Of a stretch of 64,000 nucleotides of DNA, positions 1 through 64,000 are shown in pieces. The stretch's first letter is position 1. Each line of letters opens with the position of its first letter. The position numbers were made by a program, and so were the translations under genes. Source of the DNA: Arenicola marina (taxonomy: Eukaryota > Annelida > Polychaeta > Arenicolidae); the NCBI GenBank assembly GCA_964019135.1, contig OZ025252.1, positions 47,342,959 to 47,406,958 of the forward strand, given 5' to 3'. The notes under the pieces are model-generated. The model was not told the origin of the DNA, made no database searches, and saw only the letters and a program-made list of their open reading frames with translations.

Positions 1-1333
1 ACCCTCCCACTGTACCATGAACCCCTGCGCCTCCCTCCCACTGTACCATGAACCCCTGCGCCACCCTCCCACTGTACCATGAACCCCTGCGCCACCCTCC
101 CACTGTACCATGAACCCCTGCGCCACCCTCCCACTGTACCATGAACCCCTGCGCCTCCCTCCCACTGTACCATGAACCCCTGCGCCACCCTCCCACTGTA
201 CCATGAACCCCTGCGCCACCCTCCCACTGTACCATGAACCCCTGCGCCACCCTCCCACTGTACCATGAACCCCTGCGCCACCCTCCCATTGTACCATGAA
301 CCCCTGCGCCACCCTCCCACTGTACCATGAACCCCTGCGCCTCCCTCCCACTGTACCATGAACCCCTGCGCCACCCTCCCACTCTACCATGAACCCCTGC
401 GCCACCCTCCCACTGTACCATGAACCCCTGCGCCACCCTCCCACTGTACCATGAACCCCTGCGCCACCCTCCCACTGTACCATGAACCCCTGCGCCTCCC
501 TCCCACTGTACCATGAACCCCTGCGCCACCCTCCCACTGTACCATGAACCCCTGCGCCACCCTCCCACTCTACCATGAACCCCTGCGCCACCCTCCCACT
601 GTACCATGAACCCCTGCGCCACCCTCCCATTGTACCATGAACCCCTGCGCCACCCTCCCACTGTACCATGTACCCCTGCGCCACCCTCCCACTGTACCAT
701 GAACCCCTGCGCCACCCTCCCATTGTACCATGAACCCCTGCGCCACCCTCCCACTGTACCATGAACCCCTGCGCCTCCCTCCCACTGTACCATGAACCCC
801 TGCGCCACCCTCCCACTCTACCATGAACCCCTGCGCCACCCTCCCACTGTACCATGAACCCCTGCGCCACCCTCCCACTGTACCATGAACCCCTGCGCCA
901 CCCTCCCACTGTACCATGAACCCCTGCGCCTCCCTCCCACTGTACCATGAACCCCTGCGCCACCCTCCCACTGTACCATGAACCCCTGCGCCACCCTCCC
1001 ACTGTACCATGAACCCCTGCGCCACCCTCCCACTGTACCATGAACCCCTGCGCCACCCTCCCACTGTACCATGAACCCCTGCGCCACCCTCCCACTGTAC
1101 CATGAACCCCTGCGCCTCCCTCCCACTGTACCATGAACCCCTGCGCCACCCTCCCACTGTACCATGAACCCCTGCGCCACCCTCCCACTGTACCATGAAC
1201 CCCTGCGCCACCCTCCCACTGTACCATGAACCCCTGCGCCACCCTCCCACTGTACCATGAACCCCTGCGCCACCCTCCCACTGTACCATGAACCCCTGCG
1301 CCACCCTCCCACTGTACCATGAACCCCTGCGCC
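1..1333. repeat. 31-bp minisatellite, 43 units
   Basis: A head-to-tail 31-bp unit with core CACTGTACCATGAACCCC runs from the first base, so the array continues outside the window. It ends at 1333, and 43 x 31 = 1333 exactly, so no unit here has gained or lost a base. Variants are single substitutions: CACCCTCCC versus CTCCCTCCC, CACTG versus CATTG or CACTC, and one CATGTACCCC. Because 31 is not a multiple of three, the minus strand reads through all three frames every 93 bp. This produces a 265-codon open frame (570-1367) with a 31-residue repeat. I regard that frame as an artefact of the repeat. Confidence 0.97.
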
Positions 1334-1519
1334 CCCTGGAATGTGACAATATGTCACACAACCTCACCTTGACAATGACCTTAATGAGACTTCCTTTATC
1401 AACAACGCGAAATCACTGTTAGTGTTTGTCTGTCCAGGATTCATTCCCTGAACTTACCTGTTACCTGCCACTGAGACGTCTGAAATAAACCAGTGACGTC
1501 ATTACCCGGACAAGGCACT
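1334..1519. other. Unique spacer
   Basis: About 190 bp of non-repetitive sequence separates the 31-bp and 37-bp arrays. It contains one palindromic CRE-like octamer, TGACGTCA, at about 1494-1501. I see no gene, promoter or element here. Confidence 0.7.
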
Positions 1520-4500
1520 GCGAGACCTGCCCACACGCCCTTGTATGTAACTACAGGCGAGACCTGCCCACACGCCCTTGTATGTAACTACAGGCGAGAC
1601 CTGCACACACGCCCTTGTATGTAACTACAGGCGAGACCTGCCCACACGCCCTTGTATGTAACTACAGGCGAGACCTGCACACACGCCCTTGTATGTAACT
1701 ACAGGCGAGACCTGCACACACGCCCTTGTATGTAACTACATGCGAGACCTGCCCACACGCCCTTGTATGTAACTACAGGCGAGACCTGCACACACGCCCT
1801 TGTATGTAACTACAGGCGAGACCTGCCCACACGCCCTTGTATGTAACTACAGGCGAGACCTGCCCACACGCCCTTGTATGTAACTACAGGCGAGACCTGC
1901 CCACACGCCCTTGTATGTAACTACAGGCGGACCTGCACACACGCCCTTGTATGTAACTACAGGCGAGACCTGCCCACACGCCCTTGTATGTAACTACAGG
2001 CGAGACCTGCCCACACGCCCTTGTATGTAACTACAGGCGAGACCTGCCCACACGCCCTTGTATGTAACTACAGGCGAGACCTGCCCACACGCCCTTGTAT
2101 GTAACTACAGGCGAGACCTGCCCACACGCCCTTGTATGTAACTACAGGCGAGACCTGCACACACGCCCTTGTATGTAACTACAGGCGAGACCTGCCCACA
2201 CGCCCTTGTATGTAACTACAGGCGAGACCTGCCCACACGCCCTTGTATGTAACTACAGGCGAGACCTGCCCACACGCCCTTGTATGTAACTACAGGCGAG
2301 ACCTGCACACACGCCCTTGTATGTAACTACAGGCGAGACCTGCACACACGCCCTTGTATGTAACTACAGGCGAGACCTGCCCACACGCCCTTGTATGTAA
2401 CTACAGGCGAGACCTGCCCACACGCCCTTGTATGTAACTACAGGCGAGACCTGCACACACGCCCTTGTATGTAACTACAGGCGAGACCTGCCCACACGCC
2501 CTTGTATGTAACTACAGGCGAGACCTGCACACACGCCCTTGTATGTAACTACAGGCGAGACCTGCCCACACGCCCTTGTATGTAACTACAGGCGAGACCT
2601 GCCCACACGCCCTTGTATGTAACTACAGGCGAGACCTGCACACACGCCCTTGTATGTAACTACAGGCGAGACCTGCACACACGCCCTTGTATGTAACTAC
2701 AGGCGAGACCTGCACACACGCCCTTGTATGTAACTACAGGCGAGACCTGCACACACGCCCTTGTATGTAACTACAGGCGAGACCTGCACACACGCCCTTG
2801 TATGTAACTACAGGCGAGACCTGCACACACGCCCTTGTATGTAACTACAGGCGAGACCTGCACACACGCCCTTGTATGTAACTACAGGCGAGACCTGCCC
2901 ACACGCCCTTGTATGTAACTACAGGCGAGACCTGCACACACGCCCTTGTATGTAACTACAGGCGAGACCTGCCCACACGCCCTTGTATGTAACTACAGGC
3001 GAGACCTGCACACACGCCCTTGTATGTAACTACAGGCGAGACCTGCACACACGCCCTTGTATGTAACTACAGGCGAGACCTGCCCACACGCCCTTGTATG
3101 TAACTACAGGCGAGACCTGCCCACACGCCCTTGTATGTAACTACAGGCGAGACCTGCCCACACGCCCTTGTATGTAACTACAGGCGAGACCTGCACACAC
3201 GCCCTTGTATGTAACTACAGGCGAGACCTGCACACACGCCCTTGTATGTAACTACAGGCGAGACCTGCCCACACGCCCTTGTATGTAACTACAGGCGAGA
3301 CCTGCACACACGCCCTTGTATGTAACTACAGGCGAGACCTGCCCACACGCCCTTGTATGTAACTACAGGCGAGACCTGCACACACGCCCTTGTATGTAAC
3401 TACAGGCGAGACCTGCACACACGCCCTTGTATGTAACTACAGGCGAGACCTGCACACACGCCCTTGTATGTAACTACAGGCGAGACCTGCACACACGCCC
3501 TTGTATGTAACTACAGGCGAGACCTGCACACACGCCCTTGTATGTAACTACAGGCGAGACCTGCACACACGCCCTTGTATGTAACTACAGGCGAGACCTG
3601 CACACACGCCCTTGTATGTAACTACAGGCGAGACCTGCCCACACGCCCTTGTATGTAACTACAGGCGAGACCTGCACACACGCCCTTGTATGTAACTACA
3701 GGCGAGACCTGCACACACGCCCTTGTATGTAACTACAGGCGAGACCTGCACACACGCCCTTGTATGTAACTACAGGCGAGACCTGCCCACACGCCCTTGT
3801 ATGTAACTACAGGCGAGACCTGCACACACGCCCTTGTATGTAACTACAGGCGAGACCTTCACACACGCCCTTGTATGTAACTACAGGCGAGACCTGCACA
3901 CACGCCCTTGTATGTAACTACAGGCGAGACCTGCACACACGCCCTTGTATGTAACTACAGGCGAGACCTTCACACACGCCCTTGTATGTAACTACAGGCG
4001 AGACCTGCACACACGCCCTTGTATGTAACTACAGGCGAGACCTGCCCACACGCCCTTGTATGTAACTACAGGCGAGACCTGCCCACACGCCCTTGTATGT
4101 AACTACAGGCGAGACCTGCACACACGCCCTTGTATGTAACTACAGGCGAGACCTGCACACACGCCCTTGTATGTAACTACAGGCGAGACCTGCACACACG
4201 CCCTTGTATGTAACTACAGGCGAGACCTGCACACACGCCCTTGTATGTAACTACAGGCGAGACCTGCACACACGCCCTTGTATGTAACTACAGGCGAGAC
4301 CTGCCCACACGCCCTTGTATGTAACTACAGGCGAGACCTGCCCACACGCCCTTGTATGTAACTACAGGCGAGACCTGCCCACACGCCCTTGTATGTAACT
4401 ACAGGCGAGACCTGCACACACGCCCTTGTATGCAACTACAGGCGAGACCTGCCCACACGCCCTTGTATGTAACTACAGGCGAGACCTGCACACACGCCCT

Positions 4501-6871
4501 TGTATGTAACTATAGGCGAGACCTGCACACACGCCCTTGTATGTAACTACAGGCGAGACCTGCACACACGCCCTTGTATGTAACTACAGGCGAGACCTGC
4601 CCACACGCCCTTGTATGTAACTACAGGCGAGACCTGCCCACACGCCCTTGTATGTAACTACAGGCGAGACCTGCCCACACGCCCTTGTATGTAACTACAG
4701 GCGAGACCTGCCCACACGCCCTTGTATGTAACTACAGGCGAGACCTGCCCACACGCCCTTGTATGTAACTACAGGCGAGACCTGCCCACACGCCCTTGTA
4801 TGCAACTACAGGCGAGACCTGCCCACACGCCCTTGTATGTAACTACAGGCGAGACCTGCCCACACGCCCTTGTATGTAACTACAGGCGAGACCTGCCCAC
4901 ACGCCCTTGTATGCAACTACAGGCGAGACCTGCCCACACGCCCTTGTATGTAACTACAGGCGAGACCTGCCCACACGCCCTTGTATGTAACTACAGGCGA
5001 GACCTGCACACACGCCCTTGTATGTAACTACAGGCGAGACCTGCACACACGCCCTTGTATGTAACTACAGGCGAGACCTGCCCACACGCCCTTGTATGTA
5101 ACTACAGGCGAGACCTGCACACACGCCCTTGTATGTAACTACAGGCGAGACCTGCACACACGCCCTTGTATGTAACTACAGGCGAGACCTGCCCACACGC
5201 CCTTGTATGTAACTACAGGCGAGACCTGCACACACGCCCTTGTATGTAACTACAGGCGAGACCTGCACACACGCCCTTGTATGTAACTACAGGCGAGACC
5301 TGCACACACGCCCTTGTATGTAACTACAGGCGAGACCTGCACACACGCCCTTGTATGTAACTACAGGCGAGACCTGCACACACGCCCTTGTATGTAACTA
5401 CAGGCGAGACCTGCCCACACGCCCTTGTATGTAACTACAGGCGAGACCTGCACACACGCCCTTGTATGTAACTACAGGCGAGACCTGCACACACGCCCTT
5501 GTATGTAACTACAGGCGAGACCTGCACACACGCCCTTGTATGTAACTACAGGCGAGACCTGCCCACACGCCCTTGTATGTAACTACAGGCGAGACCTGCC
5601 CACACGCCCTTGTATGTAACTACAGGCGAGACCTGCCCACACGCCCTTGTATGTAACTACAGGCGAGACCTGCACACACGCCCTTGTATGTAACTACAGG
5701 CGAGACCTGCCCACACGCCCTTGTATGTAACTACAGGCGAGACCTGCCCACACGCCCTTGTATGTAACTACAGGCGAGACCTGCCCACACGCCCTTGTAT
5801 GTAACTACAGGCGAGACCTGCACACACGCCCTTGTATGTAACTACAGGCGAGACCTGCACACACGCCCTTGTATGTAACTACAGGCGAGACCTGCCCACA
5901 CGCCCTTGTATGTAACTACAGGCGAGACCTGCACACACGCCCTTGTATGTAACTACAGGCGAGACCTGCACACACGCCCTTGTATGTAACTACAGGCGAG
6001 ACTTGCCCACACGCCCTTGTATGTAACTACAGGCGAGACCTGCCCACACGCCCTTGTATGTAACTACAGGCGAGACCTGCCCACACGCCCTTGTATGTAA
6101 CTACAGGCGTAACCTGCACACACGCCCTTGTATGTAACTACAGGCGAGACCTGCCCACACGCCCTTGTATGTAACTACAGGCGAGACCTGCACACACGCC
6201 CTTGTATGTAACTACAGGCGAGACCTGCACACACGCCCTTGTATGTAACTACAGGCGAGACCTGCCCACACGCCCTTGTATGTAACTACAGGCGAGACCT
6301 GCCCACACGCCCTTGTATGTAACTACAGGCGAGACCTGCCCACACGCCCTTGTATGTAACTACAGGCGAGACCTGCACACACGCCCTTGTATGTAACTAC
6401 AGGCGAGACCTGCCCACACGCCCTTGTATGTAACTACAGGCGTAACCTGCACACACGCCCTTGTATGTAACTACAGGCGAGACCTGCCCACACGCCCTTG
6501 TATGTAACTACAGGCGAGACCTGCACACACGCCCTTGTATGTAACTACAGGCGAGACCTGCCCACACGCCCTTGTATGTAACTACAGGCGAGACCTGCAC
6601 ACACGCCCTTGTATGTAACTACAGGCGAGACCTGCACACACGCCCTTGTATGTAACTACAGGCGAGACCTGCACACACGCCCTTGTATGTAACTACAGGC
6701 GAGACCTGCCCACACGCCCTTGTATGTAACTACAGGCGAGACCTGCACACACGCCCTTGTATGTAACTACAGGCGAGACTGCCCACACGCCCTTGTATGT
6801 AACTACAGGCGAGACCTGCACACACGCCCTTGTATGTAACTGCAGGTGAGACCTGCACACACGCCTTTGTA
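1520..6871. repeat. 37-bp minisatellite, about 144 units, with a two-state variant site
   Basis: The tandem unit is 37 bp with core CCTTGTATGTAACTACAGG. Units are very uniform except at one position after GACCTGC, which is either C (CCCACAC) or A (CACACAC). The two states alternate irregularly along the array, like minisatellite variant repeats in human MVR mapping. Rare variants mark local duplication: GACCTTCACAC about 3 units apart near 3857 and 3968, and GCGTAACC 9 units (333 bp) apart at about 6108 and 6441. One unit near 1928 has lost a base. The last unit is diverged (CTGCAGGTGAG, then CCTTTGTAC). Confidence 0.97.
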
Positions 6872-6893
6872 CACAGGCACAGTAAATCAGTGG

Positions 6894-6937
6894 AGGGGGG
6901 AGGCCGGCGGGGGGGGGGGGGAGGGGGGTAGGGGGCC
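6894..6937 (+). other. G-quadruplex-prone G-tract
   Basis: Several runs of three or more G with short gaps, including one run of about 12-13 G, meet the usual G4 pattern on the plus strand. It lies immediately beyond the edge of the 37-bp array. Such tracts are known replication and sequencing trouble spots, and the exact run length may be unreliable. Confidence 0.6.
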
Positions 6938-7140
6938 CCACAAATATATACTAAACACACAAGGTGTCCAACTCCCGCTGGAACTGAGCGACAGGCACCC
7001 GTTTCAACCCCCAATATCGCACATTTACCGCGCTTGACGGGCCCCGTAAATGCCTAAGTCCGATTTCTAAGTAATTTATTTATTTCATCAATAAGTAAAC
7101 GAGACCTGTACTGCCGTGTAGTCGCGACAAATAAAGAATT

Positions 7141-7219
7141 ATGCAACCACAACAACCAACTCCGGAACAGATTGAGCAAACATGGCTGACATCGCGAGAA
7201 TTCGCCTGCGAGATCTCAG
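7141..7219 (+). CDS. Candidate first coding exon (unrecognised, weak)
   Basis: An ATG at 7141 opens a 26-codon frame beginning MQPQQPTPEQIEQTW and continuing with a mixed, protein-like composition. It then meets CAG|GTAAAG, a fair match to a 5' splice donor, at 7219/7220. Read without splicing, the frame stops at 7243-7245 after 34 codons. It is too short to identify and I recognise no domain. I see no downstream exon that clearly joins it before the 21-bp array. An antisense open frame of 95 codons covers the same area (7139-7426) and looks no better. The call rests only on the start codon, composition and donor site, so it may be chance. Confidence 0.2.
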
Positions 7220-8195
7220 GTAAAGTGAGCGAAAGACAGATATAGCAGAGGCTGATATCCCCATTGTCTTGTTGCTAATTAACCACGGCAGGTGACATGC
7301 CATTCGCCGCCAAGGGGGACAGCGAACAAAGAATATGAATCTGGATTTCAGCGGATTACGGACAATGGCTGACAGTGCATTGATACAACTCCACGTCATT
7401 TGAAGCGTCGCATTTCTAGAAGTCATTTAGATGCAAGACCAGTGACACTAGACGCGGCGGATACAGTTGTCACGACGTCAGTAACTCTATGACGCGCCTG
7501 CCAAGTCTCTTGCGTAAACCAAGAATAGTTTTTACGAATACCGCCTCAGAAAGGAAGAAGACGACAGAAGACCGCTGAGAGCCTTGTGATGCGGTATCAC
7601 CCACCGCCACACAACAACACCTTTTACAGTCGCGTCTTCATGACTTCTGCAACCTTTCGCAAAAATACAAGATATATACTGCAATGTTTATATTTGTTAA
7701 ATGAAGATATGCACATTAAATATAAATATGCATATTACTAGCCAGATATAACAATGGTACGAGTAGCGCTCGGGAGTAATCAATATATACTGTGACTGTT
7801 TTAATTTCACGTTAGTCTAGTGGTTTAATCTAGGTGTACGCTGCAGCCTGATGAATATTCATTAGAGCACGGCCACCGTCGCCATCTCGAGACGTCACGT
7901 GGTCTGCCAAGGTTCCAATCATAAAGTACATGAAGGCAGTATCCCCAAAGTCACGTGACAGGGGTACAGAAGCGGCCTGCAATCTTGGGGCTGTCGGTTG
8001 TCACCCTGGTATCGACCTGGGGTAGGGAGAGGGGGGGGGACGTCTGGAAGGGTCTTGTGACTGGGGGTAGGAAGGGGGGGGGGCTCTAAAGGGGTGTTCA
8101 GACCAAACAGGGCGGGATTGGGGACGGATTCTGGTCGTTGGTGACTCGGGGGACTTCTCGTACCGTCTTTGTATGACAGCGGAGGATTCCCGTAT

Positions 8196-9166
8196 TGGGC
8201 CAGGGGACCCCGGTGTTGGGCCAGAGGGCACCCGTGTGGGGCCAGAGGGCCCCGTGTGGGCAAGGCGGCCCCCGTGTTGGGCCAGGGGGCACCCGTGTGG
8301 GGCCAGAGGGCCCCGTGTGGGCAAGGCGGCCCCCGTGTTGGGCCAGGAGGCCCCCGTTTTGGGCCAGGAGGCCCCGTGTTGGGCCAGGAGGCCCCGTGTT
8401 GGGCCAGGAGGCCCCCGTGTTGGGCCAGGAGGCCCCCGTGTTGGGCCAGGAGGCCCCTGTGTTGGGCCAGGAGGCCCCCGTGTTGGGCCAGGAGGCCCCC
8501 GTGTTGGGTCAGGAGGCCCCCGTGTTGGGTCAGGAGGCCCCCGTTTTGGGCCAGGAGGCCCCCGTGTTGGGCCAGGAGGCCCCCGTGTTGGGCAAGGGGG
8601 CCCCCGTGTTGGGCCAGGAGGCCCCCGTGTTGGGCCAGGAGGCCCCCGTGTTGGGCCAGGAGGCCCCCGTGTTGGGCCAGGGGGCCCCTGTGTTGGCCCA
8701 GGAGGCCCCGTGTTGGGCAAGGGGGCCCCCGTGTTGGGCAAGGGGGCCCCCGTGTTGGGCCAGGAGGCCCCTGTGTTGGCCCAGGAGGCCCCGTGTTGGG
8801 CCAGAAGGCCCCCGTGTTGGGCCAGGAGGCGCCCGTGTTGGACCAGGAGGCCCCCGTGTTGGGCCAGGAGGCCCCCGTGTTGGGCCAGGAGGCCCCTGTG
8901 TTGGCCCAGGAGGCCCTGTGTTGGGCCAGGAGGCCCCCGTGTTGGCCCAGGAGGCCCCCGTGTTGGGCCAGGATGCCCCCGTGTTGGGCCAGGAGGCCCC
9001 CGTGTTGGGCCAGGAGGCCCCCGTGTTGGGCCAGGAGGCCCCTGTGTTGGGCCAGGGGGCCCCTGTGTTGGGCCAGGAGGCCCCTGTGTTGGGCCAGGAG
9101 GCCCCTGTGTTGGGCCAGGAGGCCCCCGTGTTGGGCCAGGAGGCCCCTGTGTTGGGCCAGGAGGCT
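8196..9166. repeat. 21-bp minisatellite, about 46 units, GC-rich
   Basis: The tandem 21-bp unit has core GTGTTGGGCCAGGAGGCCCC. Some units are 20 bp (one C fewer), and variants include GGGCAAGGGGG and GTTTTGGG. The first units are more diverged (GGGCACCCGTGTGGGG). Each unit carries complementary GGGCC and GGCCCC blocks and can fold into hairpins. As 21 is divisible by three, plus-strand open frames of 432, 404 and 365 codons (7-residue repeats such as GQEAPVL or GPGGPRV) and a collagen-like minus-strand frame all coexist. That coexistence argues that none is a real gene. Confidence 0.95.
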
Positions 9167-9722
9167 CCTGTCTCGCTGTCTGGTCTGGACGAGATCACCT
9201 GTCAGACGGGACCCAAGCCGTCAGGGGGGAGGGGCGGGGCCTTCCTCACGGGGTGCTGGAGAAGGGGTAGAGGAGTGGACGGGTGGCGAGGGGGAGGGGG
9301 CGATGCTGATATATACGGCATTGCGATTATTCTCAGTACAGAAAATGGGTCGCACCAAAAAACGCCATCCATCAGCTCAGTTGAACAAGACAGTTTTGTT
9401 TCATTTTAAACATGAAGTTCCTTACATGCAGTTTAAACACGTAAATTCCCCTCATGACGTTGAATGACCCCAAATTCACTCAGAAAGCTGCTCATAGCAT
9501 ATAGTATATATCTCAGAAGAATTAATTCACACCTCTAGTCGAAGCAATTGAAGTCATGGAATTTGGCTACGCAGTATTCTGTAGCGTTCCGTATGTTACA
9601 TTGGGTTTCATGGATGACTTCTAACTCATTGTAACATGTTCATGCAGTCCCGGCTCTCGATGGTAGACTCGCCAGTTGACAACCCACCTGGATACCTTTG
9701 TAACTGCGCTAATCAATTTGTA
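9167..9722. other. Unique spacer
   Basis: The first part is G-rich (about 9215-9300), and the rest is balanced to AT-rich. I see no supported gene. Open frames leaking from the 21-bp array end here. The right edge passes into the LINE fragment. Confidence 0.6.
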
Positions 9723-9953
9723 GTTAGTGACCGAGTTGTTGTGGAACCTAAGGAAATTACGGACGACCAGGCAACATTTTACCAGTTATTGTAAGCCAAT
9801 CCCGATATAGTAGTTCCTGACGTATCCGGGAATGTAGTAAGAGAAAATAAAATAAGCGCTTTAGATTCTGCTCACGAAAATAGTTGCGAGTGAATAGTTA
9901 CACTGGAGTGATGGAAAACGATAAGACGCCAGGCGGTGATGGTCTGTCGTTAA
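9723..9953 (+). mobile_element. L1/Tx1-like LINE fragment (start of the RT region)
   Basis: Translation from 9723 gives motifs in the order expected just upstream of and at the start of an L1/Tx1 reverse transcriptase: EPKEITDDQATFYQLL, then ANPDIVV, then ENSCE and IVTLE, then MENDKTPGGDGLSL from the ATG at 9911. In that family the last motif is the familiar M(K/E)NxK(T/S)PGxDGL. The reading frame is decayed, with in-frame stops at 9792-9794 and 9891-9893. There is also a frame change with loss of a few residues between IVTLE and MEND. The fragment does not continue into the rest of the RT. Instead it runs straight into the 32-bp tandem array, whose unit is made from these last codons. Family assignment is by eye. 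Confidence 0.8.
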
Positions 9954-12200
9954 TAAGACGCCAGGCGGTTATGGTCTGTCGTTAATAAGACGCCAGGCGG
10001 TGATGGTCTGTCGTTAACCAGACGCCAGGCGGTGATGGTCTGTCGTTAACCAGACGCCAGGCGGTGATGGTCTGTCGTTAATAAGACGCCAGGCGGTGAT
10101 GGTCTGTCGTTAATGAGACGCCAGGCGGTGATGGTCTGTCGTTAATAAGACGCCAGGCGGTGATGGTCTGTCGTTAACCAGACGCCAGGCGGTGATGGTC
10201 TGTCGTTAATAAGACGCCAGGCGGTGATGGTCTGTCGTTAATGAGACGCCAGGCGGTGATGGTCTGTCGTTAACCAGACGCCAGGCGGTGATGGTCTGTC
10301 GTTAATAAGACGCCAGGCGGTGATGGTCTGTCGTTAACCAGACGCCAGGCGGTGATGGTCTGTCGTTAATAAGACGCCAGGCGATGATGGTCTGTCGTTA
10401 ATAAGACGCCAGGCGGTGATGGTCTGTCGTTAATAAGACGCCAGGCGGTGATGGTCTGTCGTTGATAAGACGCCAGGCGGTGATGGTCTGTCGTTAACCA
10501 GACGCCAGGCGGTGATGGTCTGTCGTTAATGAGACGCCAGGCGGTGATGGTCTGTCGTTGATAAGACGCCAGGCGGTGATGGTCTGTCGTTAACCAGACG
10601 CCAGGCGGTGATGGTCTGTCGTTAATAAGACGCCAGGCGATGATGGTCTGTCGTTAATAAGACGCCAGGCGGTGATGGTCTGTCGTTAATAAGACGCCAG
10701 GCGGTGATGGTCTGTCGTTAACCAGACGCCAGGCGGTGATGGTCTGTCGTTAATAAGACGCCAGGCGATGATGGTCTGTCGTTAATAAGACGCCAGGCGG
10801 TGATGGTCTGTCGTTAATAAGACGCCAGGCGGTGATGGTCTGTCGTTGATAAGACGCCAGGCGGTGATGGTCTGTCGTTAACCAGACGCCAGGCGGTGAT
10901 GGTCTGTCGTTAATAAGACGCCAGGCGATGATGGTCTGTCGTTAATAAGACGCCAGGCGGTGATGGTCTGTCGTTAATAAGACGCCAGGCGGTGATGGTC
11001 TGTCGTTAATAAGACGCCAGGCGGTGATGGTCTGTCGTTAATAAGACGCCAGGCGGTGATGGTCTGTCGTTAATGAGACGCCAGGCGGTGATGGTCTGTC
11101 GTTAATAAGACGCCAGGCGGTGATGGTCTGTCGTTAATAAGACGCCAGGCGGTGATGGTCTGTCGTTAATGAGACGCCAGGCGGTGATGGTCTGTCGTTA
11201 ACCAGACGCCAGGCGGTGATGGTCTGTCGTTGATAAGACGCCAGGCGGTGATGGTCTGTCGTTAATAAGACGCCAGGCGGTGATGGTCTGTCGTTAACCA
11301 GACGCCAGGCGGTGATGGTCTGTCGTTAACCAGACGCCAGGCGGTGATGGTCTGTCGTTAATAAGACGCCAGGCGGTGATGGTCTGTCGTGAATAAGACG
11401 CCAGGCAGTGATGGTCTGTCGTTAACAAGACGCCAGGCGGTGATGGTCTGTCGTTAACCAGACGCCAGGCGGTGATGGTCGGTCGTTAATAAGACGCCAG
11501 GCGGTGATGGTCTGTCGTTAATAAGACGCCAGGCGGTGATGGTCTGTCGCTAATGAGACGCCAGGCGGTGATGGTCTGTCGTTAATAAGACGCCAGGCGG
11601 TGATGGTCTGTCGTTAATGAGACGCCAGGCGGTGATGGTCTGTCGTTAATAAGACGCCAGGCGGTGATGGTCTGTCGTTAATAAGACGCCAGGCGGTGAT
11701 GGTCTGTCGTTAACCAGACGCCAGGCGGTGATGGTCTGTCGTTAACCAGACGCCAGGCGGTGATGGTCGGTCGTTAATAAGACGCCAGGCGGTGATGGTC
11801 TGTCGTTAATAAGACGCCAGGCGGTGATGGTCTGTCGCTAATGAGACGCCAGGCGGTGATGGTCTGTCGTTAATAAGACGCCAGGCGGTGATGGTCTGTT
11901 GTTAATAAGACGCCAGGCGGTGATGGTCTGTCGCTAATGAGACGCCAGGCGGTGATGGTCTGTCGTTAATAAGACGCCAGGCGGTGATGGTCTGTCTTTA
12001 ATGAGACGCCAGGCGATGATGATCTGTCGTTAGCAAGACGCCAGGCAGTGATGATCTGTCGTTAACAAGACGCCAGGCGATGATGGTCTGTCGTTAACAA
12101 GACGCCAGGCAGTGATGGTCTGTCATTAATAAGACGCCAGGCGGTGATGGTCTGTCGTTAACAAGACGCCAGGCGGTGACGGTCTGTCGTTAATGAGACG
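9921..12200. repeat. 32-bp minisatellite derived from LINE RT codons, about 71 units
   Basis: The 32-bp unit has core GACGCCAGGCGGTGATGGTC, followed by a TGTCGTTA end. The first unit lies in frame with the LINE motif MENDKTPGGDGLSL, so the array is an amplified piece of that RT sequence. As 32 is not divisible by three, the coding sense is lost after one unit. Units differ mainly in the four bases after GTCGT, which read TAATAA, TAACCA, TAATGA or TGATAA in different combinations. The right edge (about 11990-12200) is more diverged, as expected for an array homogenised from the middle by unequal exchange. Confidence 0.96.
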
Positions 12201-12202
12201 AC

Positions 12203-12625
12203 AGGTCCATTGGCCCATTTCTCCCTTACAAATTACGTCTGACCGGTAAACACTTCAGGTCGGTCCATTGGTCCATATCTCCCTAAACCATTACATCTGA
12301 TCAGTAAACACTTCAGGTCGGTCCATTGGTCCATTTCTCCCTCACCCATTACATCTGACCATTAAACATTTCAGGTCGGTCCATTTCTCCCTCACCCATT
12401 ACGTTTGACCAATAAACACTTCAGGTCGGTCCATTTCTCCCTCACCCATTACATCTGATCAGTAAACACTTCAGGTCGGTCCATTTCTCCCTCACCCATT
12501 CCATCTGATCAGTAAACACTTCAGGTCGGTCCATTTCTCCCTCACCCATTACATCTGACCAGTAAACACTTCAGGTCGGTTCATTGGTCCATTTCTCCCT
12601 CATCCATTACGTCTGACCAATAAAC
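12203..12625. repeat. 50/58-bp tandem repeat, 8 units
   Basis: Eight units start at AGGTCGGTCC and end near TAAACACTTC. Five are about 50 bp. Others carry an additional 8-bp ATTGGTCC-type insert and are 58 bp. The array follows the 32-bp array with almost no spacer, yet its unit is unrelated. Units contain CCATTTCTCCCTCACCCATT. Divergence between units is greater than in the neighbouring array, so it is probably older or less active. Confidence 0.93.
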
Positions 12626-13448
12626 ACACGTGGTAACTGGAGCTTGGCGTGCTGCCGTGAAATGTTGGATGAAAGACGGCAAAAAGACGGCAAAAAGCGC
12701 CGCGGGGCAATATAGTTTCTGTTCACGTCTCCATGGAAGCGTCCAAGGATGTCTCAGGAGTCACGGATGTCATAGTTCCCCCCCCCACCACACCCCCACC
12801 CAGCATCCTCGCCCGCCACTGCACGCACCCACCCACCACGGCCGAATCCCGCCCATCCCCCGCCTCCCACCCGCGCCCGCCGCGGCACCCCCCCCTCAGC
12901 CGACATTCCATTTGTGCTTTTCCCGGAAGTCACTACTGATGTCGTATTAGCTTGGTAACAAACGCGCTTTGTACACGTGATAGATATATCACGGACAGGC
13001 TGGTTCCCCCGCCTCGCGTGAGGTACAAACAAAGACCTGCTGCCTCCAGGACACTTGCTAACAAGCTGGTTCCGTGTCCCTGTCAAGACGCATCATTGAA
13101 CACGAATAAGTTTTGCCTCCATATAGCTCGCTGTCATACAGTTTATATTAAGTATTATGTCCCAGATATTAGTACGTCGGCTTAGGTTAATGGTGGGGCG
13201 GTACGCTTACCATATGAAAGCCCGATTGGCATGTTTTCAGATGATCCTCTGACAAAATAGCATTATTTAAACCATTTTATGGTTTTTTTTGTGCTTCATC
13301 GAATACGACAAAAACATTGATTTTCTTTATGGATCCTAAACACGAAGACGGCAAGAAAAGTAGAAATAAAACAATTTTCCGGCACTTGGTTCAATTCCCA
13401 ACGGACGAAAAAAGAGCGGCTCAGAAAAGGGCTTTAGGAATCCCTCCG
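12626..13448. other. Unique spacer with a C-rich tract
   Basis: About 820 bp. A C-rich stretch at 12778-12900 creates several overlapping proline- or glycine-rich open frames on both strands, which I do not accept as genes. The sequence from 12950 to 13450 is balanced to AT-rich. The only frame with a plausible composition is the small one at 13329-13484, listed separately. Confidence 0.6.
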
Positions 13449-13484
13449 TCAAGTCCTCTGCATAAGGGTGACCGTACCAGGTGA
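13329..13484 (+). CDS. Small lysine-rich open frame (doubtful)
   Basis: ATG at 13329 opens 51 codons starting MDPKHEDGKKSRNKTIF and ending at TGA 13482-13484. It is rich in charged residues and includes FPTDEKRAAQKRAL. A GT dinucleotide in CAG|GTGACC at 13480/13481 could be a splice donor. I do not recognise the sequence. Its last third, from 13451 on, lies in the segment duplicated at 14518, where it is joined to a LINE fragment instead. It could be a real first exon, but a chance frame is equally possible. Confidence 0.15.
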   Translation: MDPKHEDGKKSRNKTIFRHLVQFPTDEKRAAQKRALGIPPSSPLHKGDRTR

Positions 13485-13492
13485 CCGTATTG

Positions 13493-14400
13493 GGTGACAT
13501 CTGCAGCCGTAGATGGTGGGTGCCACATCACTCTGGACGCCCGGGGTCCAGGTTCTGCAGCCGTAGATGGTGGGTACCACATCACTGCGGACGCCCGAGG
13601 TCCGGGTTTTGCAGCCGTAGATGGTGGGTTCTAAATAACCCTGGACGCCCGAGGTCCGGGTTCTGCAGCCGTAGATGGTGGGTTCTACATCACCCTGGAC
13701 ACCCGAGGTCCGGGTTCTGCAGTGGTAGATGGTGTGTGCCACATCACTGTGGACGCCCGAGGTCCGGGTTCTGCAGCCATAGATGGTGTGTGCCACATCA
13801 CTGTGGACGCCCGAGGTCCGGGTTCTGCAGCCGTAGATGGTGGGTTTTACATCACCCTGGACGTCCGAGGTCCGTGTTCTGCACCCGTAGATGGTGGGTT
13901 CTACATCACCCTGGACGTCCGAGGTCCGTGTTCTGCACCCGTAGATGGGGGGTTTCTACATCACCCTGGACGTCCGAGGTCCCGTGTTCTGCACCCGTAG
14001 ATGGTGGGTGCTACATCACCCTGGACGTCCGCGGTCCGGGTTCTGCAGCCGTAGATAGTGGGTGCCACATCACTGCGGACGCCCGGGGTCCGGGTTCTGC
14101 AGCCGTAGATGGTGGGTTCTAGATAACCCTGGACGCCCGAGGTCCGGGTTCTGCAGCCGTAGATGGTGGGTTCTACATCACCCTGGACGTCCGAGGTCCG
14201 TGTTCTGCACCCGTAGATGGTGGGTTCTACATCACCCTGAACGTCCGAGATCCGGGTTCTGCAGCTGCCGTAGATGGTGGGTGCTACATCACCCTGGACG
14301 TCCGCGGTCCTGGTTCTGCAGCCGTAGATAGTGGGTTCTACATTACTCTGGACGCCCGAGGTCCGGGTTCTGCAGCCGTAGATGGTGGGTTCTACATTAC
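13493..14400. repeat. 54-bp minisatellite, first block, about 17 units
   Basis: The 54-bp tandem unit has core GCAGCCGTAGATGGTGGGT. Variants are many: CACATCACTG versus TACATCACCC, GACGCCCG versus GACGTCCG, and GTTCTGCACCC. A few units are 1-4 bp longer or shorter. As 54 equals 18 codons, both strands hold long open frames with an 18-residue repeat. I do not consider these coding, because the variants change residues freely. The block ends against a LINE fragment at 14396. Confidence 0.95.
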
Positions 14401-14511
14401 TAGTCCCACACCTTAACTATTGTATTGTTGCGTGGGGATATCAATATGACAGGCGACATAAATTACAACAGAAAGCTATACGTTTAATAACGAGAAGTAG
14501 ATACCATGTCA
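14396..14511 (+). mobile_element. Jockey/CR1-type LINE fragment, duplicated short copy
   Basis: Translation reads LVPHLNYCIVAWGYQYD followed by KLQQKAIRLITRSRYH. This is the conserved block after the RT catalytic core in Jockey/CR1-group LINEs, where PHLNYCxxxWG is typical. It is cut off at about 14511 and joined to the sequence at 14518, which repeats the left flank of the 54-bp array. It is therefore one end of a tandem duplication whose other copy is the longer fragment starting at 15791. In this copy the frame is uninterrupted over its short length. Confidence 0.85.
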
Positions 14512-14517
14512 AGATCC

Positions 14518-15897
14518 GTCAAGTCCTCTGCATAAGGGTGACCGTACCAGGTGACCGTATTGGGTGACATCTGCAGCCGTAGATGGTGGGTGCCACATCA
14601 CTCTGGACGCCCGGGGTCCGGGTTCTGCAGCCGTAGATGGTGGGTGCCACATCACTGCGGACGCCCGGGGTCCGGGTTCTGCAGCCGTAGATGGTGGGTT
14701 CTAGATCACCCTGGACGCCCGAGGTCCGGGTTCTGCAGCCGTAGATGGTGTGTGCCACATCACTGTGGACGCCCGAGGTCCGGGTTCTGCAGCCATAGAT
14801 GGTGTGTGCCACATCACTGTGGACACCCGAGGTCCGGGTTCTGCAGCCGTAGATGGTGGGTTTTACATCACCCTGGACGTCCGAGGTCCGTGTTCTGCAC
14901 CCGTAGATGGTGGGTTCTACATCACCCTGGACGTCCGAGGTCCGTGTTCTGCACCCGTAGATGGTGGGTGCTACATCACCCTGGACGTCCGCGGTCCGGG
15001 TTCTGCAGCCGTAGATGGTGGGTTCTACATCACCCTGAACGTCCGAGATCCGGGTTCTGCAGCGGCCGTAGATGGTGGGTGCTACATCACCCTGGACGTC
15101 CGCGGTCCGGGTTCTGCAGCCGTAGATGGTGGGTTCTACATTACTCTGGACGCCCGAGGTCCGGGTTCTGCAGCCGTAGATGGTGGGTTTTACGTCACCC
15201 TGGATGTCCGAGGTCCGGGTTCTGCAGCCGTAGATAGTGGGTTCTACATTACTCTGGACGCCCGAGGTCCGGGTTCTGCAGCCGTAGATGGTGGGTTTTA
15301 CGTCACCCTGGACGTCCGAGGTCCGGGTTCTGCAGCCGTAGATGGTGGGTGCTACATCACCCTGGACGTCCGCGGTCCGGGTTCTGCAGCCGTAGATGGT
15401 GGGTTCTACATTACTCTGGACGTCCGAGGTCCGGGTTCTGCAGCCGTAGATAGTGGGTTCTACATTACTCTGGACGCCCGAGGTCCGGGTTCTGCAGCCG
15501 TAGATGGTGGGTTTTACGTCACCCTGGACGTCCGTGGTCCGGGATCTGCAGCCGTAGATGGTGGGTTCTACGTCACCCTGGACGCCCGAGGTCCGGGTTC
15601 TGCAGCCATTGATGGTGTGTGCCACATCACTGTGGACGCCCGAGGTCCGGGTTCTGCAGCCGTAGATGGTGGGTGCCACATCACTGCGGACGCCCGAGAT
15701 CCGGGTTCTGCAGCGGCCGTAGATGGTGGGTTCTACGTCACCCTGGACGTCCGAGGTCCGGGTTCTGCAGCCGTAGATGGTGGGTTCTACATTACTGGTC
15801 CCACACCTTAACTATTGTATTGTTGCGTGGGGATATCAATATGAAAGGCGACATAAATTACAACAGAAAGCTCTACGTTAAAAACGAGAAGTAGATA
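14518..15897 (+). repeat. Tandem duplication, copy 2
   Basis: This is the second copy of the 13451-14517 segment. It is about 310 bp longer, mostly because its 54-bp array has about six more units. After the shared end (TAGATACCATG), this copy continues into genuine LINE sequence. Copy 2 therefore retains the original right junction and copy 1 the original left junction. Confidence 0.88.
14562..15792. repeat. 54-bp minisatellite, second block, about 23 units
   Basis: Same unit as the block at 13493-14400. It gives a 353-codon plus-strand frame (14750-15811) with repeat AVDGGFYITLDVRGPGSA and a 386-codon minus-strand frame (14519-15679). Both are open because the unit is 18 codons long. Units TTTTACGTCACCC and TTCTACATTACTC alternate in the middle (15180-15500), which indicates a two-unit higher-order period there. 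Confidence 0.95.
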
Positions 15898-16294
15898 CCA
15901 TGCGCATACAGACCCCTTATGTAAGCAGCTTCGGTTATTGAAGCTTCCTGATATTCGCAGGTTACACATGTTAAAATTATATCACAAATTTGAACATGGT
16001 GGGCTCCCGTCTTACTTTTCGAACGTGATATTCCATCGCACTGAAGATGTTCATAGATACAATACCAGCCACTAGCAATGTTACACACCAACAGACACTA
16101 TCACGACTTTGCAACCAAATGTATTAGATATAGTATCACCAAGCTAGTTAATACTGAGCCATCCAACGTCATTTAGAGAATTCACACGCAATCTTACTGG
16201 TTTTGCTTCCTATGTTAAGACACATATTTCGTCGAGCTATGGTATAACATGTCCAAAACCGAACTGCTATTTATGTCAATTGGGTAAGAAGTAA
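15791..16294 (+). mobile_element. Jockey/CR1-type LINE, C-terminal end of the RT ORF
   Basis: The reading frame starts LVPHLNYCIVAWGYQYE and continues with HAHTDPLCKQLRLLKL, PDIRRLHMLKLYHKFEHGG and LPSYFSNVIFHRTEDVHRYN, ending with PKPNCYLCQLGKK and TAA at 16292-16294. This order, including the closing Cys-rich motif, is the standard C-terminus of Jockey/CR1-group ORF2 proteins. It is decayed. There is a one-base loss in the KALR region relative to the 14396 copy, and there are in-frame stops after NTSH and after VSPS. Everything upstream of the motif has been replaced by the 54-bp array. A 3' untranslated part may continue beyond 16294, but its end is not clear. Confidence 0.88.
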
Positions 16295-17330
16295 ATTGTG
16301 ATTGTGAATTAACTGGTTATCTCAGGGATTTTGTTAACCTCGTTTTATAATTAGTTTTTAATGATGTACCGAAGCCAATTGTTGTGTTAAGGTTTCTGAT
16401 GTGATCGCGTGATACATACACTGATGCCCTTCAAGTTCTGTGCTTTCGAATCGGGTTCCCTTTCCTTAAAAAATTGTGTGACGTCACGCCTTTGTCTTAA
16501 GTGTTCATTATCTAGAAGAATGCATCGAAAAAAGACCTAGCCGTGTTTTATTAACGTAAGTGTGCGTTACTCAAATAAAGAACGACAAAACAGTGCATTG
16601 TTTTAATAATGAACGGAAAAACTGTGCATTACCTTGATAATGAACAGTTGTTGTTAATATTGACTCCGCTAAGTATCACGGTGTAATCAACCGAGTCGAG
16701 CTGAGCTGAGCGGAGGCGAGCTGGCTGATGTTGTCAGAACTAGCCAATTTCAAGACAAACAATGTTAAGCTCCAAGGGGGCGGGGATGAGATCAAAATAT
16801 ATTGACATTTGACAGGTATCGATTGCATATATTTATCATGCCGTCAATAAATGGGGGACTGTCTGACAGGTGCCGGATCAATATTACAAAAGACACGACA
16901 TATATGGATGATTTATTTTAAAGCAGAAATGTTAGATCCCTCATATCGCTTTTCAGGAGGCGATGTTTTCAGGAAAGTTAGACGTAATGACATGATCCGT
17001 GTGTGGTGATTTAGAAAACAAAACTTCCAAAATTTCTACTTCCTCCACCCCTTCCCACCCCTACCCTCCCCCCTGGGGCTTCACAATGACGGACCGCTGT
17101 TTCCATAATATTCGCTCACGTATTAGTCGGGCAGTGCAATTAATACAATAGTCAATTTCCTGCGTCCAAACATGAGCAAATTTAATGCCGTGTTATAACA
17201 ATGTTATAAGTATGTTAAAGACCTCGCTGTCGTGCATTCCCCAAATAAACTACTCGACGCTATCGCGTCTCGTGCTTTATTTGGGCGCATGCACTCCAGC
17301 TCGTTCTTTAACTAGCACATACCATAGAAA
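16295..17330. other. Unique AT-rich spacer
   Basis: No gene is supported here. It may begin with the 3' untranslated part of the LINE. A local near-repeat occurs at about 16575-16640 (AACAGTGCATTG, then AACTGTGCATTA). A short purine/pyrimidine-rich tract lies near 17040-17075. A 10-bp perfect inverted repeat is listed at 17240-17285. Confidence 0.6.
17240..17285. repeat. Short inverted repeat
   Basis: CCCAAATAAA (17240-17249) and its exact reverse complement TTTATTTGGG (17276-17285) flank a 26-bp GC-rich loop. The pair could form a hairpin. Its role is unknown and it may be chance. Confidence 0.4.
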
Positions 17331-17732
17331 CAAGGTCTCCCAAAAGACGGCAAACAGAGGAAACTATTAAAAAACTGGGGACTCATCTCGTTATTAAACG
17401 ATCATTATAAGGTTTTATCCGGAGCTATCGCCGCTGGGCTAAAAACGGTATTGAGTAGAATAATTAGTCAGGATCAAAAAGGGTTTTTGAAGGGTAGATA
17501 TATCAGAAAGAACATTAGATTCACGAAGCGTCGTGTTACTATGAACGAAACTTACGACATAAGACCTTCCACTGAAAGTATTTCTTATTTAACTTCCTGT
17601 CAACCCATCGCGGTGGGCATTCTGTTTTCCATCTTGTTGTGCATGGTCGGGGACGCCATATACAATGTACAGACCCGTGGCAACCAAGCCTCTGTCTTTA
17701 CCATGTTCTTTCTCCATCATTGGTACAAATAA
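17331..17732 (+). mobile_element. L1/Tx1-like LINE fragment (RT finger region)
   Basis: The frame from 17331 reads GLPKDGKQRKLLKNWG, then ISLLNDHYKVLSGAIAAGLK, then SQDQKGFLKGRYIRKNIR. It matches the L1/Tx1 pattern (I)PKxGK...LxNWRPISLLNxDYK(I/V)L...I...QxGFxxGRxIxxNI(R/L), which is RT blocks 1 and 2. The conserved part ends near 17517. The frame then stays open to the stop at 17730-17732 with sequence I cannot align to the family, so the LINE is broken there. The same family type occurs at 9723, whose motif normally lies some 70 residues upstream of this one. The two could be pieces of one insertion or separate copies. Confidence 0.82.
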
Positions 17733-17902
17733 AAAGATACCTTTTTCGAACGTTTAAACTTTATTGCCCCCCCCCCCCCACCTTCCGTTGCAATCTAGCT
17801 GCTGCCACCACCCTGTCCCTACTTACACCCACTGGCACACCCGCGCCCGCTAAACCGCCTCAGCTGCCGTCCTAAGCCAGAGGAGTCCTCTCCGGACTAG
17901 GC
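17733..17902. other. Spacer with a poly-C tract
   Basis: A run of C (about 17766-17779) is followed by C-rich sequence. No gene is supported. Confidence 0.5.
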
Positions 17903-18020
17903 GAGGCCCCCCACCCTGCACGAGGCCCCCCGCCCAGCATGAGGCCCCCTACCCCGCACGAGGCCCCCGCCCAGCATGAGGCCCCCACCCCGCATGAGGC
18001 CCCCGCCCCCGCCCTGTAGC
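17903..18020. repeat. 18-19-bp short minisatellite, 6 units
   Basis: Six units begin GAGGCCCCC and alternate between CACCCTGCAC-like and GCCCAGCAT-like second halves. The higher-order period is therefore about 37 bp, two units. Units are 18 or 19 bp long and moderately diverged. Confidence 0.85.
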
Positions 18021-18584
18021 CACGGTGACGCTGCCCTCCGGGGCGGGTAAAGCCGCCTGGTACTAGGCCTGGATGCAGTCCGTGAAAGGCCGTACGGATA
18101 AACCCTGGGAATCAGTGCCAAGCGGTACAGCTGGTCGGAGGGGCTGGAGGGGTGACCGGGCGGCTTGGAAGGGTGGTGGAGCGGCGCGGTGACAGAACGC
18201 AGGCGATGGCTCCCTCTCCCACCTCCAACCACCCCTTCCTCCCTCCTCCTCCTTTGGCGCCAAACGCCATTGGGGTTTGGAAGCAGACGACATTCGGTTC
18301 GGAGCGGCGGGCTTTTAGAGGCGCGAAAGTGGGACGTCAGTGATCCTGGCGCCACGCGAGGTCACGTGACTTGCGTAGGTGTTTGAGTGTTCAAGCAAGC
18401 GCTATTGCATTGACGGCGTCAACACTGAACGACGCCAAGGGGGTGGGTGGGGGGGGGGACTCCCTGACACCGGGCCAGGAAGACTGGGGGCGACTGGCGC
18501 GGTGGGGTGTCTAAACCTGGCCAGGAGTGTTGGCGCATGGATTGAACGGATGGGGTGCTAACAAGGTCCGATAATACACCCGAT
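18021..18584. other. Unique GC-rich spacer
   Basis: GC-rich single-copy DNA with a poly-G run near 18450. Short overlapping proline- or arginine-rich frames occur on both strands (for example 18063-18386) and do not look like genes. Confidence 0.55.
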
Positions 18585-20060
18585 CAGTTGTTACCCCGTT
18601 CAGTTGTCACCCGGTCGGTTGTCACCCCTGTCGATTGTCACCCCGGTTTGTTGTTACCCCGGTCTGTTGTCACCCCGATTTGTTTTCACCCCGGTCTGTT
18701 GTCACCCCGGTCTGCTGTCACTCCGGTCTGTTGTCACCCCGGTTTGTTGTCACCCCGGTCAGTTGTCACCCTGGTCTGTTGTCACCCCGGTCTGTTGTCA
18801 CCCCGGTCTGTTGTCACCCCGGTCGGTTGTCACCCCGGTCTGTTGTCACCCCGGTCGGTTGTCACCCCGGTTTGTTGTCACCCCGGCTTGTTGTCACCCC
18901 GGTCGGTTGTCACCCCGGTCTGTTGTCATCCCGGTCTTTTGTCACCCCGGTCGGTTGTCACCCCGGTTTGTCGTCACCCCGATCTGTTGTCACCCCGGTC
19001 GGTTGTCACCCCGGTCGGTTGTCACTCCGGTCGGTTGTCACCCCGGTCGGTTGTCACCCCGGTCTGTTGCCACCCCGGTCTGCTGTCACCCCGGTCTGTT
19101 GTGACCCGGTTTGTTGTCACCCCGGTTTGTTGTCACCCCGGTCTGTTGTCACCCCGGTCTGTTGTCACCCCGGTCTGTTGTCACCCCGGTCTGTTGTCAC
19201 CCCGGTCTGTTGTCACCCCTGTCGATTGTCACCCCGGTCTGTTGTCACCCCGGTCTGTTGTCACCCCGGTCGGTTGTCACCCCAGTCTGTTGTCACGCCG
19301 GTCTGTTGTCACCCCAGTCCGTTGTCACCCCGCTCTGTTTTCACCCCGGTCTGTTGTCACCCCGGTCTGTTGTCACCCCGCTCTGTTTTCACCCCGGTCG
19401 GTTGTTACACCGGTCGGTTGTTACCCCTGACGGTTGTCACTCTGGTTGGTCGTTACCCCTGTCGGTTGTCACCCTGGTTGGTTGTTGCCCCTGTCGGTTG
19501 TCACCCTGCTTGGTTGTTATCCTGGTTGGTTGTCACCCGGTCGGTTGTTACCCCTGTCGGTTGTTACACCGGTTGGTTGTCCCCCTGGGCGGTTGTTACG
19601 CCGGTTGTTGTCACCCTGGTTGGTCACCCAGGTCGGTTGTTACCCGGGTTGGTTGTTACAGCGGTTGGTTGTCACCCGGGTTGGTTGTTACAGCGGTCAG
19701 TTGTTACCTTGGTCAGCTGTGACCCCTGTTGTTTTGTCACCCTGGTCGGTTGTTAGCCCTGTCGGTTGTTAATCCGGTCTGCTGTCACCCCGGTTGGTTG
19801 TCGCCCTGGTTTGTTGACACCCCGGTCTGTTGTCACCCCGGTCTTTTGACACCCCGGTCTGTTGTTACCCCTGTCGATTGTCACCCCGGTTGGCTGTTTC
19901 CCCGATCAGTTGTTACCCCTGTCAGTTGTCACCCGGGTCTGTTGTTACCCGGGTCGATTGGTACCCCGATCGGTTGTCGATTGGTACCCCAGTCGGTTGT
20001 TACCGGGAGTAGTTTGTTGCCCCTGCCAGTTGGTACCCCGGTCGGGCTGGCTGGTTGTTG
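18585..20060. repeat. 16-bp minisatellite, about 90 units, with a diverged right half
   Basis: The unit is GTTGTCACCCCGGTCT, 16 bp. From about 18640 to 19400 units are nearly uniform, with TCTG, TCGG or TTTG endings. From about 19400 to 20060 they diverge progressively (GTTGTTACCCCTGTCG, GTTGTCACCCTGGTTG and others) and carry small indels. Because 16 cycles frame every 48 bp, plus-strand open frames of 291, 373 and 203 codons arise. I do not accept these as genes. Confidence 0.96.
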
Positions 20061-21388
20061 CCAACCAAAGCTTACATTACCACGCAGAAATAGCTATAAA
20101 CAAAGGAGGTTGCCACTGAGGCTTTTGAAGACATCATGTTTATTTTGGTTATGCACCTGTCATTCTGGAAGGATCCGGATTAGGAATGGCGGTGAGAGAG
20201 CAGGTGAAAAGGGGGTGGTAAAGGGGGTGAAATGTGGACATGGAATAAGGCATGGTACAAAGGAATGATGGGGGGGGGCAAAGGGAAAAGCCAAGAATAA
20301 GGGGTGTGACAGAGGCTGGCACGGGGCCACGGCGCGTGGTAAATGAAAGCATTGAAGGGAGGGTGTTACAGAGAGTGGCTGACAGGGGGATATTAGGAAA
20401 GAGGGGATAGAAGAAGGGGTAGAATAGGCGGAGGTACAGGTGTGGCAGAAGGAGTAGCAAAGGGGAGAAAGGAGGGGGGGGGGGCGAAAGCGAGTATTGA
20501 GTGACAGGAAGAGGGGGGAACAGAGTGGGTGGACCCCGGGTAGCAGAGAGGGTGGAGGAGGGGGAGGGGTAGGGGCTACGGCTGAGGATTTTTACCTTCT
20601 TGAGATGTATATAATGGAAGGCGACTTGAGGTTGTGGGTCTCCAGCGTGAGAAGTGTCACTGTGGTTTGTGAGACCTACGCCAACCAGCCAGGCGATCGG
20701 GGAGGCAGTGATTAACGCGCGACATTATACGCTGCTTCATGGAAGTAAAATGTTATCCTCTTTAAGCAATAGGGCTGTACAGTTCTCGCGGGTGCTATTT
20801 TCGGTTTAGATCCTTTGGGGACCAACAAAAAGACACGTGCTCTTAGAACGAATGCGTATGACGCTGGTGCCTTGCTACAGCTGCGTGACGCGGACTCATT
20901 GTAGTCAACGTTTGAATGATAGGAACTGGCCGGCTGCGCGGTTTGTGCGTGAAGATCGAGTGGGTGTGAAACTATTTCTTGTTTTTTTTGCTCCATGCCT
21001 ATAACTATAAAATCGTAATATAGTTAAAGACATTTATCTCTCTATAATGTATGTGGTCCGTTTGATGAGACGGTTGGAAGCGTTATATTTTGAAGCGAAT
21101 CATCGGTGTTTGCAAATGGAGCACCATTGTCTTCGCCTGCTCAGTTCATAGGAGCGTTTTTACGTAACCATAGACACCGCGCGCAGACATGCGAGTCATG
21201 ATGACTACGTCATACGACATGATAAACCCCGCGCAGCACATTAGATCGCCTGACACTGTCACTCATGAAACAGCCGCATTCTGGTTTATCAACTGTCTAA
21301 TAGTGCATGCAAGTGAATCTCGTTTTATGTGTGCGATACCTCACGAGATCAGATTTTGGTGACAACGACTTTATATGCGACCTTAATT
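20061..21388. other. Unique spacer, purine-rich then mixed
   Basis: From 20170 to 20570 the plus strand is strongly purine-rich (runs of G with A, including a run of about 10 G near 20478). A triplex or G4 structure is possible there. From 20700 to 21388 it is ordinary mixed-composition DNA. The open frames present (for example minus 20712-20996) show no recognisable domain. Confidence 0.55.
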
Positions 21389-21536
21389 TTTCACTGCGCA
21401 GCTCACTCGCTCCCTGCTTAACAATCAAACGCTGTCATTCTAGTCACGATTTGGGACGTGGAACCAGGCAAACTGCGCGGTGAGCGCGGCGAAAAAAGGG
21501 TGGGTCCATTCTAGACCTGTATGCAACTTAAATAAG
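21389..21536 (+). repeat. Left inverted arm of the MITE-like element
   Basis: Starts TTCACTGCGCAGCTCACTCG and includes GGAACCAGGCAAACTGCGCG at about 21460-21479. It is the reverse complement, with mismatches, of 22264-22428. Confidence 0.75.
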
Positions 21537-22263
21537 AACCTGCTAACTATCTAGTGACAATATATTGGTGGAAGACACTTTGAACTTGCATTTTGCAGTA
21601 TCAATAACTGCTGTCAGTAAACTTGGCGCACTACAGCCCGCTTAATACCCAATATTTGCGCTGGCCTGACAGTGTTGCCGACGACCGAATTACAGATGAC
21701 AAGCGGAATAAACCATAATTAGCGGAAATGGGGAAACGACTATTGTTTTCGACAGATCGATTCATCTTGTTCAAAGCAGGTAATTGATGAACATATATCC
21801 AATGTTTGTTAGCATCATACTACTGAAGCCTATGAATGATTTTTTATGAGTAGATATGATTGAGCCACTTGAGCTCAATAATACTTAATTGTCATTTGCC
21901 ATGACTGATTTTATTACAGTTTTGTCCAAATTAAGAAATCAATCATGAAGGTTTTGACAAATTATAACTAACCTTTATTTAAGTAAGGCTTTGAATAGGA
22001 ATAACATTAAAAAAAATACAACTTAAATATTGTGACATTATATAATGGGAAATGCTATGTACCTATATGTTTTTATCTGTGATTAAGTCTTTTTCATTTT
22101 GTCAAATTTTAGGTTTTTGATCATATTGAAACGGAGTTTTTTGCAAGTCACCGGTCAAGTAAACAAATCCAGAAAACATTGCAAAGTATGTAAATATGAA
22201 TTAGACAAGAGTACAAAGTAAGTAGATGCAAATGTCAACTAAATCTATAAAGAAATGACAAAG

Positions 22264-22428
22264 TTAACTTTATTTAAGACGCACGAAAGACGAATTGCGA
22301 CCCACCCCTTGCTCGCCGCGCCGGCCGCGCAGTTTGCCTGGTTCCACGTCTTACGTGGTAACTAGTATGACAGCCCTCTGCGCGCGGTATCCATTGTTAC
22401 ACTGGGGGCGAGTCAGGCTGCGCACTGA
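22264..22428 (-). repeat. Right inverted arm of the MITE-like element
   Basis: On the plus strand it contains CGCGCAGTTTGCCTGGTTCC and ends GGCTGCGCACTGAA. It is slightly longer than the left arm because of small insertions, for example the added bases around GCGCGCGGTATCC. Confidence 0.75.
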
Positions 22429-23011
22429 ACAAAAAGCACGTGTTCGTTTGTTTAACCCAATATTTTGGCATTTCGCAATTAGGAAACAGGCCTATGATAA
22501 GAATCCACACAGCCACCAATGATCCCGTCACGTGACGCGAGACTGAGACACATGCTCCAAGGTCATCATGTATTATAAAGGTGATCGCGGGGTTTGCAAT
22601 CTGATCGCGGTTCGTCTTGAGGATGGTAACGTTTTCTCGCCCGCTTGGCAGCTGGCCCATCAATCAATGCATTGGCACATATGTGATGATGATCAAAGCA
22701 ATTGATGATAAATTCTTTCCCCTATGCGATATTAGCCTAAGGCACTGGTTACTTCACCCAGGAGGAGGATAGAAGTGACGGGCCCTGTCTGTCTGCCCCG
22801 CCCCACTTCCATGTAACACGTCCCGGCCCCGCCACGCCGCGTGCCCTGAAGGCTCGCAGCTGGTATTGACAGAGCCACTATGAATGTCCTCTCTTATCGT
22901 GCCGGGTCTGGGTAGCGGTGGCTCAGGGCCCACAAGGGGACATCGACCCCGACACACAATTCGGCCACTGCGAGTCGACCGCCGACCCATCCCAGAAGGG
23001 GAGGCGACATG
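22429..23011. other. Unique spacer
   Basis: Mixed-composition sequence between the inverted-repeat element and the G-rich edge of the 10-bp array. No gene is supported. Long frames entering from the 10-bp array on the minus strand end here. Confidence 0.55.
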
Positions 23012-23130
23012 AAGGGCGTGGGGGGGGGAGGCGGGGGGTAGGGGGAGGGCGGGGGGTAGGGGGAGGGCGGGGGGAGGTGGGGGGTAGGGGGGCTGGAGGG
23101 CGTAGGCGGGGGAGGCAGGGGTTAGGGTGG
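23012..23130 (+). other. G-rich repeat tract with strong G-quadruplex potential
   Basis: Runs of 3-8 G are separated by one or two bases, in a loose tandem of GGGGGGTAGGGGGAGGGC. Several G-quadruplexes could form on the plus strand. It lies about 80 bp before the 10-bp array. Confidence 0.8.
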
Positions 23131-23208
23131 GGGGAGTCACGTGCTGCCGGACGACAGGCGATGGACGGACCCTTCGGTCTGGTGCACGCACTAGAATTGT
23201 TCGCCGTC

Positions 23209-24637
23209 CCACCACAGGCCGCCACAGGTTGCCACAATCTACCACAGGCCAACACAGGCCAACACAGGCCACCAGAAGCCGCCACAGGCCGCCATAGGCC
23301 ACCACAGGCCTCCACAGGCCGCCACAGGCCGCCACAGGCCGCCGCAGGCCGCCGCAGCCCGCCGCAGGCCACCACAGGCCACCACAAGCCGCAACAGGCC
23401 GCCACAAGCCGCCAAAGGCCACTGCAGGCCGCGGCAGGCCACCACAGACCACCACAGGTCGCCACATGCCGCCACATGCCGCCACATGCCGCCACATGCC
23501 GCCACAAGCCGCCACAGGCCGCCACATGCCGCCACAGGCCGCCATAGGCCACCACAGGCCGCCACAGGCCGCCACAGGCCGCCACAGGCCGCCACAGGCC
23601 GCCACAGGCCGCCACAGGCCGCCACAGGCCGCCACAGGCCACCACAGGCCGCCACAGGCCGCCACAGGCCGCCACAGGCCGCCACAGGCCGCCACAGGCC
23701 GCCACAGGCCGCCACAGGCCGCCACAGGCCGCCACAGGCCGCCACAGGCCGCCATAGGCCACCACAGGCCGCCACAGGCCGCCACAAGCCGCCACAGGCC
23801 GCCACAGGCCGCCACAGGCCGCCACAGCCCACCTCAGGCCACCACAGGCCACCACAGGCCACCACAGGCCACCACAGGTTACCACAGGCCACCACAAGCC
23901 GCCACAAGCCGCCAAAGGCCGCCACAGGCTGCCACAATCCACCACAGACCAACACAGGCCACCAGAAGCCGCCACAGGACGCCAAAGCCCGCCACGCCAC
24001 AGCCCGCCGCAAGCCGCCACAGGTCGCCACAGGTCGCCACAGGCCACCGCAGGCCGCCACAGCCCGCCACGCCACAGCCCGCCACAGGCCGCTACAGGCC
24101 GCCACAGGCCGCTACAGGCCGCCACAGGTCGCCACAGGCCACCGCAGGCCGCCACAGCCCGCCACGCCACAGCCCGCCACAGGCCGCTACAGGCCGCCAC
24201 AGCCCGCCACAGCCCGCCACAGCCCGCCGCAAGCCGCCACAGCCCGCCACAGGCCGCCACAGGCCGCCACAGGCCGCCATAGGCCGCCACAGGCCGCTAC
24301 AGGCTGCCACAGGCCGCCACAGGCCGCCACAGGCCGCCACAGCCCGCCACGCCACAGCCCGCCACAGGCCGCCACAGGCCGCTACAGGCCGCCACAGGCC
24401 GCCACAGGCCGCCACAGGCCGCCACAGGCCGCCACAGGCCACCACAGGCCGCCACAGCCCGCCACGCCACAGCCCGCCACAGGCCGCTACAGGCCGCCAC
24501 AGGCCGCTACAGGCCGCCATAGGCCGCCACAGCCCGCCACGCCACAGCCCGCCATAGGCCGCCACAGGCCGCCATAGGCCGCTACAGGCCGCCACAGGCC
24601 GCCACAGGCCGCCATAGGCCGCCACAGGCCGCCACCG
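23209..24637. repeat. 10-bp minisatellite GCCGCCACAG, about 143 units
   Basis: The unit is GCCGCCACAG. The central part (about 23525-23820) is almost perfect. Both sides carry variants: GCCACCACAG, GCCGCTACAG, GCCGCCATAG, and a recurring block with GCCCGCCACGCCACAGCCC in the right half (six or so times between 23985 and 24550). Such blocks mark higher-order duplications. Three units make 30 bp, so long open frames of 10-residue repeats exist on both strands (for example 455 codons minus, 363 codons plus). I reject these as genes. Confidence 0.97.
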
Positions 24638-26589
24638 AATGATGACATGTGGACATGTGGACATGCGGAGTAGGGGGGCACGACTGTTGGCGGGGTTGGA
24701 ATACAGACAGCGATAGTGAAGGTCTCACACACCATACCCACCAGGCCTTGTGGCCCAATGGCCCCCGTACGGTCCTAGAGTTATATTATCACCTACGAGA
24801 CAATTTCATCCAACGGCGAGGTCAGCGGAACTAAGTAACTGATGCATGAATGTGAGGTCTCTGTTTGTCATGCTTCAATGCGAGAAGGCGACAAATGATA
24901 CTTGAACAAAATTAGTCTGAACCACAGACGATACGGTACAAAAGCTTTCCCTGTCTCAGGACATTATTGGCCTGTGAAATTAATAACGATGGACTGCCTT
25001 CACCGAGGTCCAGGCCCCAGTCGCCGTGACTCAGGGTTAGCCCACTAGGTGGCGCGCCCTGTTGTCTGATTGCCGGAGCTGACCTTTCTTCCCTACCTTT
25101 CAAAATAGCGTATTTTACAAGCGCGTATTTAGTGTTTTAAAGCGATATCCATTAACCTCCAACCGAAAAAATAAATACATAAAAAGGCGCCCACGTGACC
25201 ATCCACGTGTTTTTAAGAACGATTTGCTGTGGTTGGTGTGCCACAGCGTGACCTTCAATAACACACGTCGACGGCCAGGCGGGCGGCCGACTGCGCGTGG
25301 TCCGGCATACGGCGGTCGCCACACTACTTATGAGGATAGCAAATATGCAATAGGCCCAAATCAAATAGCAGTTAATCATTGCAGCGCTTAACACCCGTGG
25401 GCGATATTTCGATAAATCGAACAGTTTTTACCGACTGCACGGGGAAAGTTACGTGCAATTCCGATAAGTTGCAGCTCGCTCCCTGGTTTTCCCGCGCGAC
25501 GCAAATTGTCGTCTGCTCAGACTATCGTCTGCTGTCTCCCGCGTTTGCTGTTCTTTACCATTCATATAAGAACAGCCCAAAGAACAAAGCCGAGCAATTG
25601 GCAGTGAAGTTTTATGAATAATCTTCGTGAATATTTATTCATTGAAATGATGTTTTCTGCGCCTGGTGCAAGGATACAAAGAGTGAATACTTCATTTTGA
25701 TCGAGACGAACGTCGTCTGCAGTTGAGTTTTCCTGCTGCAGAAAACTGTAAGTCTAGCGACAAGGGAGTCATAGCTGCATTAGAAGCTTCGTGTACCAAT
25801 GACATCAATTATCATAAATATGCATAAATTGCGTGAGGCGTTCCGTTCATACGAGTGTGAACTGCTGAATCAGAAACATGTATTGACATCGCACAGTTGA
25901 ATATTTTACGTCACTCTGTCTGAGCTATGTGTTGGTTTATAACCTCGTAATGCCTACGTATAGATAGCATTCAAGAGACCGCAATAGAACCAGTTTTGCT
26001 CATGGGTAGCCGTGTTTTCCCGTCAATGGCTGCAGCTGCCTGCTGTGACCATGGAGGCCTGGGTGTCTACACTACGGGCGTCCGTCCGTTCTGTCTGTAT
26101 GTGGGCTGATCTGAACCACTGCAGTTCACTGCGCACGCTCAGCCAATTGAACTGTCAGGGTCGTAACGGCGCTAGTCGCTTTAGGTCAAGGTTGTCAGTC
26201 GGTCTGTGCTAAGGTTTACTACTCTCAAATATTTAGCTTGACATTGTTTCCATGGTAACAGTCACTCTTGTTGAAGAGCGTGAACGTGATATTTACTTGC
26301 GCGGCCAGGCTGCCGGTGTAGTAACGACGTTCCCAACGTGCCGTACAGCTGGGTTAATTACCAGGACTTACCATGATCATAGGGATCAAATCCTGCGCAA
26401 GATTGGCCTTAAAGCTTACCCTAGATGCTGGGCAACTATTGCTGGGCAAGGTATTTGCAACACAACTTTGATGTCCCCAAGTTAATAGCCACGTCGAATT
26501 AGTACATCGAAGTCGACTCAGAATCAGCAACGTAACGATCTCACTGACCGGTGGCAAGTGGTCACGCCAGGTGCTTTAGGGGAAGGACA
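24638..26589. other. Unique spacer, about 1.95 kb
   Basis: Balanced to AT-rich single-copy DNA. A short hairpin (AGTTTTC, 8-bp loop, GAAAACT) lies near 25727-25749. Small frames at 25379-25621, 26012-26212 and 26252-26485 show no domain I recognise. No splice-site pattern stands out. Confidence 0.55.
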
Positions 26590-28368
26590 TCATGTCTGAC
26601 TCATTGCTGTTTCAGGACAAGTACATAATGCCTGACTCACTGCTGTGTCAGGACAAGTACATCAGGCCTGATTCACCGCTGTTTCAGGACATGTTCATCA
26701 TGTCTGACTCACTGCTGTGTCAGGACAAGTACATCAGGCCTGATTCACCGCTGTTTCAGGACATGTTCATCATGTCTTGACTCACTGCTGTTTCAGGACA
26801 AGTACATCATGTCTGACTCACTGCTGTTTCAGGACAAGTACATCATGTCTGACTCACTGCTGTTTCAGGACAAGTACATCATGTCTGACTCACCGCTGTT
26901 TCAGGACATGTACATCATGGCTGACTCACTACTGTTTCAAGACAAGTACATCATGGCTGACTCACTACTGTTTCAGGACACGTACATCATGTCTGACTCA
27001 CTGCTGTTTCAGGACAAGTACATCATGTCTGACTCACTGCTGTTTCAGGACACGTACATCATGTCTGACTCACTGCTGTTTCAGGACAAGTACATCATGT
27101 CTGACTCACTGCTGTTTCAGGACAAGTACATCATGTCTGACTCACTGCTGTTTCAGGACAAGTACATCATGTCTGACTCACTGCTGTTTCAGGACACGTA
27201 CATCATGTCTGACTCACTGCTGTTTCAGGACAAGTACATCATGTCTGACTCACTGCTGTTTCAGGACAAGTACATCATGTCTGACTCACTGCTGTTTCAG
27301 GACAAGTACATCATGGCTGACTCACTGCTGTGTCAGGACAAGTACATCAGGCCTGATTCACCGCTGTTTCAGGACATGTTCATCATGTCTGACTCACTGC
27401 TGTGTCAGGACAAGTACATCAGGCCTGATTCACCGCTGTTTCAGGACATGTTTATCATGTCTTGACTCACTGCTGTTTCAGGACAAGTACATAATGCCTG
27501 ACTCACTGCTGTTTCAGGACAAGTACATCAGGCCTGATTCACCGCTGTTTCAGGACATGTTCATCATGTCTGACTCACTGCTGTGTCAGGACAAGTACAT
27601 CAGGCCTGATTCACCGCTGTTTCAGGACATGTTCATCATGTCTTGACTCACTGCTGTTTCAGGACAAGTACATCATGTCTGACTCACTGCTGTTTCAGGA
27701 CAAGTACATCATGTCTGACTCACTGCTGTTTCAGGACAAGTACATCATGTCTGACTCACCGCTGTTTCAGGACATGTACATCATGGCTGACTCACTACTG
27801 TTTCAAGACAAGTACATCATGGCTGACTCACTACTGTTTCAGGACACGTACATCATGTCTGACTCACTGCTGTTTCAGGACAAGTACATCATGTCTGACT
27901 CACTGCTGTTTCAGGACAAGTACATCATGTCTGACTCACCGCTGTTTCAGGACATGTACATCATGGCTGACTCACTGCTGTTTCAGGACATGTACATCAT
28001 GGCTGACTCACTACTGTTTCAGGACAAGTACATCATGTCTGACTCACTGCTGTTTCAGGACAAGTACATCATGGCTGACTCACTACTGTTTCAGGACAAG
28101 TACATCATGTCTGACTCACTGCTGTTTCAGGACATGTACATCATGTCTGACTCACTGCTGTTTCAGGACAAGTACATCATGGCTGACTCACTGCTGTTTC
28201 AGGACAAGTACATCATGGCTGACTCACTACTGTTTCAGGACAAGTACATCATGTCTGACTCACTACTGTTTCAGGACAAGTACATCATGTCTGACTCACC
28301 GCTGTTTCAGGACATGTACATCATGTCTGACTCACCGCTGTTTCAGGACAAGCACATCATGTCTGGCC
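26590..28368. repeat. 36-bp minisatellite, about 49 units, carrying TGACTCA
   Basis: The 36-bp unit has core GACTCACTGCTGTTTCAGGA. Variants include TCTGACTCA versus GCTGACTCA, CTGCTG versus CTACTG or CCGCTG, GACAAG versus GACACG or GACATG, and a distinct type ATCAGGCCTGATTCACCG. An extra T in CATGTCTTGACTC breaks the open frame about three times. A higher-order copy is visible: the ATAATGCCTGACTCACTG variant at about 26627 recurs 864 bp (24 units) later, as does the CATGTCTTGACTC variant at about 26771. Frames of 218-289 codons with repeat MSDSLLFQDKYI follow from 36 being 12 codons. Confidence 0.97.
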
Positions 28369-29313
28369 CCCCTTTGTTGAGGGCATGTATATCATGTCTA
28401 CTTCATTGCTATCTAGCCAATCATAACCATGGGTTTCATAAGTTCAGAAGTTTCAGGAGATTTACTAGCTTACTACATGGTTTGTTTTAACTATGGGACT
28501 ATATTTTTTATCTAACTACATCATATTCTCGAAATATAAGACTTGTATCTTCTCAAGCCACATTGAAACTCAAGTGGAAATGATGCAAGGGGTTCCACCT
28601 GTGACCTCTGAAAGACCATCTACGGAGTAGTTGCCACCACCTGGAGTACACGTAAACTACTTAAGGTGCCTCGTGAAATATTCATAGAGCTAAATACCAG
28701 TGTCGCCAGCACGTGAAACCTGACCTTTGCATGACCTTGTGGACGGTCGCGGCGGAGGCGCGTAACCAGCCAGCTGAGGCGTCATGCTGGTCCGGCACGT
28801 CCCTGCTTCTGACTTTCGACATTTAGGGCGGTGACCATCTGCTCGGGAGAGGCCGGTCACGTGGTCCAGGTCACGTGGTCCAGGTTAACATACATGGCAG
28901 TCGGACGTCTGGCATTAGTAGTTCAAATAGCCCAGAGCCTCTCTGGGGCAAGGCTCACATTACTGATATCACTTAGCAACGCTTTAGAGATCTCCGCTTG
29001 CCGCATATTGGCGTGGTACGTCGTAAAGGTAATCCCGTCCCTCCCTGACCCCACCCGTCCCTAACCCCCTACCCTCCCCCCCCCTCCCCCCTCTACTTCC
29101 AGGTGACGTCTTCATGTCACCCTCCTGTCGCCCTGTTGTCACCCACATGTTGGCCGCGCGCCACACACGCACGCCGACAGGGTTTTGCACAACCGATCAG
29201 GGTAATCACCCTCCTCCGTGCCCCCCCCCCCCCCTATCGCCAAACTCTTCTTCTTGGTATCCCCCTCCCCTTCGCTCCCCCTCCCCCTACCCGCCACCGC
29301 CACACAGACTACT
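28369..29313. other. Unique spacer
   Basis: No gene is supported. A directly repeated GGTCACGTGGTCCA occurs at about 28856-28885, giving two CACGTG E-box palindromes. C-rich tracts lie at 29035-29100 and 29220-29290. Confidence 0.55.
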
Positions 29314-29322
29314 ATAGACCCA
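29314..29322 (+). repeat. SINE target-site duplication, left
   Basis: ATAGACCCA immediately precedes the SINE and is repeated exactly at 29587-29595. Confidence 0.88.
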
Positions 29323-29586
29323 GGGGCCGGCGCGACAGCTCAGTGAGTTAGAGCGCTCGCATTGAGTGCTCTGGCCACCTGAGAGCCTAACGGCACGTGG
29401 GTCGGTGGTTCGAGCCATGCTGTGGCCATGTCTGTGTGGTCGAAGGATAACGATCCCATGTCTTTCTTTGTACAGAGTAGGGGGTTACCGCCGGGGACAT
29501 GGCTCCACTCTCCCTTCCTTCTCCCATTGACGCGATATGGCCAAAAGTGGTTAAAGCGTCCTGAATAACCAACCAACCAACCAACC
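29323..29586 (+). mobile_element. tRNA-derived SINE with an (AACC)n tail
   Basis: The head is tRNA-like. A-box-like AGCTCAGTGAGTTAGAGCG is at 29337-29355, and the B-box-like GGTTCGAGCC is at 29407-29416, with the spacing typical of an internal RNA polymerase III promoter in a tRNA with a long variable part. A tRNA-unrelated body follows and ends GCGATATGGCC...GTTAAAGCGTC, then a tail of AACC repeats (about 29567-29586). The element is flanked by an exact 9-bp duplication, ATAGACCCA, which marks retrotransposition. It is about 264 bp long and looks complete. The partner LINE supplying the 3' end is not identified. Confidence 0.9.
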
Positions 29587-29595
29587 ATAGACCCA
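29587..29595 (+). repeat. SINE target-site duplication, right
   Basis: ATAGACCCA, the second exact copy, follows the (AACC)n tail directly. Confidence 0.88.
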
Positions 29596-30160
29596 TTCTT
29601 TTGATGCGAATTACCAGTAATCACCTTATTGGGCTCTCCATCGTTTTCTCGCAGTTTTTAATCTGTGTGGTCTTGTCCCTCAGCTGGCTGTTCACGGGGC
29701 GTTCTCCTGCCACCACAGTGTGGACGAGTCTCCATGGTGACGTCAGGATTATGACTGGGAGGGTCTCTATGGTGACGTCAGGGCTATGACTGAGGAGGTG
29801 ACTGTCGTTTCCTAGCACCCAGTCGTTTCCAATGATCTCGCTAGTTGGCGCAGGGCGAACCTGCTTTGGCGCGCGTCCCAGTGACGTTGGGAGGACGACC
29901 TTGACATCTCGTGGGGTCATCGCCTTAAGATCCGTCCCCGAAAACACCGCACATACGCTCCTCACCCCCCACCCCGGATTCCCCCCACCGACCCCGCGAC
30001 TGAGTGACCCACAGACTCCTTGGCCTCGCCCTGTTGTTGTCCACTCGAGCCTTCACCTGGTATCTATGGCAACAAACAACTACATTAGGGTGCCCGTTGT
30101 GTTCCCAACCCCCTGGCACCGTTACAATAGCGGTCAGCTACAGCTAACGCCTTTAGGCGC
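29596..30160. other. Unique spacer
   Basis: Holds the duplicated CRE-like block (29729-29795) and a C-rich stretch (29960-30010). No gene is supported. Short frames on both strands (for example 29621-29965 minus) carry no recognisable domain. Confidence 0.5.
29729..29795. promoter_or_regulatory. Twin CRE-like sites in a 35-bp direct repeat
   Basis: Two copies of a 35-bp sequence around ATGGTGACGTCAGG place perfect TGACGTCA octamers at 29738-29745 and 29773-29780. TGACGTCA is the known CREB/ATF site. No transcription start or gene is visible nearby, so regulatory use is only a possibility. Confidence 0.35.
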
Positions 30161-30364
30161 CTTTTGAGGTGGGTTCCATGCCAGCGACATTTATGTCTTA
30201 ATGGGACTCTCCTCGGCCAATGCCACTTTGTATCCGGTATTAGTGTAACATTATTTTGTTCCCATACGTGCGTCTCTTTTTATTATCATGTACTGTTTAT
30301 CATCATGTATTCCATGAAACATGGCATTGGTTAAATAAATGATATTCTCTCTCTCTCTCTCTCT
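30161..30364 (+). mobile_element. Possible LINE 3' end with a (CT)n tail (weak)
   Basis: AAATAAATGATATTC at about 30333-30347 is followed by a (CT)n run (30346-30364). An AATAAA signal just before a simple-repeat tail is a common layout for LINE 3' ends in molluscs. No coding motif is recognisable upstream, so this could equally be an ordinary gene 3' end or chance. Confidence 0.25.
30346..30364. repeat. (CT)n microsatellite
   Basis: About nine CT repeats following AAATAAATGATATT. Confidence 0.9.
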
Positions 30365-31371
30365 TACCGCGCCGCATGCCTCGAGTGGTGGCGCTCCTGA
30401 CTCTGGGGAGCTAGAGTTTCACCTCGACAGTGCAGGTGTGAGCCAATCCTCTCAGCCCCGAGTGCACTGTGGACGGTGCCTCACATTTTAAATATTTATT
30501 ATAGATATTAATTATCTAGATTGTATCTTGGCTCGTTTCAGCCAAAGGATTCTCAAAGGCGGCCGTGTGTTTTATATAACTGGTTGTGCCTCGTATGTCT
30601 TTGGGGTGTGTTTCCTGTCTCTCGTGGATGGGTTGGGTCTGATGAGGTTGTCCGCTGCCCTGTCTCCCTTAGAGTTACACCCCGCCGCTGCCACTCTATC
30701 CACCCGACGTCCGTGTCAACCACAAGCTATAGACCAGAGCCGTGTCCCCATTGCATTAATACTACATTGATACCATTTCCTGGCTAACATCATCCACTGT
30801 TGTTCCCTGTCACCCAGTCTGGCGCTACCCAACCCCATCTTCACAATGCACCCCCATCCCCATCTCCACAATGCACCCCCACCCCCATCTCCACAATGCA
30901 CCCCACCCTTATCCCCACCCCCACCACACGACCCACGCCACCCTCACTGACAAAAGACACACTTAACAACACCACTTTGGCCATTGGGACAGTAGACCTC
31001 TAGTCTTTTAGAAAATGAACTGTAGAGGGCGCTGCTGAATGGAGGCAGAGTGCGAAATGGCGACTGGGTGAGGACTTGTGTCAAGGTCCTTGAGACATCG
31101 CAGCAATGCGACCAATAATCGATGTGCCGTGTCTGTGTTGGCGGACACAGCAAGCCCGATCACTGTCCAGATAGGTCTTCCCGTACCCATAACGCTCATT
31201 CTTAGTCCAAGGTTGGTCTCCGAAAGGCCCGTCCCTTTTATTTGTGTTCAGAAAGATGTTTTATCGGATATTCTGGAATATGGAGAGTGGGGAATGTCTG
31301 GTCTTGCCTGGATACTTGTGGAACGAGGGCGGGTCATGGGTCAAAGTGATTAGGCTCGGACCGGCGGGCCA
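30365..31371. other. Unique spacer
   Basis: No gene is supported. It contains a short inverted repeat, ACAGTGCA / TGCACTGT, near 30430-30473 and the 25-bp repeat at 30828-30912. A 63-codon minus-strand frame (31008-31199) has ordinary composition but no recognisable domain. Confidence 0.5.
30828..30912. repeat. 25-bp short tandem repeat, about 3 units
   Basis: Three units contain CACAATGCACCCCCA followed by CCCCATCTC. The last unit is truncated into further C-rich sequence. Confidence 0.8.
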
Positions 31372-32989
31372 GCATGGTGGGGCTACAGCGTGGGTCACAC
31401 GGGTCACTCATGGTGGGGCTACAGCGTGGGTCACACGGGTCACTCATGGTGGGGCTACAGCGTGGGTCACACGGGTCACTCATGGTGGGGCTACAGCGTG
31501 GGTCACACGGGTCACTCATGGTGGGGCTACAGCGTGGGTCACACGGGTCACTCACTGGAGGGGCTACAGCGTGGGTCACACGGGTCACTCACTGGAGGGG
31601 CTACAGCGTGGGTCACACGGGTCACTCACTGGAGGGGCTACAGCGTGGGTCACACGGGTCACTCATGGTGGGGCTACAGCGTGGGTCACACGGGTCACTC
31701 ATGGTGGGGCTACAGCGTGGGTCACACGGGTCACTCATGGTGGGGCTACAGCGTGGGTCACACGGGTCACTCATGGTGGGGCTACAGCGTGGGTCACACG
31801 GGTCACTCACTGGAGGGGCTACAGCGTGGGTCACACGGGTCACTCATGGTGGGGCTACAGCGTGGGTCACACGGGTCACTCATGGTGGGGCTACAGCGTG
31901 GGTCACACGGGTCACTCATGGTGGGGCTACAGCGTGGGTCACACGGGTCACTCATGGTGGGGCTACAGCGTGGGTCACACGGGTCACTCATGGTGGGGCT
32001 ACAGCGTGGGTCACACGGGTCACTCATGGTGGGGCTACAGCGTGGGTCACACGGGTCACTCACTGGAGGGGCTACAGCGTGGGTCACACGGGTCACTCAT
32101 GGTGGGGCTACAGCGTGGGTCACACGGGTCACTCATGGTGGGGCTACAGCGTGGGTCACACGGGTCACTCATGGTGGGGCTACAGCGTGGGTCACACGGG
32201 TCACTCATGGTGGGGCTACAGCGTGGGTCACACGGGTCACTCACTGGAGGGGCTACAGCGTGGGTCACACGGGTCACTCACTGGAGGGGCTACAGCGTGG
32301 GTCACACGGGTCACTCACTGGAGGGGCTACAGCGTGGGTCACACGGGTCACTCATGGTGGGGCTACAGCGTGGGTCACACGGGTCACTCATGGTGGGGCT
32401 ACAGCGTGGGTCACACGGGTCACTCATGGTGGGGCTACAGCGTGGGTCACACGGGTCACTCATGGTGGGGCTACAGCGTGGGTCACACGGGTCACTCACT
32501 GGAGGGGCTACAGCGTGGGTCACACGGGTCACTCATGGTGGGGCTACAGCGTGGGTCACACGGGTCACTCATGGTGGGGCTACAGCGTGGGTCACACGGG
32601 TCACTCATGGTGGGGCTACAGCGTGGGTCACACGGGTCACTCATGGTGGGGCTACAGCGTGGGTCACACGGGTCACTCATGGTGGGGCTACAGCGTGGGT
32701 CACACGGGTCACTCATGGTGGGGCTACAGCGTGGGTCACACGGGTCACTCACTGGAGGGGCTACAGCGTGGGTCACACGGGTCACTCATGGTGGGGCTAC
32801 AGCGTGGGTCACACGGGTCACTCATGGTGGGGCTACAGCGTGGGTCACACGGGTCACTCATGGTGGGGCTACAGCGTGGGTCACACGGGTCACTCATGGT
32901 GGGGCTACAGCGTGGGTCACACGGGTCACTCATGGTGGGGCTACAGCGTGGGTCACACGGGTCACTCATGGTGGGGCTACAGCGTGGGT

Positions 32990-34586
32990 AACACGGGTCA
33001 CTCACTGGAGGGGCTACAGCGTGGGTCACACGGGTCACTCACTGGAGGGGCTACAGCGTGGGTCACACGGGTCACTCACTGGAGGGGCTACAGCGTGGGT
33101 CACACGGGTCACTCACTGGAGGGGCTACAGCGTGGGTCACACGGGTCACTCATGGTGGGGCTACAGCGTGGGTCACACGGGTCACTCACTGGAGGGGCTA
33201 CAGCGTGGGTCACACGGGTCACTCATGGTGGGGCTACAGCGTGGGTCACACGGGTCACTCATGGTGGGGCTACAGCGTGGGTCACACGGGTCAGTCATGG
33301 TGGGGCTACAGCGTGGGTCACACGGGTCACTCATGGTGGGGCTACAGCGTGGGTCACACGGGTCACTCACTGGAGGGGCTACAGCGTGGGTCACACGGGT
33401 CACTCATGGTGGGGCTACAGCGTGGGTCACACGGGTCACTCATGGTGGGGCTACAGCGTGGGTCACACGGGTCACTCATGGTGGGGCTACAGCGTGGGTC
33501 ACACGGGTCACTCATGGTGGGGCTACAGCGTGGGTCACACGGGTCACTCATGGTGGGGCTACAGCGTGGGTCACACGGGTCACTCACTGGAGGTGCTACA
33601 GCGTGGGTCACACGGGTCACTCATGGTGGGGCTACAGCGTGGGTCACACGGGTCACTCATGGTGGGGCTACAGCGTGGGTCACACGGGTCACTCATGGTG
33701 GGGCTACAGCGTGGGTCACACGGGTCACTCACTGGAGGGGCTACAGCGTGGGTCACACGGGTCACTCATGGTGGGGCTACAGCGTGGGTCACACGGGTCA
33801 CTCATGGTGGGGCTACAGCGTGGGTCACACGGGTCACTCATGGTGGGGCTACAGCGTGGGTCACACGGGTCACTCACTGGAGGGGCTACAGCGTGGGTCA
33901 CACGGGTCACTCACTGGAGGGGCTACAGCGTGGGTCACACGGGTCACTCACTGGAGGGGCTACAGCGTGGGTCACACGGGTCACTCATGGTGGGGCTACA
34001 GCGTGGGTCACACGGGTCACTCATGGTGGGGCTACAGCGTGGGTCACACGGGTCACTCATGGTGGGGCTACAGCGTGGGTCACACGGGTCACTCATGGTG
34101 GGGCTACAGCGTGGGTCACACGGGTCACTCACTGGAGGGGCTACAGCGTGGGTCACACGGGTCACTCATGGTGGGGCTACAGCGTGGGTCACACGGGTCA
34201 CTCATGGTGGGGCTACAGCGTGGGTCACACGGGTCACTCATGGTGGGGCTACAGCGTGGGTCACACGGGTCACTCATGGTGGGGCTACAGCGTGGGTCAC
34301 ACGGGTCACTCATGGTGGGGCTACAGCGTGGGTCACACGGGTCACTCATGGTGGGGCTACAGCGTGGGTCACACGGGTCACTCACTGGAGGGGCTACAGC
34401 GTGGGTCACACGGGTCACTCATGGTGGGGCTACAGCGTGGGTCACACGGGTCACTCATGGTGGGGCTACAGCGTGGGTCACACGGGTCACTCATGGTGGG
34501 GCTACAGCGTGGGTCACACGGGTCACTCATGGTGGGGCTACAGCGTGGGTCACACGGGTCACTCATGGTGGGGCTACAGCGTGGGT
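32990..34586. repeat. Higher-order block X, copy 1 (1597 bp)
   Basis: It begins at the GGGTAACACG variant (32989). It carries CAGTCATGG at about 33291 and GGAGGTGCT at about 33591. Length 1597 = 31 x 36 + 13 x 37, so 44 whole units. Confidence 0.88.
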
Positions 34587-35096
34587 AACACGGGTCACTC
34601 ACTGGAGGGGCTACAGCGTGGGTCACACGGGTCACTCACTGGAGGGGCTACAGCGTGGGTCACACGGGTCACTCACTGGAGGGGCTACAGCGTGGGTCAC
34701 ACGGGTCACTCACTGGAGGGGCTACAGCGTGGGTCACACGGGTCACTCATGGTGGGGCTACAGCGTGGGTCACACGGGTCACTCACTGGAGGGGCTACAG
34801 CGTGGGTCACACGGGTCACTCATGGTGGGGCTACAGCGTGGGTCACACGGGTCACTCATGGTGGGGCTACAGCGTGGGTCACACGGGTCAGTCATGGTGG
34901 GGCTACAGCGTGGGTCACACGGGTCACTCATGGTGGGGCTACAGCGTGGGTCACACGGGTCACTCACTGGAGGGGCTACAGCGTGGGTCACACGGGTCAC
35001 TCATGGTGGGGCTACAGCGTGGGTCACACGGGTCACTCATGGTGGGGCTACAGCGTGGGTCACACGGGTCACTCATGGTGGGGCTACAGCGTGGGT
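34587..35096. repeat. Higher-order block Y (510 bp), a prefix of X
   Basis: It starts at the next GGGTAACACG (34586) and repeats the first part of X, including CAGTCATGG at about 34888 (offset 1597). Then it stops early at another GGGTAACACG (35096). 510 = 8 x 36 + 6 x 37, so 14 whole units. Confidence 0.88.
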
Positions 35097-36693
35097 AACA
35101 CGGGTCACTCACTGGAGGGGCTACAGCGTGGGTCACACGGGTCACTCACTGGAGGGGCTACAGCGTGGGTCACACGGGTCACTCACTGGAGGGGCTACAG
35201 CGTGGGTCACACGGGTCACTCACTGGAGGGGCTACAGCGTGGGTCACACGGGTCACTCATGGTGGGGCTACAGCGTGGGTCACACGGGTCACTCACTGGA
35301 GGGGCTACAGCGTGGGTCACACGGGTCACTCATGGTGGGGCTACAGCGTGGGTCACACGGGTCACTCATGGTGGGGCTACAGCGTGGGTCACACGGGTCA
35401 GTCATGGTGGGGCTACAGCGTGGGTCACACGGGTCACTCATGGTGGGGCTACAGCGTGGGTCACACGGGTCACTCACTGGAGGGGCTACAGCGTGGGTCA
35501 CACGGGTCACTCATGGTGGGGCTACAGCGTGGGTCACACGGGTCACTCATGGTGGGGCTACAGCGTGGGTCACACGGGTCACTCATGGTGGGGCTACAGC
35601 GTGGGTCACACGGGTCACTCATGGTGGGGCTACAGCGTGGGTCACACGGGTCACTCATGGTGGGGCTACAGCGTGGGTCACACGGGTCACTCACTGGAGG
35701 TGCTACAGCGTGGGTCACACGGGTCACTCATGGTGGGGCTACAGCGTGGGTCACACGGGTCACTCATGGTGGGGCTACAGCGTGGGTCACACGGGTCACT
35801 CATGGTGGGGCTACAGCGTGGGTCACACGGGTCACTCACTGGAGGGGCTACAGCGTGGGTCACACGGGTCACTCATGGTGGGGCTACAGCGTGGGTCACA
35901 CGGGTCACTCATGGTGGGGCTACAGCGTGGGTCACACGGGTCACTCATGGTGGGGCTACAGCGTGGGTCACACGGGTCACTCACTGGAGGGGCTACAGCG
36001 TGGGTCACACGGGTCACTCACTGGAGGGGCTACAGCGTGGGTCACACGGGTCACTCACTGGAGGGGCTACAGCGTGGGTCACACGGGTCACTCATGGTGG
36101 GGCTACAGCGTGGGTCACACGGGTCACTCATGGTGGGGCTACAGCGTGGGTCACACGGGTCACTCATGGTGGGGCTACAGCGTGGGTCACACGGGTCACT
36201 CATGGTGGGGCTACAGCGTGGGTCACACGGGTCACTCACTGGAGGGGCTACAGCGTGGGTCACACGGGTCACTCATGGTGGGGCTACAGCGTGGGTCACA
36301 CGGGTCACTCATGGTGGGGCTACAGCGTGGGTCACACGGGTCACTCATGGTGGGGCTACAGCGTGGGTCACACGGGTCACTCATGGTGGGGCTACAGCGT
36401 GGGTCACACGGGTCACTCATGGTGGGGCTACAGCGTGGGTCACACGGGTCACTCATGGTGGGGCTACAGCGTGGGTCACACGGGTCACTCACTGGAGGGG
36501 CTACAGCGTGGGTCACACGGGTCACTCATGGTGGGGCTACAGCGTGGGTCACACGGGTCACTCATGGTGGGGCTACAGCGTGGGTCACACGGGTCACTCA
36601 TGGTGGGGCTACAGCGTGGGTCACACGGGTCACTCATGGTGGGGCTACAGCGTGGGTCACACGGGTCACTCATGGTGGGGCTACAGCGTGGGT
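35097..36693. repeat. Higher-order block X, copy 2 (1597 bp)
   Basis: All markers recur at an offset of 2107 bp from copy 1 (CAGTCATGG about 35398, GGAGGTGCT about 35698). 2107 = 1597 + 510. By eye I see no difference between the two X copies at the marker positions compared. Confidence 0.88.
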
Positions 36694-37310
36694 AACACGG
36701 GTCACTCACTGGAGGGGCTACAGCGTGGGTCACACGGGTCACTCACTGGAGGGGCTACAGCGTGGGTCACACGGGTCACTCACTGGAGGGGCTACAGCGT
36801 GGGTCACACGGGTCACTCACTGGAGGGGCTACAGCGTGGGTCACACGGGTCACTCATGGTGGGGCTACAGCGTGGGTCACACGGGTCACTCACTGGAGGG
36901 GCTACAGCGTGGGTCACACGGGTCACTCATGGTGGGGCTACAGCGTGGGTCACACGGGTCACTCATGGTGGGGCTACAGCGTGGGTCACACGGGTCAGTC
37001 ATGGTGGGGCTACAGCGTGGGTCACACGGGTCACTCATGGTGGGGCTACAGCGTGGGTCACACGGGTCACTCACTGGAGGGGCTACAGCGTGGGTCACAC
37101 GGGTCACTCATGGTGGGGCTACAGCGTGGGTCACACGGGTCACTCATGGTGGGGCTACAGCGTGGGTCACACGGGTCACTCATGGTGGGGCTACAGCGTG
37201 GGTCACACGGGTCACTCATGGTGGGGCTACAGCGTGGGTCACACGGGTCACTCATGGTGGGGCTACAGCGTGGGTCACACGGGTCACTCACTGGAGGTGC
37301 TACAGCGTGG
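36694..37310. repeat. Higher-order block X, partial third copy
   Basis: It starts at GGGTAACACG (36693) with CAGTCATGG at about 36995 and GGAGGTGCT at about 37296. The pattern breaks just after the one-base loss near 37318. Confidence 0.83.
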
Positions 37311-39712
37311 GTCACACGGTCACTCATGGTGGGGCTACAGCGTGGGTCACACGGGTCACTCATGGTGGGGCTACAGCGTGGGTCACACGGGTCACTCATG
37401 GTGGGGCTACAGCGTGGGTCACACGGGTCACTCACTGGAGGGGCTACAGCGTGGGTCACACGGGTCACTCATGGTGGGGCTACAGCCTGGGTCACACGGG
37501 TCACTCACTGGAGGGGCTACAACGTGGGTCACACGGGTCACTCACTGGAGGGGCTACAGCGTGGGTCACACGGGTCACTCATGGTGGGGCTACAGCGTGG
37601 GTCACACGGGTCACTCACTGGAGGGGCTACAGCGTGGGTCACACGGGTCACTCACTGGAGGGGCTACAGCGTGGGTCACACGGGTCACTCATGGTGGGGC
37701 TACAGCGTGGGTCACACGGGTCACTCACTGGAGGGGCTACAGCGTGGGTCACACGGGTCACTCATGGTGGGGCTACAGCGTGGGTCACACGGGTCACTCA
37801 TGGTGGGGCTACAGCGTGGGTCACACGGGTCACTCATGGTGGGGCTACAGCGTGGGTCACACGGGTCACTCACTGGAGGGGCTACAGCGTGGGTCACACG
37901 GGTCACTCATGGTGGGGCTACAGCGTGGGTCACACGGGTCACTCACTGGAGGGGCTACAGCGTGGGTCACACGGGTCACTCACTGGAGGGGCTACAGCGT
38001 GGGTCACACGGGTTACTCATGGTTGGGCTAAAGCGTGGGTCACACGGGTCAGTCACTGGAGGGGCTACAGCGTGGGTCACACGGGTCACTCATGGTGGGG
38101 CTACAGCGTGGGTCACACGGGTCACTCATGGTGGGGCTACAGCGTGGGTCACACGGGTCACTCATGGTGGGGCTACAGCGTGGGTCACACGGGTCACTCA
38201 CTGGAGGGGCTACAGCGTGGGTCACACGGGTCACTCACTGGAGGGGCTACAGCGTGGGTCACACGGGTCACTCACTGGAGGGGCTACAGCGTAGGTCACA
38301 CGGGTCACTCATGGTGGGGCTACAGCGTGGGTCACACGGGTCACTCATGGTGGGGCTACAGCGTGGGTCACACGGGTCACTCATGGTGGGGCTACAGCGT
38401 GGGTCACACGGGTCACTCACTGGAGGGGCTACAGCGTGGGTCACACGGGTCACTCATGGTGGGGCTACAGCGTGGGTCACACGGGTCACTCATGGTGGGG
38501 CTACAGCGTGGGTCACACGGGTCACTCATGGTGGGGCTACAGCGTGGGTCACACGGGTCACTCATGGTGGGGCTACAGCGTGGGTCACACGGGTCACTCA
38601 CTGGAGGGGCTACAGCGTGGGTCACACGGGTCACTCATGGTGGGGCTACAGCGTGGGTCACACGGGTCACTCACTGGAGGGGCTACAGCGTGGGTCACAC
38701 GGGTCACTCACTGGAGTGGCTACAGCGTGGGTCACACGGGTCACTCATGGTGGGGCTACAGCGTGGGTCACACGGGTCACTCACTGGAGGGGCTACAGCG
38801 TGGGTCACACGGGTCACTCACTGGAGGGGCTACAGCGTGGGTCACACGGGTCACTCATGGTGGGGCTACAGCGTGGGTCACACGGGTCACTCACTGGAGG
38901 GGCTACAGCGTGGGTCACACGGGTCACTCACTGGAGGGGCTACAGCGTGGGTCACACGGGTCACTCATGGTGGGGCTACAGCGTGGGTCACACGGGTCAC
39001 TCACTGGAGGGGCTACAGCGTGGGTCACACGGGTCACTCACTGGAGGGGCTACAGCGTGGGTCACACGGGTCACTCATGGTGGGGCTACAGCGTGGGTCA
39101 CACGGGTCACTCACTGGAGGGGCTACAGCGTGGGTCACACGGGTCACTCACTGGAGGGGCTACAGCGTGGGTCACACGGGTCACTCACTGGAGGGGCTAC
39201 AGCGTGGGTCACACGGGTCACTCATGGTGGGGCTACAGCGTGGGTCACACGGGTCACTCACTGGAGGGGCTACAGCGTGGGTCACACGGGTCACTCACTG
39301 GAGGGGCTACAGCGTGGGTCACACGGGTCACTCACTGGAGGGGCTACAGCGTGGGTCACACGGGTCACTCACTGGAGGGGCTACAGCGTGGGTCACACGG
39401 GTCACTCACTGGAGGGGCTACAGCGTGGGTCACACGGGTCACTCATGGTGGGGCTACAGCGTGGGTCACACGGGTCACTCATGGTGGGGCTACAGCGTGG
39501 GTCACACGGGTCACTCACTGGAGGGGCTACAGCGTGGGTCACACGGGTCACTCACTGGAGGGGCTACAGCGTGGGTCACACGGGTCACTCACTGGAGGGG
39601 CTACAGCGTGGGTCACACGGGTCACTCACTGGAGGGGCTACAGCGTGGGTCACACGGGTCACTCATGGTGGGGCTACAGCGTGGGTCACACGGGTCACTC
39701 ATGGTGGGGCAG

Positions 39713-40065
39713 CAACATGTAGACCACTTTGAATCTCAATATAACGAGACTTAACGTGCTCCACAGATTTCGTTATTAAAGAAAATTTAAAAAAAAAAAT
39801 ATTTCTTCCACAATTTTTGGGTTTGTGGCATATGCATTATATGCAATTATTCCGAGTCGGCTTCGATTAATCAAGGTAACAACCAAATCACTCGGCACTT
39901 AAACCTATTGCGGCTCGTCATCGCGTCACCACGTCATCTGGTCATCTCATCTCGTCATCTAGTCATCTTGTCACCACGTCACCTCGTCGAATTCTCGCTA
40001 TCTCGCCATCTCGCCATCTCGTCTTCTCGTCTTCTTGACTTCACGTGCGTTTAAAAACGAAATGT
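39713..40065. other. Spacer with a decayed TC-rich simple repeat
   Basis: From 39915 to 40045 the sequence is a degenerate repeat of CGTCATCT / CTCGCCATCT type. The part before it is AT-rich with a run of A near 39790. No gene is supported. Confidence 0.55.
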
Positions 40066-40094
40066 GATAGATAGATAGATAGATAGATAGATAG
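40066..40094. repeat. (GATA)n microsatellite tail
   Basis: Seven GATA repeats form the 3' tail of the minus-strand LINE (TATC in its sense). Confidence 0.9.
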
Positions 40095-40990
40095 TTTATT
40101 GGTAACTTCAGGCACCAGGCCCCTCGTACAAATACAGAACACAAAAAATAACATGCAACCGACTAGAACAAACTTAGTTAATTAGAGAGAATTAGGCTAA
40201 ACCTTTTTTCATACATAGTGAATGCTTTTTGTATAAACCTTGCTAATGAGATTAAACCTGTTTTTTCCTCGGAAGTCATAATACATAAAAAACTCCTAAT
40301 ATCATATGTCGTTAAATATCTGGTAGGAAAATAATTATTGCGGGGATTGTCATACAATGGGCATTTCATTAAAATATGGAACTCGTCAAGAGAAGAAATA
40401 GTTTCATGTTGTAAGCAATATTTACAGATAGAGTTTTCTCCCCTGCAGTACGAACTGGTCCATAGCACCCTACATCTGAATCTGGCTAAGATCTGCCGTA
40501 GTCTAAAATCCTCGAGAAGACACAAGTATGGTTCGCGTATGAGCAACTTCTTATATTCTTTACAATTAATCAAGTCTGTCTAACTCTGCCAGTTCTGGTA
40601 AGCGCAGTCAATTACCCTTTTGGAAAATTGTTCAATAAAGGCCTCAGGATCTCCAAGTTGTTGCTGAAACGAGGCATAGCCGAATCCATAAGAGAAAAGT
40701 AAGTGCTTGAGTTTAGAAACCCAGGTGATACGACCAGCCTCTGTCAGCCTAAATAACATATTGTACGTACATTTCGTAAGTCTGGTTTCAGGCATCCTTA
40801 ACAATTTCACCCAGTATTTAACACAACTAATTGTACACCTTACCCTTAAAGGTAATCTACCGCACTCACCATAAACCGCTGAATTTGGTGTACTCCATGG
40901 TACGCCCAAGACATATTTACAAAATTTCGAAATGTTCATATGTAACACATTTGGGGAGGAAGGGCTCAGTTGGAAAGGCATTACTTTCAT
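40066..40990 (-). mobile_element. LINE 3' end, minus strand, with a (GATA)n tail
   Basis: On the minus strand, 40990 to 40178 is one frame with a single in-frame TAG at 40580-40582. It reads SKFCKYVLGVPWSTPNSAVY, then GECGRLPLRVRCTISCVKYW, and later CKYCLQHETISS with DEFHILMKCPLYDNPRNN. This is the conserved C-terminal part of the ORF2 protein seen in many invertebrate LINEs, with FCKxxLGV and a Cys/His knuckle ending in CPLY. After the stop come about 80 bp of 3' untranslated sequence, AATAAA (plus-strand TTTATT at 40095-40100) and a GATA repeat tail (40066-40094). The element is truncated at its 5' end near 41000. I cannot decide between the I/Nimb and L1/Tx1-like groups. No target-site duplication is evident. 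Confidence 0.86.
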
Positions 40991-41289
40991 GTAAGGTGTT
41001 TGAGAAGACTAATCTTAGTGCTAGGGTCCTGTGGGCCGGTCGGATCCTGCCGTACTGGGGGTATCTGGGGGCCAGACAGACAGCAGCGACCGGGGAATCA
41101 CAGGAGGGGTATGAACAAACACCGTATTTCCCCGAATTCTTCCCGAGGGGGTCGCTAATGGACATTAATCTGACGGATTCCGTTGGTGGCGCTGTCGTTT
41201 CTGCGCAGGAAGGTGGCGGTTTGGTGTCCCGCTCAGTCGGTAGGTTGTCAATGGAACCGGGAGTCCCACCCCCTCCCCTTTCCCCCCAC

Positions 41290-41400
41290 CCCCCCTCCGC
41301 CATCGTCCATGGGTGGACTCTTCAATCTTTCTCTCAGTCACCCACCCCCCCTCCGACATCGTCCATGGGTGGACTCCTCAACCTTTCTCTCAGTCACACT
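41290..41400. repeat. 56-bp direct repeat, 2 units
   Basis: Two copies contain CATCGTCCATGGGTGGACTC followed by TTTCTCTCAGTCAC, 56 bp apart (41295 and 41351). They differ by a few substitutions. Confidence 0.85.
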
Positions 41401-42189
41401 CACGCCCTTTTTCCTAGCAAGTTTTGAGAAACCTAGGTCGATACTGACTTTAAGGGTAAGCTGGGATGAGCCGCGAGGCATAGGAAGGGGCCGTTTATGT
41501 CTCAAGCCCTACCCCCAGTCTTTCAATGGTACCCCCCACCACCACCCTTCATTTCACTTGCTTCCCCTAACCCTTCAATCTACCTCACTACCCCCCGCTA
41601 ACCATGCCAACCCTCCACTACGCCCCTAAACCATTCCACCGCCCGACTTTCTACCCTCCCATCTCCCCACGCTCTTCCCCCCTGCCCCCATCCATGCGAC
41701 CCCCTCCCCCAACCTGCCATCCCCCGCCCCCTGCCCCTCCCCCCTACCCCCCCCCCCCCTCCCAGGGGCTGGCGGCCACGGCGTAACGACGGCTATCATA
41801 CACAGGTGATGGGAGTTAGACGACGAGGCTGCGGGTCGCTAGCGGGGCATTATCCTGGGTGGCAACCCTGGTGACTATCTGAGGTGAGCAGGGTCCGACT
41901 GTGGCCATGCTATCAGCCGGCGGCGGCAGTGTCAGCTGACCCATCACTCTACCCCCCTCAATGTAGACCCCCTGGCCCGTTAGTGTTATCACCCCCCCCC
42001 CCCTCCTCCCCCTCTTGCCCCCTCTGGCAGTGTTACTCGCCACCTCCCCCCATCCTCCTGTTGTCCCCTCTGGGCCCTTATTGTAACCCCCCACCCCGAC
42101 CTCCACCCCTCTGTGGCAGTGTCACTGGTCTCCTGTGACCCTTCATAACTATGGGCTCTCCCCACACTCCTCCCGCCTCACTTGGAGGT

Positions 42190-42480
42190 GTCCATGGCCC
42201 CTCACCTTCACCTTAACCCCAATGCCCCACCCCCCAACCCCACACACTTCATTGGCAAGTCCCCGGCCCCTCACCTTAACCCCAATGCCCCGCCCCCGCC
42301 CCCCCATCACGCTTCATTGGCAAGTCCCTGGCCCCTCACCTGAACCCCAATGCCCTACCCCTCCCCCCCCCCCCAACCCGCCGGACACACCACTGACCGA
42401 CTCCCTGGCCCCTCACCTTAACCCCAATGCCCCCCACCATCACGCTTCATTGCCGAGCCTCTGGATGTCTCTCAACTTAC
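42190..42480. repeat. Degenerate 66-76-bp tandem repeat, about 4 units
   Basis: The motif GGCCCCTCACCTTAACCCC recurs at about 42197, 42265, 42331 and 42407, with CTTCATTGGCAAGTCCC in the first units. Units differ in length because of C runs. Confidence 0.75.
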
Positions 42481-45029
42481 CCGCGATGCCACCTCCTTCA
42501 CCCCCCCCCCCCAATGCCCTCCCACCCCATCCATGGCCCCTGGTCCCCTGGATCTTCCCCAATCCGGGCCGCTTAAGGGCAATCCAGGAGGCTAATAGGG
42601 CGTCCTTGGCGCGGCGGTCGGCAGTCCGCGGTCATCACGTTATTTAGTCGCCGCCCCAAGCCACCATTTAACCCCGGATAAAGGTGGATGACGTCATTTA
42701 GCGCGGCGCCGCCTCGTTATCGCCGCCTTCTCCGGCCCTTTGTGCCCGCAGACTGCGAGGGGACCAATAACCATGGATACCACGGCCATTTAAACGCCAA
42801 CCGAGAGCACCACCACCGCCCCCCCCCCCCTCCCTCCGGTCGCCGCCCCATTCTCCTCCGCCCCGCTTCGGTCACCCAACACTCTGATTTCAGCCGTTCC
42901 TAACACGCTTAAAGTGGCGCTAAGCTAGGTGTGTCTCTTATCGAATTACTTCAGGTGCTTCCCGTCTTACGGTGGTCAAAGGGAGCTGTGACTGGGTTAC
43001 AGGGGGAGTATGCCGTCTTACGGTGGTCAAAGGGAGCTGTGACTGGGTTACAGGGGGAGTATGCCGTCTTACGGTGGTCAAAGGGAGCTGTGACTGGGTC
43101 ACAGGGGGAGTATGCCGTCTTACGGTGGTCAGAGAGAGCTGTGACTGGGTTACAGGGGGAGTATGCCGTCTTACGGCGGTCAGAGAGAGCTGTGACTGGG
43201 TTACAGGGGGAGTATGCCGTCTTACGGCGGTCAGAGAGAGCTGTGACTGGGTTACAGGAGGAGTATGCCGTCTTACGGTGGTCAGAGAGAGCTGTGACTG
43301 GGTTACAGGAGGAGTATGCCGTCTTACGGCGGTCAGATAGAGCTGTGACAGGGTTACAGGGGGAGTATGCCGTCTTACGGTGGTCAGAGAGAGCTGTGAC
43401 TGGGTTACAGGAGGAGTATGCCGTCTTACGGTGGTCAGAGAGAGCTGTGACTGGGTTACAGGGGGAGTATGCCGTCTTACGGTGGTCAGATAGAGCTGTG
43501 ACAGGGTTACAGGGGGAGTATGCAGTCTTACGGTGGTCAGAGAGAGCTGTGACTGGGTTACAGGAGGAGTATTCCGTCTTACGGTGGTCAGAGAGAGCTG
43601 TGACTGGGTTACAGGAGCAGTATGCCGTCTTACGGTGGTCGGAGAGAGCTGTGACTGGGTTACAGGGGGAGTATGCCGTCTTACGGTGGTCAGAGAGAGC
43701 TGTGACTGGGTTACAGGAGGAGTATGCCGTCTTACGGTGGTCAGAGAGAGCTGTGACTGGGTTAAAGGAGGAGTATGCCGTCTTACGGTGGTCAGAGAGA
43801 GCTGTGACTGGGTTACAGGAGGAGTATGCCGTCTTACGGTGGTCGGAGAGAGCTGTGACTGGGTTACAGGGGGAGTATGCCGTCTTACGGTGGTCAGAGG
43901 GAGCTGTGACTGGGTTACAGGAGGAGTATGCCGTCTTACGGTGGTCAGAGAGAGCTGTGACTGGGTTACAGGAGGAGTATGCCGTCTTACGGTGGTCAGA
44001 GAGAGCTGTGACTGGGTTACAGGGGGAGTATGCCGTCTTACGGTGGTCAGAGAGAGCTGTGACAGGGTTACAAGGGGCGTATGCCGTCTTACGGTGGTCA
44101 GAGAGAGCTGTGACAGGGTTACAGGGGGAGTATGCCGTCTCACGGTGGTCGGGGAGAGCTGTGACAGGGTTACAGGGGGCTGATGCCGTCTTACGGTGGT
44201 CAGAGAGAGCTGTAACTGGGTTACAGGAGGAGTATGCCGTCTTACGGTGGTCAGAAGGAGTTGTGACTGGGTTACAGGGGGAGTATGCCGTCTTACGGTG
44301 GTCAGAGAGAGCTGTGACAGGGTTACAGGGGCCGTATGCCGTCTTACGGTGGTCGGAGAGAGCTGTGACAGGGTTACAGGGGGCTTATGCCGTCTTACGG
44401 TGGTCAGAGAGAGCTGTGACTGGGTTACAGGAGGAGTATGCCGTCTTAGGGTGGTCAGAGAGAGCTGTGACTGGGTTACAGGGGGAGTATGCCGTCTTAC
44501 GGTGGTCAGAGAGAGCTGTGACAGGGTTACAGGGGCCGTATGCCGTCTTACGGCGGTCAGACAGAGCTGTGACTGGGCTACAGGAGGAGTATGCCGTCTT
44601 ACGGTGGTCAGAGAGAGCTGTGACTGGGTTACAGAGGAGTATGCCGTCTTACGGTGGCCAGAGAGAGCTGTGACAGGGTTACAGGGGGAGTATGCCGTCT
44701 TATGGTGGTCAGAGAGAGATGTGACTGGGTTACAGGAGGAGTATGCCGTCTTACGGCGGTCAAAGAGAGCTGTGACTGGGTTACAGGAGGAGTATGCCGT
44801 CTTACGGTGGTCAGAGAGAGCTGTGACTGGGTCACAGGGAGAGTATGCCGTCTTACGGCGGTCAGAGAGAGCTGTGACAGGGTTACAGGGGGAGTATGCC
44901 GTCTTACGGTGGTCAGAGAGAGCTGTGACTGGGTTACAGGGGGAGTATGCCGTCTTACGGTGGTCAGAAAGAGCTGTGACTGAGTTACAGGGGCAGTATG
45001 CCGTCTTACGGTGGTCAGAGAGAGCTGTG

Positions 45030-47547
45030 ACAGGGTCACAGGGGGAGTATGCCGTCTTACGGTGGTCAGAGAGAGCTGTGACTGGGTTACAGGGGCAGTA
45101 TGCCGTCTTACGGTGGTCGGAGAGAGCTGTGACTGGGTTACAGGGGCAGTATGCCGTCTTACGGCGGTCAGAGAGAGCTGTGACTGGGTTACAGGAGGAG
45201 TATGCCGTCTTACGGTGGTCAGAGAGAGCTGTGACTGGGTCACAGGGGGAGTATGCCGTCTTACGGTGGTCAGAGAGAGCTGTGACAGGGTTACAGGGGG
45301 AGTATGCCGTCTTACGGTGGTCAGAGAGAGCTGTGACTGGGTTACATGGGGAGTATGCCGTCTTACGGTGGTCAGAAAGAGCTGTGACTGGGTTACAGGG
45401 GCAGTATGCCGTCTTACGGTGGTCAGAGAGAGCTGTGACAGGGTTACAGGGGGAGTATGCCGTCTTACGGTGGTCAGAGAGAGCTGTGACTGGGTTACAG
45501 GGGGAGTATGCCGTATTACGGTGGTCAGAGAGAGCTGTGACTGGGTTACAGGGGGAGTATGCCGTCTTACGGTGGTCAGAGAGAGCTGTGACTGGTTTAC
45601 AGGGGGAGTATGCCGTATTACGGTGGTCAGAGAGAGCTGTGACTGGGTTACAGGGGGAGTATGCCGTCTTACGGCGGTCAGAGAGAGCTGTGACAGGGTT
45701 ACAGGGGGAGTATGCCGTCTTACGGTGGTCAGAGAGAGCTGTGACTGGGTTACAGGGGGAGTATGCCGTCTTACGGTGGTCGGAGAGAGCTGTGACTGGG
45801 ATACAGGGGGAGTATGCCGTCTTACGGTGGTCAGAGGGAGCTGTGACTGGGTTACAGGGGGAGTATGCCGTCTTACGGTGGTCAGAGAAAGCTGTGACTG
45901 GGTTACAGGGGGAGTATGCCGTCTTACGGCGGTCAGAGAGAGCTGTGACTGGGTTACAGGGGCAGCATGCCGTCTTACGGTGGTCAGAGAGAGCTGCGAC
46001 TCGGTTACAGGGGGAGTATGCCGTCTTACGGCGGTCGGAGAGAGCTGTGACTGGGTTACAGGGGGAGTATGCCGTCTTACGGTGGTCAGAGTACAGGGGG
46101 AGTATGCCGTCTTACGGCGGTCAGAGAGAGCTGTGACAGGGTTACAGGGGGAGTATGCCGTCTTACGGTGGTCAGAGAGAGCTGTGACTGGGTTACAGGG
46201 GCAGCATGCCGTCTTACGGTGGTCAGAGAGAGCTGTGACTGGGTTACAGGGGGAGTATGCCGTCTTACGGCGGTCGGAGAGAGCTGTGACAGGGTCACAG
46301 GGGGAGTATGCCGTCTTACGGTGGTCAGAGAGAGCTGTGACTGGGTTACAGGGGCAGTATGCCGTCTTACGGTGGTCGGAGAGAGCTGTGACTGGGTTAC
46401 AGGGGCAGTATGCCGTCTTACGGCGGTCAGAGAGAGCTGTGACTGGGTTACAGGAGGAGTATGCCGTCTTACGGTGGTCAGAGAGAGCTGTGACTAGGTC
46501 ACAGGGGGAGTATGCCGTCTTACGGTGGTCAGAGAGAGCTGTGACAGGGTTACAGGGGGAGTATGCCGTCTTACGGTGGTCAGAGAGAGCTGTGACTGGG
46601 TTACATGGGGAGTATGCCGTCTTACGGTGGTCAGAAAGAGCTGTGACTGGGTTACAGGGGCAGTATGCCGTCTTACGGTGGTCAGAGAGAGCTGTGACAG
46701 GGTTACAGGGGGAGTATGCCGTCTTACGGTGGTCAGAGAGAGCTGTGACTGGGTTACAGGGGGAGTATGCCGTATTACGGTGGTCAGAGAGAGCTGTGAC
46801 TGGGTTACAGGGGGAGTATGCCGTCTTACGGTGGTCAGAGAGAGCTGTGACTGGTTTACAGGGGGAGTATGCCGTATTACGGTGGTCAGAGAGAGCTGTG
46901 ACTGGGTTACAGGGGGAGTATGCCGCCTTACGGCGGTCAGAGAGAGCTGTGACAGGGTTACAGGGGGAGTATGCCGTCTTACGGTGGTCAGAGAGAGCTG
47001 TGACTGGGTTACAGGGGGAGTATGCCGTCTTACGGTGGTCGGAGAGAGCTGTGACTGGGATACAGGGGGAGTATGCCGTCTTACGGTGGTCAGAGAGAGC
47101 TGTGACTGGGTTACAGGGGGAGTATGCCGTCTTACGGTGGTCAGAGAAAGCTGTGACTGGGTTACAGGGGGAGTATGCCGTCTTACGGCGGTCAGAGAGA
47201 GCTGTGACTGGGTTACAGGGGCAGCATGCCGTCTTACGGTGGTCAGAGAGAGCTGCGACTGGGTTACAGGGGGAGTATGCCGTCTTACGGCGGTCGGAGA
47301 GAGCTGTGACTGGGTTACAGGGGGAGTATGCCGTCTTACGGTGGTCAGAGTACAGGGGGAGTATGCCGTCTTACGGCGGTCAGAGAGAGCTGTGACAGGG
47401 TTACAGGGGGAGTATGCCGTCTTACGGTGGTCAGAGAGAGCTGTGACTGGGTTACAGGGGCAGCATGCCGTCTTACGGTGGTCAGAGAGAGCTGTGACTG
47501 GGTTACAGGGGGAGTATGCCGTCTTACGGCGGTCGGAGAGAGCTGTG
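45030..47547. repeat. Higher-order tandem duplication in the 51-bp array, offset 1259 bp
   Basis: Copies run about 45030-46288 and 46289-47547. Marker variants recur 1259 bp apart: TTACATGGGG (45342 and 46601), the 35-bp unit (46081 and 47340) and AGGGTCACAG (45032 and 46291). 1259 = 24 x 51 + 35, so the block is 25 whole units including one short unit. The copies differ at a few positions. Confidence 0.87.
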
Positions 47548-48360
47548 ACTGGGTTACAGGGGGGTATGCCGTCTTACGGTGGTCCGAGAGAGCTGTGACT
47601 GGGTTACAGGGGCAGTATGCCGTCTTACGGTGGTCAGAGAGAGCTGTGACTGGGTTACAGGGGCAGTATGCCGTCTTACGGTGGTCGGAGAGAGCTGTGA
47701 CTGGGTTACAGGGGGAGTATGTCGTCTTACGGCGGTCAGAGAGAGCTGTGACTGGGTTACAGGGGCAGTATGCCGTCTTACGGCGGTCAGAGAGAGCTGT
47801 GACTGGGTTACAGGGGCAGTATGCCGTCTTACGGTGGTCAAAGGGAGCTGTGACTGGGTTACAGGGGCAGTATGCCGTCTTACGGTGGTCAGAGTACAGG
47901 GGGAGTATGCCGTCTTATGGTGGTCAGAGAGAGCTGTGACTGGGTTACAGGGGGAGTATGCCGTCTTATGGTGGTCAGAGAGAGCTGTGACTGGCTTACA
48001 GGGGGAGTATGCCGCCGTCTTACGGTGGTCAAAGGGAGCTGTGACTGGGTCACAGGGGGAGTATGCCGTCTTACGGTGGTCCGAGAGAGCTGTGACTGGG
48101 TTACAGGGGCAGTATGCCGTCTTACGGTGGTCAGAGAGAGCTGTGACAGGGTTACAGGAGCCGTATGCCGTCTTACGGTGGTCAGAGAGAGCTGCGACAG
48201 GGTTACAGGGGGAGTATGCCGTCTTACGGTGGTCAGAGAGAGCTGTGACTGGGTTACAGGGGGAGTATGCCGTCTTACGGTGGTCAGAGAGAGCTGTGAC
48301 AGGGTTACAGGAGCCGTATGCCGTCTTACGGTGGTCAGAGAGAGCTGCGACAGGGTTACA

Positions 48361-51300
48361 GGGGGAGTATGCCGTCTTACGGTGGTCGGAGAGAGCTGTG
48401 ACAGGGTTACAGGGGACTTATGCCGTCTTACGGTGGTCAGAGAGAGCTGTGACTGGGTTACAGGAGGAGTATGCCGTCTTACGGTGGTCAGAGAGAGTTG
48501 TGACTGGGTTACAGGGGGAGTATGCCGTCTTACGGTGGTCAGAGAGAGCTGTGACAGGGTTACAGGGGCCGTATGCCGTCTTACGGTGGTCGGAGAGAGC
48601 TGTGACAGGGTTACAGGGGGCTTATGCCGTCTTACGGTGGTCAGAGAGAGCTGTGATTGGGTTACAGGAGGAGTATGCCGTCTTACGGTGGTCAGAGAGA
48701 GCTGTGACTGGGTTACAGGGGAAGTATGCCGTCTTACGGTGGTCATAGAGAGCTGTGACAGGGTTACAGGGGCCGTATGCCGTCTTACGGCGGTCAGAGA
48801 GAGCTGTGACTGGGTTACAGGAGGAGTATGCCGTCTTACGGTTGTCAGAGAGAGCTGTGACTGGGTTACAGAGGAGTATGCCGTCTTACGGCGGTCAAAG
48901 AGAGCTGTGACCTGGTTACAGGAGGAGTATGCCGTCTTACGGTGGTCAAAGAGAGCTGTGACTGGGTCACAGGGGGAGTATGCCGTCTTACGGCGGTCAG
49001 AGAGAGCTGTGACAGGGTTACAGGGGGAGTATGCCGTCTTACGGTGGTCAGAGAGAGCTGTGACTGGGTTACAGGGGGAGTATGCCGTCTTACGGTGGTC
49101 AGAAAGAGCTGTGACTGGGTTACAGGGGCAGTATGCCGTCTTACGGTGGTCAGAGAGAGCTGTGACAGGGTCACAGGGGCCGTATGCCGTCTTACGGTGG
49201 TCAGAGAGAGCTGTGACAGGGTTACAGGGGGAGTATGCCGTCTTACGGTGGTCAGAGAGAGCTGTGACTGGGTTACAGGAGGAGTATGCCGTCTTACGGT
49301 GGTCAGAGAGAGCTGTGACTGGGTTACAGGGGAGTATGCCGTCTTACGGTGGTCGGAGAGAGCTGTGACTGGGTTACAGGGGGAGTATGCCGTCTTACGG
49401 TGGTCAGAGAGAGCTGTGACTGGGTTACAGGGGGAGTATGCCGTCTTACGGTGGTCAGAGAGAGCTGTGACTGGGTTACAGGAGGAGTATGCCGTCTTAC
49501 GGTGGTCAGAGAGAGCTGTGACTGGGTTACAGGGGGAGTATGCCGTCTTACGGTGGTCAGAGAGAGCTGTGACAGGGTTACAGGGGGAGTATGCCGTCTT
49601 ACGGTGGTCGGAGAGAGCTGTGACAGGGTTACAGGGGGCTTATGCCGTCTTACGGTGGTCAGAGAGGGCTGTGACTGGGTTACAGGTGGAGTATGCCGTC
49701 TTACGGTGGTCAGAGAGAGCTGTGACTGGGTTACAGGGGGAGTATGCCGTCTTACGGTGGTCAGAGAGAGCTGTGACAGGGTTACAGGAGGAGTATGCCG
49801 TCTTACGGTGGTCGGAGAGAGCTGTGACAGGGTTACAGGGGGCTTATGCCGTCTTACGGTGGTCAGAGAGGGCTGTGACTGGGTTACAGGGGGAGTATGC
49901 CGTCTTACGGCGGTCGGAGAGAGCTGTGACTGGGTTACAGGGGGGTATGCCGTCTTACGGTGGTCCGAGAGAGCTGTGACTGGGTTACAGGGGCAGTATG
50001 CCGTCTTACGGTGGTCAGAGAGAGCTGTGACTGGGTTACAGGGGGAGTATGCCGTCTTACGGTGGTCGGAGAGAGCTGTGACTGGGTTACAGGGGGAGTA
50101 TGTCGTCTTACGGCGGTCAGAGAGAGCTGTGACTGGGTTACAGGGGCAGTATGCCGTCTTACGGTGGTCAAAGGGAGCTGTGACTGGGTTACAGGGGGAG
50201 TATGCCGTCTTACGGCGGTCAGAGAGAGTTGTGACAGGGTTACAGGGGGAGTATGCCGTCTTACGGTGGTCGGAGAGAGCTGCGACTGGGTTACAGGGGG
50301 CGTATGTCGTCTTACGGCGGTCAGAGGGAGCTGTGACTGGGTTACAGGGGCAGTATGCCGTCTTACGGTGGTCAAAGGGAGCTGTGACTGGGTTACAGGG
50401 GCAGTATGCCGTCTTACGGTGGTCAGAGTACAGGGGGAGTATGCCGTCTTATGGTGGTCAGAGAGAGCTGTGACTGGGTTACAGGGGGAGTATGCCGTCT
50501 TACGGTGGTCGGAGAGAGCTGTGACAGGGTTACAGGGGACTTATGCCGTCTTACGGTGGTCAGAGAGAGCTGTGACTGGGTTACAGGAGGAGTATGCCGT
50601 CTTACGGTGGTCAGAGAGAGTTGTGACTGGGTTACAGGGGGAGTATGCCGTCTTACGGTGGTCAGAGAGAGCTGTGACAGGGTTACAGGGGCCGTATGCC
50701 GTCTTACGGTGGTCGGAGAGAGCTGTGACAGGGTTACAGGGGGCTTATGCCGTCTTACGGTGGTCAGAGAGAGCTGTGATTGGGTTACAGGAGGAGTATG
50801 CCGTCTTACGGTGGTCAGAGAGAGCTGTGACTGGGTTACAGGGGAAGTATGCCGTCTTACGGTGGTCATAGAGAGCTGTGACAGGGTTACAGGGGCCGTA
50901 TGCCGTCTTACGGCGGTCAGAGAGAGCTGTGACTGGGTTACAGGAGGAGTATGCCGTCTTACGGTTGTCAGAGAGAGCTGTGACTGGGTTACAGAGGAGT
51001 ATGCCGTCTTACGGCGGTCAAAGAGAGCTGTGACCTGGTTACAGGAGGAGTATGCCGTCTTACGGTGGTCAAAGAGAGCTGTGACTGGGTCACAGGGGGA
51101 GTATGCCGTCTTACGGCGGTCAGAGAGAGCTGTGACAGGGTTACAGGGGGAGTATGCCGTCTTACGGTGGTCAGAGAGAGCTGTGACTGGGTTACAGGGG
51201 GAGTATGCCGTCTTACGGTGGTCAGAAAGAGCTGTGACTGGGTTACAGGGGCAGTATGCCGTCTTACGGTGGTCAGAGAGAGCTGTGACAGGGTCACAGG

Positions 51301-52606
51301 GGCCGTATGCCGTCTTACGGTGGTCAGAGAGAGCTGTGACAGGGTTACAGGGGGAGTATGCCGTCTTACGGTGGTCAGAGAGAGCTGTGACTGGGTTACA
51401 GGAGGAGTATGCCGTCTTACGGTGGTCAGAGAGAGCTGTGACTGGGTTACAGGGGAGTATGCCGTCTTACGGTGGTCGGAGAGAGCTGTGACTGGGTTAC
51501 AGGGGGAGTATGCCGTCTTACGGTGGTCAGAGAGAGCTGTGACTGGGTTACAGGGGGAGTATGCCGTCTTACGGTGGTCAGAGAGAGCTGTGACTGGGTT
51601 ACAGGAGGAGTATGCCGTCTTACGGTGGTCAGAGAGAGCTGTGACTGGGTTACAGGGGGAGTATGCCGTCTTACGGTGGTCAGAGAGAGCTGTGACAGGG
51701 TTACAGGGGGAGTATGCCGTCTTACGGTGGTCGGAGAGAGCTGTGACAGGGTTACAGGGGGCTTATGCCGTCTTACGGTGGTCAGAGAGGGCTGTGACTG
51801 GGTTACAGGTGGAGTATGCCGTCTTACGGTGGTCAGAGAGAGCTGTGACTGGGTTACAGGGGGAGTATGCCGTCTTACGGTGGTCAGAGAGAGCTGTGAC
51901 AGGGTTACAGGAGGAGTATGCCGTCTTACGGTGGTCGGAGAGAGCTGTGACAGGGTTACAGGGGGCTTATGCCGTCTTACGGTGGTCAGAGAGGGCTGTG
52001 ACTGGGTTACAGGGGGAGTATGCCGTCTTACGGCGGTCGGAGAGAGCTGTGACTGGGTTACAGGGGGGTATGCCGTCTTACGGTGGTCCGAGAGAGCTGT
52101 GACTGGGTTACAGGGGCAGTATGCCGTCTTACGGTGGTCAGAGAGAGCTGTGACTGGGTTACAGGGGGAGTATGCCGTCTTACGGTGGTCGGAGAGAGCT
52201 GTGACTGGGTTACAGGGGGAGTATGTCGTCTTACGGCGGTCAGAGAGAGCTGTGACTGGGTTACAGGGGCAGTATGCCGTCTTACGGTGGTCAAAGGGAG
52301 CTGTGACTGGGTTACAGGGGGAGTATGCCGTCTTACGGCGGTCAGAGAGAGTTGTGACAGGGTTACAGGGGGAGTATGCCGTCTTACGGTGGTCGGAGAG
52401 AGCTGCGACTGGGTTACAGGGGGCGTATGTCGTCTTACGGCGGTCAGAGGGAGCTGTGACTGGGTTACAGGGGCAGTATGCCGTCTTACGGTGGTCAAAG
52501 GGAGCTGTGACTGGGTTACAGGGGCAGTATGCCGTCTTACGGTGGTCAGAGTACAGGGGGAGTATGCCGTCTTATGGTGGTCAGAGAGAGCTGTGACTGG
52601 GTTACA
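48361..52606. repeat. Higher-order tandem duplication in the 51-bp array, offset 2123 bp
   Basis: Copies run 48361-50483 and 50484-52606. Marker variants recur 2123 bp apart: GGTCATAGAG (about 48743 and 50866), TTACAGAGGAGTATG (about 48868 and 50991) and the 35-bp unit (about 50427 and 52550). 2123 = 38 x 51 + 3 x 50 + 35, so 42 whole units. A partial third copy lies at about 53371-54700, offset 2840 bp from copy 2. Confidence 0.87.
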
Positions 52607-55600
52607 GGGGGAGTATGCCGTCTTATGGTGGTCAGAGAGAGCTGTGACTGGCTTACAGGGGGAGTATGCCGCCGTCTTACGGTGGTCAAAGGGAGCTGTG
52701 ACTGGGTCACAGGGGGAGTATGCCGTCTTACGGTGGTCAGAGAGAGCTGTGACTGGGTTACAGGGGCAGTATGCCGTCTTACGGTGGTCAAAGGGAGCTG
52801 TGACTGGGTCACAGGGGGAGTATGCCGTCTTACGGTGGTCCGAGAGAGCTGTGACTGGTTTACAGGGGGAGTATGCCGTCTTACGGTGGTCAGAGAGAGC
52901 TGTGACTGGGTTACAGGAGGAGTATGCCGTCTTACGGTGGTCAAAGGGAGCTGTGACTGGGTCACAGGGGGAGTATGCCGTCTTACGGTGGTCAGAGAGA
53001 GCTGTGACTGGGTTACAGGGGGAGTATGCCGTCTTACGGTGGTCGGAGAGAGCTGTGACTGGGTTACAGGGGGAGTATGCCGTCTTTCGGTGGTCAGAGA
53101 GAGCTGTGACTGGGTTACTGGGGGAGTATGCCGTCTTACGGTGGTCGGAGAGAGCTGTGACTGGGTTACAGGGGGAGTATGCCGTCTTACGGTGGTCGGA
53201 GAGAGCTGTGACTGGGTTACAGGGGGAGTATGCCGTCTTACGGTGGTCAGAGAGAGCTGTGACAGGGTTACAGGAGCCGTATGCCGTCTTACGGTGGTCA
53301 GAGAGAGCTGCGACAGGGTTACAGGGGGAGTATGCCGTCTTACGGTGGTCGGAGAGAGCTGTGACAGGGTTACAGGGGACTTATGCCGTCTTACGGTGGT
53401 CAGAGAGAGCTGTGACTGGGTTACAGGAGGAGTATGCCGTCTTACGGTGGTCAGAGAGAGTTGTGACTGGGTTACAGGGGGAGTATGCCGTCTTACGGTG
53501 GTCAGAGAGAGCTGTGACAGGGTTACAGGGGCCGTATGCCGTCTTACGGTGGTCGGAGAGAGCTGTGACAGGGTTACAGGGGGCTTATGCCGTCTTACGG
53601 TGGTCAGAGAGAGCTGTGATTGGGTTACAGGAGGAGTATGCCGTCTTACGGTGGTCAGAGAGAGCTGTGACTGGGTTACAGGGGGAGTATGCCGTCTTAC
53701 GGTGGTCGGAGAGAGCTGTGACAGGGTTACAGGGGCCGTATGCCGTCTTACGGCGGTCAGAGAGAGCTGTGACTGGGTTACAGGAGGAGTATGCCGTCTT
53801 ACGGTTGTCAGAGAGAGCTGTGACTGGGTTACAGAGGAGTATGCCGTCTTACGGCGGTCAAAGAGAGCTGTGACCTGGTTACAGGAGGAGTATGCCGTCT
53901 TACGGTGGTCAAAGAGAGCTGTGACTGGGTCACAGGGGGAGTATGCCGTCTTACGGCGGTCAGAGAGAGCTGTGACAGGGTTACAGGGGGAGTATGCCGT
54001 CTTACGGTGGTCAGAGAGAGCTGTGACTGGGTTACAGGGGGAGTATGCCGTCTTACGGTGGTCAGAAAGAGCTGTGACTGGGTTACAGGGGCAGTATGCC
54101 GTCTTACGGTGGTCAGAGAGAGCTGTGACAGGGTCACAGGGGCCGTATGCCGTCTTACGGTGGTCAGAGAGAGCTGTGACAGGGTTACAGGGGGAGTATG
54201 CCGTCTTACGGTGGTCAGAGAGAGCTGTGACTGGGTTACAGGAGGAGTATGCCGTCTTACGGTGGTCAGAGAGAGCTGTGACTGGGTTACAGGGGAGTAT
54301 GCCGTCTTACGGTGGTCGGAGAGAGCTGTGACTGGGTTACAGGGGGAGTATGCCGTCTTACGGTGGTCAGAGAGAGCTGTGACTGGGTTACAGGGGGAGT
54401 ATGCCGTCTTACGGTGGTCAGAGAGAGCTGTGACTGGGTTACAGGAGGAGTATGCCGTCTTACGGTGGTCAGAGAGAGCTGTGACTGGGTTACAGGGGGA
54501 GTATGCCGTCTTACGGTGGTCAGAGAGAGCTGTGACAGGGTTACAGGGGGAGTATGCCGTCTTACGGTGGTCGGAGAGAGCTGTGACAGGGTTACAGGGG
54601 GCTTATGCCGTCTTACGGTGGTCAGAGAGGGCTGTGACTGGGTTACAGGTGGAGTATGCCGTCTTACGGTGGTCAGAGAGAGCTGTGACTGGGTTACAGG
54701 GGGAGTATGAAGTCTTACGGTGGTCAGAGAGAGCTGTGACAGGGTTACAGGAGGAGTATGCCGTCTTACGGTGGTCGGAGAGAGCTGTGACAGGGTTACA
54801 GGGGGCTTATGCCGTCTTACGGTGGTCAGAGAGGGCTGTGACTGGGTTACAGGGGGAGTATGCCGTCTTACGGTGGTCAGAGAGAACTGTGACTGGGTTA
54901 CAGGGGGAGTATGCCGTCTTACGGTGGTCAGAGAGAGCTGTGACAGGGTTACAGGGGCCGTATGCCGTCTTACGGCGGTCAGAGAGAGCTGTGACTGGGT
55001 TACAGGGGGAGTATGCCGTCTTACGGTGGTCAGAGAGAGCTGTGACTGGGTTACAGGAGGAGTATGCCGTCTTACGGTGGTCAGAGAGAGCTGTGACTGG
55101 GTTACAGGGGGAGTATGCCGTCTTATGGTGGTCAGAGAGAGCTGTGACTGGGTTACAGGAGGAGTATGCCGTCTTACGGCGGTCAACGAGAGTTGTGACT
55201 GGGTTACAGGAGGAGTATGCCGTCTTACGGTGGTCAGAGAGAGCTGTGACTGGGTCACAGGGGGAGTATGCCGTCTTACGGTGGTCGGAGAGAGCTGTGA
55301 CTGGGTTACAGGGGGAGTATGCCGTCTTACGGCGGTCAGAGAGAGCTGTGACTGGGTTACAGGGGCAGCATGCCGTCTTACGGTGGTCAGAGAGAGCTGT
55401 GACTGGGTTACAGGGGGAGTATGCCGTCTTACGGTGGTCAGAGAGAGCTGTGACTGGGTTACAGGGGGCTGATGCCGTCTTACGGCGGTCAGAGAGAGCT
55501 GTGACAGGGTTACAGGGGGAGTATGCCGTCTTACGGTGGTCAGAAAGAGCTGTGACTGGGTTACAGGGGCAGTATGCCGTCTTACGGTGGTCAGAGAGAG

Positions 55601-58600
55601 CTGTGACAGGGTCACAGGGGGAGTATGCCGTCTTACGGTGGTCAGAGAGAGCTGTGACAGGGTTACAGAGGGAGTATGCCGTCTTACGGTGGTCAGAGAG
55701 AGCTGTGACTGGGTTACAGGAGGAGTATGCCGTCTTACGGTGGTCAGAGAGAGCTGTGACTGGGTTACAGGGGGAGTATGCCGTCTTACGGTGGTCAGAG
55801 AGAGCTGTGACTGGGTTACAGGAGGAGTATGCCGTCTTACGGTGGTCAGAGAGAGCTGTGACTGGGTTACAGGGGGAGTATGCCGTCTTACGGTGGTCAG
55901 AGAGAGCTGTGACAGGGTTACAGGGGGAGTATGCCGTCTTACGGTGGTCGGGGAGAGCTGTGACAGGGTTACAGGGGGCTTATGCCGTCTTACGGTGGTC
56001 AGAGAGGGCTGTGACTGGGTTACAGGGGGAGTATGCCGTCTTACGGTGGTCAGAGAGAGCTGTGACTGGGTTACAGGGGGAGTATGCCGTCTTACGGTGG
56101 TCAGAGAGAGCTGTGACAGGGTTACAGGGGCCGTATGCCGTCTTACGGCGGTCAGAGAGAGCTGTGACTGGGTTACAGGAGGAGTATGCCGTCTTACGGT
56201 GGTCAGAGAGAGCTGTGACTGGGTTACAGGAGGAGTATGCCGTCTTACGGTGGTCAGAGAGAGCTGTGACTGGGTTACAGGGGGAGTATGCCGTCTTATG
56301 GTGGTCAGAGAGAGTTGTGACTGGGTTACAGGAGGAGTATGCCGTCTTAAGGCGGTCAAAGAGAGTTGTGACTGGGTTACAGGAGGAGTATGCCGTCTTA
56401 CGGTGGTCAGAGAGAGCTATGACTGGGTCACAGGGGGAGTATGCCGTCTTACGGCGGTCAGAGATAGGTGTGACAGGGTTACAGGGGGAGTATGCCGTCT
56501 TACGGTGGTCAGAGAGAGCTGTGACTGGGTTACAGGGGGAGTATGCAGTCTTACGGTGGTCAGAAAGAGCTGTGCCTGGGTTACAGGGGCAGTATGCCGT
56601 CTTACGGTGGTCAGAGAGAGCTGTGACAGGGTCGCAGGGGCAGTATGTCGTCTTACGGCAGTCAGGGAGAGCTGTGACTGGGTTACAGGGGGAGTATGAC
56701 GTCTTACGGTGGTCAAAGTGAGCTGTGACTGGGTTACAGGGGCCGCATGCCGTCTTACGGCGGTCAGAGAGAGCTGTGACTGGGTTACAGGGGGAGTATG
56801 CCGTCTTACGGTGGTCAGAGTACAGGGGGAGTATGCCGTCTTATGGTGGTCAGAGAGAGCTGTGACTGGGTTACAGGAGGAGTATGCCGTCTTACGGTGG
56901 TCAGAGAGAGCTGTGACTGGGTTACATGGGGAGTATGCCGTCTTATGGTGGTCAGAGAGAGCTGTGACTGGGTTACAGGGGGAGTATGCCGTCTTACGGT
57001 GTTCAAAGGGAGCTGTGACTGGGTCAAAGGGGGAGTATGCCGTCTTACGGTGGTCAGAGAGAGCTGTGACTGGGTTACAGGGGCAGTATGCCGTCTTACG
57101 GTGGTCAAAGGGAGCTGTGACTGGGTCACAGGGGGAGTATGCCGTCTTACGGTGGTCAGAGAGAGCTGTGACTGGTTTACAGGGGGAGTATGCCGTCTTA
57201 CGGTGGTCAGAGAGAGCTGTGACTGGGTTACAGGAGGAGTATGCCGTCTTACGGTGGTCAAAGGGAGCTGTGACTGGGTCACAGGGGGAGTATGCCGTCT
57301 TACGGTGGTCAGAGAGAGCTGTGACTAGGTCGCAGGGGGAGTATGCCGTCTTACGGTGGTCAGAGAGAGCTGTGACTGGGTTACAGGGGGAGTATGCCGT
57401 CTTACGGTGGTCAGAGAGAGCTGTGACTGGGTTACAGGGGGAGTATGCCGTCTTACGGCGGTCGGTGAGAGCTGTGACTGGGTTACAGGGGGAGTATGCC
57501 GTCTTACGACGGTCAGAGAGAGCTGTGACTTGGTTACAGGGGGAGTATGCCGTCTTACGGCGGTCAGAGAGAGTTGTGACAGGGTTACAGGGGGGTATGC
57601 CGTCTTACGGTGGTCAGAGAGAGCTGTGACTGGGTTACAGGGGGAGTATGCCGTCTTACGGTGGTCGGAGAGAGCTGTGACTGGGTTACAGGGGGAGTAT
57701 GCCGTCTTTCGGTGGTCGGAGAGAGCTGTGACTGGGTTACTGGGGGAGTATGCCGTCTTACGGTGGTCGGAGAGAGCTGTGACTGGGTTACAGGGGGAGT
57801 ATGCCGTCTTACGGTGGTCGGAGAGAGCTGTGACTGGGTTACAGGGGGAGTATGCCGTCTTACGGTGGTCAGAGAGAGCTGCGACTGGTTTACAGGCGGA
57901 GTATGCCGTCTTACGGTGATCGGAGAGAGCTGTGACTGGGTTACAGGGGGAGTATGCCGTCTTACGGTGGTCAGAGAGAGCTGTGACTGGGTTACAGGGG
58001 GAGTATGCCGTCTTACGGTGGTCAGAGAGAGCTGTGACTGGGTTACAGGAGGAGTATGCCGTCTTACGGTGGTCAGAGAGAGCTGTGACACGGTTACAGG
58101 GGGAGTATGCCGTCTTACGGTGGTCGGAGAGAGCTGTGACAGGGTTACAGGGGGCTTATGCCGTCTTACGGTGGTCAGAGAGGGCTGTGACTGGGTTACA
58201 GGGGGAGTATGCCGTCTTACGGTGGTCAGAGAGAGCTGTGACTGGGTTACAGGGGAGTATGCCGTCTTACGGTGGTCAGAGAGAGCTGTGACTGGGTTAC
58301 AGGGGCCGTGTGCCGTCTTACGGCGGTCCGAGAGAGCTGTGACTGGGTTACAGGAGGAGTATGCCGTCTTACGGTGGTCAGAGAGAGCTGTGACTGGGTT
58401 ACAGGAGGAGTATGCCGTCTTACGGTGGTCAGAGAGAGCTGTGACTGGGTTACAGGGGGAGTATGCCGTCTTATGGTGGTCAGAGAGAGCTGTGACTGGG
58501 TTACAGGATGAGTATGCCGTCTTACGGCGGTCAAAGAGAGCTGTGACTGGGTTACAGGAGGAGTATGCCGTCTTACGGTGGTCAGAGAGAGCTGCGACTG

Positions 58601-59024
58601 GGTCACAGGGGGAGTATGCCGTCTTACGGCGGTCAGAGAGAGCTGTGACAGGGTTACAGGGGGAGTATGCCGTCTTACGGTGGTCAGAGAGAGCTGTGAC
58701 TGGGTTACAGGGGGAGTATGCCGTCTTACGGTGGTCAGAAAGAGCTGTGACTGGGTTACAGGGGCAGTATGCCGTCTTACTGTGGTCAGAGAGAGCTGTG
58801 ACAGGGTCACAGGGGGAGTATGCCGTCTTACGGTGGTCAGAGAGAGCTGTGACAGGGTTACAGGGGGAGTATGCCGTCTTACGGTGGTCAGAGAGAGCTG
58901 TGACTGGGTTACAGGAGGAGTATGCCGTCCTACGGTGGTCAGAGAGAGCTGTGACTGGGTTACAGGGGAGTATGCCGTCTTACGGTGGTCGGAGAGAGCT
59001 GTGACTGGGTTTCAGGGGGCTTAT

Positions 59025-61473
59025 GCCGTCTTACGGTGGTCAGAAAGAGCTGTGACTGGGTTACAGGGGCAGTATGCCGTCTTACTGTGGTCAGAGAGAG
59101 CTGTGACAGGGTCACAGGGGGAGTATACCGTCTTACAGTGGTCAGAGAGAGCTGTGACAGGGTTACAGGGGGAGTATGCCGTCTTACGGTGGTCAGAGAG
59201 AGCTGTGACTGGGTTACAGGAGGAGTATGCCGTCCTACGGTGGTCAGAGAGAGCTGTGACTGGGTTACAGGGGAGTATGCCGTCTTACGGTGGTCGGAGA
59301 GAGCTGTGACTGGGTTACAGGGGGAGTATGCCGTCTGACGGTGGTCAGAGAGAGCTGTGACAGGGTTACAGGGGGAGTATGCCGTCTTACGGCGGTCAGA
59401 GTACAGGGGCCGTATGCCGTCTTACGGCGGTCAGAGAGAGCTGTGACTGGTTTACAGGCGGAGTATGCCGTCTTACGGTGGTCAGAGAGAGCTGTGACTG
59501 GGTTACAGGAGGAGTATGCCGTCTTACGGTGGTCAGAGAGAGCTGTGACAGGGTTACAGGGGAGTATGCCGTCTTACGGTGGTCGGAGAGAGCTGTGACT
59601 GGGTTACAGGGGGAGTATGCCGTCTTACGGTGGTCGGAGAGAGCTGTGACTGGGTCACAGGAGGGTATGCCGTCTTACGGCGGTCAGAGAGAGCTGTGAC
59701 TGGGTTACAGGGGAGTATGCCGTCTTACGGTGGTCAGAGAGAGCTGTGACTGGGTTACAGGGGGAGTATGCCGTCTTACGGTGGTCAGAGAGAGCTGTGA
59801 CAGGGTTTCAGGGGGAGTATGCCGTATTACGGTGGTCAGAGAGAGCTGTGACTGGGTTACAGGGGGAGTATGCCGTCTTACGGCGGTCAGAGAGAGCTGT
59901 GACTGGGTTACAGGGGGAGTATGCCGTCTTACGGTGGTCAGAGTACAGGGGGAGTATGCCGTCTTACGGCGGTCAGAGAGAGCTGTGACAGGGTTACAGG
60001 GGGAGTATGCCGTCTTACGGTGGTCAGAGAGAGCTGTGACTGGGTTACAGGGGCAGCATGCCGTCTTACGGTGGTCAGAGAGCTGTGACTGGGTTACAGG
60101 GGGAGTATGCCGTCTTACGGTGGTCGGAGAGAGCTGTGACTGGGTTACAGGGGGAGTATGTTGTCTTACGGCGGTCAGAGAGAGCTGCGACTGGGTCACA
60201 GGGGGAGTATGCCGTCTTACGGCGGTCAGAGAGAGCTGTGACAGGGTTACAGGGGGAGTATGCCGTCTTACGGTGGTCAGAGAGAGCTGTGACTGGGTTA
60301 CAGGGGGAGTATGCCGTCTTACGGTGGTCAGAAAGAGCTGTGACTGGGTTACAGGGGCAGTATGCCGTCTTACTGTGGTCAGAGAGAGCTGTGACAGGGT
60401 CACAGGGGGAGTATGCCGTCTTACGGTGGTCAGAGAGAGCTGTGACAGGGTTACAGGGGGAGTATGCCGTCTTACGGTGGTCAGAGAGAGCTGTGACTGG
60501 GTTACAGGAGGAGTATGCCGTCCTACGGTGGTCAGAGAGAGCTGTGACTGGGTTACAGGGGAGTATGCCGTCTTACGGTGGTCGGAGAGAGCTGTGACTG
60601 GGTTACAGGGGGAGTATGCCGTCTTACGGTGGTCAGAGAGAGCTGTGACAGGGTTACAGGGGGAGTATGCCGTCTTACGGCGGTCAGAGTACAGGGGCCG
60701 TATGCCGTCTTACGGCGGTCAGAGAGAGCTGTGACTGGTTTACAGGAGGAGTATGCCGTCTTACGGTGGTCAGAGAGAGCTGTGACTGGGTTACAGGAGG
60801 AGTATGCCGTCTTACGGTGGTCAGAGAGAGCTGTGACAGGGTTACAGGGGAGTATGCCGTCTTACGGTGGTCGGAGAGAGCTGTGACTGGGTTACAGGGG
60901 GAGTATGCCGTCTTACGGTGGTCGGAGAGAGCTGTGACTGGGTCACAGGAGGGTATGCCGTCTTACGGCGGTCAGAGAGAGCTGTGACTGGGTTACAGGG
61001 GAGTATGCCGTCTTACGGTGGTCAGAGAGAGCTGTGACTGGGTTACAGGGGGAGTATGCCGTCTTACGGTGGTCAGAGAGAGCTGTGACAGGGTTTCAGG
61101 GGGAGTATGCCGTATTACGGTGGTCAGAGAGAGCTGTGACTGGGTTACAGGGGGAGTATGCCGTCTTACGGCGGTCAGAGAGAGCTGTGACTGGGTTACA
61201 GGGGGAGTATGCCGTCTTACGGTGGTCAGAGTACAGGGGGAGTATGCCGTCTTACGGCGGTCAGAGAGAGCTGTGACAGGGTTACAGGGGGAGTATGCCG
61301 TCTTACGGTGGTCAGAGAGAGCTGTGACTGGGTTACAGGGGCAGCATGCCGTCTTACGGTGGTCAGAGAGCTGTGACTGGGTTACAGGGGGAGTATGCCG
61401 TCTTACGGTGGTCGGAGAGAGCTGTGACTGGGTTACAGGGGGAGTATGTTGTCTTACGGCGGTCAGAGAGAGC
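59025..61473. repeat. Higher-order tandem duplication in the 51-bp array, offset 1288 bp
   Basis: The segment 59025-60185 recurs at 60313-61473. Markers: GTCCTACGG (59227 and 60515), CTTACTGTGG (59080 and 60368), the 49-bp unit GGTCAGAGAGCTGTG (60072 and 61360) and GTATGTTGTC or GTATGTTGTC-like (about 60155 and 61443). 1288 = 19 x 51 + 4 x 50 + 49 + 2 x 35, so 26 whole units. Confidence 0.85.
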
Positions 61474-63917
61474 TGTGACTGGGTTACAGGGGCAGTATGC
61501 CGTCTTACGGTGGTCAAAGGGATCTGTGACTGGGTTACAGGGGGAGTATGCCGTCTTACGGCGGTCATAGTGAGTTGTGACAGGGTTACAGGGGGAGTAT
61601 GCCGTCTTACGGTGGTCAGAGAGAGCTGCGACTGGCTTACAGGGCGAGTATGTCGTCTTACGGCGGTCAGAGAGAGCTGTGACTGGGTTACAGGGGCAGT
61701 ATGCCGTCTTACGGTGGTCAAAGTGAGCTGTGACTGGGTTACAGGGGGAGTATGCCGTCTTACGGTGGTCGGAGAGAGCTGTGACTGGGTTACAGGGGGA
61801 GTATGTTGTCTTACGGCGGTGAGAGAGAGCTGTGACTGGGTTACAGGGGCCGTATGCCGTCTTACGGTGGTCAAAGGGATCTGTGACTGGGTTACAGGGG
61901 GAGTATGCCGTTTTACGGCGGTCATAGGGAGTTGTGACAGGGTTACAGGGGGAGTATGCCGTCTTACGGTGGTCAGAGAGAGCTGCGACTGGGTTACAGG
62001 GGGAGTATGTCGTCTTACGGCGGTCAGAGAGAGCTGTGACTGGGTTACAGGGGCAGTATGCCGTCTTACGGTGGTCAAAGTGAGCTGTGACTGGGTTACA
62101 GGGGCCGTATGCCGTCTTACGGCGGTCAGAGAGAGCTGTGACTGGGTTACAGGGGGAGTATGCCGTCTTACGGTGGTCAAAGTACAGGGGGAGTATGCCG
62201 TCTTATGGTGGTCAGAGAGAGCTGTGACTGGGTTACAGGAGGAGTATGCCGTCTTACGGTGGTCAGAGAGAGCTGTGACTGGGTTACAGGGGGAGTATGC
62301 CGTCTTATGGTGGTCAGAGAGAGCTGTGACTGGGTTACAGGGGGAGTATGCCGTCTTACGGTGGTCAAAGGGAGCTGTGACTGGGTCAAAGGGGGAGTAT
62401 GCCGTCTTACGGTGGTCAGAGAGAGCTGTGACTGGGTTACAGGGGCAGTATGCCGTCTTACGGTGGTCAAAGGGAGCTGTGACTGGGTCACAGGGGGAGT
62501 ATGCCGTCTTACGGTGGTCAGAGAGAGCTGTGACTGGTTTGCAGGGGGAGTATGCCGTCTTACGGTGGTCAGAGAGAGCTGTGACTGGGTTACAGGAGGA
62601 GTATGCCGTCTTACGGTGGTCAAAGGGAGCTGTGACTGGGTCACAGGGGGAGTATGCCGTCTTACGGTGGTCAGAGAGAGCTGTGACTAGGTCACAGGGG
62701 GAGTATGCCGTCTTACGGTGGTCAGAGAGAGCTGTGACTGGGTTACAGGGGGAGTATGCCGTCTTACGGTGGTCAGAGAGAGCTGTGACTGGGTTACAGG
62801 GGGAGTATGCCGTCTTACGGCGGTCGGAGAGAGCTGTGACTGGGTTACAGGGGGAGTATGCCGTCTTACGACGGTCAGAGAGAGCTGTGACTGGGTTACA
62901 GAGGGAGTATGCCGTCTTACGGCGGTCAGAGAGAGTTGTGACAGGGTTACAGGGGGGTATGCCGTCTTACGGTGGTCAGAGAGAGCTGTGACTGGGTTAC
63001 AGGGGGAGTATGCCGTCTTTCGGTGGTCGGAGAGAGCTGTGACTGGGTTACAGGGGGAGTATGCCGTCTTTCGGTGGTCGGAGAGAGCTGTGACTGGGTT
63101 ACTGGAGGAGTATGCCGTCTTACGGTGGTCGGAGAGAGCTGTGACTGGGTTACAGGGGGCGTATGCCGTCTTACGGTGGTCGGAGAGAGCTGTGACTGGG
63201 TTACAGGGGGAGTATGCCGTCTTACGGTGGTCAGAGAGAGCTGTGACTGGTTTACAGGGGGAGTATGCCGTCTTACGGTGGTCAGAGAGAGCTGTGACAG
63301 GGTTTCAGGGGGAGTATGCCGTCTTACGGTGGTCGGAGAGAGCTGTGACTGGGTTACAGGGGGAGTATGCCGTCTTACGGTGGTCAGAGAGAGCTGTGAC
63401 AGGGTTACAGGGGGAGTATGCCGTCTTACGGTGGTCAGAGAGAGCTGTGACAGGGTTTCAGGGGGAGTATGCCGTCTTACGGTGGTCGGAGAGAGCTGTG
63501 ACTGGGTTACAGGGGCAGTATGCCGTCTTACGGTGGTCAGAGAGAGCTGTGACTGGGTTACAGGAGGAGTATGCCGTCTTACGGTGGTCAGAAAGAGCTG
63601 TGACTGGGTTACAGGAGGAGTATGCCGTCTTACGGTGGTCAGAAAGAGCTGTGACTGGGTTACAGGAGGAGAATGCCGTCTTACGGTGGTCGGAGAGAGC
63701 TGTGACTGGGTTACAGGTGGAGTATGCCGTCTTACGGTGGTCAGAGGGAGCTGTGACAGGGTTACAGGGGGAGTATGCCGTCTTACGGTGGTCAGAGAGA
63801 GCTGTGACTGGGTTACAGGGGGAGTATGCCGTCTTACGGTGGTCAGAGTACTGGGGGAGTATGCCGTCTTACGGTGGTCAGAGAGAGCTGTGACTGGGTT
63901 ACAGGGGGAGTATGACA

Positions 63918-64000
63918 AAAAAAATAGCCGTCTTTATGGAGGAGGCGATTTTATGAAGCCATGAATTATATACCGATCCAGGCTGTCAACCATTCACTGA
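63918..64000. other. Unique right edge
   Basis: The array ends in GAGTATGAC and passes through a run of A into single-copy sequence that leaves the window. Nothing is recognisable. Confidence 0.6.

Follow-up and report, generated by a model that had tools for sequence, protein, structure and literature searches.

A 32-bp minisatellite of Arenicola marina most likely derived from codons of a decayed L1-type LINE ORF2

Introduction

Arrays derived from transposable elements, LINE ORF2 included, are already published. For the human genome, the excerpted text of PMC3389668 gives at least 7,276 repeats, 23% of minisatellites and satellites, as derived from transposable elements. Satellites derived from LINE ORF2 are PROsat in Phodopus, Pvc 20 in Phoca and HinfI, from CR1, in chicken, as named in the excerpt of PMC9659126. 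The model of Haber and Louis, as summarized in the part of PMC6947457 available, has a minisatellite born by slippage or unequal exchange between flanking repeats of 5–10 bp. The array described here, from the lugworm Arenicola marina, is a further example; no report of it was seen among the papers listed in a literature search, which says little. A first-pass annotation of the same DNA had proposed that the 32-bp unit came from LINE codons still visible at its edge and had called such a visible source rare. The latter looks overstated, given the human share of at least 23% in the excerpted text of PMC3389668.

Materials and methods

The window, that is the whole stretch of DNA analysed, comprises 64,000 nucleotides of contig OZ025252.1 (assembly GCA_964019135.1), and all positions refer to it. 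Tandem arrays were chosen from TRF output. Genome contigs were scanned with a peptide based on the second LINE piece of the window (at 17.3 kb). The scan returned five loci: L001, L003, L002 (two mussel-symbiont assemblies), L004 (a Flavobacteriaceae MAG) and one chance match. The last, L005, appears to lie on a true Pirellulales contig; it was rejected as a LINE relative and omitted from the profiles, and was still included in the five-locus tblastn database. Open L1-type frames span 1269 (L001), 1208 (L003) and 1013 (L004) residues, those of L003 and L004 running off the contig, and L002 is a broken LINE copy. A search of the three genomes with LINE loci gave 30 matches, and in the order of genome G001 matches were obtained in two of 83 genomes, both found before.

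The comparison LINEs come from symbiont assemblies of other species, apparently as contamination, and are not same-species copies; L001–L004 apparently represent host or other eukaryotic contamination. One symbiont assembly, which holds L001, L003 and the G001 loci, contains many long open LINE frames of animal type, an accidental LINE panel. Because a four-sequence profile matched LINE-1 ORF2p in the PDB far better (E 2e-69) than R2 (1.4e-26 at best), the relatives are L1-type.

The short profile comprised nine sequences over the stretch preceding the reverse-transcriptase core. Nine sequences passed the cut; L002 and L014, which do not cover the region, were removed, and their places were taken by L024 and the first half of L011, whose second half joined a later version. 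Lower-scoring LINE types (L021–L023 and L025–L035) stayed outside. The full-length profile comprised seven sequences. The region 9738–9952 was chosen for testing because of the finding itself.

Results

The 32-bp array

The window contains a minisatellite at 9921–12205 on the plus strand, a single array in which units some tens of bases long follow one another head to tail. TRF reports a period of 32, 71.4 copies of the consensus ATAAGACGCCAGGCGGTGATGGTCTGTCGTTA, 94% matches and 0% indels. The count of about 71 units from 9921 given in the first-pass annotation agrees with this, and its end at 12200 is corrected to 12205. Cut every 32 bases, the array keeps a single register throughout 71 full units, with mismatches to the consensus at 72 of 2272 positions. 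Twenty unit types occur, and the consensus itself accounts for 27 of the 71 units. The left edge of the periodicity is sharp, as all six bases to the left of 9921 differ from those 32 bp further on. The reading frame is indeed lost after one unit, as had been noted, but not for good: since 32 × 3 = 96, KTPGGDG reappears in every plus frame, spaced by multiples of 96 bp. A coding role for the array is unlikely because the unit length is not divisible by three and stops occur at regular intervals in the plus frames.

The last six full units (12001–12192, plus strand), farthest from the LINE, carry 2.33 changes each compared with 1.01 overall, a value reached by 146 of 100000 random six-unit choices. 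Without unit positions 2–3, which are the most variable, the corresponding values are 1.5 and 0.38 (17 of 100000), with 0.08 for the first twelve units; both the six-unit set and the excluded positions were picked after inspection of the table. The distal end of the array looks older and the LINE-proximal end homogeneous, and for this reason unit 1 may itself have been homogenized. Units 49–52 are the same as units 58–61, and a seven-unit pattern at unit 13 is seen again at unit 25 (observed without a chance control), a pattern to be expected if several units at a time were exchanged or converted.

At the right junction (12193–12215, plus strand) a partial unit runs to CAGG and a different array, of 50/100-bp units, starts at 12215. 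Microhomology at this junction is only suggested, since CAGG is one of six 4-mers common to the 32-bp and 50/100-bp units. The 3' continuation of the LINE is absent right beside the array. The earlier statement that no LINE lies to the right is therefore correct directly beside the array and fails further on, where an L1-type piece lies on the same strand at 17328–17522.

Codons across the left edge

An ATG at 9911 opens the reading of MENDKTPGGDGLSL, which continues through 9952 on the plus strand, exactly where a LINE motif had been placed. M, E and N are encoded in the flank, D lies across the edge at 9921 and the remainder lies in unit 1; MEND, outside the unit, thus reads in frame into it. 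This segment corresponds to model positions 106–120 of the short profile (hmmsearch, frame +2). KSPGxDG stands at the place encoded by the unit in all nine aligned L1-type relatives.

Upstream, 9738–9910 (plus strand; hmmsearch frame +0, model positions 45–100) was identified with the help of shuffle tests as a decayed remnant of an L1-type ORF2, from just before the reverse-transcriptase core. The likeness of 9738–9905 to the matching part of ORF2 is weak, with two in-frame stops and one frame change. The motifs EPKEITDDQATFYQLL, ENSCE and IVTLE, which had been listed as recognizable here, can be read in the frame that starts at 9723 but are not intact, stops following QLL, ENSCE and IVTLE; this frame differs from that of MENDK. 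By eye, NCCDKEISIEE in the second half of L011 aligns with NSCE-stop-IVTLE-stop in the window. Between the equivalents of IVTLE and MEND the relatives have 7 or 8 codons and the window just 2 nt (alignments, by eye), so about 22 nt are missing just before 9911, a break that the first-pass annotation did not mention. The fragment stops before the RVT_1 core, contains no reverse-transcriptase core and gave no family in a Pfam search. It is a remnant of an L1-type ORF2 gene, not a gene. A direct repeat of 5–10 bp beside the founder motif is not visible on the left flank, and the right flank is lost.

Comparison with LINE ORF2

Ten pieces of the window (60 frames) were compared with the short profile, and the top two frames were the two frames of 9165–9990, in collinear order. 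Frame +0 scored 3.4 bits (E 0.22) and frame +2 scored 4.9 bits (E 0.074), neither being significant alone. The joined peptide scored 16.2 bits (E 2.6e-5 for 61 sequences), or 16.8 bits with the later profile. Among 1000 dinucleotide shuffles, 872 gave any match, the best values being 5.1, 3.4 and 3.3; the score of the motif frame was reached by 1 of 1000 and that of the upstream frame by 2 of 1000. A frameshift-aware alignment scored 23.1 compared with a shuffle mean of 13.6 (s.d. 1.5) and was exceeded by one shuffle in 1000 (24.2); seven other pieces, on both strands, gave at most 18.2. With tblastn, the whole fragment matched L001 at E 9e-5 in the five-locus database.

The two parts were also scored separately. 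With the second half of L011 in the short profile, the upstream part alone was equalled by 5 of 5000 shuffles (from 9501) and 3 of 5000 (from 9681); with the earlier short profile the figure was 12 of 5000. The unit alone was the best of 11 array units in the short-profile comparison, where six of the 11 gave any match; among 3000 letter-shuffled units, 3 scored as high. When the full-length profile of seven sequences was used, the 13-residue motif was all that aligned. Under this profile 236 of 5000 shuffles equalled the upstream part by itself, and the unit alone tied with a 36-bp unit at 26583 and was reached by 108 of 3000 shuffled units. When the motif was held fixed and the flank shuffled, the score was equalled by 164 and 179 of 5000 shuffles, or 185 and 96 of 5000 with the later profile (2–4%); a large share of the signal therefore comes from the motif, to which the flank lends moderate support.

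Several searches gave negative results. A blastx search at E ≤ 1 against a panel of 31 ORFs did not list the 9738–9952 fragment, although the 17.3-kb and 40-kb pieces were found. The PDB gave no LINE match for the fragment, the sole match being the unrelated protein A (E 0.033). Protein scans of viral contigs gave no confirmed relative, a scan of them for the unit at 30 of 32 bases gave no match, and phages and plasmids gave no match. Rfam at gathering scores and ARAGORN returned no matches.

In most tests the motif and the flank match L1-type ORF2 better than the controls do, at moderate strength, as expected of a tandem repeat whose unit derives from a transposable element. Judged from sequence comparison, support for a LINE origin is moderate, the fragment being short and decayed and several tests standing at 2–5%. 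Because the flank and unit 1 match L1-type ORF2 collinearly and above shuffles, and because KSPGxDG is found in nine of nine relatives, the unit is most likely LINE-derived. The match of the translated flank to L1 LINE proteins, which the first-pass annotation had offered as a check, is borne out as a weak likeness. As to the source and the class of mechanism, that annotation was very probably correct; its account of the LINE, which is decayed and partly deleted, was incomplete.

Other elements in the window

The window has a eukaryotic appearance. Twelve tandem arrays selected from the TRF output cover 46 383 of the 64 000 bases. The L1-type reverse-transcriptase piece at 17328–17522 (plus strand) represents a later, separate segment of ORF2 and matches L003 (blastx E 1.8e-15, 43%). 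Against RVT_1 it scored 20.4 bits, under the cut-off of 29.6, and a PDB search gave 0.62 at best (Cas1) and 0.69 for LINE-1 ORF2p. It and 9738–9952 could be halves of one LINE copy, being on the same strand and in the right order; the region 16300–17330, between the LINE pieces, scored at chance level.

At 13448–15904 there are two tandem copies of a block that consists of a 54-bp array, the flank on its left and the beginning of a second LINE-like piece (LVPHLNYCIVAWGYQY); both 54-bp arrays run directly into the LINE-like piece. The flanks of the two copies align in 52 of 54 columns and the LINE-like pieces in 115 of 123. We take this piece to be CR1/L2-like; Pfam gave no family for it. On the minus strand, 40181–40927 encodes the C-terminal portion of a further LINE protein (E 5e-23 to L021), which includes a CxxC...H...C finger and is interrupted by a single stop. 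An array of 51-bp units, also read with period 153, occupies about 21 kb (42962–63914) and reaches nearly to the end of the window. At 31373–39710 there is an 8.3-kb array of 36-bp units with two stops per plus frame and open stretches of up to 1773 residues; the scarcity of stops probably reflects the divisibility of 36 by three, and no gene is claimed.

Discussion

We consider it likely that the array arose by local duplication of 32 bp in a dead L1-type LINE copy, followed by expansion to about 71 units. The starting point would have been a dead, partly deleted copy. A tandem duplication over the codons KTPGGDGLSL may then have occurred, through slippage in replication, unequal exchange or break repair. 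Growth to about 71 units would have proceeded by unequal exchange or gene conversion, as we infer from the constant period and from the blocks of several units that recur. To the right of the array, the LINE would have lost its downstream half, perhaps on joining the neighbouring 50-bp array.

If instead the unit merely happened to spell KTPGGDGLS in one frame, the LINE-like look of an unrelated flank would be accidental. The motif is short, blastx, Pfam and the PDB gave no match, and both the motif-fixed test and the full-length profile left the fragment within reach of a few per cent of shuffles. Against this, two signals that each occur in about 1–2 of 1000 shuffles are on the same strand, ordered and adjoining, and the upstream part by itself is equalled by only 3–5 of 5000; MEND, from outside the unit, continues in frame into it, and an L1-type piece is present elsewhere in the window. 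Coincidence is thus an improbable explanation. That the array existed beforehand and a LINE, not its source, joined it later is very improbable: the LINE codons lie inside the unit, unbroken from the flank, and the nine aligned relatives have these codons within their own protein. In its favour, other arrays in the window adjoin LINE-like pieces, near 14397 and 15792, and unit 1 could have been homogenized to the array consensus.

Birth inside an active LINE, with the array spreading as the element moved, would predict arrays at this place in other copies. Arrays that live in LTR elements and later expand are described in the excerpted text of PMC7004042. A 32-bp repeat would, however, disrupt the ORF, and at ten motif sites in other species a second near-copy of the first 20 bases was found within 300 bp in none; the sites were picked by motif pattern, so that presence of the motif in all ten carries no weight. 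Two of the ten sites, those of L001 and L002, look alike across the 48 bases compared. Downstream of the motif, nine of the ten sites reach E-F or D-F two residues past the S position, where the window enters unit 2 instead; L019 and L024 also reach E-F or D-F, with other residues between, and all ten sites show one of these pairs. We regard this reading as extremely unlikely. It is also highly doubtful that arrays nucleate repeatedly at the conserved K-[ST]-P-G-x-D-G codons of LINE ORF2, with many copies in the genome starting one there, perhaps seeded by ATAAG. ATAAG is common to the codon pairs D-K and Y-K, which are 39 nt apart in the relatives; an exact ATAAG at the second place was seen by eye in one of ten sites (L012), and a loss of 7 nt would be needed to arrive at 32.

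Local duplication within a dead LINE copy leaves the known picture of array birth unchanged. What the edge of this array seems to keep is the place where the unit was once single and, if confirmed in same-species copies, it would give the founding duplication and the growth direction of one minisatellite.

The array resembles the human minisatellites and satellites derived from transposable elements in that the unit is part of an element; the excerpted text of PMC3389668 describes initiation and slow expansion, with growth usually polar. The human examples given there are Alu and LTR12, whereas the Arenicola marina array of about 71 copies most likely comes from a LINE coding stretch. As in the model of Haber and Louis, a once-single motif turns into a tandem unit; that model, in the part of PMC6947457 available, requires a short flanking repeat, whereas here none is seen on the left and the right side is lost. 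PROsat, Pvc 20 and HinfI likewise have LINE ORF2 in their source, but in the excerpt of PMC9659126 they are satellite families, whereas 9921–12205 is one array with the edge of its source apparently still attached.
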